The translations under genes and the position numbers were made by a program. DNA of 64,000 nt, taken from contig JAZKBK010000001.1 in assembly GCA_040388625.1 (NCBI GenBank), positions 496,001-560,000 on the forward strand, written 5' to 3'. The stretch is from Gemmatimonadota bacterium (lineage in GTDB: Bacteria > Gemmatimonadota > Gemmatimonadetes > Gemmatimonadales > Gemmatimonadaceae). Numbering within the stretch: position 1 is the stretch's first letter; every line of letters starts with the position of its first letter. A model generated the notes under the pieces. The model was not told the origin of the DNA and searched no databases. It saw only the letters and a program-made list of their open reading frames with translations. Shown piece after piece: positions 1-64,000 of the stretch.

Positions 1-1
1 G

Positions 2-1909
2 CCGAACTTCACGATCTACGACGAGGATGACAATATCGCCGTCATCAAGCGCGTGATGGAAGGCGCCGGAATCTCGACAAAGGCGTGGTCGGCGAAAGTC
101 ATAGCGTCGCTGATTTCGGATGCAAAGAACGCGCTTGTCACTCCGGAGGAGTACGCGTCGCTGGCAATGGATCCCGTGTCGCGCAATGCGTCGGTCGTGT
201 ACCGCAATCTCGAAACGGCACTTCGGAACGCAAATGCGGTGACATTCGATGATCTGCTGACACTGCCCGTGGAACTGCTGTCACGCGACGAATCGCTCCG
301 GCGTCGTCTCAGCGAACGGTTCCAGTTCATTCTGGTCGATGAGTATCAGGACACCAACCGTGCCCAGTATCAGTTCATCAAGCTGCTGGGTGGAGAGCAC
401 TCCAATGTCGTCGTGGTCGGCGACGACGATCAGTCGATTTACGGATGGCGCGGTGCGGACATCAGAAACATCCTCGACTTCGAGCGCGAGTTTCCCGACG
501 CGCGTGTAGTGCGCCTGGAGGAGAATTATCGCTCGACGCCCAATATTCTCGAAGTCGCCAACGCCGCCATCAGCGCCAACGTTGGGCGGAAGGGCAAGAC
601 CTTGCGGGCGACGCGGCCGGCGGGGGAGCGCGCGACCGTCACGGCTACACTCGACGATCGCGACGAAGCAGACTGGGTAGTAGAAGAAGTCATCTCGCGC
701 ATGTCGTCCGAGAATCGCACAGCACGCGATTTCGCCATTCTGTACCGTACCAATGCGCAGAGCCGTACTCTGGAAGATGCGCTGCGTAACCATGCGCTGC
801 CGTACCGACTCGTAGGTGCGGTCCGGTTCTACGATCGGCGCGAGATTCGCGACCTGATGGCGTATCTCAAGCTCATTGCCAACCCGTCCGATAACGAAGC
901 ATTCCGGCGCGCGGTCACAGTTCCAAAGCGCGGCCTTGGTGACACCACAATAGAAACGCTGGCCGGCATCGCGCAGGGAGTGGGTGTATCGATGCTCCAG
1001 GCTGCGTCTGATCCTGACCTGTTGACGGCATTACGCCCCGCTGCGCGTTCAGGGCTTGCTGCTTTCGCGGAGCTGATCGGCCGCTTTCGTGAGATGGCGC
1101 GCGAGACGAGTGTGGATGAGCTGCTGCGCGACCTCGTCGAGGCTCTGCGCTTTGGCGATTACCTGCGTGCGGACAGCCCGGAACAGGCGCGCGACCGTAT
1201 CGAGAACGTGACTGCACTCATCGATGGCGCGGCAGAGACGGTGATCGACGAAGGCGGCGAAGTCGGACTCACGCCACTCGATCATTTCCTCCAGCGGGCG
1301 ATGCTCGTCGCTGGCACGGACCAGTTGGATCCATCCGCCGAGGCGGTGACGTTGATGACGATGCACAACGCCAAGGGTCTGGAATATCCTGTCGTGTTCA
1401 TCACCGGAATGGAAGACGGCCTGTTTCCAACCTCGCAGGCCTTCGATGATCCGGCGAAAATGGAAGAGGAGCGACGCCTCTTCTACGTCGGCATAACGCG
1501 CGCGGAAGAGAAGCTGTATCTCACGCACTCCGAGAGCCGGCGCCGCAACGGCGAGATCGTCGGCGCGATTCCGTCCCGCTTTCTCCGCGATATTCCGAAT
1601 GGAATGCTGGAGGAGCGCGGCACGATACGCGCGAAGACCAGCGGTCGGCACTCCTGGGCGGATTCCGTGCGGCGCAAGACCCACGAGGTACCGCAGTGGC
1701 GCCAGGCGAAACGCGATTGGGAAGCCGAGTCGCAGGACGAGCCTGCGTACATGCGGGGCGAGCGCGTTCGTCACGCGATCTTCGGCACCGGAACGATCGC
1801 CGAGATTGGCGGCAATGGCCGCGACGTAAAGGCGACGATCACGTTTGACGATGAGGGCGTTGGACTGAAGACCATCAAGCTGGCGTACACCAAGCTCGAG
1901 AGAGAGTAA
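2..1909 (+). CDS. pcrA: UvrD/PcrA-type superfamily 1 DNA helicase, 5'-truncated by window edge
   Basis: ATP-dependent 3'-5' helicase of the UvrD/PcrA/Rep group, acting in nucleotide-excision repair and removal of recombination intermediates. The frame is open to the first bases of the window, so the gene starts upstream and its Walker A part is missing; ATG 53 is internal. Visible motifs in order: DEYQDTN (motif II, near base 340), GDDDQSIYGWRGAD (III), NYRST (IV), TLMTMHNAKGLEYP (V) and EERRLFYVGITRAEEKLYL (VI). The C-terminus (VRHAIFGTGTI...) is the Tudor-like tail that binds RNA polymerase in PcrA. The stop is 4 bases before gatC, so the two may be cotranscribed. The family is clear; pcrA versus uvrD is nomenclature. 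Confidence 0.95.
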   Translation, partial: PNFTIYDEDDNIAVIKRVMEGAGISTKAWSAKVIASLISDAKNALVTPEEYASLAMDPVSRNASVVYRNLETALRNANAVTFDDLLTLPVELLSRDESLRRRLSERFQFILVDEYQDTNRAQYQFIKLLGGEHSNVVVVGDDDQSIYGWRGADIRNILDFEREFPDARVVRLEENYRSTPNILEVANAAISANVGRKGKTLRATRPAGERATVTATLDDRDEADWVVEEVISRMSSENRTARDFAILYRTNAQSRTLEDALRNHALPYRLVGAVRFYDRREIRDLMAYLKLIANPSDNEAFRRAVTVPKRGLGDTTIETLAGIAQGVGVSMLQAASDPDLLTALRPAARSGLAAFAELIGRFREMARETSVDELLRDLVEALRFGDYLRADSPEQARDRIENVTALIDGAAETVIDEGGEVGLTPLDHFLQRAMLVAGTDQLDPSAEAVTLMTMHNAKGLEYPVVFITGMEDGLFPTSQAFDDPAKMEEERRLFYVGITRAEEKLYLTHSESRRRNGEIVGAIPSRFLRDIPNGMLEERGTIRAKTSGRHSWADSVRRKTHEVPQWRQAKRDWEAESQDEPAYMRGERVRHAIFGTGTIAEIGGNGRDVKATITFDDEGVGLKTIKLAYTKLERE

Positions 1910-1913
1910 GACA

Positions 1914-2249
1914 ATGGCGGTAACCGAAACCGACATCCGCAAGATCGCCGACCTCGCGCGACTGTCGCTGGCCGATGAGGAAGTTCCGGCCATGACAGCG
2001 CAGCTCAACAGCATTCTCGCGCACATGGATGTGCTCACGCGAGTAGACACGACAAGCCTCACGGAGGCCGGAGCGGACGCAATCACATCCGCTATCGCGC
2101 TGGCCCGCGACGTGAAGAGTGCCGGTGCTCCTCTACGGGGCGATGCGGTGGCGCCGTTCCCGATGAACGCCACCGCGCCGATGCTGGCGCCCGATTCGGA
2201 GGATGGTTTCATTCTCGTTCCACGTCTTTCGACGCACGAGGACATGTAG
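1914..2249 (+). CDS. gatC: Asp-tRNA(Asn)/Glu-tRNA(Gln) amidotransferase subunit C
   Basis: Small subunit (111 aa) that wraps around GatA and stabilises the GatCAB complex, which converts Glu-tRNA(Gln) or Asp-tRNA(Asn) to the correctly amidated tRNA in the cytoplasm. The N-terminus (IRKIADLARLSL) and the later segment ending in LVPRL are typical of GatC. The purine-rich end of pcrA serves as its ribosome site. Its stop overlaps the gatA GTG by one base (TAGTG), so the subunits are translationally coupled. First gene of a complete gatC-gatA-gatB operon. Confidence 0.95.
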   Translation: MAVTETDIRKIADLARLSLADEEVPAMTAQLNSILAHMDVLTRVDTTSLTEAGADAITSAIALARDVKSAGAPLRGDAVAPFPMNATAPMLAPDSEDGFILVPRLSTHEDM

Positions 2250-3661
2250 TGCGAAACATCATCGACATGACCAACGACGCGGCGGTGCGCGCAGCAGACC
2301 CGCGATTCGGTCGGGATGGACTCAACATCGTGGTGGCGACCAACCAGGAGTCGTCACTCGCGAATGCGGAACGTGTCGCGCTCGCGTACGGGCGCGGGGA
2401 TGCGATGTCGTTGCCGGGGATGGCGATAGCTGTCAAGGACAACATCGCTACGCTCGACATGCCGACCACCTGCGGATCGCGGATCCTGTCTGGATACGTG
2501 AGTCCATATGAGGCAACTGCAATCACCAGGCTTCGCGCGCAGGGCGCCGTCGTCGTGGCGAAGACCAACATGGACGAATTCGCCATGGGGTCTTCGACGG
2601 AAACCAGCGCCTACGGACCAACGCACAACCCAGTCGATCCCGCTCGGAGTCCGGGTGGCTCATCCGGCGGTTCGGCAGCAGCTGTCGCCGCGGGAATCAC
2701 CGAGATCGCACTTGGCTCCGAGACCGGCGGCAGCGTGAGACAACCAGCTGCGTTCTGCGGCGTCGTCGGTGTGAAGCCGACGTATGGTCGTATCAGTCGT
2801 TTCGGTCTCGTGGCGTTCGGTTCGTCGCTCGACCAGATTGGTGTATTCGCTCGATCGGTGCGCAACGCCGCGATAGCGACCTATGCCATGTCCGGCGCCG
2901 ATCTCAATGACTCGACGAGCGCCGACGTACCAGTCCCGACGATGCCGGAACCCGTAGAGGCCTATCGTGGACGCACGCTCGACGGCGTCACCATCGGAAT
3001 CCCGACGGAATATTTCCCGCCGTCGCTAGACGCCGATGTTCGTGCGCGTTGCGATGTCGCGATCGAGGTACTCCGTGGGCTCGGCGCGAAGATCGTCGAC
3101 GTGTCGCTACCGCATACGGAGCTCGCGATTCCTGTTTACTACATAATCGCGCCGGCGGAGGCATCGTCCAACCTCGCGCGTTTCGATGGTGTGCGTTACG
3201 GCCCGCGTGCAGCCGATGTCACGGATCTGCGTGAGATGTATCAGTCGACCCGCAGCCGTGGATTCGGCACTGAAGTCAAGCGTCGCATTCTCATCGGCAC
3301 CTACGTGCTGTCGCACGGATACTACGATGCGTACTACAAGAAAGCGCAGAGCGTTCGCGCACTGATCACGCGTGATTTCGACGCGGTATTCGGGTCGGGT
3401 GTCGACGCGCTCTTCACGCCGACGACGCCGACGCCCGCATTCAAGATCGGAGCCGTGACCGACCCGTACGAGATGTACATGAGTGACATCTTCACCGTCA
3501 CAGCAAATCTCGCCGGGATACCCGCCATCTCGCTGCCGATCGGCAGGGTTGGCGGACTTCCCATCGGCGGTCAGATCATGACTCGTCACTTCGACGAGCC
3601 CCGCATGTTCCACGTCGCGGCGGCCCTCGAAGCAGCACTCGGCGGGGAGGCGCACGCATGA
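2249..3661 (+). CDS. gatA: Asp-tRNA(Asn)/Glu-tRNA(Gln) amidotransferase subunit A
   Basis: Glutaminase/amidase subunit (470 aa) of GatCAB; it releases ammonia from glutamine and passes it to GatB. The amidase-signature Ser-cisSer-Lys triad is visible as K63 (in AVKDN), S138 (in GGSSGGS) and S162 (in GSETGGSVRQPA), with the same spacing as in characterised GatA. The start is a GTG overlapping the gatC stop; ATG 2267 is a possible later start. The 3' end overlaps gatB by 4 bases (ATGA). Full-length with no missing residues. Confidence 0.96.
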   Translation: MRNIIDMTNDAAVRAADPRFGRDGLNIVVATNQESSLANAERVALAYGRGDAMSLPGMAIAVKDNIATLDMPTTCGSRILSGYVSPYEATAITRLRAQGAVVVAKTNMDEFAMGSSTETSAYGPTHNPVDPARSPGGSSGGSAAAVAAGITEIALGSETGGSVRQPAAFCGVVGVKPTYGRISRFGLVAFGSSLDQIGVFARSVRNAAIATYAMSGADLNDSTSADVPVPTMPEPVEAYRGRTLDGVTIGIPTEYFPPSLDADVRARCDVAIEVLRGLGAKIVDVSLPHTELAIPVYYIIAPAEASSNLARFDGVRYGPRAADVTDLREMYQSTRSRGFGTEVKRRILIGTYVLSHGYYDAYYKKAQSVRALITRDFDAVFGSGVDALFTPTTPTPAFKIGAVTDPYEMYMSDIFTVTANLAGIPAISLPIGRVGGLPIGGQIMTRHFDEPRMFHVAAALEAALGGEAHA

Positions 3662-5106
3662 CGGATTGGAGCGAAAAGTACGAGATGGTCGTCGGACTCG
3701 AGGTCCACGTGCAGCTCAAGACGCGATCCAAGATGTTCTGCGGCTGTTCCGCGGATTTCGGAGCGCCGCCGAACGTCAACACCTGTCCGGTCTGTCTTGC
3801 GCTGCCGGGAGCGCTGCCCGTGATCAATGCCGAGGCGGTACGGCTCGCCTTGCGCGCTGCAATCGCGCTCGACTTCACGATCAACCTGAAGTCTGTCTTC
3901 GCACGTAAGAACTATTTCTATCCCGATCTGCCGAAAGGCTATCAGATATCCCAATACGATGAGCCGATTGCGGTGCGCGGAACGCTGCGTGTCAAAACCC
4001 CGGGGGAAACGGCAACGCACGACATCGCGATCACGCGCCTCCACATGGAAGAGGATGCCGGCAAGTCCGTGCACGATCGCTATCCGCGCAAGACTGCGAT
4101 AGACCTGAACCGGGCTGGAGTTCCGCTGATCGAGATCGTGAGTGAGCCCGACATCCGCTCAGCAGCGGAAGCGGGCGCCTACCTGCGCACGCTCAAGCAG
4201 ATCCTCGAATACGCCGGCGTGAGCGACGTGAGCATGGAAGAGGGGAGTCTTCGCGTCGATGCGAACGTGAGCGCGCGTCTGCATGGCGCGACCGAGCTCG
4301 GGACGAAGACCGAGGTCAAGAATGTGAATTCGTTTTCCGCTGTCGAGCGATCGCTTCAGAGCGAATTCGAACGCCAGTGCGCGATGCTGGACCGCGGCGA
4401 GGTCGTGCGTCAGGAGACCATGATCTGGGATGCATCGCGCGGCACGGTTCGTCCGGCAAGATCGAAGGAAGAGAGTCACGACTACCGCTACTTTCCCGAT
4501 CCCGATCTGCCGCCGTTGATTCTGGACCCCGACTACGTCGCACGGCTTCGTCACACGCTTCCGGAGATGGCGCAACAGCTGCGGCAGCGGTTCAGCACCG
4601 AGTTTGGTCTCAACGAAGCGGAGCTGGACGCAGTGACCGCGGAGTCTTCTCTTGCTGCCTACTTCGAGGGTGTGGCACGCGCACACGGCGACGCGAAGGC
4701 CGCTGCAAAATGGATGATGGGCGAGCTTGCCGCGGCACTCAATGAAACAGGAAGCGGCATCCGTGATTTTCCCGTGCGCGCGCCGCAGCTCGCTGAATTG
4801 CTGGACATGGTACGCGATGGCAAGCTGAGCCACACGGCCGCGAAGGGCGTATTCGCGACCATGCGCAGCAGCGGAAAGTCAGCCCCTGTTGTCGCCGCGG
4901 AGATGGCCGTGACTCAGGTTGGTGACGATTCCCAGATCGAGCAGTGGATCGAGGAGGTGTTCGCCGAATTGCCTGCCGAGACGTCGCGATTCCGCGCCGG
5001 AGAGAAGAAATTGACCGGTGTGCTGGTCGGCGCCGTCATGAAGAAGTCGAAGGGACGCGCAGATCCAAAGAAAGTCAACGCGTTGTTGAGCAAGGTCACG
5101 GGGTAG
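3658..5106 (+). CDS. gatB: Asp-tRNA(Asn)/Glu-tRNA(Gln) amidotransferase subunit B
   Basis: tRNA-binding and kinase subunit (482 aa) of GatCAB; it phosphorylates the mischarged aminoacyl-tRNA before amidation. The N-terminus has the GLEVHVQLKT signature, and two cysteine pairs (CGC and CPVC) match the GatB zinc site. The YRYFPDPDLPP segment and the C-terminal YqeY-like helical tail are present. It starts at an ATG inside the gatA stop (ATGA). It ends 19 bases from the convergent phospholipase-like gene, with no clear terminator between them. Confidence 0.96.
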   Translation: MTDWSEKYEMVVGLEVHVQLKTRSKMFCGCSADFGAPPNVNTCPVCLALPGALPVINAEAVRLALRAAIALDFTINLKSVFARKNYFYPDLPKGYQISQYDEPIAVRGTLRVKTPGETATHDIAITRLHMEEDAGKSVHDRYPRKTAIDLNRAGVPLIEIVSEPDIRSAAEAGAYLRTLKQILEYAGVSDVSMEEGSLRVDANVSARLHGATELGTKTEVKNVNSFSAVERSLQSEFERQCAMLDRGEVVRQETMIWDASRGTVRPARSKEESHDYRYFPDPDLPPLILDPDYVARLRHTLPEMAQQLRQRFSTEFGLNEAELDAVTAESSLAAYFEGVARAHGDAKAAAKWMMGELAAALNETGSGIRDFPVRAPQLAELLDMVRDGKLSHTAAKGVFATMRSSGKSAPVVAAEMAVTQVGDDSQIEQWIEEVFAELPAETSRFRAGEKKLTGVLVGAVMKKSKGRADPKKVNALLSKVTG

Positions 5107-5125
5107 GCGCGCCCTCGACCCTCGG

Positions 5126-6136
5126 TCACTCGGTCGGATAGATGGGTGCGCCGAGTTTCTCGTGATAGGCCAGATCGCTCTCCGGCAGTCCAAACTTGCG
5201 GTCAGCTTCATCACGGATCATGAGCTCGCCGCCGCCACGCCGTAGCGCGGCGCGGCGCACCTGCTTCGCCTCTCTGAGGGCGACGTCGCCTGACGGATCG
5301 AGTGCGTACGGAGCGGACTCGCTCATTCTGTTGAACAGATCGAGAATGAAGTCGTACGAGCGCGTCATGTACGCGCCGACTTCATCGTTCGCGAGATCCC
5401 ATCGGCTCTTCTCGGATATCAACTGAAATGCTCGTTGCCACGAATCCGTATCCGTGACGTATACCATCCCGCGGAAGATTCTGCGGTTGGTATGCGTGCT
5501 GAATATCGTTGGACTGAGAATCCGGTCGAGATGGAAATCTGCGCGCGAGTGATCCAGCAGGATGAGCTCACGCGCGCGATGCGGTGAATCACCGCCGAGG
5601 TGGGTCTCGAATCGGCTTTCCCAGTAACTGTGGCCGATGGAAGAAGTCGTTGACGTTACCGTGAGCTGCTTCGGCACGAAGTAATTGTGCGCCACCGAGT
5701 CGGCCGCGAGATGCGCAAGGTATCCCAGTGCAAACGCGCGCATTCGGCCGTCGCTGGCGAGATCGTGGATTTCATAACCGACCTTCCAAGAGTGACAGTG
5801 CCGACCTGCTTCGGCGTACTTCTTGGCGATGCTGGTGTCCGCGGCGATCGATCCATACAGGAAGTCGTACGGAAATGCCTCGAGCAACTCCGCTATCGTG
5901 CCCGGCAGCATGGAGAGCGAGCGCAGCACGGCGTCACCCAGAAACACGTGCGTGCCTGGAGTCCAGGCGTGCGCGGTTCTGGGTGTGAGAAGGAGCAGCA
6001 GCACGGCCAGTGCCGCTGCTCCCGAAATACTAAATGCCCAGCCGCCGGCGCCGGCGGCGAATCGATTTGCGGAGATCCTGCAATTCCCCCGAGACAGTGT
6101 CCTCGACTGCAGCCTTTGCCGCGTCGAAATAATCAC
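5126..6136 (-). CDS. zinc-dependent phospholipase C / S1-P1-like exported protein
   Basis: Exported protein resembling the zinc-dependent phospholipase C fold. After a hydrophobic stretch (ALAVLLLLLTP ending in TAHA-W) comes WTPGTHVFLGDAVL, then histidine-containing helices (FALGYLAHLAADSVAHNYFVP; YWESRFETHLGG), arranged as in zinc-dependent phospholipase C proteins. An N-terminal Trp after signal cleavage is a known zinc ligand in that fold, which supports the call. The start is uncertain: no ATG lies near, GTG 6136 or GTG 6154 would overlap the upstream gene by about 100 bases, and GTG 6004 would leave a very short signal. Last gene of a DUF948-YtxH-phospholipase string. The substrate is unknown. 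Confidence 0.7.
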   Translation of the reverse strand: MIISTRQRLQSRTLSRGNCRISANRFAAGAGGWAFSISGAAALAVLLLLLTPRTAHAWTPGTHVFLGDAVLRSLSMLPGTIAELLEAFPYDFLYGSIAADTSIAKKYAEAGRHCHSWKVGYEIHDLASDGRMRAFALGYLAHLAADSVAHNYFVPKQLTVTSTTSSIGHSYWESRFETHLGGDSPHRARELILLDHSRADFHLDRILSPTIFSTHTNRRIFRGMVYVTDTDSWQRAFQLISEKSRWDLANDEVGAYMTRSYDFILDLFNRMSESAPYALDPSGDVALREAKQVRRAALRRGGGELMIRDEADRKFGLPESDLAYHEKLGAPIYPTE

Positions 6137-6494
6137 GCAATTGTTCGCCGACACCGTCCAGCGATATGTCCTCAGCCATTTCCATCCCGCGGTCGTAACC
6201 GCGTCGTGCGCCGCGCGCGGCCTTGCGCGCCATGCCAGCACCCGCGACTCCGGCAAGCGAGGCGAGCTCTGCTCCGCGCCCGGCCAGACCCATCCCTCGT
6301 CGAATCGAGCCTCGGCCCGGCCTGCCCGCGCGGAACAACAGGGTAACACCGACCCCGACTGTGAGTCCGATCAGTGCAGCAGTAAGGAGATCGAGATCTT
6401 CCTCATGCGAGACCTCCGCGCCTCCGCGACGTGGTCCGCGGCCGGGGCGGGGCGTCCGTGCCGGTGTCGCCGGCCGAGCTTCCGTGTCTGTCAT
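6030..6494 (-). CDS. YtxH-like small membrane protein
   Basis: About 154 aa with one membrane segment (LLTAALIGLTVGVGVTLLF), a Gly/Arg-rich linker and a C-terminal amphipathic helix (LRDYFDAAKAAVEDTVSGEL) ending in a run of arginines. This resembles YtxH-domain proteins. Its placement directly behind a DUF948 gene matches the Bacillus ytxG-ytxH pair, a general-stress locus. ATG 6494 is the likeliest start, giving a 92-base overlap with the DUF948 gene; ATG 6500 and 6551 are alternatives. The biochemical role is unknown. Confidence 0.6.
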   Translation of the reverse strand: MTDTEARPATPARTPRPGRGPRRGGAEVSHEEDLDLLTAALIGLTVGVGVTLLFRAGRPGRGSIRRGMGLAGRGAELASLAGVAGAGMARKAARGARRGYDRGMEMAEDISLDGVGEQLRDYFDAAKAAVEDTVSGELQDLRKSIRRRRRRLGI

Positions 6495-7023
6495 CGCCAT
6501 CCTCGAATTCCTCCGTGTTGTCGAAAACCTGCGCCAGTCCGGTCCGGACACCGTGTACCGTCGATGCGGTAGTCACGAATGCGGATTCGGCCTCGTCCTG
6601 TACGACTTCGATCAGCGCGTTGAACTCGTCGAGCCTCGCCTCGGCTTCCTTCACCGCCTTGAGCAGCCGCGCATTCGCGGCGGCTACCGTCTGCTGGACC
6701 TGACGCACGTCTCCCTTCACGATCGCGACGATCTCCCGCGCATCCTCGGTCACGATACTCGCGCTCCTCACGAGGGGCGCCACATCACCGTAAACGCGAT
6801 CCAGCAGATCGTTCACCTTCTTGTACGTCTTCCTGAAGTTCCACGCTGCCGGAACCAGCCCCACCGCGAGCACCAGCAAGGCGATCGTGGTGAGACCGCT
6901 CGCGACCGAGGTGATCTTCTCGAAGGTGCTGGTCACTGCCGGCACCTGCTTGGTCACGAGCGTGTCAGGAAGAACGTGCGCGACCTGAATCAGCAGCGCG
7001 GTTACGTGCGTCATGTCGTACAT
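6403..7023 (-). CDS. DUF948 (YtxG-like) membrane-anchored coiled-coil protein
   Basis: About 206 aa. A membrane segment (GLTTIALLVLAVGLVPAAWNF) is followed by long amphipathic helices (KKVNDLLDRVYGD... REIVAIVKGDVRQVQQTV), the layout of DUF948 proteins. The tail is Arg/Pro/Asp-rich. ATG 7023 or 7014 is preferred over the longer frame to 7206, which would run into murA. It is divergent from murA with about 100 bases between the starts, and heads a three-gene minus-strand string with a YtxH-like and a phospholipase-like gene. Function not established; the Bacillus relatives are stress-induced. Confidence 0.72.
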   Translation of the reverse strand: MYDMTHVTALLIQVAHVLPDTLVTKQVPAVTSTFEKITSVASGLTTIALLVLAVGLVPAAWNFRKTYKKVNDLLDRVYGDVAPLVRSASIVTEDAREIVAIVKGDVRQVQQTVAAANARLLKAVKEAEARLDEFNALIEVVQDEAESAFVTTASTVHGVRTGLAQVFDNTEEFEDGDDRHGSSAGDTGTDAPPRPRTTSRRRGGLA

Positions 7024-7124
7024 AGGCACCGATGGTGCAAGGGAAGGGCCAGTTCTGGTTACCCTGTAAATTGCCACGCGGACGGCCAATCTGGACGTCC
7101 CGGCCCTATATTGTCGCCAATACC

Positions 7125-8426
7125 ATGACCGCTGTCCAATACATCGTAGAGGGCGGGCACCGGCTTTCCGGTAGCATCCGCCCCTCCGGCAACAAGAACG
7201 CCGCACTTCCGATCGTGGCCGCCGCGCTCCTCTCGAGCAAGCCGGTCCGCCTCACGAACGTACCCCGAATCCGGGATCTCGAAACGCTGGTCGAGCTGCT
7301 GCGATCGGTCGGCGCGTCGGCTGAGTGGACCGAGCGAAACACGCTCGATATCTCGGCACCGGATCTGCGCCCGGAAGGGCTCGACCCTGCGCTATGCGTC
7401 CGCATACGTGCCTCGATCCTGCTCGCGGCACCGCTGCTGGCGCGCTGCGGCACGGCGACGCTGCCGGCACCGGGCGGTGATGTGATCGGCCGCCGCCGTC
7501 TCGACACACACTTCCTCGCCATGTCACAGCTCGGCGTCACGGTGAGGGACGATGACGGCTATCACATGACTGTCGACCGCATCACCGGTGCGGACGTCTT
7601 TCTGGATGAGCCGAGTGTGACGGGCACGGAGAACGCGCTGATTCTCGCAGCCGCCGCGGAAGGAATCACTGTCCTCCGGAACGCCGCCAGCGAGCCGCAC
7701 GTTCAGGATCTCGCACACTTCCTCGTCGCACTCGGCTCGCGTATCGATGGAATCGGCACGAACACGATCACCGTGTACGGCGACCGAACGCTCGGCGAGA
7801 CCGCGATTACGCATGAGATCGGTCCGGATCATATCGAGGTAGGCTCGTTCATCGGACTTGCAGCCGTCACGCATTCCGAGATTCGGGTCGTCGATGCCGG
7901 TGTCGCGCATCTGCGCTCTACGCTCATGGGATTCGAGCGGCTCGGGATTCGCTGCCGCATCGAAGGCCGCGACCTGATCGTTCCAGCGGATCAGGAGCTT
8001 GTGATACACAAGGACTTCGGCGGACACATCCCCAAGCTCGAAGATCAGCCGTGGCCCGCGTTTCCGGCAGACACGATGTCGATCGCGATCGTCGCAGCGA
8101 CGCAATGCGACGGTGTGATACTGATCCACGAGAAGATGTTCGAGTCACGTCTCTTCTTCGTGGACAGACTGATCGGGATGGGCGCCAATATCGTGCTGTG
8201 CGATCCGCATCGTTGCATAGTGAGCGGACCGAGCGCTCTGCGTGGATCGACCATGGAGTCGCCGGATATCCGAGCCGGCATGGCAATGCTCCTGGCCGCT
8301 TTGTGTGCCCGAGGAAAGAGCACCATCAACAACGTCACGCAGATAGAGCGCGGTTACGAGCGGATCGATGAGCGCCTCAACGCACTCGGCGCACGCGTCA
8401 CGCGCGTCGGCGACCGACGGCAGTAG
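7125..8426 (+). CDS. murA: UDP-N-acetylglucosamine 1-carboxyvinyltransferase with Asp at the active-site Cys position
   Basis: First committed enzyme of peptidoglycan synthesis, transferring enolpyruvate from PEP to UDP-GlcNAc in the cytoplasm (433 aa). Substrate-binding K24 (SGNKNAALP) and R95 (RIRASIL) and the catalytic-base Asp (in WPAFPAD) are present. The loop carrying E. coli Cys115 (PGGC) reads PGGDVIG here, with D119. Asp at this position occurs naturally in Chlamydia, Mycobacterium and Borrelia MurA and confers intrinsic fosfomycin insensitivity. ATG 7125 is chosen over an upstream in-frame GTG-like extension because the family starts at the equivalent of AVQYIVEGG. A TATATT box lies at 7107-7112 without a good -35. 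Confidence 0.95.
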   Translation: MTAVQYIVEGGHRLSGSIRPSGNKNAALPIVAAALLSSKPVRLTNVPRIRDLETLVELLRSVGASAEWTERNTLDISAPDLRPEGLDPALCVRIRASILLAAPLLARCGTATLPAPGGDVIGRRRLDTHFLAMSQLGVTVRDDDGYHMTVDRITGADVFLDEPSVTGTENALILAAAAEGITVLRNAASEPHVQDLAHFLVALGSRIDGIGTNTITVYGDRTLGETAITHEIGPDHIEVGSFIGLAAVTHSEIRVVDAGVAHLRSTLMGFERLGIRCRIEGRDLIVPADQELVIHKDFGGHIPKLEDQPWPAFPADTMSIAIVAATQCDGVILIHEKMFESRLFFVDRLIGMGANIVLCDPHRCIVSGPSALRGSTMESPDIRAGMAMLLAALCARGKSTINNVTQIERGYERIDERLNALGARVTRVGDRRQ

Positions 8427-8434
8427 ACCAGGCT

Positions 8435-9130
8435 GTGCAAACTGGAACGATCGAGGAAGTAGCTGAGTTTGCGGAGTTCGGCATCCTCGCATTCACGACG
8501 ACCCGCGCAGCTGGCACTTTCGGGTTGTCGGGAACGGATCCCGTCGGAGAGGTAATGGGTCGCTGGACGGGGTTGCTGGTGGAGATCGGAGCACGCGGAA
8601 TCTGCGTGGCCCCCCAGGTCCACGGCGACACGGTTCTGGCACACGCCAATCCGTGGGATGGATTTCTGAGGACGCGTCCCGCCGATGGCCACGCGACCCA
8701 GGAGCGTGGCCTCGCACTGGCGGTTACGATCGCCGACTGTGCGCCGGTCTTCCTCGCCCACCCCTCTGGCGCGGTCGCGATAGTCCATTCCGGATGGCGC
8801 GGCACTGAGGCGCGGATCATCCATCAGGCGATCCGGGTACTGGGCCGCGCTGGACTTGCGCCGGACGAGCTGCGTGTCCACATCGGGCCGGCAATTTGCG
8901 GTCGTTGCTACGAGGTATCCGCGGATGTCAGGGCTCGGCTGACCGGTGAGGCCTCCAACCGGCCCGGCAACGTGGACATCAGATCGCTGATAGCGGAGCA
9001 GGCGACCGAGGCCGGGATTGGGCGCGTTTCGGTGTCGCCGTCCTGCACCAGATGCGACAACGAATCGTTCTTCTCGCACCGGGCAGGCGACGCCGGTCGC
9101 CAGATCGCGGTTATAGTTGCAAAACAGTAG
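8435..9130 (+). CDS. pgeF: peptidoglycan editing factor PgeF / multicopper polyphenol oxidase (YfiH, DUF152)
   Basis: About 231 aa, laccase-domain family. Family members act as purine-nucleoside phosphorylases/adenosine deaminases, and in E. coli prevent misincorporation of amino acids into peptidoglycan precursors. Metal and active-site motifs are visible: VHGD, ADCAPV, VHSGWRGT and IGPAICGRCYEV. The GTG start lies 8 bases after murA, so the two cell-wall genes probably form one operon. The rpsA promoter overlaps its last codons. Confidence 0.88.
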   Translation: MQTGTIEEVAEFAEFGILAFTTTRAAGTFGLSGTDPVGEVMGRWTGLLVEIGARGICVAPQVHGDTVLAHANPWDGFLRTRPADGHATQERGLALAVTIADCAPVFLAHPSGAVAIVHSGWRGTEARIIHQAIRVLGRAGLAPDELRVHIGPAICGRCYEVSADVRARLTGEASNRPGNVDIRSLIAEQATEAGIGRVSVSPSCTRCDNESFFSHRAGDAGRQIAVIVAKQ

Positions 9131-9145
9131 TTTCTGAAATATATT
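9117..9145 (+). promoter_or_regulatory. sigma-70-like promoter for rpsA
   Basis: TTGCAA at 9117-9122 (-35) and TATATT at 9140-9145 (-10) are separated by 17 bases, a strong housekeeping-type match. The -35 lies in the last codons and stop region of pgeF. Transcription would start near 9152, leaving a short leader. Confidence 0.6.
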
Positions 9146-9189
9146 TCCAGGTTCCCGTAGAACCGCAGGACCACCCTTTTACCTAGCAA

Positions 9190-11013
9190 ATGCCCGAAAC
9201 AGAAACCCTAACCGGCACGACCGAGCACGCTCTTACAGCGCGGGAAAAGCGCGACATGCAACGTGCACAGCTGCGGCCGCTTGCCAACCTCCGTCCAGAA
9301 CTGTACGACGAAGACGACTACTCGAGCGACGAGCTCGAGGCGATGATGGCGATGTACAACGGAACCATGGCGTCCATCGAGGAAGGCGAGATCGTAAACG
9401 CCAAGGTCCTCGATATCCGGGACAACATGGTGATCCTGGACATCGGCTTCAAGTCGGAGGGAACGATCCCTCTCGAAGAGTTCAAGGACATGCCCGAGCT
9501 CAAGGCGGGCGATTCCGTTGAAGTCCTCCTCGAGCACCTCGAGGACATGGAAGGTTCGGTCGTCCTTTCCAAGAAGAAGGCCGACTTCATGCGCGTCTGG
9601 GAGCGCATCCGCGTCGCGTACGAGAGCGATCAGCCGGTGGCGGGAATTCTCACCAAGAAGATCAAGGGCGGTGTCGTCGTCGATCTCATGGGTGTGGACG
9701 CCTTCCTGCCAGGCTCGCAGATCGCGCTTCGCCGCGTTCCGAACGTGGACGAGCTGCTCGGGCAGACTTTCGACTTCAAGATCATCAAGCTCAACAAGCG
9801 CCGCCGCAACATCGTCGTTTCGCGCCGCGTGATTCTCGAGCAGGAGCGCGCAGGCAAGCGCGAGCGCTTGATGAAGGAGCTTCAGAAGGATCAGATCCGG
9901 AAGGGCATCGTCAAGAACATCACCGACTTCGGTGCATTCATCGACCTCGGCGGTGTGGACGGACTGCTTCACATCACCGACATGTCGTACGGGCGCGTCA
10001 CGCATCCGTCCGAGATGGTGCACATCGGGCAGGAGCTCGAGGTCAAGGTTCTCGACATCGATTGGGAGCGCGAGCGCATCTCGCTCGGCCTCAAGCAGCT
10101 CCAGAGCTATCCGTGGCAGGACGTCGCCGACAAGTACCCGGTCGGCACGCGCGTGTCGGGCAAGGTCGTATCGATCACCAACTACGGCGCGTTCATCGAG
10201 CTGGAGCCGGGCATCGAAGGCCTCGTTCACATCAGCGAGATGAGCTGGACGCGCAATGTTCGTCATCCAAGCAAGATCGTTTCGATCGGCGAGACCATCG
10301 AGGCAGTAGTGCTCAAGGTCGATCCGTCGGAAGAGAAGATCTCGCTCGGCATGAAGCAGACGGAAGAAGATCCATGGATGACGCTGCCGCAGCGTTATCC
10401 GATCGGCATGCGTCTCACGGGCAAGGTTCGCAACCTCACGAGCTTCGGTGCATTCGTCGAGATCGAGCCGGGCATCGACGGTCTCATTCACGTCTCAGAC
10501 ATGAGCTGGACCCGTCGCGTGCAGCATCCGTCGGAAGTGATCAAGAAGGGTGATACGGTGGACGTGGTGGTGCTCAACATCGATCCGGAGAACAAGCGCA
10601 TCTCGCTCGGCCTCAAGCAGGCAGTCGAGGATCCGTGGCTCCGCATCGGTGAGACGTACCCCGTCGGCACCGAGCTGCGTGGACACGTCGTTCGCCTGAT
10701 GGACAAGGGCGTGGTCGTGGACATCGGCAACGACATCGAAGGATTCGTTCCCAACAGCCAGCTCAACTTCGGCAATCCGGTCAACAGTCCGGCTGACATC
10801 GTGTACGAAGCGATGAATCTGGACCTGCGTGTGTTGGAAGTGGATCCAATCCACCGGCGCATAGTTCTCGCGGTCACTGCAATTCCAGAGGAGCAGCCAC
10901 CGCGTCCGGCCGAGCCGAGCAAGGTGATTCCGATGGAGACCGAGGAGTACAGCGTATCGGATTACGCTGCCGAGATTCCGGCAGTTCTTCCGGCAACGTA
11001 CGACGAAGAGTAA
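9190..11013 (+). CDS. rpsA: 30S ribosomal protein S1
   Basis: mRNA-binding ribosomal protein (607 aa) needed for initiation on structured messages. Six S1 OB-fold repeats follow an acidic N-terminal arm, at about residues 65-130, 150-215, 235-305, 320-390, 408-478 and 495-565; repeats 3-5 share the GAFIDL/GAFIEL-...-GLVHISEMSW pattern. No purine-rich Shine-Dalgarno site is visible before the ATG, as is also known for E. coli rpsA. It is followed after 3 bases by the carboxyltransferase gene, so carboxylase expression may depend on the rpsA transcript. Confidence 0.96.
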   Translation: MPETETLTGTTEHALTAREKRDMQRAQLRPLANLRPELYDEDDYSSDELEAMMAMYNGTMASIEEGEIVNAKVLDIRDNMVILDIGFKSEGTIPLEEFKDMPELKAGDSVEVLLEHLEDMEGSVVLSKKKADFMRVWERIRVAYESDQPVAGILTKKIKGGVVVDLMGVDAFLPGSQIALRRVPNVDELLGQTFDFKIIKLNKRRRNIVVSRRVILEQERAGKRERLMKELQKDQIRKGIVKNITDFGAFIDLGGVDGLLHITDMSYGRVTHPSEMVHIGQELEVKVLDIDWERERISLGLKQLQSYPWQDVADKYPVGTRVSGKVVSITNYGAFIELEPGIEGLVHISEMSWTRNVRHPSKIVSIGETIEAVVLKVDPSEEKISLGMKQTEEDPWMTLPQRYPIGMRLTGKVRNLTSFGAFVEIEPGIDGLIHVSDMSWTRRVQHPSEVIKKGDTVDVVVLNIDPENKRISLGLKQAVEDPWLRIGETYPVGTELRGHVVRLMDKGVVVDIGNDIEGFVPNSQLNFGNPVNSPADIVYEAMNLDLRVLEVDPIHRRIVLAVTAIPEEQPPRPAEPSKVIPMETEEYSVSDYAAEIPAVLPATYDEE

Positions 11014-11016
11014 TTA

Positions 11017-12567
11017 ATGACGATGCGCGATAAGCTCGCGCTTCTGGAGCAACGCCGCGCCGAGTCTGAACTCGGTGGCGGCGTTGCTCGTATAGAGGCC
11101 CAGCACAAGAAGGGAAAACTCTCCGCACGCGAACGGATCGATCTGCTGCTCGACGAGGGGTCGTTCACTGAGCTCGACCGGTTCGTCGTTCATCGCAGCA
11201 CCGACTTCGGCCTGGAAGAGCAGAAGTACTACGGCGACGGAGTCATCACCGGATGGGGCCGCATCGACGGCCGGCAGGTGTACGTGTTCTCGCAGGACTT
11301 CACGGTATTTGGCGGATCGCTATCGGAATCGTTCGCCGAGAAGATCGTCAAGGTGATGGATCTCGCGATGCGGAACGGCGCACCGGTGATCGGGCTCAAC
11401 GATTCGGGCGGCGCGCGCATTCAGGAAGGCGTGGTTTCGCTCGGCGGCTACGCGGAAATATTTCTGCGCAATACGCTGGCGTCCGGCGTGATTCCGCAGA
11501 TCTCGGCGATTCTCGGGCCGTGTGCCGGTGGCGCGGTTTACTCGCCCGCGATAACCGACTTCACGTACATGGTTCGGCACACCTCGTACATGTTCGTAAC
11601 CGGCCCCAACGTGGTGAAGACCGTGACGCACGAAGACGTCACTATGGACGAGCTTGGCGGTGCGGACACGCACATGATGAAGTCGGGCGTGTCGCACTTC
11701 ACGTACGACAGCGAGCCGGAGTGCATCGCCGCCATTCGCGACCTCATGCGGTTCATTCCATCGAACAACATCGACGAGCCGCCGCGTGGTGCGGGCACCG
11801 ATCCGCGCGACCGGCGTGACGAAGCGTTGCTCGACATCGTGCCGGACAACGCCAACAAGCCGTACGACATGCACGAAGTGCTGAACCGCGTCATCGATGA
11901 CGGCGAATTCTACGAGGTGCAGAGCGAATTCGCGGAGAACATCATCTGCGGATTCGCCCACCTTGGTGGATTCAGCGTCGGGATCGTTGCGAATCAGCCG
12001 GCGATGCTGGCCGGTGTGCTCGACATCAACGCGTCGGTAAAGGCTGCACGGTTTATTCGATTCTGCGATGCGTTCAACATCCCTGTCGTGACATTCGTCG
12101 ACGTGCCGGGTTTTCTACCGGGCGTGGGGCAGGAGCACGGCGGGATCATCAAGCACGGTGCGAAGTTGCTGTTCGCGTATTGCGAGGCGACGGTGCCCAA
12201 GCTGACCGTCATCACGCGCAAGGCCTATGGCGGCGCGTACGACGTGATGAGCTCCAAGCACATCCGCGGCGACTTCAATGTTGCGTGGCCCACGGCGGAG
12301 ATTGCCGTCATGGGGCCGAAGGGCGCTGTGGAGATTCTGTTCAGGAAGGACATCGTCGGAAGTTCCGATCCCGTCGCCGCGACGGACAAGAAGATCGCCG
12401 AGTACGTGGAAAAGTTCGCGCATCCGTACGTTGCGGCCGGCCGCGGCTACATCGACGACATCATCGACCCGCGAGATACGAGGCCCGCACTCATCGACGC
12501 GCTTGAAAGTCTGCGCGGCAAGCGGGACAAGAATCCGCCAAAGAAGCACGGAAACATACCGCTCTGA
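11017..12567 (+). CDS. pccB: acyl-CoA (propionyl-type) carboxylase, carboxyltransferase beta subunit
   Basis: Biotin-dependent carboxyltransferase (516 aa) that moves CO2 from carboxybiotin to an acyl-CoA. It has the full crotonase-fold pair of the PccB/MmdA type, not the split AccA/AccD type. Visible: [37 protein letters not shown] and [25 protein letters not shown]. No zinc-finger leader like that of AccD is present. It overlaps the biotin carboxylase gene by one base (TGATG). The substrate (acetyl-, propionyl- or another acyl-CoA) cannot be decided from sequence; no methylmalonyl-CoA mutase gene is in the window. Confidence 0.93.
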
Positions 12568-14069
12568 TGTTCAAGTCCGTTCTCATAGCAAATCGCGGCG
12601 AGATCGCGCTGCGCGTGATCCGCGGCTGTCGTGAGCTTGGCGTGCGCTCGATCGCAGTGTACAGCGACGCCGATGCGGGTGCACCGCACGTGCGTGCGGC
12701 CGATGCCGCCGTCAACATCGGCCCCGCGCCGTCATCACAGAGCTATCTGCTCGGCGATCGCATCATCGAGGCTGCGCTCAGCGACGGCGCGGAGGCGATC
12801 CATCCCGGCTACGGGTTTCTGTCCGAGCGCGAGTGGTTCGCGCGTGCAGTGCGCGATGCGGGCCTCGTTTTCATTGGACCGCCGGCCGAGGCAATCGCTG
12901 CGATGGGCAGCAAGACCGCGGCGCGTACGCTTGCCGTCGCGCACGGCGTTCCCGTGGTGCCAGGCACCACCGAATCGATTGCCGATGCTGAGCACGCTGC
13001 TGAAATAGCATCGAAGTTCGGCTATCCAGTGCTGCTGAAGGCCGCCGCGGGCGGGGGCGGCAAGGGAATGCGTGTGGTTCGCGAGCCGTCTGAAATTGCG
13101 GCGTCCTTCGACGCTGCACGGCGCGAGGCGAAGAACGCATTCGGCGATGACGCGATCTATCTCGAGAAATACATCGAAGGTCCACGCCACGTCGAGATCC
13201 AGATCATCGGCGACATGCACGGGAACATGGTTCACCTGGGCGAGCGCGAGTGCTCGGTGCAGCGCCGCCATCAGAAGATGATCGAGGAGGCGCCGAGCGT
13301 TGCGGTGAGTCCGGAGCTCCGCGCCGAGATGGGCGCGACAGCGGTGCGTGCTGCGCGCGCGGCGGGTTACGTGAATGCAGGCACCTGCGAGTTTCTGCTC
13401 GCACGCGACGGGAGCTACTACTTCCTGGAGATGAACACCCGGCTCCAGGTCGAGCATCCCGTCACGGAGTTGGTGACGGGAATCGATCTCGTTCACTGGC
13501 AGTTGCGAGTCGCATCAGGTGAGCCGCTCGGCTTCGCGCAGGACGACATCTCGCCAAAGGGCTGGGCGATGGAATGCCGGATAACGAGCGAGGATCCCGC
13601 CAACGACTTCCTGCCATCGACGGGGCGCGTCTCGTATCTGCATCTTCCCTCGGGACCCGGTGTGCGCTGGGATGGCGGCATCGAGATTGGCAGCGATGTG
13701 TCCCTGCATTACGACCCGATGCTCGCGAAGTTGATAGTTCACGCGCCGACCCGCGAGCTTGCGGTCGAGCGAATGCACCGCGCTCTGTCCGAGCTTGTAA
13801 TCGGCGGCGTGGAAACATCGCGTGAATTCCATCTGCGTGTGATGGAAGATTCGGAGTTTCGTGCTGGTGCGATCGAGATCCAGTGGCTCGAGCGTCGGCT
13901 AGCCTCGCTCACCACCGACGCAGGCACCGAAGATGGTGCAATGCTAGCTGCGTTGGCTGCTGCGCTGCTCGCGGAATCCGAGTCGGGTGTGCGCGCAGCC
14001 GTGCCGTCGCAGCGGGAGAGCGCCGTGTCCGGGTGGCAACGCGCCGCGCGTCAGGAATCGATCGGTTAG
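12567..14069 (+). CDS. accC: biotin carboxylase subunit of acyl-CoA carboxylase
   Basis: ATP-dependent carboxylation of biotin with bicarbonate (500 aa). The N-terminal Rossmann region (LIANRGEIALRVIRGCRELG), the ATP-grasp glycine-rich loop (KAAAGGGGKGMRV), the HVEIQI strand, the ECSVQRRHQK segment and the EMNTRLQVEHPVTE catalytic block are all present. The last ~50 residues are an Ala-rich linker; no biotinyl domain is attached, since the carrier is a separate gene (15313-15813). The start overlaps the pccB stop, and the stop overlaps the methyltransferase GTG (TAGTG). Confidence 0.93.
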   Translation: MFKSVLIANRGEIALRVIRGCRELGVRSIAVYSDADAGAPHVRAADAAVNIGPAPSSQSYLLGDRIIEAALSDGAEAIHPGYGFLSEREWFARAVRDAGLVFIGPPAEAIAAMGSKTAARTLAVAHGVPVVPGTTESIADAEHAAEIASKFGYPVLLKAAAGGGGKGMRVVREPSEIAASFDAARREAKNAFGDDAIYLEKYIEGPRHVEIQIIGDMHGNMVHLGERECSVQRRHQKMIEEAPSVAVSPELRAEMGATAVRAARAAGYVNAGTCEFLLARDGSYYFLEMNTRLQVEHPVTELVTGIDLVHWQLRVASGEPLGFAQDDISPKGWAMECRITSEDPANDFLPSTGRVSYLHLPSGPGVRWDGGIEIGSDVSLHYDPMLAKLIVHAPTRELAVERMHRALSELVIGGVETSREFHLRVMEDSEFRAGAIEIQWLERRLASLTTDAGTEDGAMLAALAAALLAESESGVRAAVPSQRESAVSGWQRAARQESIG

Positions 14070-15316
14070 TGTCACGCACCGTAAGCCTCACGATCGATAC
14101 GATCGCCGCCGGCGGTGATGGTGTAGCCCGTAACGAGGGGCTTGTCGTGTTCGTCCCGCGCACCGCTCCAGGTGATGTGGTAACCGCAAGCGTGTCCGGA
14201 AAGGGTCACTTCGCGCGCGGGTCGCTGCGCACGATCCTGCGGCCCTCAGCGGTGCGGATTGAGCCGCCGTGTCCGCATTACACCCGTGATCGCTGCGGCG
14301 GCTGCCAGATTCAGCACATCCAGTACTCTGCGCAACTCGACGCCAAGCAGCGCATCATTGCCGATGCAATGCGCCGGATCGGCAAGCGCGACATCACGCC
14401 GCCGGAGGTTGTGCGGAGCACCGAGAAGTGGCGCTATCGGGCCAAGCTGACGCTTGCCCTGCGTCGTCGTTCCGGTGGATGGATCGCCGGACTGCACCCG
14501 TATGACGATCCCGGTCGTGTGTTCGCGTTGTCGGATTGTCCGATAACAGACCGCCGCGTCGTCGCTGCGTGGCGTGAGTTGCTGGAGGCCTCGGAGTTCT
14601 TCCCGGACGCAACATCGTTGCGCGGGAGCGTGCGCTGGACCGACGATGGTCCGACGTTCGTGCTGATTGGCGCCACGCGATGGAGCGATCATGCACGCTT
14701 CTTCGCGGCAGTGCCGACACTCGCGGCCTTGTACTGGGAGCCGGACGACGCTCCGCGAAAGCTGCTCGGGAACCGCCGCGTTCGCGCGACACCGGCGGCA
14801 TCGTTCGCGCAGGTAAACCCCGTCGTTGCTGCAGTGTTGCGCGAATACGTACTCGGCGTCGTGAGGTCTTTCAACCCGGCGAGCGTGATCGACGCGTACT
14901 CGGGATCAGGTGATCTCGCCGTGAATCTTGCAACTACTGGAATTTCAGTAGTTGCGATCGAGCTCGATCGTGATGCAGCGCTGTGGGCCGAGCAGCGGCT
15001 CGCGCCGCCATCGCGCTCAATCGTTGGTCGCGTCGAGGAAGTTCTACCGCGTCTGGCACCGGCCGACGTCGTCGTGGTAAATCCTCCGCGAAGCGGTCTC
15101 CATGCCGATGTCACCGAAGCAGTCGCCGAGATGCCGGGGGTCCGCGCCGTGATCTACATCAGCTGCGACCCGGCCACGCTCGCACGAGACGTTGCGCGCC
15201 TGTCCGGCTATTCGATTCAATCAATTAGAGCATTCGATATGTTCCCACAGACGTCCCACGTGGAGACGGTCTGCGTGTTGACGCCGGCACATTCGACCAA
15301 CCTTCCCGCACGATGA
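14069..15316 (+). CDS. rlmD: TrmA/RlmD-family RNA (uracil-5-)-methyltransferase
   Basis: SAM-dependent m5U methyltransferase (415 aa), likely acting on 23S rRNA. An N-terminal TRAM-like segment (TIDTIAAGGDGVAR) precedes an iron-sulfur cysteine cluster (CPHYTRDRCGGCQIQ plus a later Cys). The SAM site is DAYSGSGDLAVNLA, and the substrate and catalytic region is NPPRSG with IYISCDPATLARD (catalytic Cys). GTG 14069, one base inside the accC stop, is preferred because the frame upstream is antisense-like filler within accC. It sits unexpectedly between the two biotin-enzyme genes and overlaps the carrier gene by 4 bases. rRNA versus tRNA target is inferred from the family. Confidence 0.85.
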   Translation: MSRTVSLTIDTIAAGGDGVARNEGLVVFVPRTAPGDVVTASVSGKGHFARGSLRTILRPSAVRIEPPCPHYTRDRCGGCQIQHIQYSAQLDAKQRIIADAMRRIGKRDITPPEVVRSTEKWRYRAKLTLALRRRSGGWIAGLHPYDDPGRVFALSDCPITDRRVVAAWRELLEASEFFPDATSLRGSVRWTDDGPTFVLIGATRWSDHARFFAAVPTLAALYWEPDDAPRKLLGNRRVRATPAASFAQVNPVVAAVLREYVLGVVRSFNPASVIDAYSGSGDLAVNLATTGISVVAIELDRDAALWAEQRLAPPSRSIVGRVEEVLPRLAPADVVVVNPPRSGLHADVTEAVAEMPGVRAVIYISCDPATLARDVARLSGYSIQSIRAFDMFPQTSHVETVCVLTPAHSTNLPAR

Positions 15317-15813
15317 AGTTTCTCGTAGATGTAAATGGCGCGCGCCATTCCGTACTCACCGACAAGAACACTGCAACAATCGAAGGCGCGGCGAACGCTG
15401 CGACACTCGACGTCGGGAACGGCACTCCGGCCAGAACGTTGCGCATCGGTGATCGCGTCGTTCGAGTCATCGTGCATGCGCGCGAAGGCAAGGGACGCTA
15501 TGTCCTCGACGTGAACGGCCATCGTTATCACGTCGAGGCGTTGGGCGAGCGGGCACGCGCGATTCAGGAGCTTGCCGCGCGCTCGGCGCCACCGGCAGGA
15601 CCGGCGCCTGTGGTCGCGCCAATGCCGGGGCTTGTCGTGCGAGTCAACGTTGCCGTCGGCGACAGCGTGACGGCGGGGCAGGGAGTGCTCGTGATGGAAG
15701 CGATGAAGATGGAAAACGAGCTGCGTGCGTCCGCGGCCGCGACCGTGAAATCAATTCGCGTGACGCAGGGGACCGCGGTAGAAAAGGGAACGGTGTTGAT
15801 CGAGCTGGAGTGA
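15313..15813 (+). CDS. biotin carboxyl carrier protein of acyl-CoA carboxylase
   Basis: 166 aa. The C-terminal biotinyl domain contains the biotinylation motif EAMKMEN, with the preceding PMPGLVVRVNVAVGDSVTAGQ hairpin. The N-terminal part (MKFLVDVNGARHSV... GRYVLDVNGHRYHVE) resembles the linker/BT domain found in propionyl-CoA carboxylase alpha chains, joined by an Ala/Pro linker. It completes the carboxylase encoded by the preceding genes. It starts at an ATG overlapping the methyltransferase stop (ATGA) and ends 8 bases from the convergent TonB-plug gene. Confidence 0.9.
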   Translation: MKFLVDVNGARHSVLTDKNTATIEGAANAATLDVGNGTPARTLRIGDRVVRVIVHAREGKGRYVLDVNGHRYHVEALGERARAIQELAARSAPPAGPAPVVAPMPGLVVRVNVAVGDSVTAGQGVLVMEAMKMENELRASAAATVKSIRVTQGTAVEKGTVLIELE

Positions 15814-15821
15814 GGTTGCTG

Positions 15822-16679
15822 CTATCTCGTCCAGATGTAGATCACACCGCATTCCGAATCGCTCAGACTTGCAGGGGTTTCTGCGCCGTCCTTGTATATC
15901 TCGATCGCGGCGATGTCCCTTGGTGAAACCGCATCGAACCCTCCCGCTGCGCCAGCGATATTTGACGGATCGCTGCCGGAGCTAGCGCTACTCGGCATAC
16001 TGCTCATTACAGCGCCGTCCACCACGACAGTCATCCCAGTTATGCAGGCGTTCCCATTGATGGTCTGCACACCACGGGCACTGCGGACCACTAGCGTATG
16101 AGCATAATCCACTACGGCAACGCCGGTAACGTGGCGGAAAATGTCCGAAGTGGTGCGGGGATGAAAACTCTCGATCTGTGCCGCGGTCAAATATGTTCCG
16201 ATGCCCGTGCGCATTCGGTCGGCAACACCCGGCGGTAGATGCACCAGCTCGCCGCTCACGGCCTGGACTGTTACTCGCGACAGCGTCATCGGAAACGGTT
16301 CGACGACAGCGTCGACCGAGATGGTTGCATTTGGCTCGACTACTACGGATACGGTGGTCGGCATGATGCCGATCCGGCGAAAGCGGATCAAATGCGGGCC
16401 AGCGGGGAGGCTGTCGATGCGGAAGGCACCGCCGGCTCCGCTGCGCGTCCGAATCAGCGAGTTGTCTATCGCGACGACCTCCACTCCGAGCAGCCATGCT
16501 CCGCTCGTGTCGCGCACGCTCCCGTCGATCGCCCCGTACGCTGCAGGAACACTGGCGACGTGTGTTGCATTCGCCTGTGCCGCTGCATTTGCGCGCGGAA
16601 GCAGGAATGTCCCGGTCCCGAGCAGGATGGCGGCGACCACAACAGGCATGCGCGGCGCCCCTGCACGCGATTGGGTCAC
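15822..16679 (-). CDS. carboxypeptidase-regulatory-like / stand-alone TonB-receptor plug protein
   Basis: 285 aa exported protein. A signal peptide (PVVVAAILLGTGTFLLP...ANAAAQ) is followed by a carboxypeptidase-regulatory-like beta-sandwich (GAIDGSVRDTSGAWLLGVEVVA... GAFRIDSLPAGPHLIRFRRIG) and a TonB plug-like domain (TAAQIESFHPRTTSDIFRHVTGV... DIAAIEIYKDG). The 22-strand barrel of a TonB-dependent receptor is absent. The GTG start overlaps the SGNH lipoprotein stop by 4 bases (GTGA). Third gene of a FadL-lipoprotein-plug string, so an outer-membrane role beside FadL is likely. The exact function is unknown. Confidence 0.75.
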   Translation of the reverse strand: MTQSRAGAPRMPVVVAAILLGTGTFLLPRANAAAQANATHVASVPAAYGAIDGSVRDTSGAWLLGVEVVAIDNSLIRTRSGAGGAFRIDSLPAGPHLIRFRRIGIMPTTVSVVVEPNATISVDAVVEPFPMTLSRVTVQAVSGELVHLPPGVADRMRTGIGTYLTAAQIESFHPRTTSDIFRHVTGVAVVDYAHTLVVRSARGVQTINGNACITGMTVVVDGAVMSSMPSSASSGSDPSNIAGAAGGFDAVSPRDIAAIEIYKDGAETPASLSDSECGVIYIWTR

Positions 16680-17917
16680 GGACCACCAGCTGCTATCGAG
16701 GTGCCGTACTTGGTATTGATCGCCGCCACGAGCGCCGCCGTAATCTGACGGTTCGCAACGACGGTCGGATGGATTCCATCCAGCGAGATACACGCACCGA
16801 ACGGCGCGGTGGCATTCGCCAGATCGGGAACGATGTTGATGCAACCGGTGCCGGGCGTTTTGAGCGTTGCGAGCAACGGATTGGGGTCGTAGTAGGCCCA
16901 TCCGTTCGCCGCGGCAGCTGCCTGGATCGTTGCGTTGTAACCGGCGACAGTCGCCGTGAGGCTCGCCTGCTCGGTGCTATCGAGGATGAAGATGTCGCCA
17001 ACCAGCGTTCCCGGAATGGAATTCTTCGCGCAACCAATTACCGGTGGATGGGCTCCGGAACGTATTTGCGCCAGGATCTCGATCGAGATGAGCGCCTGAT
17101 TTCCGGGTGCGCTGAGACAGTTGGGAAGAATCGTCGTCGGTGCACCGGCGAACTGATCGAAACCGGCCTTGAACGCAGGATTCTGCAGCGCGGCGACGGG
17201 AAAGAGTGCGGGAACTGCCGTCACGTTGACCACGCCGAGCAGAATCGCGCCTTTCAGCGTGGGAATCGCGATGAGGCCGTTCACCATCGCCGTGTAGTTG
17301 GTCTTGAACGCGGCCTGTGAGGTGACCCCCGCCGATACTCCTGCCGTCGGCACGAGGATGCCGGAGAGCGCCGCGCCGAGCACATCGTTGTTCCCGATCC
17401 ATGCGGAGACGAAGGTTGGACTGGCGTCAGCGGCCTTCGCCACCTGCGTCTTTCCGCCGAGGAACAGCGTGGTCAGCGTGTTGGACGCCGCCGTGCTGGC
17501 GCTGAACGGGTCGAGCGACGTCGCACCGGGAACTGCAACGTTGTTGAGCGCGACCGCGGTGTTGGGGGTGCGCAGAGAGCATGTAGTTGCCGTGCCGTTG
17601 GCCAGTCTCGCTTGCGTCTGAAAGTTGACGATTGGCGGCGGACATCCAGCGCCCGCAAGCGACGCGTAGACGTATCGCGTCTTCATGGCCTGCGCGAGCA
17701 GCGACGGGTAGCTCAGCCTCTGCGTGCTGTCGTCGATGCCGCCGGATTGGTAACCTGCCGTGAGGCTGTTGCCGAGCGCGACGTAACTGGTGAACAGCGA
17801 GTTCGCAGCAACGTTGGGCGGGACTACTGCCGTTGGCCCGTTGTCCCCGCATGCTGACGTGAGCGCGAGTATGACGGCGCTCGCAACCGCGCCGATTGTA
17901 TTCCTTGAGCGAATCAT
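16676..17917 (-). CDS. SGNH/GDSL-type lipoprotein hydrolase
   Basis: 413 aa with a lipoprotein signal ending in LTSAC-G. SGNH blocks are visible: YVALGNSLTAGY (block I, GNSL in place of GDSL), WIGNND (block III) and DGIHPT (block V, catalytic Asp-His). Such enzymes are esterases or lipases anchored to the outer membrane. It lies between a FadL-type transporter and a TonB-plug protein on the same strand, which suggests release of fatty acids from esters for FadL import. The substrate is inferred from context only. Confidence 0.8.
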   Translation of the reverse strand: MIRSRNTIGAVASAVILALTSACGDNGPTAVVPPNVAANSLFTSYVALGNSLTAGYQSGGIDDSTQRLSYPSLLAQAMKTRYVYASLAGAGCPPPIVNFQTQARLANGTATTCSLRTPNTAVALNNVAVPGATSLDPFSASTAASNTLTTLFLGGKTQVAKAADASPTFVSAWIGNNDVLGAALSGILVPTAGVSAGVTSQAAFKTNYTAMVNGLIAIPTLKGAILLGVVNVTAVPALFPVAALQNPAFKAGFDQFAGAPTTILPNCLSAPGNQALISIEILAQIRSGAHPPVIGCAKNSIPGTLVGDIFILDSTEQASLTATVAGYNATIQAAAAANGWAYYDPNPLLATLKTPGTGCINIVPDLANATAPFGACISLDGIHPTVVANRQITAALVAAINTKYGTSIAAGGP

Positions 17918-17931
17918 TGGATTCTGCGCGG

Positions 17932-19347
17932 TTAGAAGGTGATGTTGAGAGCGGCAGATATCACGTCCGCCTTCAGTGCGTACGCGCCGGTATTCGGGGC
18001 GAAAGTGAGCGGTACCGTGGTGCCGGGAGGCGCCGCCGGATTTTCCACTATCCTGCCGCGTCGTCCGGGTGTGTTCACGTGCAGGTATCCGATGTCGAGC
18101 TTGTACACGCTCGTAACTGGTATCGCGACGCCCGCGGAGAAGTTGCGCCGATTCATATCGGGCAGGAGCGGCGTAACGGTCACATCCGGTGCGGGCGTGT
18201 CTGAATAGCTGTAGCCGAGGCGCCCGGTCCAGGTCCCGATCACGTGCTCGGCGCCGAAGCGGTAACTCCAGGAATCCTTGTACCCTTCGTATAGTGTTCG
18301 ACTGCTACCGCTGGCCGGTCCCTCGAACGTAAGCGGCAGAGTATTGAAAGCCGACCAGCCGAGCCGGGCCACATCGACGGAGAGCGTCGTCCGCGCGAAT
18401 CCGGTGTAGCCGACGCCACCCTGCAACTGCCATGGATGCTTGATGGTCGATGAAGCGCTCTGGGCGACGAGCGGGCCGCCAGGCGAGAATTGCGCGCCGA
18501 GTAGCGCGTCGAGCGGAACCGGCGTGCCAGTGGGACTCACGGGGTTCCCCTGCGGCAGGACGAGTCCCGTTGCCGTCTGCGAGAACTTCGCCGACGCGTG
18601 GTCGTAGTTGAACGTGAGCTCCGAGAGATAGCGCGCGCCGACCGACCATGGGCCGTACTTGCCGTGCACGCCAAGGTTGTAGCCAAGAGCGGTGGCGGTT
18701 CCATGAACCTGTGCGCGCGCGAACTCGGTCTCGTAGGCGATGCCGAGTTGGTTGAAGGTGATGCCTGCTGCGGCCGGTTGCTGAGAGAGATCGATCGCCT
18801 GAGTGAGATCGACGGAGGAATGTCCGAATACCGGGCCGCCGCCGACCGTCCAGTTCTGGGTTACCTGGTAGGCAAAGTTGGGTTGGATGTATACCGTCTG
18901 GAGTGCTGCGCGAAGGGCGGAGAACCGGCCTGGAAAATTGTCGTTCCACTGGGAGGTCAGTCCGTAGGGCACGTACACCCCGAGCCCGACGGAGCCCTTC
19001 CCGAATCGCATTGCCGCGAACAGGGCCGGCGGAAGAGCGGGACTGATATCGCTGGGGTAGCTCCGGCCGGTGCTGTCCTGGCGAAAGGAGCCTTTCACTA
19101 TGATTGCACTTGCGCCGACGCTGAGCGATTTGCCGGGGAGTTCGGCGGCGGCCGCCGGGTTCCAGAAGATCGTCGAGGCGTCGGGGCATGGGGTGCCGGT
19201 CGCGGCGAACGCGCGGGAGACGGCGCAGGTTCCGACTTCGTTGAGGCCGAAGCCCTGGGCCCGCGCCGACGATGGATGCAATGTCACGGCGGCTAGCAGG
19301 CAGACTGCTAGCCGAGCCAACGATGGGGAGGTTCTCATCCGTTGCAC
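17932..19347 (-). CDS. FadL/OmpP1/TodX-family outer-membrane transporter
   Basis: 471 aa beta-barrel. A signal peptide (LARLAVCLLAAVTLHPSSARA) precedes QGFGLNEVGTCAVSRAFAAT..., the FadL-type hatch region with an NPAAAAELPG segment, then many alternating amphipathic strands and a C-terminal aromatic end (NITF). The family imports long-chain fatty acids or hydrophobic aromatics across the outer membrane. ATG 19347 is used; ATG 19338 is equally possible. Lead gene of the three-gene minus-strand lipid string. Confidence 0.88.
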   Translation of the reverse strand: MQRMRTSPSLARLAVCLLAAVTLHPSSARAQGFGLNEVGTCAVSRAFAATGTPCPDASTIFWNPAAAAELPGKSLSVGASAIIVKGSFRQDSTGRSYPSDISPALPPALFAAMRFGKGSVGLGVYVPYGLTSQWNDNFPGRFSALRAALQTVYIQPNFAYQVTQNWTVGGGPVFGHSSVDLTQAIDLSQQPAAAGITFNQLGIAYETEFARAQVHGTATALGYNLGVHGKYGPWSVGARYLSELTFNYDHASAKFSQTATGLVLPQGNPVSPTGTPVPLDALLGAQFSPGGPLVAQSASSTIKHPWQLQGGVGYTGFARTTLSVDVARLGWSAFNTLPLTFEGPASGSSRTLYEGYKDSWSYRFGAEHVIGTWTGRLGYSYSDTPAPDVTVTPLLPDMNRRNFSAGVAIPVTSVYKLDIGYLHVNTPGRRGRIVENPAAPPGTTVPLTFAPNTGAYALKADVISAALNITF

Positions 19348-19502
19348 CGATTAGAACGTCATCCGGGCACCCAGACCGATTGGTCGGGGACACGTGTTCC
19401 CGGGGCGACAGCACGTTACAACCGCTCGGCGCGGTGCGCCAGCAAATTCTTGCGGAGGATGCGCCGACGAGTGCCGGATCCCGGCGCGGCGGTGCGGGCC
19501 GA

Positions 19503-19531
19503 TTGACTAACGCTTGTGGGGTTGGTAACTT
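19503..19531 (+). promoter_or_regulatory. sigma-70-like promoter for rplM
   Basis: TTGACT at 19503-19508 and TAACTT at 19526-19531 with a 17-base spacer. The start of transcription would fall near 19538, before the palindrome at 19550. Confidence 0.5.
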
Positions 19532-19549
19532 AGAAGGCTGTCGCATTTC

Positions 19550-19561
19550 GTAATCGATTAC
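19550..19561. promoter_or_regulatory. perfect 12-bp palindrome before rplM
   Basis: GTAATCGATTAC is self-complementary over all 12 bases and lies between the predicted transcription start and the rplM ATG at 19570. It is AT-rich against the background. It could be an operator for a dimeric regulator; this is inference. Confidence 0.35.
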
Positions 19562-19569
19562 CTCCCCAA

Positions 19570-20010
19570 ATGAAGACTTTCTCCTCCACCCCGACTGATA
19601 TAGTCCACGATTGGTACATCGTGGATGCGGAAGGCATGGTGCTCGGACGGCTGGCCACGGAAGTGGCGCGCGTCATCCGCGGCAAGCACAAGCCTACGTT
19701 TACCCCACACATGGATGGGGGCGACCACGTAATCGTGATCAACGCCTCGAAGGTGAAGGTCACGGGTCGCAAGGCGGAGCAGAAGCGTTACTTCCGCCAC
19801 ACCGGCTACATGGGCCACGAGCGTTTCACGACGTTCGAGGACATGCTTGGCAAGCATCCGGAGCGCGTCATCGAGCACGCGGTCAATGGCATGCTTCCCA
19901 AGACGGCGCTCGCACGCACGCACATGCGCACAAAGCTGCGCGTTTACCCGGGTGCCAATCACCCGCACAAGGCTCAGCAGCCCAAGCCGCTCACCATCAC
20001 CACCAAGTAA
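19570..20010 (+). CDS. rplM: 50S ribosomal protein L13
   Basis: 146 aa primary rRNA-binding protein of the large subunit. It has the typical L13 sequence (WYIVDAEGMVLGRLATEVA; GDHVIVINASKVKVTG; MLPKTALARTHMRTKLRVYPG). It starts behind a good promoter and is followed after 2 bases by rpsI, the conserved rplM-rpsI pair. Confidence 0.97.
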   Translation: MKTFSSTPTDIVHDWYIVDAEGMVLGRLATEVARVIRGKHKPTFTPHMDGGDHVIVINASKVKVTGRKAEQKRYFRHTGYMGHERFTTFEDMLGKHPERVIEHAVNGMLPKTALARTHMRTKLRVYPGANHPHKAQQPKPLTITTK

Positions 20011-20012
20011 GC

Positions 20013-20408
20013 ATGCCTGTCGACGGAACAACGCACACGATCGGTCGCCGCAAGGAAGCGGTCTGCCGCGTCTACATCAAGGCTGGCTCGGGCAAGTGGC
20101 TCGTGAACGGCCGCACGCTCGGCGATTACTTCCCGCGTCCCGCGCACGTCTCGACCATCCAGCAGCCGTTCACGGCGACCGACATGCTCGGCCGCTATGA
20201 CGTGACCGCCAACATCGACGGCGGCGGACTGTCGGGTCAGGCAGGGGCGCTGCGCCTCGCGATCGCTCGCGCTCTGGTGAAGGAAGACGAGACGCTCAAG
20301 CCAAAGCTGCGCAGTCTCGGCTTCCTGACTCGCGACGCACGCGTCGTCGAGCGCAAGAAGCCAGGCCGTCCGAAGGCACGCAAGCGGTTCCAGTTCTCCA
20401 AGCGATAA
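20013..20408 (+). CDS. rpsI: 30S ribosomal protein S9
   Basis: 131 aa. Signature GRRKEAVCRVYIKAGSGKWLVNG at the start, GGGLSGQAGALRLAIARAL in the middle, and the universal basic tail ending RKRFQFSKR that reaches the ribosomal P site. ATG 20013 is chosen because the upstream open frame is only the shadow of rplM. Cotranscribed with rplM. Confidence 0.96.
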   Translation: MPVDGTTHTIGRRKEAVCRVYIKAGSGKWLVNGRTLGDYFPRPAHVSTIQQPFTATDMLGRYDVTANIDGGGLSGQAGALRLAIARALVKEDETLKPKLRSLGFLTRDARVVERKKPGRPKARKRFQFSKR

Positions 20409-20413
20409 AACTC

Positions 20414-20532
20414 GTAGGGGTCGGCCCCGTGCCGACCCCGGCGATGCAGGTATTGAGTTCGTTGTTTTTCGGTTTTCGTTTTTCGTAGCATCGGCATGAC
20501 GTGGGCGGGTCGGCACAGGGGCCGACCCTTAC
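20414..20532. repeat. pair of REP-like GTAG/GTAA palindromes in inverted orientation
   Basis: First unit: GTAG at 20414-20417 leads a 9-bp hairpin (20417-20425 with 20431-20439, loop CCCGT). Second unit, inverted: stem 20507-20514 with 20521-20528, followed by TTAC at 20529-20532, i.e. GTAA when read on the other strand. The T-rich interval between them holds three TTTTCG-type repeats near 20463-20485, flanked by CGATGC and GCATCG. This is the layout of bacterial interspersed REP mosaics. The palindrome core differs from the one flanking the RAYT at 39.1-39.7 kb. Confidence 0.65.
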
Positions 20533-20644
20533 ACGCCTCGTCGCATCCCTCATCCTCCCCGAGCTTCGACGGGTGCCGGCCTCGGCCGGTCGTCGCGGCG
20601 CTGACGGGGGGAGACGACATCAACCAACCTAAGGAATCAGCAGA

Positions 20645-21583
20645 ATGTCCCAGCCAAACCTCGAGCAGCTGCTCGAAGCCGGCGTTCACTTCGGCCACCA
20701 GACGCGCCGTTGGAACCCGAAGATGCGCAGATTCATCTTCGCCGAGCGCAACGGCATCCATATCATCGATCTCCAGAAGACCTTGCGCCAGCTCGAGCTC
20801 GCGCAGAAGCTCGTGCGTGAAGTCGTCGCGCGCGGCGATCAGGTCCTCTTTGTCTGCACCAAGCGCCAGCTCGTTCCGATCGTAAAGTCGGAAGCAGAGC
20901 GTTGCGGTGCCATGTTCGTGACCGAGCGCTGGCTCGGTGGTCTGCTCACCAACTTCCAGACCGCCAAGAAGCAGCTCCGCAAGCTCAAGGACCTCGACGC
21001 TGGAATCGAGGGTGGCGGCGACTTCGCGAACTACACGAAGAAAGAGCAGCTCATGATGACGCGCCAGCGCGACAAGCTCGCGAAGAATCTGTCCGGCATC
21101 AAGTCGATGACGCGTCTTCCGGGGCTCATGTACGTCATCGATTCCAAGAAGGAGCGCATCGCGGTAGCCGAAGCCAACAAGCTCGGCATCCCGATCGTCG
21201 CGCTTGTCGATACGAATGCGGATCCGGATCTCATCACGGTTCCGGTCGCGAGCAACGACGACGCGATTCGCGCGGTCGAGCTCATGACGTCGGCAATTGC
21301 CGACGCTATCATCGACGCTCGTCGTGAAGCGCCGGTCCGTACCGAAGTCGAGGAGTCCGAGTCGTACACGTACAGCTCAGATCGCGGCGCCGAGCCCGAG
21401 GCAGGCGATGAGCGTCGTCGCCGTCGCCGGCCGCGCCGTCGTCGCGCCAATCAGGAAGCGATCGCTGCACGCCTCAAGGGTGTGCCGGGAGCAGAAGGCG
21501 AGGCCGCTCCGTCGGACGGCGGTGGCGATAGCGGCGACGCCGGCGATGCGGGCGACAGTGGCGCGGAGCCGGCCGCGGAGTGA
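20645..21583 (+). CDS. rpsB: 30S ribosomal protein S2 with C-terminal extension
   Basis: 312 aa against about 240 in E. coli. The core (NLEQLLEAGVHFGHQTRRWNPKM; FVTERWLGGLLTNF; LPGLMYVIDSKKERIAVAEANKLGIPIVALVDTNADPD) is complete. After about residue 230 comes an extra tail, first Glu/Ser-rich, then an RRRRRRPRRRRAN arginine patch, then Gly/Asp-rich, of a kind seen in several high-GC phyla. It is followed by a strong hairpin and tsf, the conserved rpsB-tsf order. Confidence 0.96.
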   Translation: MSQPNLEQLLEAGVHFGHQTRRWNPKMRRFIFAERNGIHIIDLQKTLRQLELAQKLVREVVARGDQVLFVCTKRQLVPIVKSEAERCGAMFVTERWLGGLLTNFQTAKKQLRKLKDLDAGIEGGGDFANYTKKEQLMMTRQRDKLAKNLSGIKSMTRLPGLMYVIDSKKERIAVAEANKLGIPIVALVDTNADPDLITVPVASNDDAIRAVELMTSAIADAIIDARREAPVRTEVEESESYTYSSDRGAEPEAGDERRRRRRPRRRRANQEAIAARLKGVPGAEGEAAPSDGGGDSGDAGDAGDSGAEPAAE

Positions 21584-21601
21584 CTGCGACCGACCAATCT
21601 T

Positions 21602-21633
21602 GAACGCCGCCGCGGATCACCGCGGCGGCGTTC
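21602..21633 (+). terminator. 14-bp perfect hairpin between rpsB and tsf
   Basis: Arms 21602-21615 and 21620-21633 are perfectly complementary, with the 4-base loop ATCA. Only a short T-poor stretch (GTTTGACTG) follows, so it is more likely a partial terminator/attenuator or mRNA-stabilising structure than a full stop; tsf follows at 21673. Confidence 0.6.
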
Positions 21634-21672
21634 GTTTGACTGACACAGACAATAACCAACCGAAGGCAAACG

Positions 21673-22266
21673 ATGTATACAGCTAAAGACGTGCAGACCC
21701 TGCGGCAGCGCACCGGCGCGGGCATGATGGAGTGCAAGAGGGCGCTCGAAGAGACGGGCGGAGATATGGAGAAGGCGGTCGACCATCTTCGCAAGAAGGG
21801 AATCGCCAAGGCCGAGAAGCGTACCGGCAAGCAGACGAGCGAGGGGCTCATCTCCAGCTACATTCACCACAATGGCAAGGTGGGCGTTATGGTGGAGATC
21901 AATTGCGAGACCGACTTCGTCGCCCGCACGGATGACTTCAAGGAGCTCGGGCGCGAGATTGCCCTGCACATCGCCAGTGCTGCGCCGGTGGCAGTCGACA
22001 AGAGCGGCGTGTCGCAGGAGCTGGTCGACCGTGAACGCGCTATCTTCGAGGAGCAGGCCAAGGCGAGCGGCAAGCCGGACGCGATCATTCAGAAGATGGT
22101 GGAGGGCAAGGTCGAGTCGTACTACAAGGAAGTTGCGCTTGTGTCGCAACCGTACGTACGCGAGCCAAAGAAGACGATCGGCGATCTGATCAAGGAAGCG
22201 TCGGCCAAGCTCGGCGAAAACATTCAGGTTCGTCGTTTCACACGATTCCAACTGGGCGAGGAGTAA
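21673..22266 (+). CDS. tsf: translation elongation factor Ts, short form
   Basis: Guanine-nucleotide exchange factor for EF-Tu. 197 aa, close to the Thermus-type short EF-Ts and lacking the second half of the core found in E. coli (about 283 aa). The UBA-like N-terminal domain (VQTLRQRTGAGMMECKRALEE) and the NCETDFVARTDDF exchange motif are present. Its stop is 6 bases before pyrH. Confidence 0.96.
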   Translation: MYTAKDVQTLRQRTGAGMMECKRALEETGGDMEKAVDHLRKKGIAKAEKRTGKQTSEGLISSYIHHNGKVGVMVEINCETDFVARTDDFKELGREIALHIASAAPVAVDKSGVSQELVDRERAIFEEQAKASGKPDAIIQKMVEGKVESYYKEVALVSQPYVREPKKTIGDLIKEASAKLGENIQVRRFTRFQLGEE

Positions 22267-22272
22267 AGACGA

Positions 22273-22986
22273 TTGTCCGATCCCAAGCTACGCCGCATTC
22301 TACTCAAGCTCTCCGGTGAAGCGCTCGCCGGCGACAAGGGCTTTGGTTTTGATTTTGATGTGATCTCCGGCTATGCCAACGAGATCAAGAATGTGGTCGA
22401 CGCTGGGGTCGGCGTCGGTCTCGTCATCGGCGGCGGAAACATCGTTCGCGGTGCGCAGATCTCGCGCATGGGCATGGACCGGGTCGCCGCCGACTACATG
22501 GGAATGCTGGGCACAGTGGTCAATTCACTCGCGATGCAGGACGTGCTGGAGCGCATCGGGGTGGACACGCGGGTGATGACGGCGATCCGCATGGAAGAGA
22601 TCGCCGAGCCGTACATTCGCCGTCGTGCGCTGCGCCACTTCGAGAAGGGGCGCGCGGTGATTTTCGCCGCTGGCACGGGCAATCCTTATTTTTCGACCGA
22701 TACGGCGGCCGCGCTCAGGGCGATTCAGATGCGTGCCGACGTCATCATCAAAGCGACGAGTGTGGACGGCGTCTATTCGGCCGATCCCAAGCGCGATCCG
22801 AATGCGGTCCTGTACGATACGATTTCGTACAACGACGTGATGCAGCGCGAGCTGGGAGTCATGGACCAGACGGCCGTTACATTGTGCAAGGAAAACAGCC
22901 TGCCGCTCATCGTTCTGAACATCAACCATCCCGGGGCGGTCATGAAGGCCGTTTGCGGAGAACCAGTGGGGACGCGCGTATCATGA
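22273..22986 (+). CDS. pyrH: UMP kinase
   Basis: 237 aa amino-acid-kinase-fold enzyme making UDP from UMP. Visible: [10 protein letters not shown] at the start, [27 protein letters not shown] and the [12 protein letters not shown] segment. The start is TTG at 22273 (no ATG is available at the conserved N-terminus). It overlaps frr by 4 bases (ATGA), the conserved pyrH-frr pair. Confidence 0.96.
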
Positions 22987-23537
22987 CGACGATTCCGCAG
23001 ATTGCAAAGGATTCACGCGCCGCGATGGACAAGGCGATCGAGAACTCGAAGCGCGAGTTCAGCTCGATCCGGTCCGGCAAGGCGTCGCCCAACATGCTCG
23101 ACAGCATCCGCGTCGACGTGTACGGACAGCAGATGCAGCTCAATCAGGTCGCGAGTGTCGCATCACCCGATCCGCGCTCGCTTCTCGTCACTCCATACGA
23201 CAAAGGTCAGCTCAAGGCCATTGAGAAGGCGATCCGGGAATCGGATCTGGGCCTCGATCCGAGCACGCAGGGCGGGCTCATCCGGGTTCCGCTTCCATCG
23301 ATGAACGAGCAGCGTCGCAAGGAGCTCGTCAAGGTGGTGCACAAGCTCGCCGAAGACGGCCGCATCGGCATCCGTCACGCGCGCACCGATGGCCGCGAAA
23401 AGCTCAAGAAGCTCGACAAGGTATCCGAGGACGAAGTGAAGGCGGCGGAGAAAGATCTCCAGAAGGCGCACGACGACCACATGGCACAGCTGGAGTCGCT
23501 GCTCAAGGCGAAAGAAGCGGAAATCATGGAAGTCTGA
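22983..23537 (+). CDS. frr: ribosome recycling factor
   Basis: 184 aa three-helix-bundle protein that with EF-G splits post-termination ribosomes. Visible: [53 protein letters not shown] and a conserved central [21 protein letters not shown] 22983 overlaps the pyrH stop; the longer upstream frame is a shadow. Confidence 0.96.
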
Positions 23538-23545
23538 CGCAGGTC

Positions 23546-24400
23546 GTGTCAGAACTTTCCAGACGCATTCTCTTCGCGGTAATCGCCGCGCCTGCCGGGA
23601 TAGCCCTCGTCTATCTCGGCGGACCATTCCTCGCCACGCTGCTGTCGGTAATAGCAGCGCTCGGCGCCTGGGAATTCTGTCGCATCGCGCGTGCGTCGGG
23701 TGCGCAGCCATTCGACGCCGCCGCGATCGTCGGCGCGGCAGCGATCCCGTTGCTGGTTTACGGAATTCAGCTCCGCCTTCTCGCGCCGACATGGACGCAC
23801 GCCGTGGTTGCGGGGCTTGCTGTGTTCGCCGCGACGATCTTCAGGCGCGGAATCGGCGGACGACCGCTGCTCGCCGCTGCCACGACGGTGTTCTGCGTCG
23901 CGTATCTCGGACTCGTCGCGTACGTGTTCGATCTGCGATACGATGATTACGTAATCGACGCGCGCGGCGGAACCGCGCTCGCCATGTTTCCGATTCTGCT
24001 GACATGGGCGACGGACATCGGTGCTTACGCGTTCGGCCGATTGCTCGGCTCGCACAAGCTGATGCCGTCGGTCAGTCCCGGCAAGACGATCGAGGGAGCG
24101 TTCGGCGGATTGGTTCTCGCTGTCCTGATTGCGTTGTTGTACGTGAGCTATGTGCTGCATCCCATGGCACAACTTTCACTGCGGCCGCTCGCGATCGTCG
24201 TGTTTGCGGTATGTATAAGTGCTGTCGCGCAGGTCGGCGACCTTGCAGAGTCGCTGATAAAGCGCGAGGCGGGCATCAAGGACAGCTCGGCGCTGATTCC
24301 GGGACACGGCGGAGTGCTCGATCGTTTCGACAGCCTGCTGTTCGTTCTTCCCGTTGCGGTGCTTCTGTTGCGCGCAATGCTCATTCCGGCGCCGGTGTGA
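23546..24400 (+). CDS. cdsA: phosphatidate cytidylyltransferase
   Basis: Integral membrane enzyme (284 aa, about eight hydrophobic segments) making CDP-diacylglycerol for phospholipid synthesis. The family signature TDIGAYAFGRLLGSHKLMP, SPGKTIEGAFGG and the C-terminal KREAGIKDSSALIPGHGGVLDRFDS are all present. GTG start; the stop overlaps the dxr GTG (GTGA). Confidence 0.94.
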   Translation: MSELSRRILFAVIAAPAGIALVYLGGPFLATLLSVIAALGAWEFCRIARASGAQPFDAAAIVGAAAIPLLVYGIQLRLLAPTWTHAVVAGLAVFAATIFRRGIGGRPLLAAATTVFCVAYLGLVAYVFDLRYDDYVIDARGGTALAMFPILLTWATDIGAYAFGRLLGSHKLMPSVSPGKTIEGAFGGLVLAVLIALLYVSYVLHPMAQLSLRPLAIVVFAVCISAVAQVGDLAESLIKREAGIKDSSALIPGHGGVLDRFDSLLFVLPVAVLLLRAMLIPAPV

Positions 24401-25533
24401 GACCGCGCGGGATCGCGATACTCGGCTCGACTGGCTCGATAGGTACCGCCACGCTCCGGGTAATCGCGCGGCATGCGGATCAGTTTCGCGTAGTTGCGCT
24501 GACTGCGTTCGGCAACGCCATGCTGCTTCGCGAACAGACGGCGTCGACCGATCCGCGGTATGTCGGGATCGTCACGCCGGGCGGCGAGGCGGATCGCGCG
24601 TGGGCTACCGGTGCCGAATGCCTGGTCGAAGCAGGGACGCGTCCGGATGTGGACGTGGTGGTGAATGCAGTCGTCGGCGCCGCGGGATTGCAGGCGACGC
24701 TAGCTGCCCTGCGCGCGGGCAAGCGTGTAGCGCTTGCCAACAAGGAATCGCTCGTGATCGGCGGCGAGTTCGTGCTTCGCGCGTGCCGGGAGGGGGGCGG
24801 CGAGATCGTTCCGGTGGACAGCGAGCACAGCGCGATCATGCAGTGCATCGGTGCGCGGCCGGAGAGTGAGATCAGTCGCATCATTCTCACGGCGTCCGGG
24901 GGGCCGTTCCGTGAATGGGACGCCGAGCGCATCGCGAAGGCGACTGTGCAGGATGCGCTGAATCATCCGACCTGGACCATGGGGCGGAAGATCACGGTGG
25001 ACAGCTCGACACTCGCGAACAAGGCGCTGGAAGTGATCGAAGCCCATTATCTGTTCGACGTCCCGTACGACCGTATAGACGTTGTCGTTCATCCACAGAG
25101 CATCATCCATTCGTTCGTCGAATTTGTGGATGGGAGTGTGCTCGCGCAGCTCGGATTCCCGACGATGGAACTGCCGATTCTGTACGCGCTGACGCATCCA
25201 GGCCGTGTTGCCGACGCGCCGGCACGCCGGTTCGATCCGGCGGCTGCATCGCCGCTCACATTCGAGCCCGTCGATGTCGGACGGTTTCCCTCGCTCGCAC
25301 TGGGCATCCAGGCCGGACGCAGTGGGGGCGTGGCGCCCGCGGTATTCAACGGCGCCAACGAGCAGGCCGTTTGCCTCTTTCTGGCTGGTGCCATCGGCTT
25401 TCCGGACGTTCCGCGAGCGATTGAATCCGCGCTTTCCGCCCTGTCGGGCCTCCCTGCCGAGTCGATCGACGACGTCGTTGCCGCCGACGCGGCGGCAAGG
25501 CTGCACGTAACTGAGCTGTTTCGCGAGGGTTGA
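24397..25533 (+). CDS. dxr: 1-deoxy-D-xylulose-5-phosphate reductoisomerase
   Basis: Second step of the MEP isoprenoid pathway, NADPH-dependent (378 aa). The N-terminal NADPH loop ILGSTGSIGT, ALANKESLVIGG, the metal site VDSEHSA, the LTASGGPFR loop and the conserved TWTMGRKITVDSSTLANKALE helix are present. The GTG at 24397 overlaps the cdsA stop; the upstream open frame lies within cdsA and is rejected. The cdsA-dxr-rseP order is widely conserved, but here a histidine kinase is inserted before rseP. Confidence 0.95.
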   Translation: MRPRGIAILGSTGSIGTATLRVIARHADQFRVVALTAFGNAMLLREQTASTDPRYVGIVTPGGEADRAWATGAECLVEAGTRPDVDVVVNAVVGAAGLQATLAALRAGKRVALANKESLVIGGEFVLRACREGGGEIVPVDSEHSAIMQCIGARPESEISRIILTASGGPFREWDAERIAKATVQDALNHPTWTMGRKITVDSSTLANKALEVIEAHYLFDVPYDRIDVVVHPQSIIHSFVEFVDGSVLAQLGFPTMELPILYALTHPGRVADAPARRFDPAAASPLTFEPVDVGRFPSLALGIQAGRSGGVAPAVFNGANEQAVCLFLAGAIGFPDVPRAIESALSALSGLPAESIDDVVAADAAARLHVTELFREG

Positions 25534-25628
25534 CGGCCCCGGAGCCGTGATCGGGATGTATGTTTGTTGTCGGACGACCGCTGGTGCGGTCAGCTTCCGC
25601 GGTCTGCGAACACTTTGAGCGTTGACAC

Positions 25629-26834
25629 TTGGCCCTGACTGAAGACTGCCCGCTCGCGGAGATCCTCGCGACGCGTCTTGTTGATTCGCGCGACGAATTG
25701 ACGGCCCGCTGGCTGGATCGCATCGCCGCGCGTGTGTCGGTCGATCCGAACCGGATATTCCCCACCGCGGATTTGCTGAATCACGTACCCGTTCTGATTG
25801 ACGGGATCGCCGCCTACGTCGCCAACCCAGCGTCAATCGTGTCCGCGGATATGACCGTCGTCGACAAGGCGCGCGAGCTCGGCGTTCTCCGCCACACTCA
25901 GGGGTTCGATCAGTATCAGATTCTCAAGGAATTCGAGATCCTTGGCGGGATTCTGCTCACGTTCGTTGGCAACGTCGCGGGCGACACAGACGTCGAGTGC
26001 ACGCGCGAAGAGCTCATGGCGTGCGCGCAGCGCGTCTTCCACGCCGTGTCTCTGATCCAGCAAGCTACTTCGACGCAATTCCTGCAGTTGGTGACGGATC
26101 GAGTTGCAGAGCGCGAAGAGCGTCTCCGAGCGTTCAATCGCGCGCTCACACACGAATTTCGAAATCGCATCGGTGCATGTCTTGGTGCCGGGCAGATTCT
26201 CCAGATCCCGAATCTGGAGGACGAGAAGCGTGGCGAGCTCGCAGCGGTAATCGTCCGTAACGTCCGCGGAATGCAGGGAATCCTCGACAATCTGCTCGAG
26301 CTCACCATGGTCGGCGCTGACGCACGACAGCACAGGCATGTGCGGCTGCCCGGTGCGGCAGCGGAAGTCGGCCGCGAGCTGCGCGAGATGGCGGCGGCGC
26401 AGGGTGTAACACTGCGATTCGGTGACAATCTGCCGGACGTTGAAGTCGCCGCGGCCGCGATCGAGTTGTGCCTCACGAACCTCGTCTCGAATGCCATCAA
26501 GTACAGCGATCCGGCGGAGCATGACCCCTGGATCGAGGTGCGCGGCGCTCTGGAAACACTGCGAGACGGCGACGTGGAAGTCGTGGTCGAGGTTGCGGAC
26601 AACGGGTTGGGAGTGCCTGAATCGGAGCGGGAGCGGCTTTTCGAGCGATTCTATCGGGCCAGTCACGGTGAGCGCGAGATTGAAGGCACCGGTCTCGGGC
26701 TCAGCATTGTGCGAGAGACGGTGAAATCGCTTGGCGGACGCGTCTGGGCCCGTTTCCCGGAAAAAGGATCCGTGTTCGCCTTCTCCCTCCCGTGCCGGCG
26801 CGATTACGAGACGAGAGCCGTCACGGCCGAATGA
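25629..26834 (+). CDS. sensor histidine kinase with RsbRD-type N-terminal domain
   Basis: 401 aa, no membrane segment, so cytoplasmic. Residues about 10-150 resemble the RsbRD N-terminal/globin-like sensor of stress-response regulators (RDELTARWLDRIA...HVPVLIDGIAAYV...GFDQYQILKEFEILGGILL). The kinase core has phospho-acceptor H175 (ALTHEFRNRIG), N-box with N287 (LTNLVSNAIKYSD), G1 (VADNGLGVP), F box (LFERFYR) and G2 GTGLGLSI at 353-360. TTG start. No response regulator is adjacent, so it is an orphan kinase. Signal and partner are unknown. Confidence 0.85.
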   Translation: MALTEDCPLAEILATRLVDSRDELTARWLDRIAARVSVDPNRIFPTADLLNHVPVLIDGIAAYVANPASIVSADMTVVDKARELGVLRHTQGFDQYQILKEFEILGGILLTFVGNVAGDTDVECTREELMACAQRVFHAVSLIQQATSTQFLQLVTDRVAEREERLRAFNRALTHEFRNRIGACLGAGQILQIPNLEDEKRGELAAVIVRNVRGMQGILDNLLELTMVGADARQHRHVRLPGAAAEVGRELREMAAAQGVTLRFGDNLPDVEVAAAAIELCLTNLVSNAIKYSDPAEHDPWIEVRGALETLRDGDVEVVVEVADNGLGVPESERERLFERFYRASHGEREIEGTGLGLSIVRETVKSLGGRVWARFPEKGSVFAFSLPCRRDYETRAVTAE

Positions 26835-26980
26835 CCGAGCGCCAGGGCTGCATGCCGCACGCTTGATAGATGTCGTCCTGGCGCCCCGGCTGACCCCGCG
26901 GTGGCGCTAAATTACAGCCAGAAGAATCCCGTAAATGCGGAAGGCCCGCCCGGCTGACCGAATCCATTTCATCCCCAGTC

Positions 26981-28135
26981 ATGCTAGTCTGGCTCGCACC
27001 TGTATTTGTCCTGGGAATCGTGGTTTTTGTCCACGAGTTCGGCCATTTTCTCGCCGCGAAGGCGTTCGGCGTCTATGCCCCGCGGTTCTCGATCGGGTTC
27101 GGCCCCGCCATCGCGAAGAAACGTTTTGGCGAGACCGAGTACCGGATCGGGATTCTGCCTATCGGTGGCTACGTTCGGATGGCCTCGCGGCTGGATGAGA
27201 CGAGCGCCGTGCTGGAAGGCGGCGGGGAGCTGGTCGCCGCCGCCGACAACCTGGATCCCGAAGAGATGATCCCGTTCGGCTCCAAGCCGGTGCCCGAGGA
27301 TCGCTGGTTCGAGTCCAAGTCGCTCCCGGCGAGGCTGATCATAATGCTCGCCGGCGTGACGATGAACGTGCTTCTGGGTTGGGCGATAAACGTCGCACTC
27401 GTCAAGACTTACGAGCACGCGGCGACAAGTCGCTTGAGCCTCGTCGTGGCAGATAAGCCGGCGTCCATAGCCGGTTTTCAGAAGGGCGACAGCATCGTCG
27501 CGGTGAACGGTGCGCCGATCGGCGGGTGGGATGATTTCGTAGCGGTCATCAAGCGCTCCAGCGGAACGCCTGTAGCGGTGAAGGTGCTGCGCGGCACGAC
27601 GCCGCTGTCCCTGAGCGTAACGCCTGTCTCCGATACGGTCACGGATCCGAGTACCGGAACTGTGAGCCGGGAAGGACGCATCGGCGTTGCAGCGGGCCAG
27701 AGCGACGAGACCGTCGGGATTGGACGGGCAGTGGTGGATGGCAGCCAGGCGACGCTCGACATGGGCACTCTGGTCTTCACGTCGCTGCGCAGAATCGCGA
27801 CGCGTCAGACCTCTGTGTCGGAGCTGGGCGGCCCGATCCTCATCGCGCAGTCGTCGGTTCAGGCGGCAAAGCAGGGAGGCTCCGTGCTGTTCTACCTGAT
27901 AGCGCTGCTGAGCGTAAACCTGGCGGTATTCAACCTGCTGCCAGTCCCGATTCTGGATGGCGGTCAGATCGTGGTTCAGGTGGTCGAGGCGGCCCGCGGG
28001 CAGCCGTTGAGCGACAGGGCGCGCGAGAACGTGGCTCGTGTGGGGCTGGCGCTCATTCTGGCGCTGTTCGTGATGGTGACCTTCAACGACATCAAGCGGC
28101 TGGTCGTCGGGGTCGTCGCGGGGCACGCCGGGTAA
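26981..28135 (+). CDS. rseP: RIP metalloprotease RseP (site-2 protease)
   Basis: 384 aa intramembrane zinc protease that releases envelope-stress sigma factors. Zinc motif HEFGH at residues 18-22 in the first membrane helix, one PDZ domain near 140-210 (GFQKGDSIVAVNGAPIGGWDD), and the C-terminal NLLPVPILDGGQ motif giving the third zinc ligand. One PDZ is seen, where E. coli has two. It stands alone behind a 146-base gap after the histidine kinase. Confidence 0.94.
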   Translation: MLVWLAPVFVLGIVVFVHEFGHFLAAKAFGVYAPRFSIGFGPAIAKKRFGETEYRIGILPIGGYVRMASRLDETSAVLEGGGELVAAADNLDPEEMIPFGSKPVPEDRWFESKSLPARLIIMLAGVTMNVLLGWAINVALVKTYEHAATSRLSLVVADKPASIAGFQKGDSIVAVNGAPIGGWDDFVAVIKRSSGTPVAVKVLRGTTPLSLSVTPVSDTVTDPSTGTVSREGRIGVAAGQSDETVGIGRAVVDGSQATLDMGTLVFTSLRRIATRQTSVSELGGPILIAQSSVQAAKQGGSVLFYLIALLSVNLAVFNLLPVPILDGGQIVVQVVEAARGQPLSDRARENVARVGLALILALFVMVTFNDIKRLVVGVVAGHAG

Positions 28136-28240
28136 GGACTCCGGGCCTACCGTCCCACTCCCAAACAGCTTAGTTTTAAAGGCTTACCGCGAAATTAGAA
28201 GACCCGACGCGCAGATTGCGCGACACGCACACCCTGTTAC

Positions 28241-28501
28241 ATGGCTTTCGACAAGACTCCGACAATCGAGAAGTACCGCGCGAGCGAGACCGATACCGGT
28301 TCCTCACGCGTCCAGGTGGCCGTCCTGACCGACCGGATCAACTACCTGAACGAGCACTTCAAGACCCACAAGAAGGATCACCACAGCCGGCGTGGGCTAC
28401 TGAAGATGGTTGGCCGGCGTCGCCGGCTTCTCGATTACATGAAGCGGACAGAAGTCGAGGGGTATCGCCAGCTCATCGCCGAGCTCGGGCTCCGTTACTA
28501 A
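28241..28501 (+). CDS. rpsO: 30S ribosomal protein S15
   Basis: 86 aa primary binder of the 16S rRNA central junction. Typical text [49 protein letters not shown]. The upstream 105-base leader is AT-richer than its surroundings and probably contains the promoter, although no clean hexamer pair was found. It is followed by the hairpin region and pnp, the classic rpsO-pnp arrangement. Confidence 0.96.
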
Positions 28502-28519
28502 CACGAAAGTTGAACGGGA

Positions 28520-28569
28520 AAACGCGCGTCGTGAGGATGACATCGTAGTCATCCATCATGCGCGCGTTT
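28520..28569 (+). promoter_or_regulatory. long imperfect stem-loop in the rpsO-pnp interval
   Basis: Outer stem 28520-28528 with 28561-28569 (AAACGCGCG with CGCGCGTTT, 9 bp perfect); an internal loop of about 6 bases on each side; inner stem 28535-28541 with 28548-28554 (GGATGAC with GTCATCC, 7 bp perfect); loop ATCGTA. A smaller hairpin follows at 28579-28594 (ACACCT with AGGTGT). In E. coli the equivalent place holds RNase III sites used in PNPase autoregulation, so a similar role is plausible. Confidence 0.55.
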
Positions 28570-28623
28570 CGTGTTCCGACACCTGTGCAGGTGTGGAATG
28601 AAAACTGAGAGAAAATCTGAGAG

Positions 28624-30843
28624 ATGATGAAACGAATTGAAAGGCAGTTTGCCGGCCGTACCCTGAGTATCGAAACGGGACGCATGGCAAAACAGGCAGC
28701 GGGCTCCGCGCTTGTGCAGTTTGGCGACACGATGGTCCTCGTCGCCGTCACGGTGAGCGACAAGGAAAGCACGCTCCCATTCTTCCCCCTCACGGTCGAA
28801 TACCGCGACAAGGCTTACGCCGCGGGCAAGATTCCCGGCGGCTTCATCAAGCGCGAGGGGCGTCCACAGGACACCGAGATCCTTTCGGCGCGTATCATCG
28901 ACCGGTCCATCCGGCCGCTGTTCCCCGAAGGCTTCAAGAACGAGACCCAGGTCTTCGTCTCCGTCATCTCGGCCGATCAGGAAAACGACGCCGACGTGCT
29001 GGCACTGGTCGCGACATCGTTTGCGCTCAACGCTTCCAAGATTCCGTTCGCTGGCCCGATCGCAGCCGTTCGGGTGGGACGCGTACAGGACAAGTGGGTT
29101 CTCAACCCGACATTCCTGCAGCTGCAGCACAGCGACATGGACATCGTTGTCGCAGGCTCGAAGGACTCGATCGTCATGGTCGAGGGCGGCGCGATCGAAG
29201 TCGGTGAAGATGACATCCTCGGCGCCCTGACCATCGCTCACAAGGGGATCAACGAGCTGGTCGCAATGCAGGAAGAGCTGCTCGCCGACACTCGTCAGCC
29301 CAAGATGACTTGGACCAAAGCCGAGCCGCCAGCCGAGTTGACTGCCGCAGTCAACAAGATTGCGCAGGGAAAGATCGCCGAGGCGATCAACCAGGCCGAC
29401 AAGCACACGCGCATCGAAGCGGTCGAAGCGGTCAAGAAAGCCGCGGTCGAGCAGTTGCTCGCAGACTTCCCGGACAACTCGAAGGACATCTCGAATCTCG
29501 TGGGCGACCTCGAGTACAACGCGCTCCGCTCCCAGGTGCTCGACACCAAGCATCGCGTCGACGGCCGTACCACCACCGAAGTGCGCAAGATCACGATCGA
29601 CACGCACGTGCTACCGCGCGCACATGGCTCCGCGCTGTTCACGCGCGGGCAGACGCAGGCGCTTGTCTCGGTAACACTGGGTACAGCGAACGACGTGCAG
29701 CGTCTCGATTCGATCGACGAATCGGGTGAGACCACCAAGTCGTTCATGCTGCACTACAATTTTCCGCCGTTCTCGACCGGCGAAGTTCGCCCGATTCGTG
29801 GCACCAGCCGGCGCGAGATCGGTCACGGCAATCTGGCCGAGCGCGCGCTGCACGCGGTGCTGCCGCCGTTCGACGAATTCCCATACACCATTCGTATCGT
29901 CTCCGACGTGCTCGAGTCAAACGGATCGTCGTCGATGGCGACGGTCTGCGGCGGCTCGCTGTCGTTGTTCGACGCTGGCGTTCCGATTCGCTCGCCAGTT
30001 GCCGGCGTCGCGATGGGCCTCATCAAGGAGGGCAAGCGCTACGCGATTCTCACCGACATCCTCGGGACCGAAGATCACCTGGGCGACATGGACTTCAAGG
30101 TCGCCGGCACCGAGAAGGGAATCACGTCGATCCAGATGGACATCAAGATCCAGGGACTGGATCTCAAGATCATGCATGAGGCAATGGCGCAGGCACGGAT
30201 CGGCCGTCTGCACATCCTCGGCGAGATGAACAAGGCGCTGCCGGCGGTTCGCCCGGAGCTGTCGGAGTACGCACCACGGATCGTCACGGTCAACATCAAC
30301 CCCGAGAAGATCGGTGAGCTGATCGGGCCCAAGGGCAAGACGATCCGGGGCATTCAGGAAGAGACTGGTGCCGAGATCAGCGTCGATGACAGCGGAATGG
30401 TGACTATCGCCGCCGTTGGTGGCGAGGCGATGGAACGCGCCCGACAGATGGTTCAGGCGATCACCGCCGAGCCCGAGATCGGCGCCACGTACGAAGGCAC
30501 GGTCAAGAGCACTACCGCGTTCGGTGCGTTCGTCGAGATCATGCCGGGCACGGAAGGTCTCGTTCACATCTCCGAGCTCAAGCACGGCCGCACCGAGAAG
30601 ACCGAGGACGTCGTCAAGAAGGGCGATCGTGTTCGCGTGAAGGTTCTCGATCGCGATGAGCGTGGTCGTCTTCGTCTTTCGATGAAGGCACTCGACGCCG
30701 CGCCGGAAGGTGGTTCGTCAAGCGAGCGTGCTCCGCGCAGCGAATCGTCTGCACCAGCTGAAGGCGAAGAGAATCAGGAGAGCAGCGAGCGCAGTGAGCG
30801 CCCGCGGCGGCCGCGCAGCAGTGGGCGTGGGCGCAGGGATTAG
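28624..30843 (+). CDS. pnp: polyribonucleotide nucleotidyltransferase (PNPase)
   Basis: 3'-5' phosphorolytic exoribonuclease and RNA-tailing enzyme (739 aa). Two RNase PH-like core domains joined by a helical domain, then KH (NPEKIGELIGPKGKTIRGIQEETGAEISV) and S1 (GATYEGTVKSTTAFGAFVEIMPGTEGLVHISEL) domains, followed by a ~45-residue Ser/Glu/Arg-rich tail ending in an Arg-rich patch. ATG 28624 follows a GAGAGATG purine stretch. Its 3' end overlaps the M16 peptidase start. Confidence 0.97.
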   Translation: MMKRIERQFAGRTLSIETGRMAKQAAGSALVQFGDTMVLVAVTVSDKESTLPFFPLTVEYRDKAYAAGKIPGGFIKREGRPQDTEILSARIIDRSIRPLFPEGFKNETQVFVSVISADQENDADVLALVATSFALNASKIPFAGPIAAVRVGRVQDKWVLNPTFLQLQHSDMDIVVAGSKDSIVMVEGGAIEVGEDDILGALTIAHKGINELVAMQEELLADTRQPKMTWTKAEPPAELTAAVNKIAQGKIAEAINQADKHTRIEAVEAVKKAAVEQLLADFPDNSKDISNLVGDLEYNALRSQVLDTKHRVDGRTTTEVRKITIDTHVLPRAHGSALFTRGQTQALVSVTLGTANDVQRLDSIDESGETTKSFMLHYNFPPFSTGEVRPIRGTSRREIGHGNLAERALHAVLPPFDEFPYTIRIVSDVLESNGSSSMATVCGGSLSLFDAGVPIRSPVAGVAMGLIKEGKRYAILTDILGTEDHLGDMDFKVAGTEKGITSIQMDIKIQGLDLKIMHEAMAQARIGRLHILGEMNKALPAVRPELSEYAPRIVTVNINPEKIGELIGPKGKTIRGIQEETGAEISVDDSGMVTIAAVGGEAMERARQMVQAITAEPEIGATYEGTVKSTTAFGAFVEIMPGTEGLVHISELKHGRTEKTEDVVKKGDRVRVKVLDRDERGRLRLSMKALDAAPEGGSSSERAPRSESSAPAEGEENQESSERSERPRRPRSSGRGRRD

Positions 30844-32098
30844 CAGTACCGGGGCGGACGTCCATCGGACGGTTCTCCCGAACGGCCTGACCGTGCTCTC
30901 GGACAATGTTCCGGGAGTGCGGTCGGTTGCCTTTGGGGCGTGGGTACGCGCCGCAACGTTGCACGAGCGTGCGGAGAAGATGGGAATCTCGCACATGCTC
31001 GAGCACATGGTATTCAAGGGCACGAAGCGGCGTAGTGCGAAGGACATCAGTCTTGCGCTGGAGACGCTGGGCGGCTCGCTGGACGCGTATACGGCGCGCG
31101 AGCACACATCGTATCAAGCTCGGGTGCTGGACGAGCACATACGCGACGCGGCGGACGTGATAGGTGACCTCGTCTTCAACCCCGTGTTTCGTGCCGCCGA
31201 CCTCAAGCTCGAGCGCAAGGTAGTGATCGAGGAGATCGCCATGGTGGACGACACGCCGGACGACCTCGTGTTCGAGGTGCACAACGAAAAACTGTTCGGT
31301 GACAACGGCTACGGTTACCGCATTCTCGGAACGCGGGAGACCGTCGGCTCGTTCACGATCAGTGATCTGGACGAGCTGCACGCAGCTGCCTACAGACCGG
31401 GAAACATTGTGGTCGCGGCAGCGGGATCGATCGACCACGACCAGCTGCTGAACATCCTGGGTGAGACAGGCTGGCTGGATGTCCCGGCGGGGAGTATCGA
31501 TTTCGCCGCGCCACCTCCGGTATTTCAAGCCCCCTCGTATACGCACGTCGAGCGGGCCGGCGCACAGACGCAGCTCGTTTTTGGCAGCGAGGCGCCAGCG
31601 CACGGCGACGAGCGAAGATATGCGTTCTGTCTCATCAGCATGTTGCTGGGTGGCGGAATGAGCTCGCGACTGTTCCAGCACGTGCGCGAGGAATTGGGAC
31701 TGGCGTACGCCGTGCATACTTTCTCGTCGTTCTATTCGCGCGCGGGGATGCACGGGGTGTATGTTGGTACGTCACCAGAATCGGCTGACGAGGCCGCTGG
31801 CGCGGTAATCGCGGAGCTTGCGCGTATCGCGATCGATGGTGTTCCGGCGGATGAGCTCGTCGCCGCCAAGCAGCAGTTGAAGGGTCAGATTACACTCTCG
31901 CTCGAGACACCGAGTGCGCGCATGTACCGCGCGGCCGGCCTCGAGCTGTATGAAGAGCCGTTCCGCTCACTCGACGAGATGTTGTCGCTGGTAGATGCGA
32001 TCGATGAGCAGACGGTATCGGAAGTTTGCTCTGCGTGTTTTCAGCCGTCCGGACAGACAGTAGTCAGCCTCGGACCTGCACCTCTAACAATTCTGTAA
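30827..32098 (+). CDS. M16-family zinc peptidase (processing-peptidase-like)
   Basis: About 423 aa. Inverted zinc motif HxxEH at residues 56-60 (SHMLEH) with the distal Glu in VVIEEIAMVDD; the C-terminal half carries the degenerate second M16 domain (GGGMSSRLFQHVREELGLAYAVHTF). Such proteins (PqqL/YmxG/mitochondrial MPP relatives) often follow pnp in many phyla. No ATG exists near the conserved start, so GTG 30827 or 30821 inside the pnp tail is used, a 17-23 base overlap. No signal peptide, so cytoplasmic. Substrates unknown. Confidence 0.88.
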   Translation: MGAGISSTGADVHRTVLPNGLTVLSDNVPGVRSVAFGAWVRAATLHERAEKMGISHMLEHMVFKGTKRRSAKDISLALETLGGSLDAYTAREHTSYQARVLDEHIRDAADVIGDLVFNPVFRAADLKLERKVVIEEIAMVDDTPDDLVFEVHNEKLFGDNGYGYRILGTRETVGSFTISDLDELHAAAYRPGNIVVAAAGSIDHDQLLNILGETGWLDVPAGSIDFAAPPPVFQAPSYTHVERAGAQTQLVFGSEAPAHGDERRYAFCLISMLLGGGMSSRLFQHVREELGLAYAVHTFSSFYSRAGMHGVYVGTSPESADEAAGAVIAELARIAIDGVPADELVAAKQQLKGQITLSLETPSARMYRAAGLELYEEPFRSLDEMLSLVDAIDEQTVSEVCSACFQPSGQTVVSLGPAPLTIL

Positions 32099-32105
32099 TA
32101 CGGCC

Positions 32106-33221
32106 ATGAAGATCGGAGTCCCGAAGGAAATAAAGACTAACGAGAACCGCGTCGCGCTCGTGCCTGCTGGCGCTGAAGCTCTCGTATCGGCAGGTCACTC
32201 GGTGATGATAGAGAAGGGCGGCGGCGAGGGAAGCGGATTCTCCGACGAGATGTACACGTCGGTCGGCGCGACCATCGGTGCCGATGCGGATGCCGTCTGG
32301 CGCGAAGCGGACATGATCATGAAGGTCAAGGAGCCCATCGCGGTGGAATGGCCGCGCATGAAGAAGGGCCAGGTGATCTTCACGTACTTCCATTTCGCGG
32401 CCGACGAGAAGCTCACCAGGGCGCACATGGACAGCGGGGCAATCTGCATCGCATACGAGACTGTGGAGCTCACGAACCGTGAACTGCCGCTTCTCACTCC
32501 GATGTCGGAAGTCGCCGGCCGCATGGCGGTTCAGGAAGGCGCCAAGTACCTCGAGAAGCTGTACGGCGGCCGCGGTGTGCTGCTGGGCGGCGTTCCGGGC
32601 GTGGCACCGGCCAAGGTCGTGGTCATCGGTGGTGGCGTGGTCGGCGTCAATGCCGCCAAGATGGCCGCCGGACTCGGCGCCAAGGTAGCGGTGCTCGACG
32701 TGTCGCTGGAGCGCCTGCGCTACCTCTCCGACGTCATGCCGGCCAACGTGACTTTCATCTATTCCAACAGGCACAATCTCCTGGAGCAGATCCGTACCGC
32801 CGACCTGGTCGTCGGAGGCGTTCTGATTCCCGGAGCCAAGGCGCCCAAGCTGGTCCGCCGCGAGGACCTCAAGACCATGCAGCAGGGCTCGGTGATCGCT
32901 GACGTTGCGATCGATCAGGGCGGCTGTTTCGAGACGAGCCATCCGACAACGCACGAAAATCCAACCTACGTGGTGGACGGCGTGATCCACTATGCAGTGG
33001 CCAACATGCCTGGTGGCGTGCCTCGCACCTCCACGCTGGCGCTCACCAATGCTACCTTCCCCTACGCGCTGCTTCTCGCGAATAAGGGTTGGAAGCAGGC
33101 GCTTCGCGATAATGCCGCGTTGCGAAAGGGGCTCAATATCGTCGAGGGCAAGGTCACCTATCCTGGTGTGGCCGACGCTTTCGGAATGCCGTTATCCGAT
33201 CCGGACACGTTCATCAAGTAG
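32106..33221 (+). CDS. ald: alanine dehydrogenase
   Basis: NAD-dependent interconversion of L-alanine and pyruvate plus ammonia (371 aa). R15, K75 (MKVKEP) and H96 (FTYFHFAAD) match the substrate-binding and catalytic positions of characterised alanine dehydrogenases, and the Rossmann loop reads VVIGGGVVGVNAAKMAAGLGA. It lies 7 bases after the M16 peptidase and 36 bases before mreB. Alanine supply for peptidoglycan is a possible link to the following rod-shape genes. Confidence 0.95.
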   Translation: MKIGVPKEIKTNENRVALVPAGAEALVSAGHSVMIEKGGGEGSGFSDEMYTSVGATIGADADAVWREADMIMKVKEPIAVEWPRMKKGQVIFTYFHFAADEKLTRAHMDSGAICIAYETVELTNRELPLLTPMSEVAGRMAVQEGAKYLEKLYGGRGVLLGGVPGVAPAKVVVIGGGVVGVNAAKMAAGLGAKVAVLDVSLERLRYLSDVMPANVTFIYSNRHNLLEQIRTADLVVGGVLIPGAKAPKLVRREDLKTMQQGSVIADVAIDQGGCFETSHPTTHENPTYVVDGVIHYAVANMPGGVPRTSTLALTNATFPYALLLANKGWKQALRDNAALRKGLNIVEGKVTYPGVADAFGMPLSDPDTFIK

Positions 33222-33257
33222 TCCGGTACCACCCTCGTAACTTGTAGGAAAGCACGC

Positions 33258-34295
33258 ATGCGCTGGCCGTTCTTCAAAGGTGGGTCCTTCTTCCCGGCGA
33301 CCGGGATCGCCGTGGACCTCGGGACCGCGAACACTCTTGTTTATGTAAAGGGTGAAGGGATCGTTCTGAACGAGCCCTCCGTCGTCGCGCTCGATCGCGA
33401 AACCAAGAAGGTGAAGGGCGTTGGCCTGGAGGCCAAGCGCATGCTCGGACGTACGCCGGAAAACGTGCTGGCAGTGCGTCCCATGAAGGACGGCGTCATC
33501 GCCGACTTCGACGTCACCGAGAAGATGCTGCGCTATTTCCTGGCGCTCATCATCGAAAACCACGTTTTCCGTGTCAAGCCGCGCGTGATCGTCTGCGTCC
33601 CTTCGGGGATCACTGAGGTCGAGAAGCGCGCGGTCCGTGATTCCGCGCTCGGCGCAGGCGCCAAGGAAGTGATGATGGTCGCCGAGCCGATGGCGGCGGC
33701 GATCGGCGTGGGGCTCCCCGTCGACACGCCGACGGGCAACATGGTGATCGATATCGGTGGCGGAACTACTGAAATTGCAGTAATTGCGCTTTCGGGCATC
33801 GTCAGCGACACGTCGATCCGTACCGGCGGCGACGAGCTGGATCAGGCGATTCTCCAGTTCATGCGCAAGAATCACAGCCTGCTGATCGGCGAAGCGACTG
33901 CGGAGCAGGTGAAGATTCAGATCGGCTCCGCCCATCCGGTCGGCGACGAACGCGAGATGGACGTGAAGGGACGCGATCTCGTGTCGGGAATTCCCAAGAC
34001 CGTACGCGTCCACTCGTCCGAGATTCGCGAGGCGGTGCAGGAGCCAATTCAGCAGATCGTGGATGCTGTGCGCCGCGCTCTCGAGATCACGCCACCGGAA
34101 CTCGCGGCCGACATCGTCGATCGCGGAATCGTGATGACTGGCGGCGGCGCTCTGATTCGCGGCCTCGATGTTCTACTTGCTCAGGAAACCGGCCTTTCAA
34201 TTCATGTTGACGAAGATCCGCTGACGTGCGTCGTGCGCGGCACCGGCCGGATCCTCGACGACGAAGAAAAGTACTGGTCGGTTCTCTCGCCCTGA
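33258..34295 (+). CDS. mreB: rod-shape-determining actin homologue MreB
   Basis: 345 aa cytoskeletal ATPase that positions the elongation machinery. Actin-fold motifs: [14 protein letters not shown] (phosphate 1), [17 protein letters not shown] (phosphate 2) and [16 protein letters not shown] (adenosine). GTAGGAAAG acts as ribosome site before the ATG. First of mreB-mreC-mreD-mrdA-rodA. Confidence 0.97.
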
Positions 34296-34303
34296 GGTAG
34301 AGG

Positions 34304-35428
34304 GTGGCGCGCCTCGGACGCTCGAACAATCGGATCGATAGCACCGTACTGGTCGTCTGCGCGGTTCTCTCGCTCATCGCGCTCGTCCTTCCGACGCAGG
34401 TGCGCGAACCAATCGCGAGCGGCCTCCGGCGCAGCGTACTGGCTCCGTTGCTCAGATTACAGCAGAGCGCAGAGGAGACCCGCCGCGCCTTCACAATGCA
34501 CGACTCCGTGGTATCGCGGCGCGACTCGATCGCGCTCCGCGAAATGGGTGTGGGAGCCCTGGAAACCGAGAATGCGCGGTTACGCGAGATTCTGGGACTC
34601 GGCAGCCGCCTCAAATGGGGGTTTGTCCCGGCCGAGGCACTGCACGGCCGCGGGGTACGCGATGAATTTGGCGTGACGCTGAGCGCGGGCTCACGCGCTG
34701 GTGTGCTTAAGCTGAGCCCCGTCGTCGCGCCCGAAGGTCTCGTCGGCGTCGTCGATAACGTGGATCCGATGATCAGCCACGCGATGGTGTGGACTCATCC
34801 GGACTTTCGCGTAAGCGCGATGTCCGAGGATGCCTCCGCGTTCGGAATCGTGCAGGCACATCTCGAGTCAGGTGCGGGGCGCTATCTCATGGAAATGCGC
34901 GGAGTTCCGTTCCGCACCTCCATCAAGCCGGGAACGATGGTCGTGAGCTCCGGACTCGGCGGCGTCTACCCGCGCGGCATTCCGATCGGACGTGTGATCG
35001 GTGAGACGAAGACCGCCGAAACGTGGGCTCGCACGTATCTCATCCGCCCAGCTGTCTTTCCGGCGGACGTTTATGCAGTGATGATACTTCGCCCCGACCG
35101 CGCCACCGCTGGCGTGGATAACGTCTGGGCTGTCGGCACGATCGCGGACTCGTCCGTCCGGAAGGTGGTGGCCGCGGGTGACTCGCTCGCACGCACGGCC
35201 GCGCTCGCCGAGGCAACGGCGCGTCAGGCGGTGCAGGATTCCATCACTCGCGACAGCCTGAGACGCGCGGGAGTCCCGGAGCAGAGCATCGTTCCACCGG
35301 ATAGTCTTGCAAGAGTGCGGCGTCCAATTCTGCGCCGCGACAGCGTCCGGGTCGACACGACGCGCCGGGATACGTCGCGTCGCGCACCTGCACGACGCGA
35401 CTCAGTGCCGGTTCCGCACAATCCATGA
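34304..35428 (+). CDS. mreC: rod-shape-determining protein MreC
   Basis: 374 aa. One N-terminal membrane helix (STVLVVCAVLSLIALVLPTQV), a coiled coil containing ALETENARLREILGL, then the periplasmic double beta-barrel (GFVPAEALHG... VAPEGLVGVVDNVD... GTMVVSSGLGGVYPRGIPIGRVIG). The extra C-terminal ~90 residues are low-complexity and rich in Arg/Asp/Ser (RRDSVRVDTTRRDTSRR). GTG start. The stop is embedded in the first unit of a 12-bp tandem repeat. Confidence 0.93.
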   Translation: MARLGRSNNRIDSTVLVVCAVLSLIALVLPTQVREPIASGLRRSVLAPLLRLQQSAEETRRAFTMHDSVVSRRDSIALREMGVGALETENARLREILGLGSRLKWGFVPAEALHGRGVRDEFGVTLSAGSRAGVLKLSPVVAPEGLVGVVDNVDPMISHAMVWTHPDFRVSAMSEDASAFGIVQAHLESGAGRYLMEMRGVPFRTSIKPGTMVVSSGLGGVYPRGIPIGRVIGETKTAETWARTYLIRPAVFPADVYAVMILRPDRATAGVDNVWAVGTIADSSVRKVVAAGDSLARTAALAEATARQAVQDSITRDSLRRAGVPEQSIVPPDSLARVRRPILRRDSVRVDTTRRDTSRRAPARRDSVPVPHNP

Positions 35429-35466
35429 CGGCTAACATGACGGCTAACATGACGGCTACAGCATGA
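35425..35466 (+). repeat. 12-bp tandem repeat forming a 13-codon frame between mreC and mreD
   Basis: Units start at 35425, 35437 and 35449 (ATGACGGCTAAC twice, then ATGACGGCTACA). Read in frame they encode MTANMTANMTATA and stop at 35464-35466. The first ATG overlaps the mreC stop (ATGA) and the stop overlaps the mreD ATG at 35463 (ATGA). So a ribosome leaving mreC could translate the tiny frame and then mreD. Whether the peptide matters is unknown. Confidence 0.7.
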
Positions 35467-35951
35467 CTATAACTGGAGTCTTCCGGGCAGTCATCACGTT
35501 TGCTGTGCTGGTACTGTTGCACTTCACGCTCCGTCCGTTGCTGGGCTGGCGCGCGCCGATCGACTTTCTGCTGCTGGCCGTTCTTACCGCGGCAGTGCGG
35601 GTTCGCCCCGCGGGTGCGGTGCTCATCGGATTCACGGTCGGACTGGTCGCGGACTCGCTATCGCCGGACACGCTCGGAGCCGGCGCGCTGGCCATGATAT
35701 TCGTCGCGTATCTTGCGTCGTGGCTCAAGGCTGTGTTTTTTGCGGACAGCCTGCCGCTCAACGCCATGTTCTTCTTTGCAGGCAAGTGGCTCTTCGATAT
35801 CGTTTACTTTATCGCGGAGCATCGGCTTTCCGGAATCGATCTCGTGCAGCAACTTGTTCTCTGGTCGCCGTTGTCGGCTGCTGCGACGGCGCTCGCGGGC
35901 GTCCTATTCCTGATAGTGACGCGTCCATTTCTGGAGCCAGCGCCAGGGTGA
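35463..35951 (+). CDS. mreD: rod-shape-determining protein MreD
   Basis: 162 aa, about five membrane segments (VFRAVITFAVLVLLHFTL; APIDFLLLAVLTAAVRV; AVLIGFTVGLVADSLSP; LAMIFVAYLASWLKAVFF; AAATALAGVLFLIVTRPF). The DSLSPDTLGAGAL segment is typical of MreD. It links MreC to the elongasome. It overlaps the mini-frame upstream and mrdA downstream (GTGA). Confidence 0.88.
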   Translation: MTITGVFRAVITFAVLVLLHFTLRPLLGWRAPIDFLLLAVLTAAVRVRPAGAVLIGFTVGLVADSLSPDTLGAGALAMIFVAYLASWLKAVFFADSLPLNAMFFFAGKWLFDIVYFIAEHRLSGIDLVQQLVLWSPLSAAATALAGVLFLIVTRPFLEPAPG

Positions 35952-37726
35952 GCGTTCATCCGAACGACATTGCCCGCCGCTCACGCGTAGCGAAGGCCGG
36001 GCTCGCTGTGGTCATCCTTTCGTTGATGGGCGCGTTCTTCAACGCACAGGTGCTCCAGCACGACCGCTACAAGCTGCAGTCGCAGGAGAATCGTCTCCGC
36101 GCGCTGCCATTGGCTGCGCCGCGAGGCATCATCTACGACAGGTTCGGCAACATCATCGCCGAGAACCTGCCGGGCTACGCCGTGTCGATTGCACCGGTGA
36201 ACACCGACTCGCTCAAGTCATCGCTGCAACATCTTTCGAGCGTCATATCGCTCTCTCCGGACCAGATCGACGCTGCATTGCGGCGCTACCGACGTGATCC
36301 CAATCGTCCGACGCTGATAATGTCGGACGCATCGATGAGCGTGGTGTCCGTGCTCGAGGAGCATCGCATCAACTTCCCGCGCCTCATCATTCAGTCGGTA
36401 CCCAAGCGGTTCTATCCCGACGGACCCGCCGTTGCGTCGTTCGTCGGCTACACCGGCGAAGTCACGGATGCGGATCTCAATTCGCCGGCGTACGAGGGGT
36501 ACAAGCCGGGCCAGCTCGTCGGCAAGGGCGGCATCGAGAAGGAATACGAAAAGGTTCTGCGCGGGCGCGAGGGTGTCCGTTATGACGAAGTCGATGCGCG
36601 CGGACGCCAGGTGCGTCAGGCAACGCCGCGACTCGATCTCAATCCGGAACCCGGCCCGGCACTCCATACCAACATCGACCTCGATCTCCAGCGGTACGTC
36701 GCGGCGGTGTTCGGCGATTCGTTGGTAGGCGGTGCGATCGCGCTGGATCCGCGCGATGGCGGCGTGCTTGCGTTGTACAGCGCGCCAAGCTATGACGTCA
36801 ACAAGTTCACCGGCGGCATACCGGCCGACTACTGGAAGGGATTGCTGGCTGACGATCGCCGCCCGCTCGTGAACAAGGTGACTCAGGGCCGTTATCCTCC
36901 AGGCTCGACATTCAAGCTCGCCACTGCCGTCACCGGTCTGGAAGACGGACTCGTGACGCTGGATGAGCACATGCCGGTACCGTGCACCGGTGGTTTTCAG
37001 TACGGCAACAGGTACTTCAAGTGCTGGGACAAGAAAGGCCACGGCAGCATATCGCTGGCTCGCGCGATCGAGGTGTCGTGCGACGTGTACTTCTACCAGC
37101 TCGGGCTGAAGATCGGGCTGTCGCGCATGATCGCGGGCGGCATATCGCTCGGACTGCGCGACAAGAGCGGTATCGATCTCCCGGATGAGAAGCGAGCGCT
37201 GTGGCCGTACGCGGTGGACTACTACAACAAGACGTACGGCGCGCGTGGCTGGAGCAATGCCGTGACGCTCAACCTTTCAATTGGCCAGGGCGAGAATTCG
37301 CAGACTGTCGTGAACATGGCGAAGTTCTACGCCGCGCTCGCGACAGACGGCAAGGCGCCGACGCCCGAGATCGTGAAGCGCGCTCCGGTCAGAACGCAGA
37401 TATTCAAACTCGATCAACAACAGATGGACGGGCTTCGCACGGCGCTCGCCGGCGTCATCGGCCAGGGAACAGCGCAGTCGGCGCGCATTCAGGGAATAAT
37501 GCTCGCGGGCAAGACGGGAACCGCTCAGACCGGCAAGCGAGTCAACGGCGTCGAGCTCAACCACGCGTGGTTCGTGGGTTTCGCACCAGCCGACAAGCCC
37601 ACGATCGTCGTCGCGGTTATGCTCGAATATGGCGGACACGGTGGCCGCGCAGCTCACGTCGCTTCCTCCATCATAGCGCACTATCTCAAGGTCGCACCTG
37701 TGACAGCCGTACAGTCTGAGGGTTGA
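35948..37726 (+). CDS. mrdA: penicillin-binding protein 2 (elongasome transpeptidase)
   Basis: 592 aa class B PBP, membrane-anchored by a single N-terminal helix (AGLAVVILSLMGAFFNAQVL) with a periplasmic pedestal and transpeptidase domain. The nucleophile is S320 in PPGSTFK (SxxK); the second motif reads SCD, an SxD form as in E. coli PBP2, and the third motif is KTGTAQTGK. GTG 35948 overlaps the mreD stop; the longer upstream frame is a shadow within mreD. The stop overlaps rodA (TGATG). Confidence 0.95.
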   Translation: MSVHPNDIARRSRVAKAGLAVVILSLMGAFFNAQVLQHDRYKLQSQENRLRALPLAAPRGIIYDRFGNIIAENLPGYAVSIAPVNTDSLKSSLQHLSSVISLSPDQIDAALRRYRRDPNRPTLIMSDASMSVVSVLEEHRINFPRLIIQSVPKRFYPDGPAVASFVGYTGEVTDADLNSPAYEGYKPGQLVGKGGIEKEYEKVLRGREGVRYDEVDARGRQVRQATPRLDLNPEPGPALHTNIDLDLQRYVAAVFGDSLVGGAIALDPRDGGVLALYSAPSYDVNKFTGGIPADYWKGLLADDRRPLVNKVTQGRYPPGSTFKLATAVTGLEDGLVTLDEHMPVPCTGGFQYGNRYFKCWDKKGHGSISLARAIEVSCDVYFYQLGLKIGLSRMIAGGISLGLRDKSGIDLPDEKRALWPYAVDYYNKTYGARGWSNAVTLNLSIGQGENSQTVVNMAKFYAALATDGKAPTPEIVKRAPVRTQIFKLDQQQMDGLRTALAGVIGQGTAQSARIQGIMLAGKTGTAQTGKRVNGVELNHAWFVGFAPADKPTIVVAVMLEYGGHGGRAAHVASSIIAHYLKVAPVTAVQSEG

Positions 37727-38973
37727 TGTTCAGAAATACACTCACCGACTATCCGCTGGCTGCGACGGCGATTGCACTTTCGCTCTTCGGTGTTGCGATC
37801 GTGTATTCCGCTGGACAGACGGACATACCGACTTACGTCGCTCCGCTCTGGAAATCGCAACTGATGTGGCTGTGCCTGGGCGTACTGTGCGCATGGGGCA
37901 TCGGCAACTCGTCGGTAAGACTGATCGAGTGGGTCACGTGGCCGGCATATCTGCTCACCCTGTTCACGCTCGCGTCACTGCTCGTGCTCGGCACGGGAAC
38001 GGGCGCCAATGGTCACATGCGTAGCTGGCTGGCGATCGGTGGTCATCGGCTGGGTCAACCAGCCGAGCTTGCGAAGATCATCGTCGTGCTGATGCTTGCG
38101 AAGGTGCTTGCAGAGCGAAGAGAGGCGCCCAAGTCACTGCTGGAGTTATGGAAGCCGGGACTCGTTGTCGGCGTGCCGTTCGCCATGATCATGCTGCAAC
38201 CCGACCTCGGCTCGGCGATCGTATTCGTCGGAATCTTTTTCGGAATGTTGTTCTGGTCCGGTGTACCGTGGCCCTTGCTGGTACTGCTGGCGAGTCCCGT
38301 AGTGAGCCTCGTGCTGTCGTTCAGTACGGGATTGTGGGGCGCGTGGTTCCTCGTGCTGATCGCGCTCGTGCTGTGGTACAAACCGTATCTGCTCGAAGGG
38401 ATAGTGCTCGTCGTCGCGAATGTCGTGACTGGCGTCATCGCGCCCATACTATGGGAAAAACTCGCGCCTTATCAGCAGAACCGGCTCAAGGTGTTTCTGG
38501 ATCCGTCGGCCGATCCGCGCGCTTCAGGCTATCACGTTCTGCAATCGAAGATCGCGATCGGATCGGGCGGCCTGCTCGGTAACGGGTTCACGCTCGGCAC
38601 CCAGAAACGAAGCGGCTTCCTTCCCGAGCAGCACACCGACTTCATTTTCGCGGTGGTGGGTGAGGAGCTGGGGTTCATCGGAGTCGCGCTGGCGCTGGCG
38701 CTGTTCCTGGCTCTCCTGCTTCGCGCGACGCGGATCGCATCGCGCGCCAACGATTCCTTCGGCAGCCTCGCCGCGTTCGGGCTCATGTCGTGCTGGCTCG
38801 TGCACGTCGTCGTCAACATCGGGATGACGCTCAACCTCATGCCGATTACCGGAATCCCGTTGCCGTTCTTCAGCTACGGCGGCTCGTTCATGCTGGCGAG
38901 CTGGCTGGGTGTCGGGGTGTTGCTGCGTATTTCCGGCGAGGGCAGGGGGCGCGCCGGGGCGCTGCTGTCGTAG
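37726..38973 (+). CDS. rodA: SEDS-family peptidoglycan glycosyltransferase RodA
   Basis: 415 aa polytopic membrane protein (about ten helices) that polymerises glycan strands with PBP2. SEDS features: ANGHMRSWLAIGGHRLGQPAELAKI, the large periplasmic loop ending GFLPEQHTDFIFAVVGEELGF, and MPITGIPLPFFSYGGSFMLASW. ATG 37726 overlaps the mrdA stop by one base; TTG 37723 is in frame but unnecessary. Last gene of the rod-shape operon; 72 bases later the RAYT/REP element begins. Confidence 0.95.
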   Translation: MFRNTLTDYPLAATAIALSLFGVAIVYSAGQTDIPTYVAPLWKSQLMWLCLGVLCAWGIGNSSVRLIEWVTWPAYLLTLFTLASLLVLGTGTGANGHMRSWLAIGGHRLGQPAELAKIIVVLMLAKVLAERREAPKSLLELWKPGLVVGVPFAMIMLQPDLGSAIVFVGIFFGMLFWSGVPWPLLVLLASPVVSLVLSFSTGLWGAWFLVLIALVLWYKPYLLEGIVLVVANVVTGVIAPILWEKLAPYQQNRLKVFLDPSADPRASGYHVLQSKIAIGSGGLLGNGFTLGTQKRSGFLPEQHTDFIFAVVGEELGFIGVALALALFLALLLRATRIASRANDSFGSLAAFGLMSCWLVHVVVNIGMTLNLMPITGIPLPFFSYGGSFMLASWLGVGVLLRISGEGRGRAGALLS

Positions 38974-39060
38974 ACAGGGAACCGCCGAAATTCGTTGTCG
39001 TCGGTGGCCGGGGCTCCTCGGAACTGCCGGAACCGAAACCAGGTTCGATTGCGGTCTTAT

Positions 39061-39103
39061 GGGCCAGGCGCGGAAGGATCCGCGCCCTACGCGTGCGTAC
39101 CAA
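39061..39103 (+). repeat. left inverted end of the RAYT/REP element
   Basis: 43 bp identical to the reverse complement of 39665-39707. It holds the palindrome at 39067-39086 followed by CTAC (GTAG on the minus strand). The stop codon and last four codons of the RAYT gene (39087-39101) lie inside this arm. Confidence 0.85.
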
Positions 39104-39590
39104 ATGTGCGCGATGGCCCGGCGTTAATGGCGCGCCACGCGCGCGACGGGTTTGCCGCGATGTATTTGCGGACTCTGTCCAACGCATCGGTATTGCGGAT
39201 AATGCGATCGTGAAAGCTGCGCTGCCAGATCGGCGCGCGCGGCTTCGCCGCGTCTGCATGAATTGCGAGCGATGTTCGTCGTTTCGTCCAGCCGACCACG
39301 TGGCTCAGGCTCGCTGTGCGCCTGGGCGTGCGAAGGAGCACAACTATCGCGTGGACATGGTCGGGCATCACCACGAACCGATCGATCAGCACGCCGTCAA
39401 ATCGTGCTGGCACCATCAGCCAGCAGCGATGAACGGTGTTCCCAGTCTGCGTGAGTACAATTCCGTGCCGCGTCGGCGTGCCTAGTATCTGACTTCGTCC
39501 GTGTGTGATGGTGGTCACGAAGTACACGCCGGGCTGCATATAGTCGTACGATCGCCAGCGCGGATGCGTGCGCGAGTAGAATTTCTGCAT
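39087..39590 (-). CDS. REP-associated tyrosine transposase (RAYT, Y1_Tnp family)
   Basis: 167 aa single-strand DNA endonuclease of the IS200/IS605-related RAYT group, thought to act on REP hairpins. Motifs: YDYMQPGVYFVTTITHGR at the start, the metal-binding HUH pair H78-V-H80 in VVMPDHVHAIVVL, and WQRSFHDRIIRN followed by RKYIAANP with candidate catalytic Y143. ATG 39590 matches the family N-terminus; the frame stays open upstream to 39719, into the right REP arm, so a longer form cannot be excluded. It appears intact. The C-terminal GTHA and stop are encoded by the REP arm. Confidence 0.87.
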   Translation of the reverse strand: MQKFYSRTHPRWRSYDYMQPGVYFVTTITHGRSQILGTPTRHGIVLTQTGNTVHRCWLMVPARFDGVLIDRFVVMPDHVHAIVVLLRTPRRTASLSHVVGWTKRRTSLAIHADAAKPRAPIWQRSFHDRIIRNTDALDRVRKYIAANPSRAWRAINAGPSRTFGTHA

Positions 39591-39919
39591 GAACCAATCA
39601 TGCCGTGGATAACGAATCGTGGCCGAAGCGATCGTCCACCGCCATGTCCACAACGACGCGCCGGTTGGTACGCACGCGTAGGGCGCGGATCCTTCCGCGC
39701 CTGGCCCCATTAACCGCAATCGGATTCGGATGAACGCAACGACAACCCAGTCGCACGACGCGCCTAGCCTCTTTACGCGTCATCGAAGCAGGATTCGGTT
39801 CCTTAATCCCGACACGGTGCGTCTCTAATCCCGACCAGAATCCAATTCGATTTCGTTGATTCAGACGTACCCACCGCCCCGTCGCTCGAACTAATCCACG
39901 CCGGGAACAGCTTCAATCA
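39591..39919. other. gene-free stretch with the right REP arm (39665-39707)
   Basis: 329 bases between the RAYT start and the 3' end of the E1 gene. It contains the right inverted end of the RAYT/REP element (39665-39707) with GTAG at 39678-39681 leading its palindrome. Beyond 39722 only a near-direct repeat (TAATCCCGAC, twice, near 39806 and 39828) was noticed; no coding signal was seen. Confidence 0.6.
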
Positions 39920-42361
39920 TCACACGCCCAGCGCTGGAAACCTCGCGACGTTCGTCTCGCGCACGATCTCGTACACGGCGTCGAATACGGTCTCGACGTT
40001 GGGCTTGGACCAGTAATCGCCGTCGCGCCCGTATGCGGCGCGATGCGCTGCAGCCGCGAGCGTACGCGGAGCCGCGTCGAGCCAGTAGAATCCGCCCTGC
40101 CGCTCCAGCACTTCCTGCATCATGTACGCAGTCGCGCCGCCCGGAACGTCCTCGTCAAGGAACAGCACCTTGTTCGTCTTCTTGAGTGATTCGACGATCA
40201 CACCATTGACGTCGAACGGCAACAGCGATTGCACGTCGATCACTTCGACGTTCACGCCAGCGTTGTCCTGAAGCAGACGCGCAGCATCCAGCGCGATCTT
40301 GCAGCACGCGCCGTACGTCACGACGGTTACGTCAGAACCCTCGCGCAGGATCTCGGGAACGCCCAGAGGCATGGTGAAGGTTCCGATGTTGGAGGGAAGC
40401 TTCTCCTTGACCCGATAGGCGTTGAGAACTTCGACCACGATCGCGGGATCATCGCTCTGCAGCAGAGTGTTGTAGAAACCCGCCGCGCGCGTCATGTCAC
40501 GTGGAACGAGGATGTGCATGCCGCGGAGTGCTCCAAGCATCATCCCCATCGGAGAACCGGAGTGCCACACACCCACGAGCCGGTGACCGCGCGTGCGCAC
40601 TATCACCGGTGCCTTCTGACCGCCGCGCGTACGGTAACGCAGCGTCGCCAGATCGTCCGACATCACCTGAAGTGCGTACAGCAGATAGTCGAGGTACTGG
40701 ATCTCTGCGATCGGCCGCAGGCCGCGCATGGCCATGCCTATCGCCTGACCGATGATCGTGCACTCGCGAATCCCCGTGTCTCCCACACGCAGCTCGCCGT
40801 AGCGAGCCTGCAGATCGACAAAGCCCTGATTCACGTCGCCAAGCTTGCCGACGTCCTCGCCGAACGCGATGACACGAGGGTCGCGTTTGAGCGCTGCGTC
40901 GAAGCAGGCGTTGAGCACCATGTAGCCATCGACGTCGGGTGCATCGTCCGGATAGTTCGGCGCTTCCACTTTCACGGCCATCGCTGATTCGGTCGATTCC
41001 GAATACAGCTCGGCGTGATAGCGGTCGTTCATGAGAGCTTCCTGCGCGCGCTTCCACTGGATCAGTGGCTCTGCAAGCGACGGCGTATCGCGCAAGGCGA
41101 CGATCGCTTCGTGTGCTGCGGCCGCGATCTCGCGTCGCAACGGTGTGGAGCGAGCGGCAAGATCCTTCGCAATCGTGGCGAGTGTCGTGGCAGTCGCGTC
41201 GGCTGCGTTCGCTGCGGCTGCCGTTACCAGAGCTTGCAGCTCTTCCTTCTCCGCGTTGATCGGCGCCTGATACGCCCGCCACGCCTCATCACGTCCCGCG
41301 CGCGCCTGATCCATCGCACGCTCCTGCAGCGCATCCATCTCAGCCGCGGTCGCGATCTTCTCCTTGATGATCCACTCGCGAAAGCGCGCGATGCCGTCGT
41401 GATCCTTCTCCCACTTGAGCCGCTCCGGTGACTTGTAGCGCTCATGGCTGCCCGAGGTCGAGTGGCCATGCGGCTGTGTCATCTCGATGACGTGAACGAC
41501 AGCGGGGACGTGGCCGCGGCGGACGATGTTGGCCGTGCGCTGAAAGGTCTCGACGAGCGCCGGATAATCCCAGCCGCGAACGACCTCGAGCTCGAACCCG
41601 TTCTTCTCGGATGTTCGCTTGAACCCCTGCAGCAACTCGGAAATGCTCCCCTTGGTAACCTGCATGTCGTTGGGAACCGAGATGCCGTACCAGTCGTCCC
41701 ATACGGACAGAAGCATGGGGACCTGCAACACACCCGCGGCGTTCACGGCTTCCCAGAATACACCCTCCGCGCACGACGCATTGCCGATGGTGCCGAATGC
41801 GATCTCATTGCCGTTGTGCGAGAACTGGGTGAACTGGTGCAGCTCCTTCAGGTTGCGATACAGCTTGGACGCGTACGCGAGTCCGAGGAGGCGAGGCATC
41901 TGCGAGCCGGTGGGTGAGCTGTCAGCGGATGACTGGTACTGCTCAGTTAGGTTCTTCCACCGCCCCTGGTCGTCGAGCATGCGTGTGCCGAAGTGCGCAT
42001 TCATGCCGCGGCCACCCGATGCCGGATCGGCGGAGATGTCGGCGTGCGCGTAGAGCTGCGCGAAGAACTGTTGAACCGTCAGCAGGCCCAGTGCGAACAT
42101 CAGCGTCTGATCGCGATAGTAACCCGACCGGATGTCACCCGGCTCGAAGGACTTGGCCAGCGCGACCTGCGCGACTTCCTTTCCATCGCCGAAGATTCCG
42201 AACATCGCCCTGCCAAGCATCACTTCGCCGCGAGCCAGCGTGCTTACCTGGCGGCTCGTGTACGCGATTTCGTAATCCCTCAGTACGCCGGCGCGATCTG
42301 CCTTATCGGCTTTCACAGCCCTGGTCGCGATCGCCGCGCCGCCATCTTTGCCTTTGCTCAA
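39920..42361 (-). CDS. fused alpha/beta E1 component of a branched-chain-type 2-oxoacid dehydrogenase
   Basis: 813 aa thiamine-diphosphate enzyme in which the alpha chain (residues ~25-390) and beta chain (~475-813) are one polypeptide, as in Bacteroidetes-type alpha-ketoacid dehydrogenases. The TPP-binding region reads FGTIGNASCAEGVFWEAVNAAGVLQVP...WDDWYGIS. The beta half has VIAFGEDVGKLGDVNQGF and EIQYLDYLLYALQ. It decarboxylates a branched-chain 2-oxo acid or pyruvate and passes the acyl group to an E2 lipoyl protein. No E2, E3 or lipoylation gene is in the window. The start is TTG at 42361. Confidence 0.9.
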   Translation of the reverse strand: MSKGKDGGAAIATRAVKADKADRAGVLRDYEIAYTSRQVSTLARGEVMLGRAMFGIFGDGKEVAQVALAKSFEPGDIRSGYYRDQTLMFALGLLTVQQFFAQLYAHADISADPASGGRGMNAHFGTRMLDDQGRWKNLTEQYQSSADSSPTGSQMPRLLGLAYASKLYRNLKELHQFTQFSHNGNEIAFGTIGNASCAEGVFWEAVNAAGVLQVPMLLSVWDDWYGISVPNDMQVTKGSISELLQGFKRTSEKNGFELEVVRGWDYPALVETFQRTANIVRRGHVPAVVHVIEMTQPHGHSTSGSHERYKSPERLKWEKDHDGIARFREWIIKEKIATAAEMDALQERAMDQARAGRDEAWRAYQAPINAEKEELQALVTAAAANAADATATTLATIAKDLAARSTPLRREIAAAAHEAIVALRDTPSLAEPLIQWKRAQEALMNDRYHAELYSESTESAMAVKVEAPNYPDDAPDVDGYMVLNACFDAALKRDPRVIAFGEDVGKLGDVNQGFVDLQARYGELRVGDTGIRECTIIGQAIGMAMRGLRPIAEIQYLDYLLYALQVMSDDLATLRYRTRGGQKAPVIVRTRGHRLVGVWHSGSPMGMMLGALRGMHILVPRDMTRAAGFYNTLLQSDDPAIVVEVLNAYRVKEKLPSNIGTFTMPLGVPEILREGSDVTVVTYGACCKIALDAARLLQDNAGVNVEVIDVQSLLPFDVNGVIVESLKKTNKVLFLDEDVPGGATAYMMQEVLERQGGFYWLDAAPRTLAAAAHRAAYGRDGDYWSKPNVETVFDAVYEIVRETNVARFPALGV

Positions 42362-42596
42362 CAGTGCTCCGATTTTGTCTGCTTACGCCCGTCACAGGAG
42401 TTCCGGGAGCCCTAAAGCGCCCCCGCCTGGGAATATCGCAAGATTGAGCGACACACCCGGCAGCGAGCAATTTAGCCAGCCGCGTTGCATTTTTTTGCAT
42501 CCGGGGGTGGCGCCCGTCACGAATGTCACATCTGGAGGGCCGTAACTCGTTGTAATGCTTGGATTTCGGGTCTCCAGCCTCTAAATTTATCAGGTT
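42362..42596. promoter_or_regulatory. divergent intergenic region between E1 and the DUF512 gene
   Basis: 235 bases with divergent genes on both sides, so it should hold two promoters. The only distinct element is TTGCAT repeated directly at 42485-42490 and 42495-42500, one helical turn apart, around a run of T. An AT-rich TAAATT lies just before the DUF512 start. No confident -35/-10 pair was found. Confidence 0.35.
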
Positions 42597-43883
42597 ATGG
42601 TACGAGTCGCCCGGGTCCAGCCAGATAGCGTCGCCGCGGAGCTTGGAATTGTTCCGGGGACGGAGATTCTGAGCGTCGATGGGCGTGCCATTGCCGACTT
42701 CCTCGATTGGGAATTTCTATCCGCCGAGGATGAAGTCGCGATCGAGGTCAGGCAGCCCGACGGAGAGACGGTCATCTTCGAAGTCGAGCGGCCGGAGCTC
42801 GAGCCGTGGGGCATCATGCTCGAGCCGCCTCGCGTGCGTCAGTGCGCCAACCGCTGCGAGTTCTGTTTCATCGAAGGACTCCCGACCGGACTCCGCAAGC
42901 CGCTGTATCTGCGCGATGACGACTATCGCCTGTCCTTCGCGTACGGCAACTTCGCGACGCTCTCGAACGTCAAGGAGCGCGACATCAAGCGCATCCTCGA
43001 ATACCGTCTCTCGCCGCTCTACGTATCGGTCCACGCAACCAACTGGGAAACGCGCAAGGTAGTTCTCAACAACCCCAAGGTCCCGAACATCATCGAGCAG
43101 CTCACGCGCCTCGGCGAAGGTGGGATTCAGTTCCACTGTCAGATGGTCGTGGTTCCGGGACTGAACGACGGCGCGGTGCTCGAAGAGTCGCTTCAGGACC
43201 TCTGGAACATGGGCGACTCCGTAATCTCTGCCGCCGTGATCCCCGTGGGACTCACGCAGTTCTCGCATCTGTACACCGGCAAGTCGATGGACCGCGACAC
43301 TGCGCGCGGTCTGCTCGAGCACGTCGAGCGGTGGAGCGAGCGCGGAATGCGCGAGCGTGGGATGTCGTGGGTTGTCGGCTCGGACGAGCTGTACCTCCTG
43401 GCAGAGCGCGAGCTTCCCGGCGAGGAACACTACGGAGATTTTGCGCAGATCGAAAATGGAATCGGATCCGTTGCGCTGCTTCGCGTTCGCGTGCGCGACG
43501 GGCTGTCACAACTACCGTCCATGCCGGGTCGGCGTATCGGCGTCGTGACGGGCGTATCGATGGGAGCACTGATGCCGCCGCTGCTCGAACAGCTTGCGCA
43601 AGCCACGGGCGCGCACTTCGAGCTGATCGTCGCGGACAATTCGCTGTTCGGACCAACCACCACGGCGTCGGGCTTGCTCGTCGGCGCGGACATTCGGCGC
43701 TCGCTCGCTGAGCGGCACGACCTCGACCTGGCGCTAATCCCCGCTGAAACAATCAACGAAGACGGAATTTTTCTGGACGACGCCTCATTCATCGCTGTTC
43801 GCGAATCGCTACCCATGCCTGTATTTCCCTCGTACGACTTCATAGACGTTCTTGCGTCCGAGCCGAGCGGGGTTGCAGCGTGA
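42597..43883 (+). CDS. DUF512 family protein with PDZ and radical-SAM-like domains
   Basis: 428 aa. An N-terminal PDZ-like segment (VQPDSVAAELGIVPGTEILSVDGRAI) is followed by a CxxxCxxC cluster (CANRCEFCFIEGLP) as in radical SAM enzymes, a TIM-barrel-like region (YVSVHATNWETRKVVLNN), then the DUF512 domain (QFSHLYTGKSMDRDTARGLLEHVE...). Reaction unknown; the family is often found next to der, as here (GTGA overlap), which has suggested a ribosome- or translation-related role. Confidence 0.88.
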   Translation: MVRVARVQPDSVAAELGIVPGTEILSVDGRAIADFLDWEFLSAEDEVAIEVRQPDGETVIFEVERPELEPWGIMLEPPRVRQCANRCEFCFIEGLPTGLRKPLYLRDDDYRLSFAYGNFATLSNVKERDIKRILEYRLSPLYVSVHATNWETRKVVLNNPKVPNIIEQLTRLGEGGIQFHCQMVVVPGLNDGAVLEESLQDLWNMGDSVISAAVIPVGLTQFSHLYTGKSMDRDTARGLLEHVERWSERGMRERGMSWVVGSDELYLLAERELPGEEHYGDFAQIENGIGSVALLRVRVRDGLSQLPSMPGRRIGVVTGVSMGALMPPLLEQLAQATGAHFELIVADNSLFGPTTTASGLLVGADIRRSLAERHDLDLALIPAETINEDGIFLDDASFIAVRESLPMPVFPSYDFIDVLASEPSGVAA

Positions 43884-45190
43884 GCGGTACTCCCGTCGTC
43901 GCGATCATCGGACGCCCCAATGTCGGCAAATCTGCACTCTTCAACCGAATCGTCGGTGGAAACACCGCGATCGTGAGTGACGAGGCCGGCACTACGCGCG
44001 ATCGCCACTTCGGACGCGCCGAGTGGAATGGCAGATCGTTCTGGCTCGTCGACACAGGCGGCCTGCCGGAGAATACGCGCGAGGCGATCGACGGCGAGAT
44101 TCGCAAGCAGGTTCTCGAGGCAATCGCAGAAGCGGACCTGCTGGCATTCGTGGTGGATGCACAGGTTGGCGTGCATCCCAACGACGCGAAAGTGCTCGAC
44201 CTGCTGCGTGAATCCGGCAAGCCCTGGGTGGTCATCGCGAACAAGGTCGACGATCCCGCCAGCGCCGACTTCTACGAGTTCTACAGACTCGGGGCAGGCG
44301 AGCCGATCCCGGTTTCTGCGACGAACGGCAAGGGATCGGGAGATCTCCTCGACGCAATCACGGAATTGCTTCCGGAAACGACCGAAGAAGAGACCGATGC
44401 AATCCGCGTTGCGGTCGTAGGTCGTCCGAACGTCGGGAAGTCTTCGCTCGTGAACCGCATGCTTGGCGAACAGCGTCTCGTTGTTTCGGAGGTCGCTGGT
44501 ACGACCAGGGACGCCATCGACACGCCGTTCAGGTATCACGGCCGCGATTTCGTCTTCATCGACACCGCCGGTCTGCGGCGTCAGGCAAAGATCGACGACG
44601 GCATCGAGTTCTATTCGTCGCTCCGGACGCGTCGCGCAATCGAGCGCGCCGATGTGTGCATACTCGTAATCGATGCGGTGGAAGGTTTGCACAATCAGGA
44701 CCTCAAGATCGCCACGATGGCGTGGGATTCCGGCCGCGGATTGATCGTGGTCGTGAACAAGTGGGACCTGAAGGAGAAGGAGAACAACACTGCCGCGAAG
44801 TTCGAGAAGGAGATCGTCGAGAAAGTTCCGTATCTCGGCTTCGTCCCCTTCGTATTCACCTCCGCGCTCACGGGACAGCGGGTCACGAAGCTGTTCGACC
44901 TCGTTCTTCAGGTCGAGGCCGAGCGCGAGAAGAGAATCTCGACTTCCGACATCAACGACACGTTGCAGAGCCTGCTCGCGCGTCGACAGCCGCCACAGGC
45001 AGCGGGTCGCGAGATCAAACTGAATTACGCCACGCAGGTCGAAACATCACCGCCGACGATCGCGGTGTTCGGCAATCACCCGGAGCTCGTACAGGAGCAT
45101 TACATACGCTTTCTGCACAATGGATTCAGAGCGGCCTACGGATTCACAGGCAACCCGCTCAACATCGTTCTGCGGCGTAAATCGGCGTAG
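43880..45190 (+). CDS. der: ribosome-associated GTPase Der (EngA)
   Basis: 436 aa with two tandem GTPase domains and a C-terminal KH-like domain; required for 50S subunit maturation. P-loops GRPNVGKSALFNRI (start) and GRPNVGKSSLVNRM (about residue 177); G3 motifs DTGG and DTAG; G4 motifs ANKVDD and VNKWD. The end (FLHNGFRAAYGFTGNPLNIVLRRK) is the KH-like tail. GTG start overlaps the DUF512 stop; plsY begins directly after the stop. Confidence 0.96.
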   Translation: MSGTPVVAIIGRPNVGKSALFNRIVGGNTAIVSDEAGTTRDRHFGRAEWNGRSFWLVDTGGLPENTREAIDGEIRKQVLEAIAEADLLAFVVDAQVGVHPNDAKVLDLLRESGKPWVVIANKVDDPASADFYEFYRLGAGEPIPVSATNGKGSGDLLDAITELLPETTEEETDAIRVAVVGRPNVGKSSLVNRMLGEQRLVVSEVAGTTRDAIDTPFRYHGRDFVFIDTAGLRRQAKIDDGIEFYSSLRTRRAIERADVCILVIDAVEGLHNQDLKIATMAWDSGRGLIVVVNKWDLKEKENNTAAKFEKEIVEKVPYLGFVPFVFTSALTGQRVTKLFDLVLQVEAEREKRISTSDINDTLQSLLARRQPPQAAGREIKLNYATQVETSPPTIAVFGNHPELVQEHYIRFLHNGFRAAYGFTGNPLNIVLRRKSA

Positions 45191-45847
45191 ATGGGTTCCA
45201 TCCATCTTCCGGTAGTCGTCGCGATAGTGATCGCGTACGTCGCCGGCTCTATTCCGTCCGCGTACCTGGCGGGGAAGTGGCGCGGTATCGATCTGCGGCA
45301 GCACGGCTCCGGGAATCTTGGCGCGACCAACGTCGTGCGCGTGCTCGGCATTCGCATCGGCGCGGTCGTGTTCATTGTCGATACGTTGAAGGGATTCCTT
45401 CCGGTGTTCTTTCTGCCGGCGCTCACGGGCGCGACGCAGCCGGAGCTGATCAGCCTTGCAGTGGGCGGCGCAGCGATCATTGGTCACGTGCGTCCCGTGT
45501 TTCTCCTCGGCCAGAAGGGCGGGAAGGGTGTTGCGACCGCTGGCGGTGTGTTTCTGGGCGTCGCGTGGCTGCCGGCAATCGTCGCATTCGCTGTGTGGAT
45601 TGTGGTGTTCGCGACGTCTCGCTACGTGAGCGTCGCATCACTCAGCGCAGCCCTCGCGCTGCCGTTCGCCTTTTTCTTCAGCGGTGTCGCGATCTCGGAT
45701 CCGTTCTTCATCGCCTCGATCATCGTCGCACTGTTCGTGTTCTTCACGCATCGCGCGAACATCGGGCGACTGCGACGTGGCGAGGAGCATCGTTTCAAGA
45801 GCGCGGGTAGCGACGGTGTCGGCCAGCAACCGCCCCGTACAACGTGA
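45191..45847 (+). CDS. plsY: acyl-phosphate:glycerol-3-phosphate acyltransferase PlsY
   Basis: 218 aa polytopic membrane enzyme, first acylation of glycerol-3-phosphate. The three family motifs are visible: AGSIPSAYLAGKW, GSGNLGATNVVR and GHVRPVFLLGQKGGKGVATAGG. It works with GpsA, encoded next, which makes its substrate. The last codons (ACAACGTGA) are repeated downstream as a tandem duplication. Confidence 0.94.
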   Translation: MGSIHLPVVVAIVIAYVAGSIPSAYLAGKWRGIDLRQHGSGNLGATNVVRVLGIRIGAVVFIVDTLKGFLPVFFLPALTGATQPELISLAVGGAAIIGHVRPVFLLGQKGGKGVATAGGVFLGVAWLPAIVAFAVWIVVFATSRYVSVASLSAALALPFAFFFSGVAISDPFFIASIIVALFVFFTHRANIGRLRRGEEHRFKSAGSDGVGQQPPRTT

Positions 45848-45875
45848 TGAGCACAACGTGATGAGCACAACGTGA
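45839..45875 (+). repeat. 14-bp tandem duplication at the plsY/gpsA junction
   Basis: The unit ACAACGTGATGAGC occurs at 45839-45852 and 45853-45866, and partly (ACAACGTGA) at 45867-45875. The first copy contains the last two codons and stop of plsY, so the stop region has been duplicated into the 41-base gap before gpsA. Confidence 0.7.
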
Positions 45876-45888
45876 CAGGGGCGTCACG

Positions 45889-46881
45889 ATGAAGTGCGCG
45901 GTGTTGGGTGCCGGTGCATGGGGTGCCGCGCTTGCCGACCGGCTGGCGCGGAATGCCCACGAGGTGCGGCTGTGGGCATATGAGCCTGACGTCGCGCAGT
46001 CCGTGAACGACACGCATCGCAATCGCTTTCTAGCTGGTGTAGAGCTGTCTCCCTCGATCGTCGCGTCGACTGACATGAAGGACGTTGTGGGCGGCGCGCA
46101 ATTCGTCGTGCTCGTCGCCCCTTCGCACGTAACGCGAGCGGTCGCGGAAGCAGCCCAGCCGCATCTGTCACGCGAGGCGGTCATCGTCGTTGCGTCCAAG
46201 GGCATCGAGCAACATTCGCTCGCGCGCATGACGGAAATCGCCGCAGATGTATTCGATCGATCCGGCGTCGTAGCGCTGTCCGGTCCCACCTTTGCCGCCG
46301 AGGTCGCCCGGAACCAACCGACTGCGATTGTGGCGGCTTGTAACAGGCGATCGCCTGCGGAGCAGGTTCAGCAACTATTTCACGGACCGGCATTCCGGGT
46401 CTATACCCAGCACGACGTCGTCGGCGTCGAGCTGGGCGGTGCTGTAAAGAATGTGATGGCCGTCGCGACGGGGATCGCCGAGGGCCTGGGGCTTGGATTC
46501 AACGCGCGCGCTGCTCTCATCACGAGAGGACTCGCCGAGATGACGCGGCTTGGTTTCGCACTTGGCGCCGATCCTGCTACATTTGCCGGACTCGCCGGCA
46601 TGGGTGACCTGGTGCTCACGTGCACCGGGCAATTGAGTCGTAACCGCTCGCTGGGCGTCGAAATCGGTAGCGGCAAGACTCTGGATGAGGCACTTGCTGG
46701 CCGCGACACGGTGGCGGAGGGCGTTATCACGACGCGGTCGGCCAGGGAGCTCGCCGAACGCGCCGGAGTGGACATGCCGATCGTGGAAGCGGTCTTCTCC
46801 GTCCTGTTCGACGGCCAGGCGCCGCGTGACGCGATCGTCGATTTGATGAACCGGGATCCGCGCGCCGAGCGCGACGAGTGA
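45889..46881 (+). CDS. gpsA: NAD(P)-dependent glycerol-3-phosphate dehydrogenase
   Basis: 330 aa; makes sn-glycerol-3-phosphate from dihydroxyacetone phosphate for phospholipids. N-terminal Rossmann loop VLGAGAWGAALA, the SKGIEQ and SGPTFAAEVA segments, catalytic Lys in VELGGAVKNVMAVATGIAEGLGLG, and GMGDLVLTCTG. Follows plsY functionally; overlaps the MerR-type gene by 4 bases (GTGA). Confidence 0.95.
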   Translation: MKCAVLGAGAWGAALADRLARNAHEVRLWAYEPDVAQSVNDTHRNRFLAGVELSPSIVASTDMKDVVGGAQFVVLVAPSHVTRAVAEAAQPHLSREAVIVVASKGIEQHSLARMTEIAADVFDRSGVVALSGPTFAAEVARNQPTAIVAACNRRSPAEQVQQLFHGPAFRVYTQHDVVGVELGGAVKNVMAVATGIAEGLGLGFNARAALITRGLAEMTRLGFALGADPATFAGLAGMGDLVLTCTGQLSRNRSLGVEIGSGKTLDEALAGRDTVAEGVITTRSARELAERAGVDMPIVEAVFSVLFDGQAPRDAIVDLMNRDPRAERDE

Positions 46882-47288
46882 AGGGAGAAACCGTGGCTAC
46901 GATACCAGTCCGTGAGTTCTTCTCGATCGGTGACGTGTGCGATCTTACCGATCTCAAACCGCACGTTCTTCGCTACTGGGAAAGTCAGTTCCGCTTTCTC
47001 CATCCCGCAAAGAATCGGTCCGGCAACCGTGTGTACCAGCGCCGCGAGGTCGAGCTGATCATGCTGGTGAAGGAACTGCTGTACGTCGACAAGTACACCA
47101 TCGAAGGCGCGCGTGCGCGTGTCGATGAATACAGGAAGAACGGCGCGCTCAAGGCCGCAACGCGCGATGCACTTGCATCCAGCAGCGTCGATGCACTGGA
47201 GCGCGATCTCATGTGGATAGTCAGCGCGCTCGACGGCGTCGACGTCGAAGAGACCGCGGGCGAGCAGGAAGAAGAGGTCGCAGAGTGA
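46878..47288 (+). CDS. MerR-family transcriptional regulator
   Basis: 136 aa. N-terminal winged-helix DNA-binding domain (FFSIGDVCDLTDLKPHVLRYWESQF... NRVYQRREVELIMLVKELLY) and a helical dimerisation tail (TIEGARARVDEYRKNGALK) ending acidic. No metal-binding cysteines, so not a metal sensor. GTG 46878 overlaps the gpsA stop; GTG 46893 is an alternative. Targets unknown; its position with gpsA hints at envelope-lipid genes, but this is inference. Confidence 0.88.
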   Translation: MKGETVATIPVREFFSIGDVCDLTDLKPHVLRYWESQFRFLHPAKNRSGNRVYQRREVELIMLVKELLYVDKYTIEGARARVDEYRKNGALKAATRDALASSSVDALERDLMWIVSALDGVDVEETAGEQEEEVAE

Positions 47289-47992
47289 TCGACCGAACCG
47301 ATACGCCGGAAGTGACTGGCGTGGCGGTGTGCATCCTTCCCGCGTTCGATGCGGATGCAACGGTTGCATCCGTCGTCGCGTCGGTGCGCCGGCACATGGG
47401 CGCCGTGTTCGTGCTCGGCGTGGATGACGGCTCGCTCGACGCGACGCGCTCGGTGCTCAAGCGTGCGTGCGACCATGTCATCTGCTTCGACTCCAATCGG
47501 GGCAAGGGTGCTGCGTTGCGCGCCGCGTTCGCACATGCAGCCGAGCACTTTCCCCGCAGTCAGGTTGTCACGCTCGACGCCGATGGTCAACACGACCCGG
47601 CGTTCGCTCCGCGCCTGCTCCAGGCGCTCGACCTCGCCGACATCGTGATCGGGACGCGCGAGATCGGTTTGCCGTCGGTTCCTCCGCATCGCCGCATCGC
47701 CAACTTCGTATCGACTGCTGCGACGCGCGCCGTTACGCGATTGCGTCTCACCGACAGCCAGTCGGGCTTTCGTGCATTCCGCCCCGAGGTGGTTGCCGCG
47801 ATCGAAGCGCAGGGCGACCGGTACGAGTATGAGACCGATTTCATCGTGCGCGCGTCGCACCGTGGTTATCGCATCGCAGAGGTGTCCGTTCCGACTATAT
47901 ACGGGCCGCCGAGTCACTTCCGCGAGCTGGTCGACAGCTGGCGCGTTGCGCGCGTGCTGTGGAGCCATCGTGCTTCTGCTTTTCGCTCCTGA
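47285..47992 (+). CDS. family 2 glycosyltransferase (dolichyl-phosphate-mannose synthase-like)
   Basis: 235 aa GT-A fold. Visible: AVCILPAFDADATVASVVASV, VDDGSLDATRS, NRGKGAALRAAFAHA, the DADGQHDP nucleotide-sugar/metal motif, and RIANFVSTAATRAVTRLRLTDSQSGFRAFR. No C-terminal membrane helices, unlike GtrB-type enzymes. Likely makes a polyprenyl-phosphate sugar or acts in envelope glycan synthesis. GTG start overlaps the MerR gene stop (GTGA). Confidence 0.87.
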   Translation: MIDRTDTPEVTGVAVCILPAFDADATVASVVASVRRHMGAVFVLGVDDGSLDATRSVLKRACDHVICFDSNRGKGAALRAAFAHAAEHFPRSQVVTLDADGQHDPAFAPRLLQALDLADIVIGTREIGLPSVPPHRRIANFVSTAATRAVTRLRLTDSQSGFRAFRPEVVAAIEAQGDRYEYETDFIVRASHRGYRIAEVSVPTIYGPPSHFRELVDSWRVARVLWSHRASAFRS

Positions 47993-48016
47993 TGTCATCA
48001 ATCACGTGAAGACTCT

Positions 48017-48772
48017 GTGAAGATCCTTTGCAGCAACGACGACGGCGTATTCGCCGCCGGACTCGATGTACTCGTTCGCGCAGCGTCGCAGCTTGGCGAC
48101 GTGACCGTAGTCGCGCCGGATCGCGAGCAGAGTGCAACAAGCCACTCGCTCACACTGCATCGTCCGTTGCGTCCCGTCCATCTCCCTGACGGGCGCTATC
48201 AGGTTGACGGTACGCCCACCGATTGCGTGATGCTCGCCATCGAAGGACTGATGTCCGAGCGACCCGACTGGGTGTTGAGTGGCATCAATCACGGCATGAA
48301 CATGGGCGAGGACGTGCTGTATTCCGGAACCGTTGCAGCGGCGATGGAAGGTCTCGTGCTGGGCGTTCCGTCGATCGCCTTATCGTTTGCAGGTGGCGAG
48401 ATGCGATCCGAGGCGGAGAAGCTCGAGATGCACATGCCGGCGGTCGTCGATCTGCTGCGCGAGCTCATCTCTCTCGACGTGCCGAGCACTACTCTGTTCA
48501 ACGTCAATCTGCCGCCCGTGTTCGGGGCGGATGTGAAGGGCGTCAAGCTCACGCGACTCGGGCGGCGTCAGTACACCAATTCGATTCGCCCGATGAGCGA
48601 TCCGTGGGGACGGCCGCTGTACTGGATCGGAGCCGGCGCCATGTCGTGGACTGGCGGCGAGGATTCGGACTACCGCGCCGTCGAGGAAGGCTACATATCA
48701 GTGACTCCACTTCACCTCGACCTGACCAATAACCCGATGATTGAATCCGCGGAGAGTTGGTGGCGCCGGTAG
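48017..48772 (+). CDS. surE: 5'/3'-nucleotidase SurE
   Basis: 251 aa metal-dependent phosphatase acting on nucleoside monophosphates and short polyphosphates, linked to stationary-phase survival. Metal site N7-D8-D9 in SNDDGVFAAGL, VVAPDREQSATSHSLTL, VDGTPTDCVMLA and LSGINHGMNMGEDVLYSGTV. GTG start. Overlaps pcm by 16 bases, the classic surE-pcm stress pair. Confidence 0.95.
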   Translation: MKILCSNDDGVFAAGLDVLVRAASQLGDVTVVAPDREQSATSHSLTLHRPLRPVHLPDGRYQVDGTPTDCVMLAIEGLMSERPDWVLSGINHGMNMGEDVLYSGTVAAAMEGLVLGVPSIALSFAGGEMRSEAEKLEMHMPAVVDLLRELISLDVPSTTLFNVNLPPVFGADVKGVKLTRLGRRQYTNSIRPMSDPWGRPLYWIGAGAMSWTGGEDSDYRAVEEGYISVTPLHLDLTNNPMIESAESWWRR

Positions 48773-49416
48773 CCGAAACCGAATACCTCGGCGCTCGACG
48801 ACATCTCGTGCAGCTGCTGCAGGAGCAGGGCATTCGCGACCTGGCGGTTCTGCACGCGATCGATGAGGTCCCGCGCCACAGATTCGTTCCGACCGGCGTT
48901 CGGCACCGCGCCTACGAGGACTCGTCGCTCCCCATCGGCAGCGGCCAGACCATCTCGCAGCCGAGCATTCACGCGCGCTATCTGGAGCTGTTGCACCTCA
49001 CCGGCGAGGAGCGTGTACTGGAGATCGGGACGGGCTCCGGCTACCAGACCGCGCTTCTCGCACGAATGGTTGCACAGGTGTTTTCCGTGGAGCGGATTGG
49101 CGCGCTCCTGGACCGGGCTCGTGACGTTCTGGGCGAGATCGGCGTCCGCAACGTATCCTTCCTGTTGGGAGACGGAACGCTGGGTTGGCGGCAATACGGT
49201 CCTTACGACGCGATTCTGGTAAGTGCCGCCGCTCCGACGGTTCCACCCGCATATGTGGAGCAGCTTGCCGAGGGCGGTCGTCTTCTGATCCCGCTCGGCG
49301 AGCGTGAGGAGCAGGTCCTCAACGTGATAACTCGGCGCGGTGACGCGCTGGAGCAGGTGGAGGCGGGCCCTGTGCGGTTCGTGCCCCTGCTGGGCAAAGA
49401 GAGTTGGGAGAGTTAA
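48757..49416 (+). CDS. pcm: protein-L-isoaspartate O-methyltransferase
   Basis: 219 aa; repairs isoaspartyl residues in aged proteins with SAM. Visible: VPRHRFVP, AYEDSSLPIGSGQTISQPSIHARYLELL, the SAM loop VLEIGTGSGYQTALLARM and GPYDAILVSAAAPTVPPAYVEQL. TTG 48757 or GTG 48760 is used; neither has an ATG alternative. Last recognised function in the surE-pcm pair. Confidence 0.94.
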   Translation: MVAPVAETEYLGARRHLVQLLQEQGIRDLAVLHAIDEVPRHRFVPTGVRHRAYEDSSLPIGSGQTISQPSIHARYLELLHLTGEERVLEIGTGSGYQTALLARMVAQVFSVERIGALLDRARDVLGEIGVRNVSFLLGDGTLGWRQYGPYDAILVSAAAPTVPPAYVEQLAEGGRLLIPLGEREEQVLNVITRRGDALEQVEAGPVRFVPLLGKESWES

Positions 49417-49417
49417 C

Positions 49418-50221
49418 TTGGCCGGAATGCTTCCACCATTCGTGCCGCCTGCGGCGCGTGTCTCGAGCGAGACGCTTCCTCTGATCACGGAATTCGTGGT
49501 CGATCGTGTCGAACATTCGTTCGAAAGTTCGTTCAACCTGTCAACCGGGTCGGGCGCCGTGGCGACGGCGACACTACCATCGATCGACGAATTTGTCCTG
49601 CACGAGCCAGAATCGGCCCAGCATGCCGATGATGAATTCATGCAGCGTACTTCGCGCAGTCCATGGGGGACCTACGAGGCCGAGCATGAGGTCGATCACG
49701 AGACCCCGTTGCCAGCCACACCGGCCACCGCGCTGGAGCCGGACCTCCTCCCGATCGACGACCATCACGCGCCGGCGTCCGGATCGCAGGAAGCGATTGT
49801 AAACGAGATCGCAGAGCCGGCCGATGCGTGGGCCGCAACTGCCGGCAGCGGGTCCGAGCCGACTGCCAGCAAGGCACCAGGCGCCTCTCAGAACGCCGGA
49901 TCGGGTGCGCAGCCGGCGCACCCGTCTCCGGTAGCGCCCGAGGTCTGGGTATCCGAGGAACGGGACGCCTTCGACTGGCATGCAGTCGCCAGTCTCACGG
50001 TACCGCCGGCAGAGGAGCAACGCGCCGCGGAGGAGTGGTCGTCCACCGAGTGGGACAGATCGAGCGGATCCATGCAGGACCACATTGCGGCGCAGCTGGC
50101 GCAGGTCTCGCGTCGCGTGCGCTCCGGCGAGCTCGAGGTGCGTGGCAGCAAGCAGATGGGGCCCGAAGCCGCCCTCGTCGCCGCGCTTGCTGCGCTGCTG
50201 TCGGAGCAGGGCAGGAAGTAG
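49418..50221 (+). CDS. acidic low-complexity protein of unknown function
   Basis: About 267 aa from TTG 49418 (ATG 49427 possible). I do not recognise the family. It starts LAGMLPPFVPPAARVSSETLPLITEFV, continues with an acidic, Ala/Pro/Glu-rich disordered stretch containing several LPSIDEFVLHEPES-like segments, and ends in a predicted helix pair (QDHIAAQLAQVSRRVRSGE... EAALVAALAALLSEQG). No signal or membrane segment. It follows pcm by 1 base so is probably cotranscribed. Codon use fits its neighbours. Confidence 0.65.
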   Translation: MAGMLPPFVPPAARVSSETLPLITEFVVDRVEHSFESSFNLSTGSGAVATATLPSIDEFVLHEPESAQHADDEFMQRTSRSPWGTYEAEHEVDHETPLPATPATALEPDLLPIDDHHAPASGSQEAIVNEIAEPADAWAATAGSGSEPTASKAPGASQNAGSGAQPAHPSPVAPEVWVSEERDAFDWHAVASLTVPPAEEQRAAEEWSSTEWDRSSGSMQDHIAAQLAQVSRRVRSGELEVRGSKQMGPEAALVAALAALLSEQGRK

Positions 50222-50689
50222 CTCAGGCCGCGTCTCGCGGCTCCCACGCCGCGCGATTTTGATGTAGCGCGGCGCACCGCGCCACATCGCTTTTCATCGG
50301 CTCAGCGCACCTTGCCGGGCGTGAAGGAGTTCCGGAATACTGGATAGTTGACGGCGATGCGCGGCTCGTGGAGAGATGGCGTCCGGAAGACGAGCGGCCG
50401 GAGATGATCAGTGACAGGCTCGAGTGGAAGCCGGACGATGCCATGGCGCCGCTGCTCGTCGACCTGCCGAAGCTGTTCGAGGCAGCGCTCTGGGAGTAGC
50501 GGTGGTGGGCGGCGTATCGTGACCCCTCGTGTGACCCCGTCCCGTCGAAGGAAGGCTCCTATCGGGATGATTGGCTACCGCTGTCGATGTGTGGTTATAT
50601 TGACCCCGCATATCAGCGGCTGCAGCGCTGCGAGAAGATGCATCAACGTTGCGCTGCAACAACTTGCGATAACACGACTTACAAGTTTC
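50222..50689. other. gene-poor stretch between the acidic protein and tRNA-Arg
   Basis: 468 bases. The first half holds a degenerate Uma2-family fragment (50263-50499). The remaining 190 bases before the tRNA show no coding signal that I can support and no clear promoter hexamers. Confidence 0.5.
50263..50499 (+). pseudogene. 3' remnant of a Uma2-family (DUF820) putative endonuclease gene
   Basis: An open frame without a start codon, bounded upstream by an in-frame TGA at 50260. Its translation contains GVPEYWIVDGDARLVERWRP followed by LEWKPDDAMAPLLVDLPKLFEA, which matches the C-terminal third of Uma2 proteins (the EYWIVD strand and the final LFxA helix). The N-terminal two thirds, including the usual catalytic residues, are absent. 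Likely a decayed gene in an accessory region. Confidence 0.6.
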
Positions 50690-50763
50690 GCCCCCGTAGC
50701 TCAGGTGGATAGAGCAGCAGTTTCCTAAACTGTTGGCCGCGTGTTCGAGTCACGCCGGGGGCA
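50690..50763 (+). tRNA. tRNA-Arg (anticodon CCT)
   Basis: Cloverleaf is readable: acceptor stem GCCCCCG (50690-50696) with CGGGGGC (50756-50762), D arm with AGCTCAGGTGGATAGAGC, anticodon stem around loop TTCCTAA (anticodon CCT), T arm GCGTG-TTCGAGT-CACGC, discriminator A. CCA is not encoded. It decodes AGG. Confidence 0.95.
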
Positions 50764-50980
50764 TTGCCTTACCACTTGCGCCAACTGTCGCTGTACGAAG
50801 CTGTCAGGGACGACGCACAGTGGGCGAGCGTTTGGTGCTGATCAACGGCATCGTTCCCGCCTCTTTCGAACTATGGAGGCTGAGCTTTGGACGCTCACCG
50901 AGCACGCGCCTCCTGAGCACAGCGACGGCTAGGCAGCAACACGTCATCGCGATCCCGGGGCCGCGAGCGCCGGTGCGCAC

Positions 50981-51193
50981 TCAAACGCGGCTGAGTGCCT
51001 TGCCTGAGTGGTGCACGATGGCTGGTTCGCCCGGATGGTGGTCAGTCTCGCGCACGCTGTACATCGTATTATCTGCGTTGGTCCCCAATTTGTGCACACC
51101 GGTGACTGTGCCATGGCCGATCGCGCTGCGGTAATGCCATGATACCTTGGTGCCAACGGGGATTGTCTCGAACGTCTTTGTTTCCGTAGTCAT
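50981..51193 (-). CDS. small hypervirulence-associated (HVA1) Tudor-like protein
   Basis: 70 aa from ATG 51193, preceded on the minus strand by a strong GAGGGAG ribosome site. The sequence (FETIPVGTKVSWHYRSAIGHGTVTGVH... YSVRETDHHPGEPAIVHHSGKALSRV) follows the DUF2945/HVA1 Tudor-like pattern: VGxKVSW, a GxV strand, and a final H-x-G-xAL motif. Such small proteins are common in soil bacteria and fungi; the function is unknown. Solitary gene. Confidence 0.75.
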   Translation of the reverse strand: MTTETKTFETIPVGTKVSWHYRSAIGHGTVTGVHKLGTNADNTMYSVRETDHHPGEPAIVHHSGKALSRV

Positions 51194-51339
51194 ATCATCA
51201 CTCCCTCGAGACTGCCGTACTTGCATTTTCCCAGCCACCTGCCATCGCATGCACGGGCTCGAACGTCAAGCACCCGGCGGATCGCTTTCCCCGGCGGTGC
51301 GCTCTTCGCGGAGTGGCCACGGGGGCACTCGATATTGCG

Positions 51340-51891
51340 CTAGAACGCCAGGCCAAGCACCACGCGCGCCGTAGGCAGCCCATCGGCAGAACCGGAAGTC
51401 TTGCTACCGAAAAGGCGTTTTGCACCGAGTCCCGTTCCAACGACGAACCGGCGTGATGGCCCGAGCAGCCAGTTGTAGTCCAGCTCGAAACCAGCGGTGG
51501 GACGGTTCGTCGCGCTGTTGTCGCACACGTCGAAACAGAGAATGTCGCCGCTCACGTGCGTCACGCCGGCGGACAGCGCTACGGAAAACCCATCTGGTGC
51601 GTGCTCCGACGGATAGTACCGCAGCTTGACTTCACTGGTGACATACTTGAAGTCGCTCGGAGCGTAATATGTCCCGGCAAATCCAACGCTCGCGCTTCGC
51701 GATAGCGCGTGCTCGTATTCACCGCTGAAGAAGCTGAAGACGGCGCCGAACGGATTGATCACCGCCAGATTGCCTCGCGCGGTATCGGGAGCGATAGCGT
51801 TGCCCGATGTTGCCTGCGCGCCAAGAGTCGACGAAGCAATGACTACGAGCGCGGTGGCGAGGGCGAGACGCGTGCAGAGGTTCGTGTGCAT
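51340..51891 (-). CDS. outer-membrane beta-barrel protein (DUF3575-like)
   Basis: 183 aa. A signal peptide (LALATALVVIASSTLGA-Q) is followed by alternating amphipathic strands (ASVGFAGTYYAPS; SEVKLRYYPSE; GFSVALSAGVTHVSG; RRFVVGTGLGAKRLFG) and a terminal aromatic (LGLAF), typical of a small barrel. DICFDVCD supplies two cysteines between strands. ATG 51891 is chosen for the signal peptide. No operon partners. Function unknown. Confidence 0.72.
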   Translation of the reverse strand: MHTNLCTRLALATALVVIASSTLGAQATSGNAIAPDTARGNLAVINPFGAVFSFFSGEYEHALSRSASVGFAGTYYAPSDFKYVTSEVKLRYYPSEHAPDGFSVALSAGVTHVSGDILCFDVCDNSATNRPTAGFELDYNWLLGPSRRFVVGTGLGAKRLFGSKTSGSADGLPTARVVLGLAF

Positions 51892-52070
51892 GTATCTCCC
51901 TGATGAGAATGCAGCATGAGCGAACGCAGTCCATCCGACGTCACGCGCTCGCGCGTCGGTCGGCAGAATATAACGGGCCATCGCTGGAACGGTAGCGGGA
52001 AGAAGGGTCGCCGACTGCTGCCCGTCGACGACGTCGCCGATCGACGCGATCCAGGTGGGTCCCGGCCCGA

Positions 52071-52421
52071 TCAGGAGCGGACCGTCTTGGCCAACTCTTC
52101 GAGGTGGGTTGACCAGAGCCCGTTCGCCTCCATCTCGGCGCGATGGTAGCCTAGCACGGTCGCGCGCGTCGCATCGCTCATCGCGCAGTCGATCACTCGA
52201 GTGATTACGCTCGCGAGGTTGTTCTGCCGCTCGGCTTTTTCCAGTGCAAACCAGGGTAGTTCCTGCGTACTGAGGTCCCAGTCCGCCATGATCTCGCCCA
52301 CCTCGCCCAACAACAGCGGGTAAAGGGCAGTGTACGGCGCGACTTCGGCGGCCCGCGCCGCGTGAATTCTACGTGCGGCCTCAACGACACTTTCGGAGTG
52401 GGCGGGTCGGTATGGCTCCAT
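52071..52421 (-). CDS. conserved-looking protein of unknown function
   Basis: 116 aa, no signal or membrane segment. I do not recognise the family. It is predicted to be mostly helical (SESVVEAARRIHAARAAEV; LGEVGEIMADWDL; WFALEKAERQNNLASVITRVIDCAMSD; RAEMEANGLWSTHLEELAKTV). The helical, Leu/Glu-rich layout and DWD/ER spacing vaguely recall RsbRD-type sensor helices, but the match is too weak to call. Solitary; codon use suggests it is real. Confidence 0.5.
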   Translation of the reverse strand: MEPYRPAHSESVVEAARRIHAARAAEVAPYTALYPLLLGEVGEIMADWDLSTQELPWFALEKAERQNNLASVITRVIDCAMSDATRATVLGYHRAEMEANGLWSTHLEELAKTVRS

Positions 52422-52712
52422 GGTAAATCCCAGTCTGCTTCGAGCTCTGGCTCCGGATTGGAAGGGGTCGACGGCGCCGTCGCCGTAAATGTGTGCATAC
52501 TTCCCGACAAGTCAATCTCTGTTGGCTGCGCGTACGCGCGCCTACACATGTGTAGTCTGGCAGCTATCGGCGGAAAGGCGAGATTCGACAAAGTGAAGGC
52601 TTTTCCATGACGGCAGTGGACTGCATTACGCCGTCCGTTGCTCTCGTCCGGACTTGCGTCGAGCGAGACCAGCGTGCGGGACGGGCACGGTGCTCAGTCA
52701 CGTTTTGCATCC
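52422..52712. other. intergenic region with no supported feature
   Basis: 291 bases between two minus-strand genes; it should contain the promoter of the 116-aa gene. A GTGTGCATAC-type AT-richer patch occurs near 52490. No convincing gene, hairpin or repeat was seen. Confidence 0.4.
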
Positions 52713-54221
52713 TCATCTCTGGAGCCAGCGTCGAAGCAGGGATGGGATCCCTCGCCTCACACGCGTGCGGCTGAACGCGTCCGCTGCGAGTTTGATTCCC
52801 TCAGCCTGGGTGCCGTACGAGTGCATGGTACGGGCGATCGTTTCAAGCCCGATCCCGGCGACCATCGCCAGGGTAATCTCGTTGATCATCTCGCCCGCAT
52901 GGCGGGCGACAATGGTCGCGCCAAGTATCCGATCGGTTCGCTCCTTCACGTGAATCTTCACGAATCCCATCTCGTCATCATCCGTGATAGCGCGATCCAC
53001 ATCGTGCATCGGTATGGTGAATGTCCTGACTGGAATCTTTCGCTCTAAGGCCTGGCGCACGTAAAGGCCGACGTGCGCGATTTCCGGATCGGTGTACGTG
53101 CACCATGGAATCACGAATGCGCTGACCCGTTGGCGGCCGGACAATAGTGCGTTCCGAACTGCAAGGCGCGCCGACGCATCGGCGGTGTGGTTGAACTTGT
53201 CCGCGAGGCAGGCATCCCCGGCAGCGTAGATCCGCCGGTTGCCAGTCCGCAGGAAATCGTCCACGTGTACGCCGATCGTATTGTCATAGCTCACGCCGGC
53301 GGCCTCCAGGTTCAGCTCATCGACATTGGGTACACGTCCGGTGCCGGTCAGGATCGCATCGACTGTTACTGTGCTCGTCTCGCCGTCGGTTACCAGATCG
53401 ACGACCTTCTGCCCATGTTCCACCCTGACACCGACGGCCCTGGCGTTGAGCCGCACCTCCATGCCATCACGCGCGAACGAATCCGCCAGAATCTGCGCCG
53501 CGTCACGTTCCTCCCGCGGAAGAAACAACGGACGCTCCTGCGCGATGATGGTCTCCACGCCAAGGCGGCAGAACGCCTGCGCCATTTCGCAGCCGAGCGG
53601 CCCGCCACCGATGACCAGTAGTCGGCGCGGCGCCTCAGTGAGATTGAAGACGGTCTCGTTGGTGAGGTAGCCGGCTTCGGCGAGACCCGGAATCGACGGT
53701 GTGTCGGGCCGCGCTCCGGTCGCGACGAGGGCCTTTTTGAAGCGAAGTCGAGTTCCATCCACTGCCAGCGTGTCAGAACCAGTAAAGCGTGCATCGCCGA
53801 AGAACACATCCACGTTCGCAGCGACCAGTCGGCGCACCGATTCTTCACGACTGATGCGTGCTCGTATTCCGCGCATTCGTCGCATCACCGCAGCGAAATC
53901 GACGCGAATGTCGAGCGGCACCTGTGCGCCGTACTGCTCTCCATTGCGCATCTCCGCGTATAGACGCGACGTGCGAATGATGGACTTGGACGGCACGCAG
54001 CCGACGTTGAGGCAGTTGCCGCCAAACAAGCCGTGCTCGATCAATGCGACTCGCGCGCCCAGCGCCGCAGCTTCGTACGCGGCGACCTGACCTGCAGTAC
54101 CGCTGCCGATGACCACGAGGCCGTAACGATCCGCCGGCCGTGGATTGCGCCAGTCCGGCGGACGCACGTTGTCCAATCGCTCGCGCTCGAACGCGTCCTG
54201 CGGAGCGCTACTCGTATTCAA
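52713..54221 (-). CDS. MerA-like FAD/NAD(P) disulfide oxidoreductase
   Basis: 502 aa. FAD loop VVIGSGTAGQVAAYEAA, redox disulfide GGNCLNVGCVPSKS, NAD(P) loop LVIGGGPLGCEMAQAF, second FAD motif IYAAGDACL, and the dimerisation domain with HSYGTQAEG (active-site His-Glu position altered). This groups with mercuric reductase/dihydrolipoamide dehydrogenase relatives. The C-terminal vicinal Cys pair and the N-terminal HMA domain of true MerA are absent, so Hg reduction is unlikely. The TTG start overlaps the glucoamylase-family stop (TTGA). Confidence 0.88.
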   Translation of the reverse strand: MNTSSAPQDAFERERLDNVRPPDWRNPRPADRYGLVVIGSGTAGQVAAYEAAALGARVALIEHGLFGGNCLNVGCVPSKSIIRTSRLYAEMRNGEQYGAQVPLDIRVDFAAVMRRMRGIRARISREESVRRLVAANVDVFFGDARFTGSDTLAVDGTRLRFKKALVATGARPDTPSIPGLAEAGYLTNETVFNLTEAPRRLLVIGGGPLGCEMAQAFCRLGVETIIAQERPLFLPREERDAAQILADSFARDGMEVRLNARAVGVRVEHGQKVVDLVTDGETSTVTVDAILTGTGRVPNVDELNLEAAGVSYDNTIGVHVDDFLRTGNRRIYAAGDACLADKFNHTADASARLAVRNALLSGRQRVSAFVIPWCTYTDPEIAHVGLYVRQALERKIPVRTFTIPMHDVDRAITDDDEMGFVKIHVKERTDRILGATIVARHAGEMINEITLAMVAGIGLETIARTMHSYGTQAEGIKLAADAFSRTRVRRGIPSLLRRWLQR

Positions 54222-55567
54222 CTCAGCCAGCCGCCACGGAAGCCCGCACGTCGCAAACCAGCGACGATGTACGGGCAGCCGCGCATCAATTGCCATATCA
54301 ATCCGGTGCGATGGTTCTCGATCATCATGACCAGGATCCCCTGGTCGAGTCCGAAGTGGCCCGTGGAATACCAAGCGCAGCTACTGCGGCTACTGCTGTC
54401 GTAATCGGCGTCGGGGTCATTCGGTGCAAGCGTCGGATTGAAACTGCTGGTGTAACGGCCGCCGGAGAGCATGCCCGGATAGCGCTCCAACATTGTGTCT
54501 GCGCTGCGCAAGACGATCTCCGGCGCGAAGGGGAGCGATGCCAGCACCGCCCATCCGCTCAACGTTCCGTCATCGGGCCCGAACGGAACACCGCGCGCGG
54601 CATAGCCAAACAGGTGGTGGCGTGGATCGAGCCTCTGGGCCAGCTCCGGCATGCCGCGGTTGGGACCATCGCAGGCCGTCAGGCCCCAGCAGCAGTCGTC
54701 GTAGCCGGCGAACTCGTTGGGATTGCGCTGCGCATACGCACGCTGAACCATGATCGCGCGCCGGCTGTTCTCGAAGTAGTCGCTGTGCTTTTCGCGCATG
54801 AAGCGATCCTGGATGCCGCGCAAGTCAACCCACGCGTGTGAGAACTGATGTATGAACAACGGGCCAGCGTACAGCACATCGTAATCGTACATATTCTCCC
54901 ACTGGTACGTCACGGTCCACGCCTCGTAGCCACTGCCATCCGCTGGATGCGTTGGCGATCCCAGCGCAAGCACGTACAACACGATGGCCTCGTTGTAACC
55001 CTGCCACACGTAATGCAGAAAACCACATTCCGGCTTCCAGCCCTGGCGTATGACGCCGTGCTCGTCCTGCGCCCAGCGCCAGTCGATACGCCGGTACAGC
55101 AGTTCCACGAGTTCGCGCAATTCGATTTCAGCCGCCGTACTCGCGGTGAAGTAACGGGCAGCCGTCAGTGCTCCGGCAATCAACAGGGCAGTGTCTACCA
55201 TCGAGAGTTCGGATCGCCAGACACGAGCGCCCGTGGCCATGCTCAGGAAGTGGTAGTAGAAGCCCTTGTACCCGGTCGCATCCGGGGCGCCGCTCTGATC
55301 GCTATCGCGAAAAAAGCGCAGCACCTTGAGACAGTGCTCCACCGCGTCGGCCCGCGGCGTCCAACCGCGCGCCACCGCGACCGGATATACCGACAGACCG
55401 AATCCCACCACTGCGATGCTGCACGGAGAGTTCTCGCGCGTGGTATCAGCGACGAGCCCAGTGACTGGATTCACGGCCTGCACGAAATAGCTGAATGCGT
55501 CGTGCTGCAGCTGGTCTAGTGTCTGCTCATCCATCATCCGTGCCGAGTCAGTATTCTCCATGCGCAC
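54218..55567 (-). CDS. glucoamylase-family (GH144-like) protein
   Basis: 449 aa. Sequence (LQHDAFSYFVQAVNPVTGLVADTT... GYKGFYYHFLSMATG... ELSMVDTALLIAGALTAARYF... FLHYVWQGYNEAIVLYVLALGSPTHP... YDYDVLYAGPLFIHQFSHAWVDLRG) is that of the glucoamylase family, which includes GH144 endo-beta-1,2-glucanases. It is an (alpha/alpha)6 toroid by family knowledge. No signal peptide is visible, so it may act in the cytoplasm or use an internal start. ATG 55567 is used; ATG 55537 is an option. Coupled to the MerA-like gene downstream. Confidence 0.82.
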   Translation of the reverse strand: MRMENTDSARMMDEQTLDQLQHDAFSYFVQAVNPVTGLVADTTRENSPCSIAVVGFGLSVYPVAVARGWTPRADAVEHCLKVLRFFRDSDQSGAPDATGYKGFYYHFLSMATGARVWRSELSMVDTALLIAGALTAARYFTASTAAEIELRELVELLYRRIDWRWAQDEHGVIRQGWKPECGFLHYVWQGYNEAIVLYVLALGSPTHPADGSGYEAWTVTYQWENMYDYDVLYAGPLFIHQFSHAWVDLRGIQDRFMREKHSDYFENSRRAIMVQRAYAQRNPNEFAGYDDCCWGLTACDGPNRGMPELAQRLDPRHHLFGYAARGVPFGPDDGTLSGWAVLASLPFAPEIVLRSADTMLERYPGMLSGGRYTSSFNPTLAPNDPDADYDSSSRSSCAWYSTGHFGLDQGILVMMIENHRTGLIWQLMRGCPYIVAGLRRAGFRGGWLS

Positions 55568-55606
55568 CGTGCTCCGCTCGCTTTACACGCGCCTTACGCG
55601 CGATCG

Positions 55607-57094
55607 TCAGATGCCCGCTTCCTGACTGTAGTATTGATGGTCCTCGCGCCAGCCCCCCTGGCCGGCACCGATGTGCTTGTAGTCATGCACGAATTCTATG
55701 CGACGAACGTACTTCACCATTGCGAAGCCGAGTTGCGTCTCCACACGCACGCGAAGCGGGGCACCATGCGGCACCGGTAACGTGTCGCCGTTCATCTCAT
55801 ATGCGAGGATGGTTTGTGGATCGGACGCGACCTCGATGGCGATCGTTCCGTAGAATTGACCGGGGCCAGCAGCGTCCGGCTCCGAAGTCGCTTTATCATC
55901 CAGCGCATGGAACACCAGATAGCGCGCCGCCTCGAGCGGCCGGCAGCGTTCCATTATGCTCGCCAGCGACACGCCACCCCAACTCGCGACCGCCGACCAG
56001 CCCTGAATGCAATCGTGCTTGGTGATCTGCGTCTGCTTGGGCCAGCGCCGGAGCTCCTCGAGTGACAAGCGCAGCGGATGCTCCACCAGGCCGTCCACCT
56101 CAAGCACAAAGTTGACGAACCCTTCCCGAGCCATCGCTGCGTACTCTGCTTCCGCGGGCGGCCGTCCATTCACTCGAAAATAGGGTGATGTCTCCGATGG
56201 CGAATATTGTTGCGCCGAGCGACCGTGGCCGAACAGCGCATGACGCAAGCGGTCCGTGACGGCCTGTGTGCGGCGCTGCACCATTCGCGGGTAGCGCAGC
56301 GAATACCATGTCGCGAGGATGTGAATCAGAATGACTCCGCCAAGCCCAGCGAGTCCCACGATCAGGCCGAGCGCACCGTGCACGTGCCGGACGTCGCCGA
56401 GCACTATCAACGCCATCTGGCTGACCTCGCCATGCAGGATCACCATCGCGAGGTGTGCAGCAGAGAACGCCAGAAACGCGCACAGGCACAGGAAGTGTAT
56501 GCTGCGAGCTGCCTGCCGGCCACGAAAGATGCGGATGTACCACGGAAAGCGCGCTGCGATCGACGGCGACATGGCCAATCCCGTGGCGATTGCGAGCGGC
56601 GACAGCAGGAAGACCACCGAGAAATACGCAAGCTGTTCCAGAGGATTGTAGCGGCCTGGCGTGACCACCAGATGCAAGCTCACGTACGACTGAAGCGCGT
56701 GAAAGGCGCCCGGAATTATGGACCAGGACGTCGGAACCAGCCGCCGCCACTCCGGTGTGACGAAGAGCATCAGAACGTACAGCAGACCGGTGAGCAGCCA
56801 ACCGGCGTCTGCGAGGAAGTGCCAGTGCCGCCCGAGTCCGAGATTCCTGCGGCCCGGCAGCGCAATCCACGACGAGAACGACTCCTCCTCGTCGCGCGAC
56901 GTCCAGAGCTCGTTTGCCGGCATGCGTTTGCGCGTGAGCCGGAGCCATTCGCTTCCCGGTGTGCAGTCGTCATTCCAGTAGAGCTTGGGATGCGCGCTCA
57001 GTATTTCCAGCCCGCTGCGTACCAGGAGCGATACGAACAGCAGGTTGAGGAAGTGCGTCGCGCGCAGCCAGAGCGGAAAGTCGAGCATTGTCAC
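55607..57094 (-). CDS. cytochrome b561-type membrane domain fused to a sulfite-oxidase-fold molybdopterin domain
   Basis: 495 aa. The N-terminal ~270 residues hold five to six hydrophobic helices with histidines (LRATHFLNLLFVSLLV; HWHFLADAGWLLTGLLYVL; SIHFLCLCAFLAFSAAHLAMVI), a b-type cytochrome arrangement. Residues ~300-495 are an oxidoreductase molybdopterin-binding domain with the Mo-ligating Cys in KHDCIQGWSAVASWGG. This resembles a single-chain version of MsrP-MsrQ (YedY-YedZ), which repairs oxidised methionine in the periplasm, but no Tat signal is present. Substrate and orientation are unknown. Confidence 0.85.
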   Translation of the reverse strand: MTMLDFPLWLRATHFLNLLFVSLLVRSGLEILSAHPKLYWNDDCTPGSEWLRLTRKRMPANELWTSRDEEESFSSWIALPGRRNLGLGRHWHFLADAGWLLTGLLYVLMLFVTPEWRRLVPTSWSIIPGAFHALQSYVSLHLVVTPGRYNPLEQLAYFSVVFLLSPLAIATGLAMSPSIAARFPWYIRIFRGRQAARSIHFLCLCAFLAFSAAHLAMVILHGEVSQMALIVLGDVRHVHGALGLIVGLAGLGGVILIHILATWYSLRYPRMVQRRTQAVTDRLRHALFGHGRSAQQYSPSETSPYFRVNGRPPAEAEYAAMAREGFVNFVLEVDGLVEHPLRLSLEELRRWPKQTQITKHDCIQGWSAVASWGGVSLASIMERCRPLEAARYLVFHALDDKATSEPDAAGPGQFYGTIAIEVASDPQTILAYEMNGDTLPVPHGAPLRVRVETQLGFAMVKYVRRIEFVHDYKHIGAGQGGWREDHQYYSQEAGI

Positions 57095-57312
57095 TTCAGG
57101 ATGTCGGATATGAGCAGGGACGTGCTAGCGGCGGCACCAGGCCGACGGTTGTTGATTGCATTGCTGTGAGTTGACTCCTTCCTTTCGTCGTTCCGTGTGA
57201 GTGCATGGATCGCGCCGATGCTGGCATGGAACGTGAACCACTTGATGCGTTCGCCTGACGCCGGCCTCCCGCTGTCGTCACTGCGAGCGATCCTTCTGGA
57301 TGGATTGTCGTA
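57095..57312. promoter_or_regulatory. divergent region between the b561-Mo fusion and transketolase
   Basis: 218 bases between divergent starts. TTGACT at 57171-57176 is a fair -35 for the transketolase side, but no good -10 lies 16-18 bases away. No hairpin or repeat of note. Confidence 0.3.
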
Positions 57313-59190
57313 ATGGACGATTTGCTCTCACGCGCATCAGAGCTGGGAGCCCAGCTCAGAGTCGATAGCATCAGATGCACGACGGCCGCTGACTCGGGCC
57401 ATCCAACGTCGTCGATGTCGGCCGCGGATCTCATGGCCGTACTTCTGATCAAATACTTGAAGTACGACTGGGTTCATCCGCACAGCCCTGGCAACGACCG
57501 CCTCATCTTCTCCAAGGGTCACGCCAGCCCGCTGCTCTACTCCATGTACAAGGCGGCCGCCGTCATCACGGACGAAGAGCTGTTGTCGTTGCGCAAGTTC
57601 GGCAGCCGTCTCGAAGGACATCCAAAACCATTGCAGAGCGCGGAATCCCACGGCGCGCCACAAGGGCTGCCATGGGTCGATACCGCCACCGGTTCGCTCG
57701 GACAGGGCCTGCCAGTGGGCATCGGCATGGCGCTCAACGGAAAATGCGTCGACAAACTGCCGTTCAACGTGTGGGTGTTGCTGGGCGACAGCGAAATGGC
57801 CGAAGGCTCTATCTGGGAAGCATTCGACAAGGCTGGCCACTACAAGCTGGATAACGTGATAGCGATCCTGGACATGAATCGCCTGGGTCAGCGTGGACCG
57901 ACCGATCTCGGCTGGGACGCACCCGCTTATGCGGAACGCGCGCGCGCCTTCGGATGGCACGCAATCGAGATTGACGGCCACGACATCGAAGCGGTCGATC
58001 GTGCATACACGGAAGCCCTCGCACAAACAGGGCAGCCGACGTGCATCGTCGCGAAGACGGTAAAGGGGTCAGGTGTCTCGCTGGTCGCGAACAAGAACGG
58101 CTGGCATGGCAAGCCGCTCGATCCAGACCAGGCGAAACACGCCATCGAGGAGCTTGGCGGTGAGCGGCACATCACGGTGAGTGTTGCGAAGCCCGAGTCA
58201 GTGCCGCCAGCGGCGCGACCACCAGCCAAGCCGTTGAAACTGCCTGTTTATGAAGTCGGTACCGAAGAATCCGCGCGACAGGCGTTTGGAGACGCGCTCG
58301 TCGCTATTGGCGCCAACCGCCCGGACGTTGTGGTGCTCGACGGCGAGGTGTCGAATTCAACATTCACGGAGGAATTCAACGCCGCGTACCCGGATCGATT
58401 CTTCGAGATGTACATCGCAGAGCAACAACTCGTCGCTGCCGCCGTCGGCTTCGCTGCTCTGGGGAAGACGGCATTCGCTGCAACCTTCGCCGCCTTCTTC
58501 AGCCGCGCGTTCGATCAGATTCGCATGGCCGCGGTGTCGGGCGTGAGCATTCGCCTCTGCGGGACGCACCCCGGTGTCAGCATCGGCGAGGACGGCCCCT
58601 CGCAGATGGCTCTGGAAGACATGGCTATGATGCGAGCAGTCCACGGCAGCACGGTGCTGTATCCGTGCGATGCCAACCAGACCGCGCATCTCGTGACAGC
58701 CATGGCGGATCTGTCCGGCATTTCGTACCTGCGCGCAACCCGCGGCAAGTTGCCGGTGATCTATCCATCGAGCGAAAGGTTCCCGATCGGCGGCAGCAAG
58801 GTGCTTCGACGTTCGGAAGCAGATCAGGCGACAATCGTGGCGGCGGGCGTCACCGTGCACGAGAGTCTGCGCGCGTACGAGCAGCTCGCGTCAGAAGGCA
58901 TCCAGGTGCGAGTTATCGATGCGTATTCTGTCAAACCGATCGACGTGGAGGCACTGCACGAAGCCGCGCGCGTGCCGGGAGGTTGCACTGTCGTGGTGGA
59001 AGATCACTGGAGCGAGGGCGGCCTCGGCGACGCTGTACTGGGTGCGCTGGCGGACGCGCCGGAAATTCCCTACAGGGTGATCAAGCTGGCAGTGCGCGCG
59101 ATGCCGACATCGGGGAAACCGGCGGAGCTGCTGAGCGCCGCTGGGATCGATGCGGAGCACATCGCGCAGGCGGTAAGGATGGCACTCTGA
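57313..59190 (+). CDS. transketolase
   Basis: 625 aa, both halves in one chain, of the compact animal/archaeal-like type, not the ~660 aa TktA type. SGHPTSSMSAADLMAVLL, the TPP motif GDSEMAEGSIWEAFDKAGHYKLDNVIAILDMN, and the pyrimidine-domain MYIAEQQLVAAAVG with the catalytic Glu are present. It interconverts pentose and triose phosphates. It precedes a flavoprotein gene by 6 bases, so the two are probably cotranscribed. A second transketolase may exist elsewhere; this one looks accessory. Confidence 0.93.
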   Translation: MDDLLSRASELGAQLRVDSIRCTTAADSGHPTSSMSAADLMAVLLIKYLKYDWVHPHSPGNDRLIFSKGHASPLLYSMYKAAAVITDEELLSLRKFGSRLEGHPKPLQSAESHGAPQGLPWVDTATGSLGQGLPVGIGMALNGKCVDKLPFNVWVLLGDSEMAEGSIWEAFDKAGHYKLDNVIAILDMNRLGQRGPTDLGWDAPAYAERARAFGWHAIEIDGHDIEAVDRAYTEALAQTGQPTCIVAKTVKGSGVSLVANKNGWHGKPLDPDQAKHAIEELGGERHITVSVAKPESVPPAARPPAKPLKLPVYEVGTEESARQAFGDALVAIGANRPDVVVLDGEVSNSTFTEEFNAAYPDRFFEMYIAEQQLVAAAVGFAALGKTAFAATFAAFFSRAFDQIRMAAVSGVSIRLCGTHPGVSIGEDGPSQMALEDMAMMRAVHGSTVLYPCDANQTAHLVTAMADLSGISYLRATRGKLPVIYPSSERFPIGGSKVLRRSEADQATIVAAGVTVHESLRAYEQLASEGIQVRVIDAYSVKPIDVEALHEAARVPGGCTVVVEDHWSEGGLGDAVLGALADAPEIPYRVIKLAVRAMPTSGKPAELLSAAGIDAEHIAQAVRMAL

Positions 59191-59196
59191 GACATA

Positions 59197-60390
59197 ATGC
59201 CGAGTTATAAATACCTGATCGTGGGCGGCGGAATGACGGCCGCTGCTGCCATCGGTGGAATCCGCGAGCTGGATCTCGCTGGCTCCATTGGAGTCATCGC
59301 GTCCGAGCCGCATCCACCGTACAACCGGCCACCTCTGTCCAAGGGACTCTGGAAGGGCGCGGCTCTGGACAGCATCTGGCGGGCTGCAGCCGACGACAAC
59401 CTGACGTTCCACCAGGGGCGCACCGCACGCAATCTCGACGCGCAGGGCAAGCGAGTCACGGACGATCGTGGCACCGTGCACGAATTCGAGAAGCTGCTGC
59501 TCGCCACGGGATGCAGAACGCGAACTTTTCCATTTGGCCAGGATGAGATCATCTACTTCCGAACCGTCGATGATTACGAGCGGCTACGCAGCGCAGCCGG
59601 CCACCGCGATCGCTTCGCCGTAATCGGCGGCGGGTTCATCGGCTCGGAGATCGCGGCCGCGCTGGCAATGAACGGAAAGAAGGTTACGTGGATCTTCCCT
59701 GATGAGTTCGTGGGGAGTCGCATGTATCCGCCCGAGCTCGCGAAGTCGCTGAGCGAACTTTACCGCGAGCGAGGCGTTGAAATCATTGCGCGGGCGAAAG
59801 TGACCGGCTGCGAATCGCGCGCTGGGGAGTCGACGTTGACGGTTCACGACAGCCAGAGCGGGGCCGATCGGAAGATCGTCGTGGACGGCGTTGTCGCAGG
59901 CATAGGCGTTCAACCGAATGTGGAACTGGCTCAGGCTGCCGGCCTCAGCGTCGACAACGGCATCCGCGTCGATGCATCTCTGCGCACTGACAATCCCGAT
60001 ATCTACGCCGCGGGAGATGTCGCGAGCATCTTCGACCCCATGCTCGAGGAATGGCGCCGCGTCGAACATGAGGACTGCGCAAATACCATGGGCGCGCACG
60101 CGGGCGTCGCTATGGCTGGACGCACTGTGTCATACGAGCACCGGCCGTTCTTCTATTCCGACATCTTCGAGATGGGCTACGAGGCCGTCGGCGAGGTGGA
60201 CAGCCGGCTCGACATGATCACTGACTGGAAAACTCCGTGCAAGGAGGGCGTGATCTACTACCTACGCGAAGGGCGCGTGCGTGGGGTGTTGATCTGGAAC
60301 GTTTTCGGATTGGTGGACGGAGCCAAACGGCTCATTGGCACGGCGACATCGATCCATCCGTCTGTCCGGGAAGGACGGCTTCCGACGTAG
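59197..60390 (+). CDS. FAD-dependent ferredoxin-reductase-like oxidoreductase (AIF/BphA4 group)
   Basis: 397 aa. FAD loop (YLIVGGGMTAAAAIGGIRE), RPPLSKGLWKG after the first strand, NAD(P) loop FAVIGGGFIGSEIAAALAMNGKKV, YAAGDVASIFDP, and a C-terminal reductase domain ending YLREGRVRGVLIWNVFGLVDGAKRLI. Enzymes of this group pass electrons from NAD(P)H to a ferredoxin or oxygenase. No ferredoxin or oxygenase gene is nearby. Follows transketolase by 6 bases. Confidence 0.88.
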   Translation: MPSYKYLIVGGGMTAAAAIGGIRELDLAGSIGVIASEPHPPYNRPPLSKGLWKGAALDSIWRAAADDNLTFHQGRTARNLDAQGKRVTDDRGTVHEFEKLLLATGCRTRTFPFGQDEIIYFRTVDDYERLRSAAGHRDRFAVIGGGFIGSEIAAALAMNGKKVTWIFPDEFVGSRMYPPELAKSLSELYRERGVEIIARAKVTGCESRAGESTLTVHDSQSGADRKIVVDGVVAGIGVQPNVELAQAAGLSVDNGIRVDASLRTDNPDIYAAGDVASIFDPMLEEWRRVEHEDCANTMGAHAGVAMAGRTVSYEHRPFFYSDIFEMGYEAVGEVDSRLDMITDWKTPCKEGVIYYLREGRVRGVLIWNVFGLVDGAKRLIGTATSIHPSVREGRLPT

Positions 60391-60498
60391 TGGTTGCGCG
60401 ACCGTTCCGCATGCACCAGGTGCACCCGGCGTGCTTTTTGCTCGCCGATATTGGTCTGTGGGACTGCCTTCTGTGTCCCATCACTTTACGGAGGGTGT

Positions 60499-61140
60499 AT
60501 GCACGTTGATCCATCGCGATACGTCGGTCTTGCGACGCTCGCTGCGTGCGCGGTGCTCGGCGGATGCAAGGCGAAGGAGAATCCCGCCGCAGACACGACG
60601 TCGGCAATGAGCGCGACGACAGGCGACACGTCTGCCATGGGTGGAGCGGCGAAGGCTGCGGACACGACGGCGGGAGCCGCTGGTGCTGCGTTGTCGGATG
60701 CCAACATTGCCGCACTGGTCGATGAAGTGAACATGGGAGACAGCACGCTCGCGGCTTCGGCGCTCCCCAAGCTCACCAGCACAGGGGCTAAGGACTTTGC
60801 CAAGTTGATGATGGGCGAGCACCATGCGCTCCACCTTCGGGGCATGCAGGTCGAGAAGGCCCAGAACATCACGCCAGCGCTACCGACGGTGGACCCCTTC
60901 AAGCCGGCCGTCGACGCCGAGCAGACGGCGCTCGGCCCGCTGTCGAAGGGCACGGCGTACGACTCGACCTACATCGCGCAGGAAATCGGAATCCATCAGG
61001 CCGTACTTGACTGGGCGGGGAAGAATACTCCCCAGGACGCCGCCTATCAGAAGTACCTGAAGTCAGCCGGCTCGGTGTATCAGAATCATCTGGATAAGGG
61101 GCTCGCGCTTCAGAAAAAGATGAGCGGCGCCAAAACTTAG
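60499..61140 (+). CDS. DUF4142 lipoprotein
   Basis: 213 aa. Lipobox LGG-C after a short hydrophobic stretch (VGLATLAACAVLGGC), a Thr/Ala/Ser-rich linker, then a ferritin-like four-helix domain (LSDANIAALVDEVNMGDSTLAASAL... AKDFAKLMMGEHHALHLRGMQVE), the DUF4142 pattern. GGAGG at 60490-60494 is a good ribosome site before ATG 60499. Separate from the upstream flavoprotein by 108 bases. The function of the family is unknown. Confidence 0.83.
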   Translation: MHVDPSRYVGLATLAACAVLGGCKAKENPAADTTSAMSATTGDTSAMGGAAKAADTTAGAAGAALSDANIAALVDEVNMGDSTLAASALPKLTSTGAKDFAKLMMGEHHALHLRGMQVEKAQNITPALPTVDPFKPAVDAEQTALGPLSKGTAYDSTYIAQEIGIHQAVLDWAGKNTPQDAAYQKYLKSAGSVYQNHLDKGLALQKKMSGAKT

Positions 61141-61153
61141 TCCGCACGTTTCC

Positions 61154-61182
61154 AGTGTGCCGGCGCGCGCCGCCGGCACACT
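61154..61182. terminator. bidirectional hairpin between convergent DUF4142 and OYE genes
   Basis: Arms 61154-61165 and 61171-61182 pair perfectly over 12 bp, loop CGCGC. It lies in the only 51 bases between two convergent genes and has no T tract on either side, so a bidirectional (possibly Rho-assisted) terminator is the simplest reading. Confidence 0.65.
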
Positions 61183-61191
61183 CCCGCTGCG

Positions 61192-62262
61192 TTATCCCGC
61201 CATCGTCGGGTAGTCGATGTATCCGTGCGGTCCGCCCGTGTAGAACGTTGCGCGATCCGGCTCGTTAAGTGGAGCGCCTCGCTTCACGCGCTCGACGAGA
61301 TCCGGATTCGCAAGGAACAGCCGCCCGAACGCCACGAGATCGGCGCAGTGGTTCTCCAGCGCACGCTCCGCGGTTTCCGGTGTGTAGCCGCTCGCAGTGA
61401 TCAGCGTCCCGCCGTACGATTCGCGCACGAGGGCTGTCGAACAGACCTGTCTCTCGTCCGGACCAGTCGTACCAACCGGTGCTTCGACGACGTGCACATA
61501 CGCAAGTCCGCGATCGTTAAGCACGGCTGCGACATGTGAAAACGTCTCCACCGGATCCGCGTCATGAATTCCGTTCGATCCGCCCGCGGGTGACACGCGC
61601 ACTCCCACACGCTCGCTCGGCCAGACCGAAGACACCGCGTCGAGTATCTCGAGTAGAAAGCGGGTACGATTGGCCGGACTGCCACCGTACTTATCCGTAC
61701 GTTGATTGGTTCCGGTCTGAAAGAACTGATCGATCAGATATCCGTTGGCGCCGTGCAGCTCGACGCCATCGAAGCCTGCCTCGCGCGCAACCTCGGCGCC
61801 GCGCCGAAATTCGGCCACAACGCCGGGCACGTCCTCCGATGCCAGCGCGCGCGGCGTTTCGAAGTCCCTCATTCCGTCGGGTGTGTATGCCTTGCCGGCG
61901 GGTGGAATCGCGGAGGGGGCGACTGGTTGCTGTCCGTGGTAATACGCATGCGACACGCGCCCGACGTGCCAGAGCTGCGCGAAGATCCTGCCGCCAGCGT
62001 GATGCACTGCGTCCGTCACGATTCGCCACCCATCCCGCTGCGCGTCGGTGTAGATGCCCGGCGTGTCCTGATAACCCTGTCCGAGCGCACTGACCTGCGT
62101 CCCTTCGGTGATGATCAGGCCCGCGGTCGCGCGTTGCGTATAGTACTGCGCCATCAGCGCGTTGGGGATCCCACCCGGCGCGCGATTACGCGTGAGTGGA
62201 CACATCACCATGCGGTTCGACATCGTGATGGGCCCGAGATGATATGGTTCGAGAAGAAGCAT
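61192..62262 (-). CDS. nemA: Old Yellow Enzyme-family alkene reductase
   Basis: 356 aa FMN flavoprotein reducing activated C=C bonds, nitro compounds or quinones with NAD(P)H. Visible: YHLGPITMSNRMVMCPLTRNRA, FAQLWHVGRVSH, the His-Asn pair in GVELHGANGYLIDQFFQTGTNQRTDKYGGS, and VAFGRLFLANPDLVERVK. Same strand as and 19 bases after the FNT transporter gene, so likely cotranscribed with it. A detoxification role is inferred from the family. Confidence 0.92.
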   Translation of the reverse strand: MLLLEPYHLGPITMSNRMVMCPLTRNRAPGGIPNALMAQYYTQRATAGLIITEGTQVSALGQGYQDTPGIYTDAQRDGWRIVTDAVHHAGGRIFAQLWHVGRVSHAYYHGQQPVAPSAIPPAGKAYTPDGMRDFETPRALASEDVPGVVAEFRRGAEVAREAGFDGVELHGANGYLIDQFFQTGTNQRTDKYGGSPANRTRFLLEILDAVSSVWPSERVGVRVSPAGGSNGIHDADPVETFSHVAAVLNDRGLAYVHVVEAPVGTTGPDERQVCSTALVRESYGGTLITASGYTPETAERALENHCADLVAFGRLFLANPDLVERVKRGAPLNEPDRATFYTGGPHGYIDYPTMAG

Positions 62263-62281
62263 CGGTGATTTCCTGTGATTG

Positions 62282-63151
62282 TTACTGTGCGTCGGACGTT
62301 ACCTGTCCGTGATTCAACATCGCAACGAGCACGACGCCGCCAATGACGTTCCCGATTATTGCCGGAACGAGAAAGCCGCCGAGCATCGCGCTCCAGCTGG
62401 CCGCACCGATCAATGCAAGGTAGAATGCCTCGACCGCACCTGCAATCGAGTGACGAAACCCGAACGCCGCAATCGGAGCGGTCGTTATCCAGATGTAAAG
62501 CACCTGCGTTCCGGTCGCACGCGTCGACGATACCAGCCACGCCATGAGCGCGATGAGCCAGCCGCCGAATATCGCGCGGTATATGACCAGAGCGAAGCCG
62601 CCGTTGGTACCGTACTTCGCCACATCGAGCAGTGCGCGCTGCATCGGGTCGTCCAACAGTGGTGTTCTGGCGGCGAGCGTGGCGAATATCGCTGCGCCAA
62701 TGAGATTGCCAACCAGTACGATCACCCACAACCGCAGCAAGCGCCCAAACGTCCTTCTGTCGCGTCGTTGCAGAAAGGGTATGACCGGCTCGAGCGTGTT
62801 CTCGGTGAATAGCTGATTGCGTGCCTGCACGACGAAGATGAACCCGAGCGGATATCCCACAGCGATCGCAGCGGGTGCATACGCCGCCGGAACCCAGAGC
62901 GTGAGGTATGCTGCTGCGAGAAAGCTGAAGCCGATTGTAAGGCCGGCCGCCAGTGCCGACCATCCCAGGTCGCGCGCAGGTCGCCGCATTTCCTCCTCCG
63001 CGACAACGCGAACGTTCTCGTGGATTTCCGCCGCGGAGAGGCGAGTGCCGGTCGCCGGAGTCGTGGTGTCGAGGGGCTGCTGCGGCGCGTGAGTCTGCGC
63101 CGCTTCGTCATCCTCCGACGGCTCGGATTTTGGCTCCGGCGTGGCGCTCAC
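62282..63151 (-). CDS. formate/nitrite transporter (FNT, FocA/NirC/YfdC) family protein
   Basis: 289 aa. A hydrophilic ~65-residue N-terminal arm precedes six membrane helices (LGWSALAAGLTIGFSFLAAAYL; AIAVGYPLGFIFVVQARNQLFTENTLEPVIPF; LWVIVLVGNLIGAAIFAT; GWLIALMAWLVSS; GNVIGGVVLVAML). NQLFTENT is the FNT signature. The long N-terminal arm resembles E. coli YfdC. Substrate (formate, nitrite or other anion) unknown. The GTG start overlaps the ferritin-like gene stop by one base (TAGTG). Confidence 0.87.
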   Translation of the reverse strand: MSATPEPKSEPSEDDEAAQTHAPQQPLDTTTPATGTRLSAAEIHENVRVVAEEEMRRPARDLGWSALAAGLTIGFSFLAAAYLTLWVPAAYAPAAIAVGYPLGFIFVVQARNQLFTENTLEPVIPFLQRRDRRTFGRLLRLWVIVLVGNLIGAAIFATLAARTPLLDDPMQRALLDVAKYGTNGGFALVIYRAIFGGWLIALMAWLVSSTRATGTQVLYIWITTAPIAAFGFRHSIAGAVEAFYLALIGAASWSAMLGGFLVPAIIGNVIGGVVLVAMLNHGQVTSDAQ

Positions 63152-63672
63152 TACTTACTGCCGCGTTTTGCTGCGGAGGTACCCTTTCTCTCCTGCTCGT
63201 TCGGCACGACGCCGAGCGCGGTGGCGAGATCGATCTGGTGATCCTGTTCCTGCTTCACGATCTCACGCAATATCTCGCCCAGCGCATATTCGCCGAGGGC
63301 ATCCGCCTGCCTGATTCGTTCGCGGTAATTGCGAATTGTGTCATCTTCAGCCTGAAGATCCAGGCGCAGCATTCCCTCGTTGTCTTCTGACACTTCGATC
63401 GGTTTGGGCTCGTGTACCGGGTACGCGCCGAAATAATCCAGCTGCCGTGCGATCGCCAGCGCGTGATCGAGCTCCTGATGTGCGTGCTCAGTGAGCTGAT
63501 CCGCGATGTTCATGAACCGCGCCGAGTCGAGTTTCTGACTGAAGATCACGTACTGGATGATCGCCTTGTACTCGCGGGCGATGTCGTCCTGCAGCCCCTG
63601 GATCAGCTGCTCTCTGGTTACCTGCGTCGGCTGCGCGCTGGACGCAGTTGCGCTTGCTCTTTTTGTCGCCAT
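63151..63672 (-). CDS. ferritin-like domain protein
   Basis: 173 aa. A four-helix bundle with di-iron ligands: E in REYKAIIQYV, ExxH in TEHAHQELDHA, and E with ExxxQ/H in LREIVKQEQDH. The N-terminal 15 residues are Ser/Thr/Ala-rich, the C-terminus basic. It is of the DUF892/bacterioferritin-like, stress-type ferritin group. Translationally coupled to the FNT transporter gene. Its 5' region contains 9-bp repeats. Confidence 0.8.
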   Translation of the reverse strand: MATKRASATASSAQPTQVTREQLIQGLQDDIAREYKAIIQYVIFSQKLDSARFMNIADQLTEHAHQELDHALAIARQLDYFGAYPVHEPKPIEVSEDNEGMLRLDLQAEDDTIRNYRERIRQADALGEYALGEILREIVKQEQDHQIDLATALGVVPNEQERKGTSAAKRGSK

Positions 63673-63684
63673 TTTGGAATTACG

Positions 63685-63720
63685 TTGGAGTGAGTTGGAT
63701 GAGTTGGGTGAGCTGGATTA
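63685..63720. repeat. four degenerate 9-bp repeats upstream of the ferritin-like gene
   Basis: Units near TTGGATGAG at 63685-63694 (10 bases), 63695-63703, 63704-63712 and 63713-63720, starting 13 bases upstream of the ferritin-like ATG (63672). On the mRNA they read CTCATCCAA. They could affect translation or arise by slippage. Confidence 0.45.
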
Positions 63721-63814
63721 CTGATCAGTGGATGAAGCAGGAATCCTGCCGGCAGCGAGCCCGGAGCGGACAGGGAAGGCAGGCCGCGCCATACTTGTGC
63801 ACTGGAGCAGTGTG

Positions 63815-64000
63815 ATGGTAGCCACCAAGCGGGCGTACGAACCCGCGGTCGAGGCGGACGGTTATCGCGTCCTGGTCGACCGCCTCTGGCCGCGCGGAGT
63901 GTCAAAGAGCGCGGCGCGGATCGACGCGTGGGAAAAGGAGATCGCTCCATCGAAGGAGCTACGGGAGTGGTACGGACACGAACCGGCGAAATGGCCGGAA
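63815..64000 (+). CDS. DUF488 family protein, 3'-truncated by window edge
   Basis: At least 62 aa, open to the window end. The sequence (YEPAVEADGYRVLVDRLWPRGVSKSAARIDAWEKEIAPS... REWYGHEPAKWPE) is the N-terminal half of the YeaO-type DUF488 family, a stress-associated small protein of unknown activity. ATG 63815 is used; GTG 63812 is one codon earlier. It is divergent from the ferritin-like gene across 142 bases. Confidence 0.85.
   Translation, partial: MVATKRAYEPAVEADGYRVLVDRLWPRGVSKSAARIDAWEKEIAPSKELREWYGHEPAKWPE

Follow-up and report, generated by a model that had tools for sequence, protein, structure and literature searches.

The window (the whole stretch of 64,000 nt that was analysed) carries between a rodA-type gene and an E1 gene a unit that is very probably a REPtron, i.e., a RAYT gene between inverted cognate REPs, and that was probably gained before the split of the window's own genome (G000) and its sister species (G002), stayed at the site, and became flipped, with RAYT and REPs switched. 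The unit belongs to a known kind, found here in Gemmatimonadota, a group not listed in the REP surveys consulted and for which our literature search, incomplete in coverage, found no description of RAYTs. Most unusual is the observation that REPs at fixed positions swap the tetraloop type between species as blocks. The components of the locus are as follows (basis in parentheses).

37723..38973, plus strand: rodA/ftsW-type gene, left neighbour (ORF list, Pfam)
39046..39103, minus strand: left arm, a REP (GTAG and hairpin with loop TCCT) with outward tail (arm alignment, folding)
39067..39090, minus strand: REP core GTAGGGCGCGGATCCTTCCGCGCC in the left arm; its TAG (39089-39087) serves as stop codon of RAYT
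39087..39590, minus strand: RAYT (TnpA-REP) gene, 167 aa, with HxH H78/H80, catalytic Tyr143 and RAYT-type Thr26 (homologue alignment, profiles, fold)
39665..39722, plus strand: right arm, an inverted copy of the left-arm REP, 5' of RAYT (arm alignment, folding)
39678..39701, plus strand: REP core GTAGGGCGCGGATCCTTCCGCGCC in the right arm (genome-wide pattern search)
39723..39800, plus strand: worn copies of a ~60-bp REP tail unit, which forms tandem repeats at the same place in G002 (comparison with G002)
39920..42361, minus strand: 2-oxoacid dehydrogenase E1 fusion gene, right neighbour (ORF list, Pfam)

The original prediction of an intact RAYT gene between 43-bp perfect inverted repeats was confirmed, the perfect 43-nt core (GGGCCAGGCGCGGAAGGATCCGCGCCCTACGCGTGCGTACCAA) lying inside arms that are 91% complementary over 58 nt, and the match claimed for the outermost sequence was also found (CGATTGCGGT). 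Each arm carries the GTAG hairpin previously described, composed of GTAG followed by an 8-bp stem with a tetraloop, GGCGCGGA-TCCT-TCCGCGCC, and the REP 24-mer shows a folding energy of -11.5 kcal/mol (z -5.45). The GTAG-hairpin REPs on the two flanks of RAYT are inverted to each other, as in a REPtron, with the tags pointing inwards, so that on each strand only one REP stands in the cleavable orientation. As was also claimed, the last four codons and the stop codon of RAYT (GGT ACG CAC GCG TAG) lie within one arm, the left one, where the TAG stop is at the same time the TAG of GTAG. The same arrangement is present in 4/4 intact RAYT units of the genus (besides the window, the G002 copy L080 and the G000 loci L071 and L073) and, outside the genus, in Clostridia (L085, L086), Ruminococcus (L094) and a Fibrobacterota locus (L141); among 14 homologues having a detectable downstream tagged hairpin, the stop falls exactly in the tag in 8. 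The location of REPs immediately behind the stop codon was already noted by Nunvar et al. 2010 (PMC2817692). The reading frame is indeed uninterrupted upstream to 39719, across the right (5') arm, but its part over this arm is probably non-coding, since the alignment of 4/4 genus homologues starts from the ATG at 39590.

The identity of the window gene as a RAYT with flanking REP is supported by the profile, Pfam and predicted-fold matches. The product matched Pfam Y1_Tnp, and scored 76 bits (E 2.7e-21) with NCBIfam REP_Tyr_transpos (NF047646), just under the 80-bit cut-off, and 23 bits with the IS200/IS605 profile NF033573, below the threshold of 55. After alignment with nine relatives, H78, H80, Y143, T26, N147 and P148 turned out to be invariant, in agreement with the HxH and Tyr of a Y1 HuH transposase and with the RAYT-specific Thr close to the N-terminus and NP motif behind Tyr; the motif after Tyr is NPSRAW, and the full NP(L/V)(R/K)xG is absent. 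A single-protein sequence search against solved structures gave no match, whereas the fold predicted by AlphaFold2 (pLDDT 84.7) matched best to 4er8, the RAYT-REP complex (E 2e-7), followed by the ISDra2 and IS608 transposases.

Using the 24-nt REP pattern with up to 3 mismatches, 58 sites were detected in the whole genome of G000 (3.84 Mb; both G000 and G002 are draft assemblies) and none with the reversed pattern, a result far from chance. The related REPs are dispersed over the genome and sort into tetraloop types, but the exact TCCT type occurs outside the window unit only twice (C5:233279 and 233688), so that amplification by the window RAYT appears slight. G000 contains three RAYT units, all intact, each between inward-tagged REPs of a single loop type (TCCT in the window, TGCA on C6 and TTTA on C5); an internal stop once suspected in the C6 RAYT was rejected because it lies solely in the upstream stretch of the frame, which is non-coding. 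Compared with the window RAYT, the C5 and C6 RAYTs show 62-67% identity (dS 1.4-1.7). No second copy of the window unit and no other RAYT above 67% aa identity was found in G000, and near-identical unit copies were absent from every genome searched; self-amplification of the window unit was dropped for lack of such close copies.

The unit resembles the REPtrons of Stenotrophomonas, Pseudomonas and Marinomonas (group 3) in its Y1 HuH enzyme, the perfect palindromes with GTAG tags that stand inverted on either side, the arm at the stop codon, the presence of more than one RAYT, every one with a REP type of its own, the scattered REPs, the fast RAYT evolution and the REP switch at the same locus. 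It differs from them in the final motif, in that the sister species carry their copies at one site but on opposite strands, and in the tandem ~60-bp tail units that turn the locus into a long nested palindrome. With the IS200/IS605 elements IS608 and ISDra2 it has in common the enzyme fold, active site and hairpin ends, but its ends are inverted with the tags inwards, in contrast to two same-orientation hairpins on one strand, and it carries the GTAG tag and lacks multiple copies; neither near-identical copies nor demonstrated transposition, by which a self-mobile IS200/IS605 element is recognized, was found in G000. Like REPINs/BIMEs, G000 also has head-to-head REP pairs of one type with the tags outwards, which differ in being 211-490 bp apart and, in the one pair read fully (C5:233279-233711), in the inverted tail repeats in between. 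Both members carry the same loop type in 9/9 inverted pairs of G000 (1.3 expected by shuffling) and 5/7 of G002 (1.06 expected). The outward-tagged pairs of G000 fit the REPIN arrangement of outward tags forming a hairpin, whereas the RAYT arms face the opposite way.

At the rodA/E1 site of G002 (L080, record DAHUXM010000021), where the neighbours show 97-99.5% aa identity to G000, a RAYT 73% identical to the window copy lies on the opposite strand, between TTCT REPs and flanked on either side by 60-bp tail units in tandem; nucleotide identity at the site is 77% over 715 bp. In the more distant congener G001, rodA and E1 are ~150 bp apart with no insert and no REP, and in G003 no RAYT was found in the 435 bp beyond E1 up to the contig end; the polarity of the gain is read from this one insert-free congener and this contig end. 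The original prediction held that mobility would be unlikely if all relatives carried the same gene at the same place and the genome had no other arms; in fact the site is empty in G001, the RAYT is inverted in G002, and related REPs exist. Downstream of E1 in G003 (L248:1-435) a different repeat, GTGGATTCCCGCGTTCGCGGGAATGACGA, was observed, similar units of which stand near some REPs of G000 and G002.

Between the window RAYT and the G002 RAYT, dN (0.20) is well below dS (0.76), the latter exceeding the neighbour-gene values (0.16-0.36) two- to fivefold. The two rodA/E1 RAYTs are sisters in the tree (support 95/93), which points to one ancestral unit, flipped and switched. Judging from the sequence comparison, the difference between G000 and G002 is most likely an in-place inversion together with the known 'orthoswitch', the REP-type switch at a RAYT locus described by Nunvar 2013 (PMC3686654). 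The unit would have been gained between rodA and E1 before the G000/G002 split, whatever the mode of its first arrival, and kept in place since; the gene would then have been flipped in one of the two lineages, most simply via recombination of one inverted arm with the other, and the two REPs would have changed along with RAYT, in whichever direction, giving TCCT in G000 and TTCT in G002. As to the activity of the protein, a RAYT dimer would bind single-stranded REP hairpins carrying GTAG and the TCCT tetraloop, Tyr143 would cut beside the hairpin with subsequent rejoining of strands, and this action may spread or exchange REPs elsewhere in the genome.

The raised RAYT dS could instead reflect replacement by a different RAYT: the ancestral RAYT might have been exchanged in G002, or alternatively in G000, via recombination with an unsampled relative, so that the two would not be orthologues by descent. 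The difference in REP type and strand agrees with this reading, but RAYTs at a shared locus are known to evolve fast, and in-place REP change is likewise documented (PMC2817692), and the copies are sisters in the tree; we consider replacement rather unlikely.

Still less probable is the self-mobile transposon of the original prediction, by which RAYT moves its own gene with the arms; the rodA/E1 units of G000 and G002 would then be separate insertions into a hot spot. In favour of this reading, the junction is empty in G001, and the opposite strands and high dS at rodA/E1 agree with separate arrivals, as do three units at three sites. The C6 unit site is also empty in G001 and G003, and the C5 unit (L073, G000 C5:130387-131022), a REP-RAYT-REP with a perfect 133-nt inverted repeat in its arms, is exactly absent in G002 (L168, C7), where the flanks, 94.5% identical, join at ATCGG, a 5-bp sequence common to both ends of the unit; in G001 and G003 these flanks lie on different contigs. 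The G002 allele retains, however, TTTA half-hairpins matching the outer repeats of the unit, as deletion of a palindrome would leave, and together with the 133-nt palindrome arms this makes deletion across the palindrome at least as likely as insertion. Against self-mobility also stand the lack of near-identical copies, the rodA/E1 copies being mutual closest relatives, and the inward tags, while in E. coli the TnpA-REP enzyme cleaves REP and leaves iREP uncut (PMC8266576); the REP literature states that evidence for TnpA-REP mobility is lacking. With no recent duplicate copies, self-transposition of the window unit is at best possible, and a unit long resident at the site, inverted and rapidly diverged, fits the rodA/E1 copy better than recent jumping, given the position common to G000 and the sister species.

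That the G002 inversion is an artefact of short-read assembly through inverted arms is very improbable, for although G002 contigs C31 and C33 break in another such palindrome, the longest perfect arms (84 nt in G002, 43 nt in the window) are shorter than the k=141 given in the contig name. Both of these contigs (L174 end, L177 start) end in one inverted 60-bp repeat array, indicating that assembly did not pass through the palindrome of the C6 RAYT site.

Switching of the tetraloop extends to scattered REPs. The loop differs at 19 of the 33 aligned REP positions common to G000 and G002, where bases differ by 28% in the loop, 6.9% in the flanks and 0.8% in stem and tag, the last figure being biased low because the search pattern restricts stem changes. 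All three variable bases had changed in 6 loops versus 1.4 expected (P 0.0003; 32 of the 33 positions, since two REPs had been assigned to one site). One pair was clearly swapped in both its members (C1:634643/635025, L057), being TTTA/TTTA in G000 and TTCT/TTCT in G002 (L185, C16:5984/6210). TTCT, the type of the only intact RAYT of the clade found in G002, occurs at 8/18 differing sites in G002 against 2/18 in G000 (P 0.06). Same-position REPs with different tetraloops were noted in 28 locus pairs of G000 and G002, often with replacement of the whole loop.

For group 3 TnpA-REP, recognition is loop-specific and loop bases are critical, including the TTTA loop in Marinomonas (PMC8266576). We tentatively suggest, without regarding it as probable, that RAYTs overwrite REPs in place, swapping types at fixed positions, pairwise and with their own arms included; the same loop changes might also arise by ordinary gene conversion or by REPs inserting themselves into old ones. 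RAYT genes are held in the field to be stationary, and the REP-type switch at a RAYT locus to be without known mechanism; in-place overwriting, if true, would supply the mechanism that the 'orthoswitch' still lacks. The sister genomes of this genus differ by one inverted and switched RAYT site, by a second unit with exact presence in one and absence in the other, and by dispersed REPs that are retyped but unmoved, so that both RAYT stationarity and the switch mechanism become testable by close-strain comparison.

The G001 RAYT (L063, C22:58150-58542) is without its C-terminal part and 3' REP, and its flanks map, inverted, to two G000 places ~22 kb apart (C6:562528 and C6:584955); being truncated and at a rearrangement, it is no clean orthologue. 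In both G000 and G002, a REP site lies next to the place of this rearrangement. A longer RAYT-like frame of about 300 aa in G000 (L076/L078, C6:288043-288906) contains two separated RAYT-matching parts, and has a relative in G002 (L075/L079, C23).
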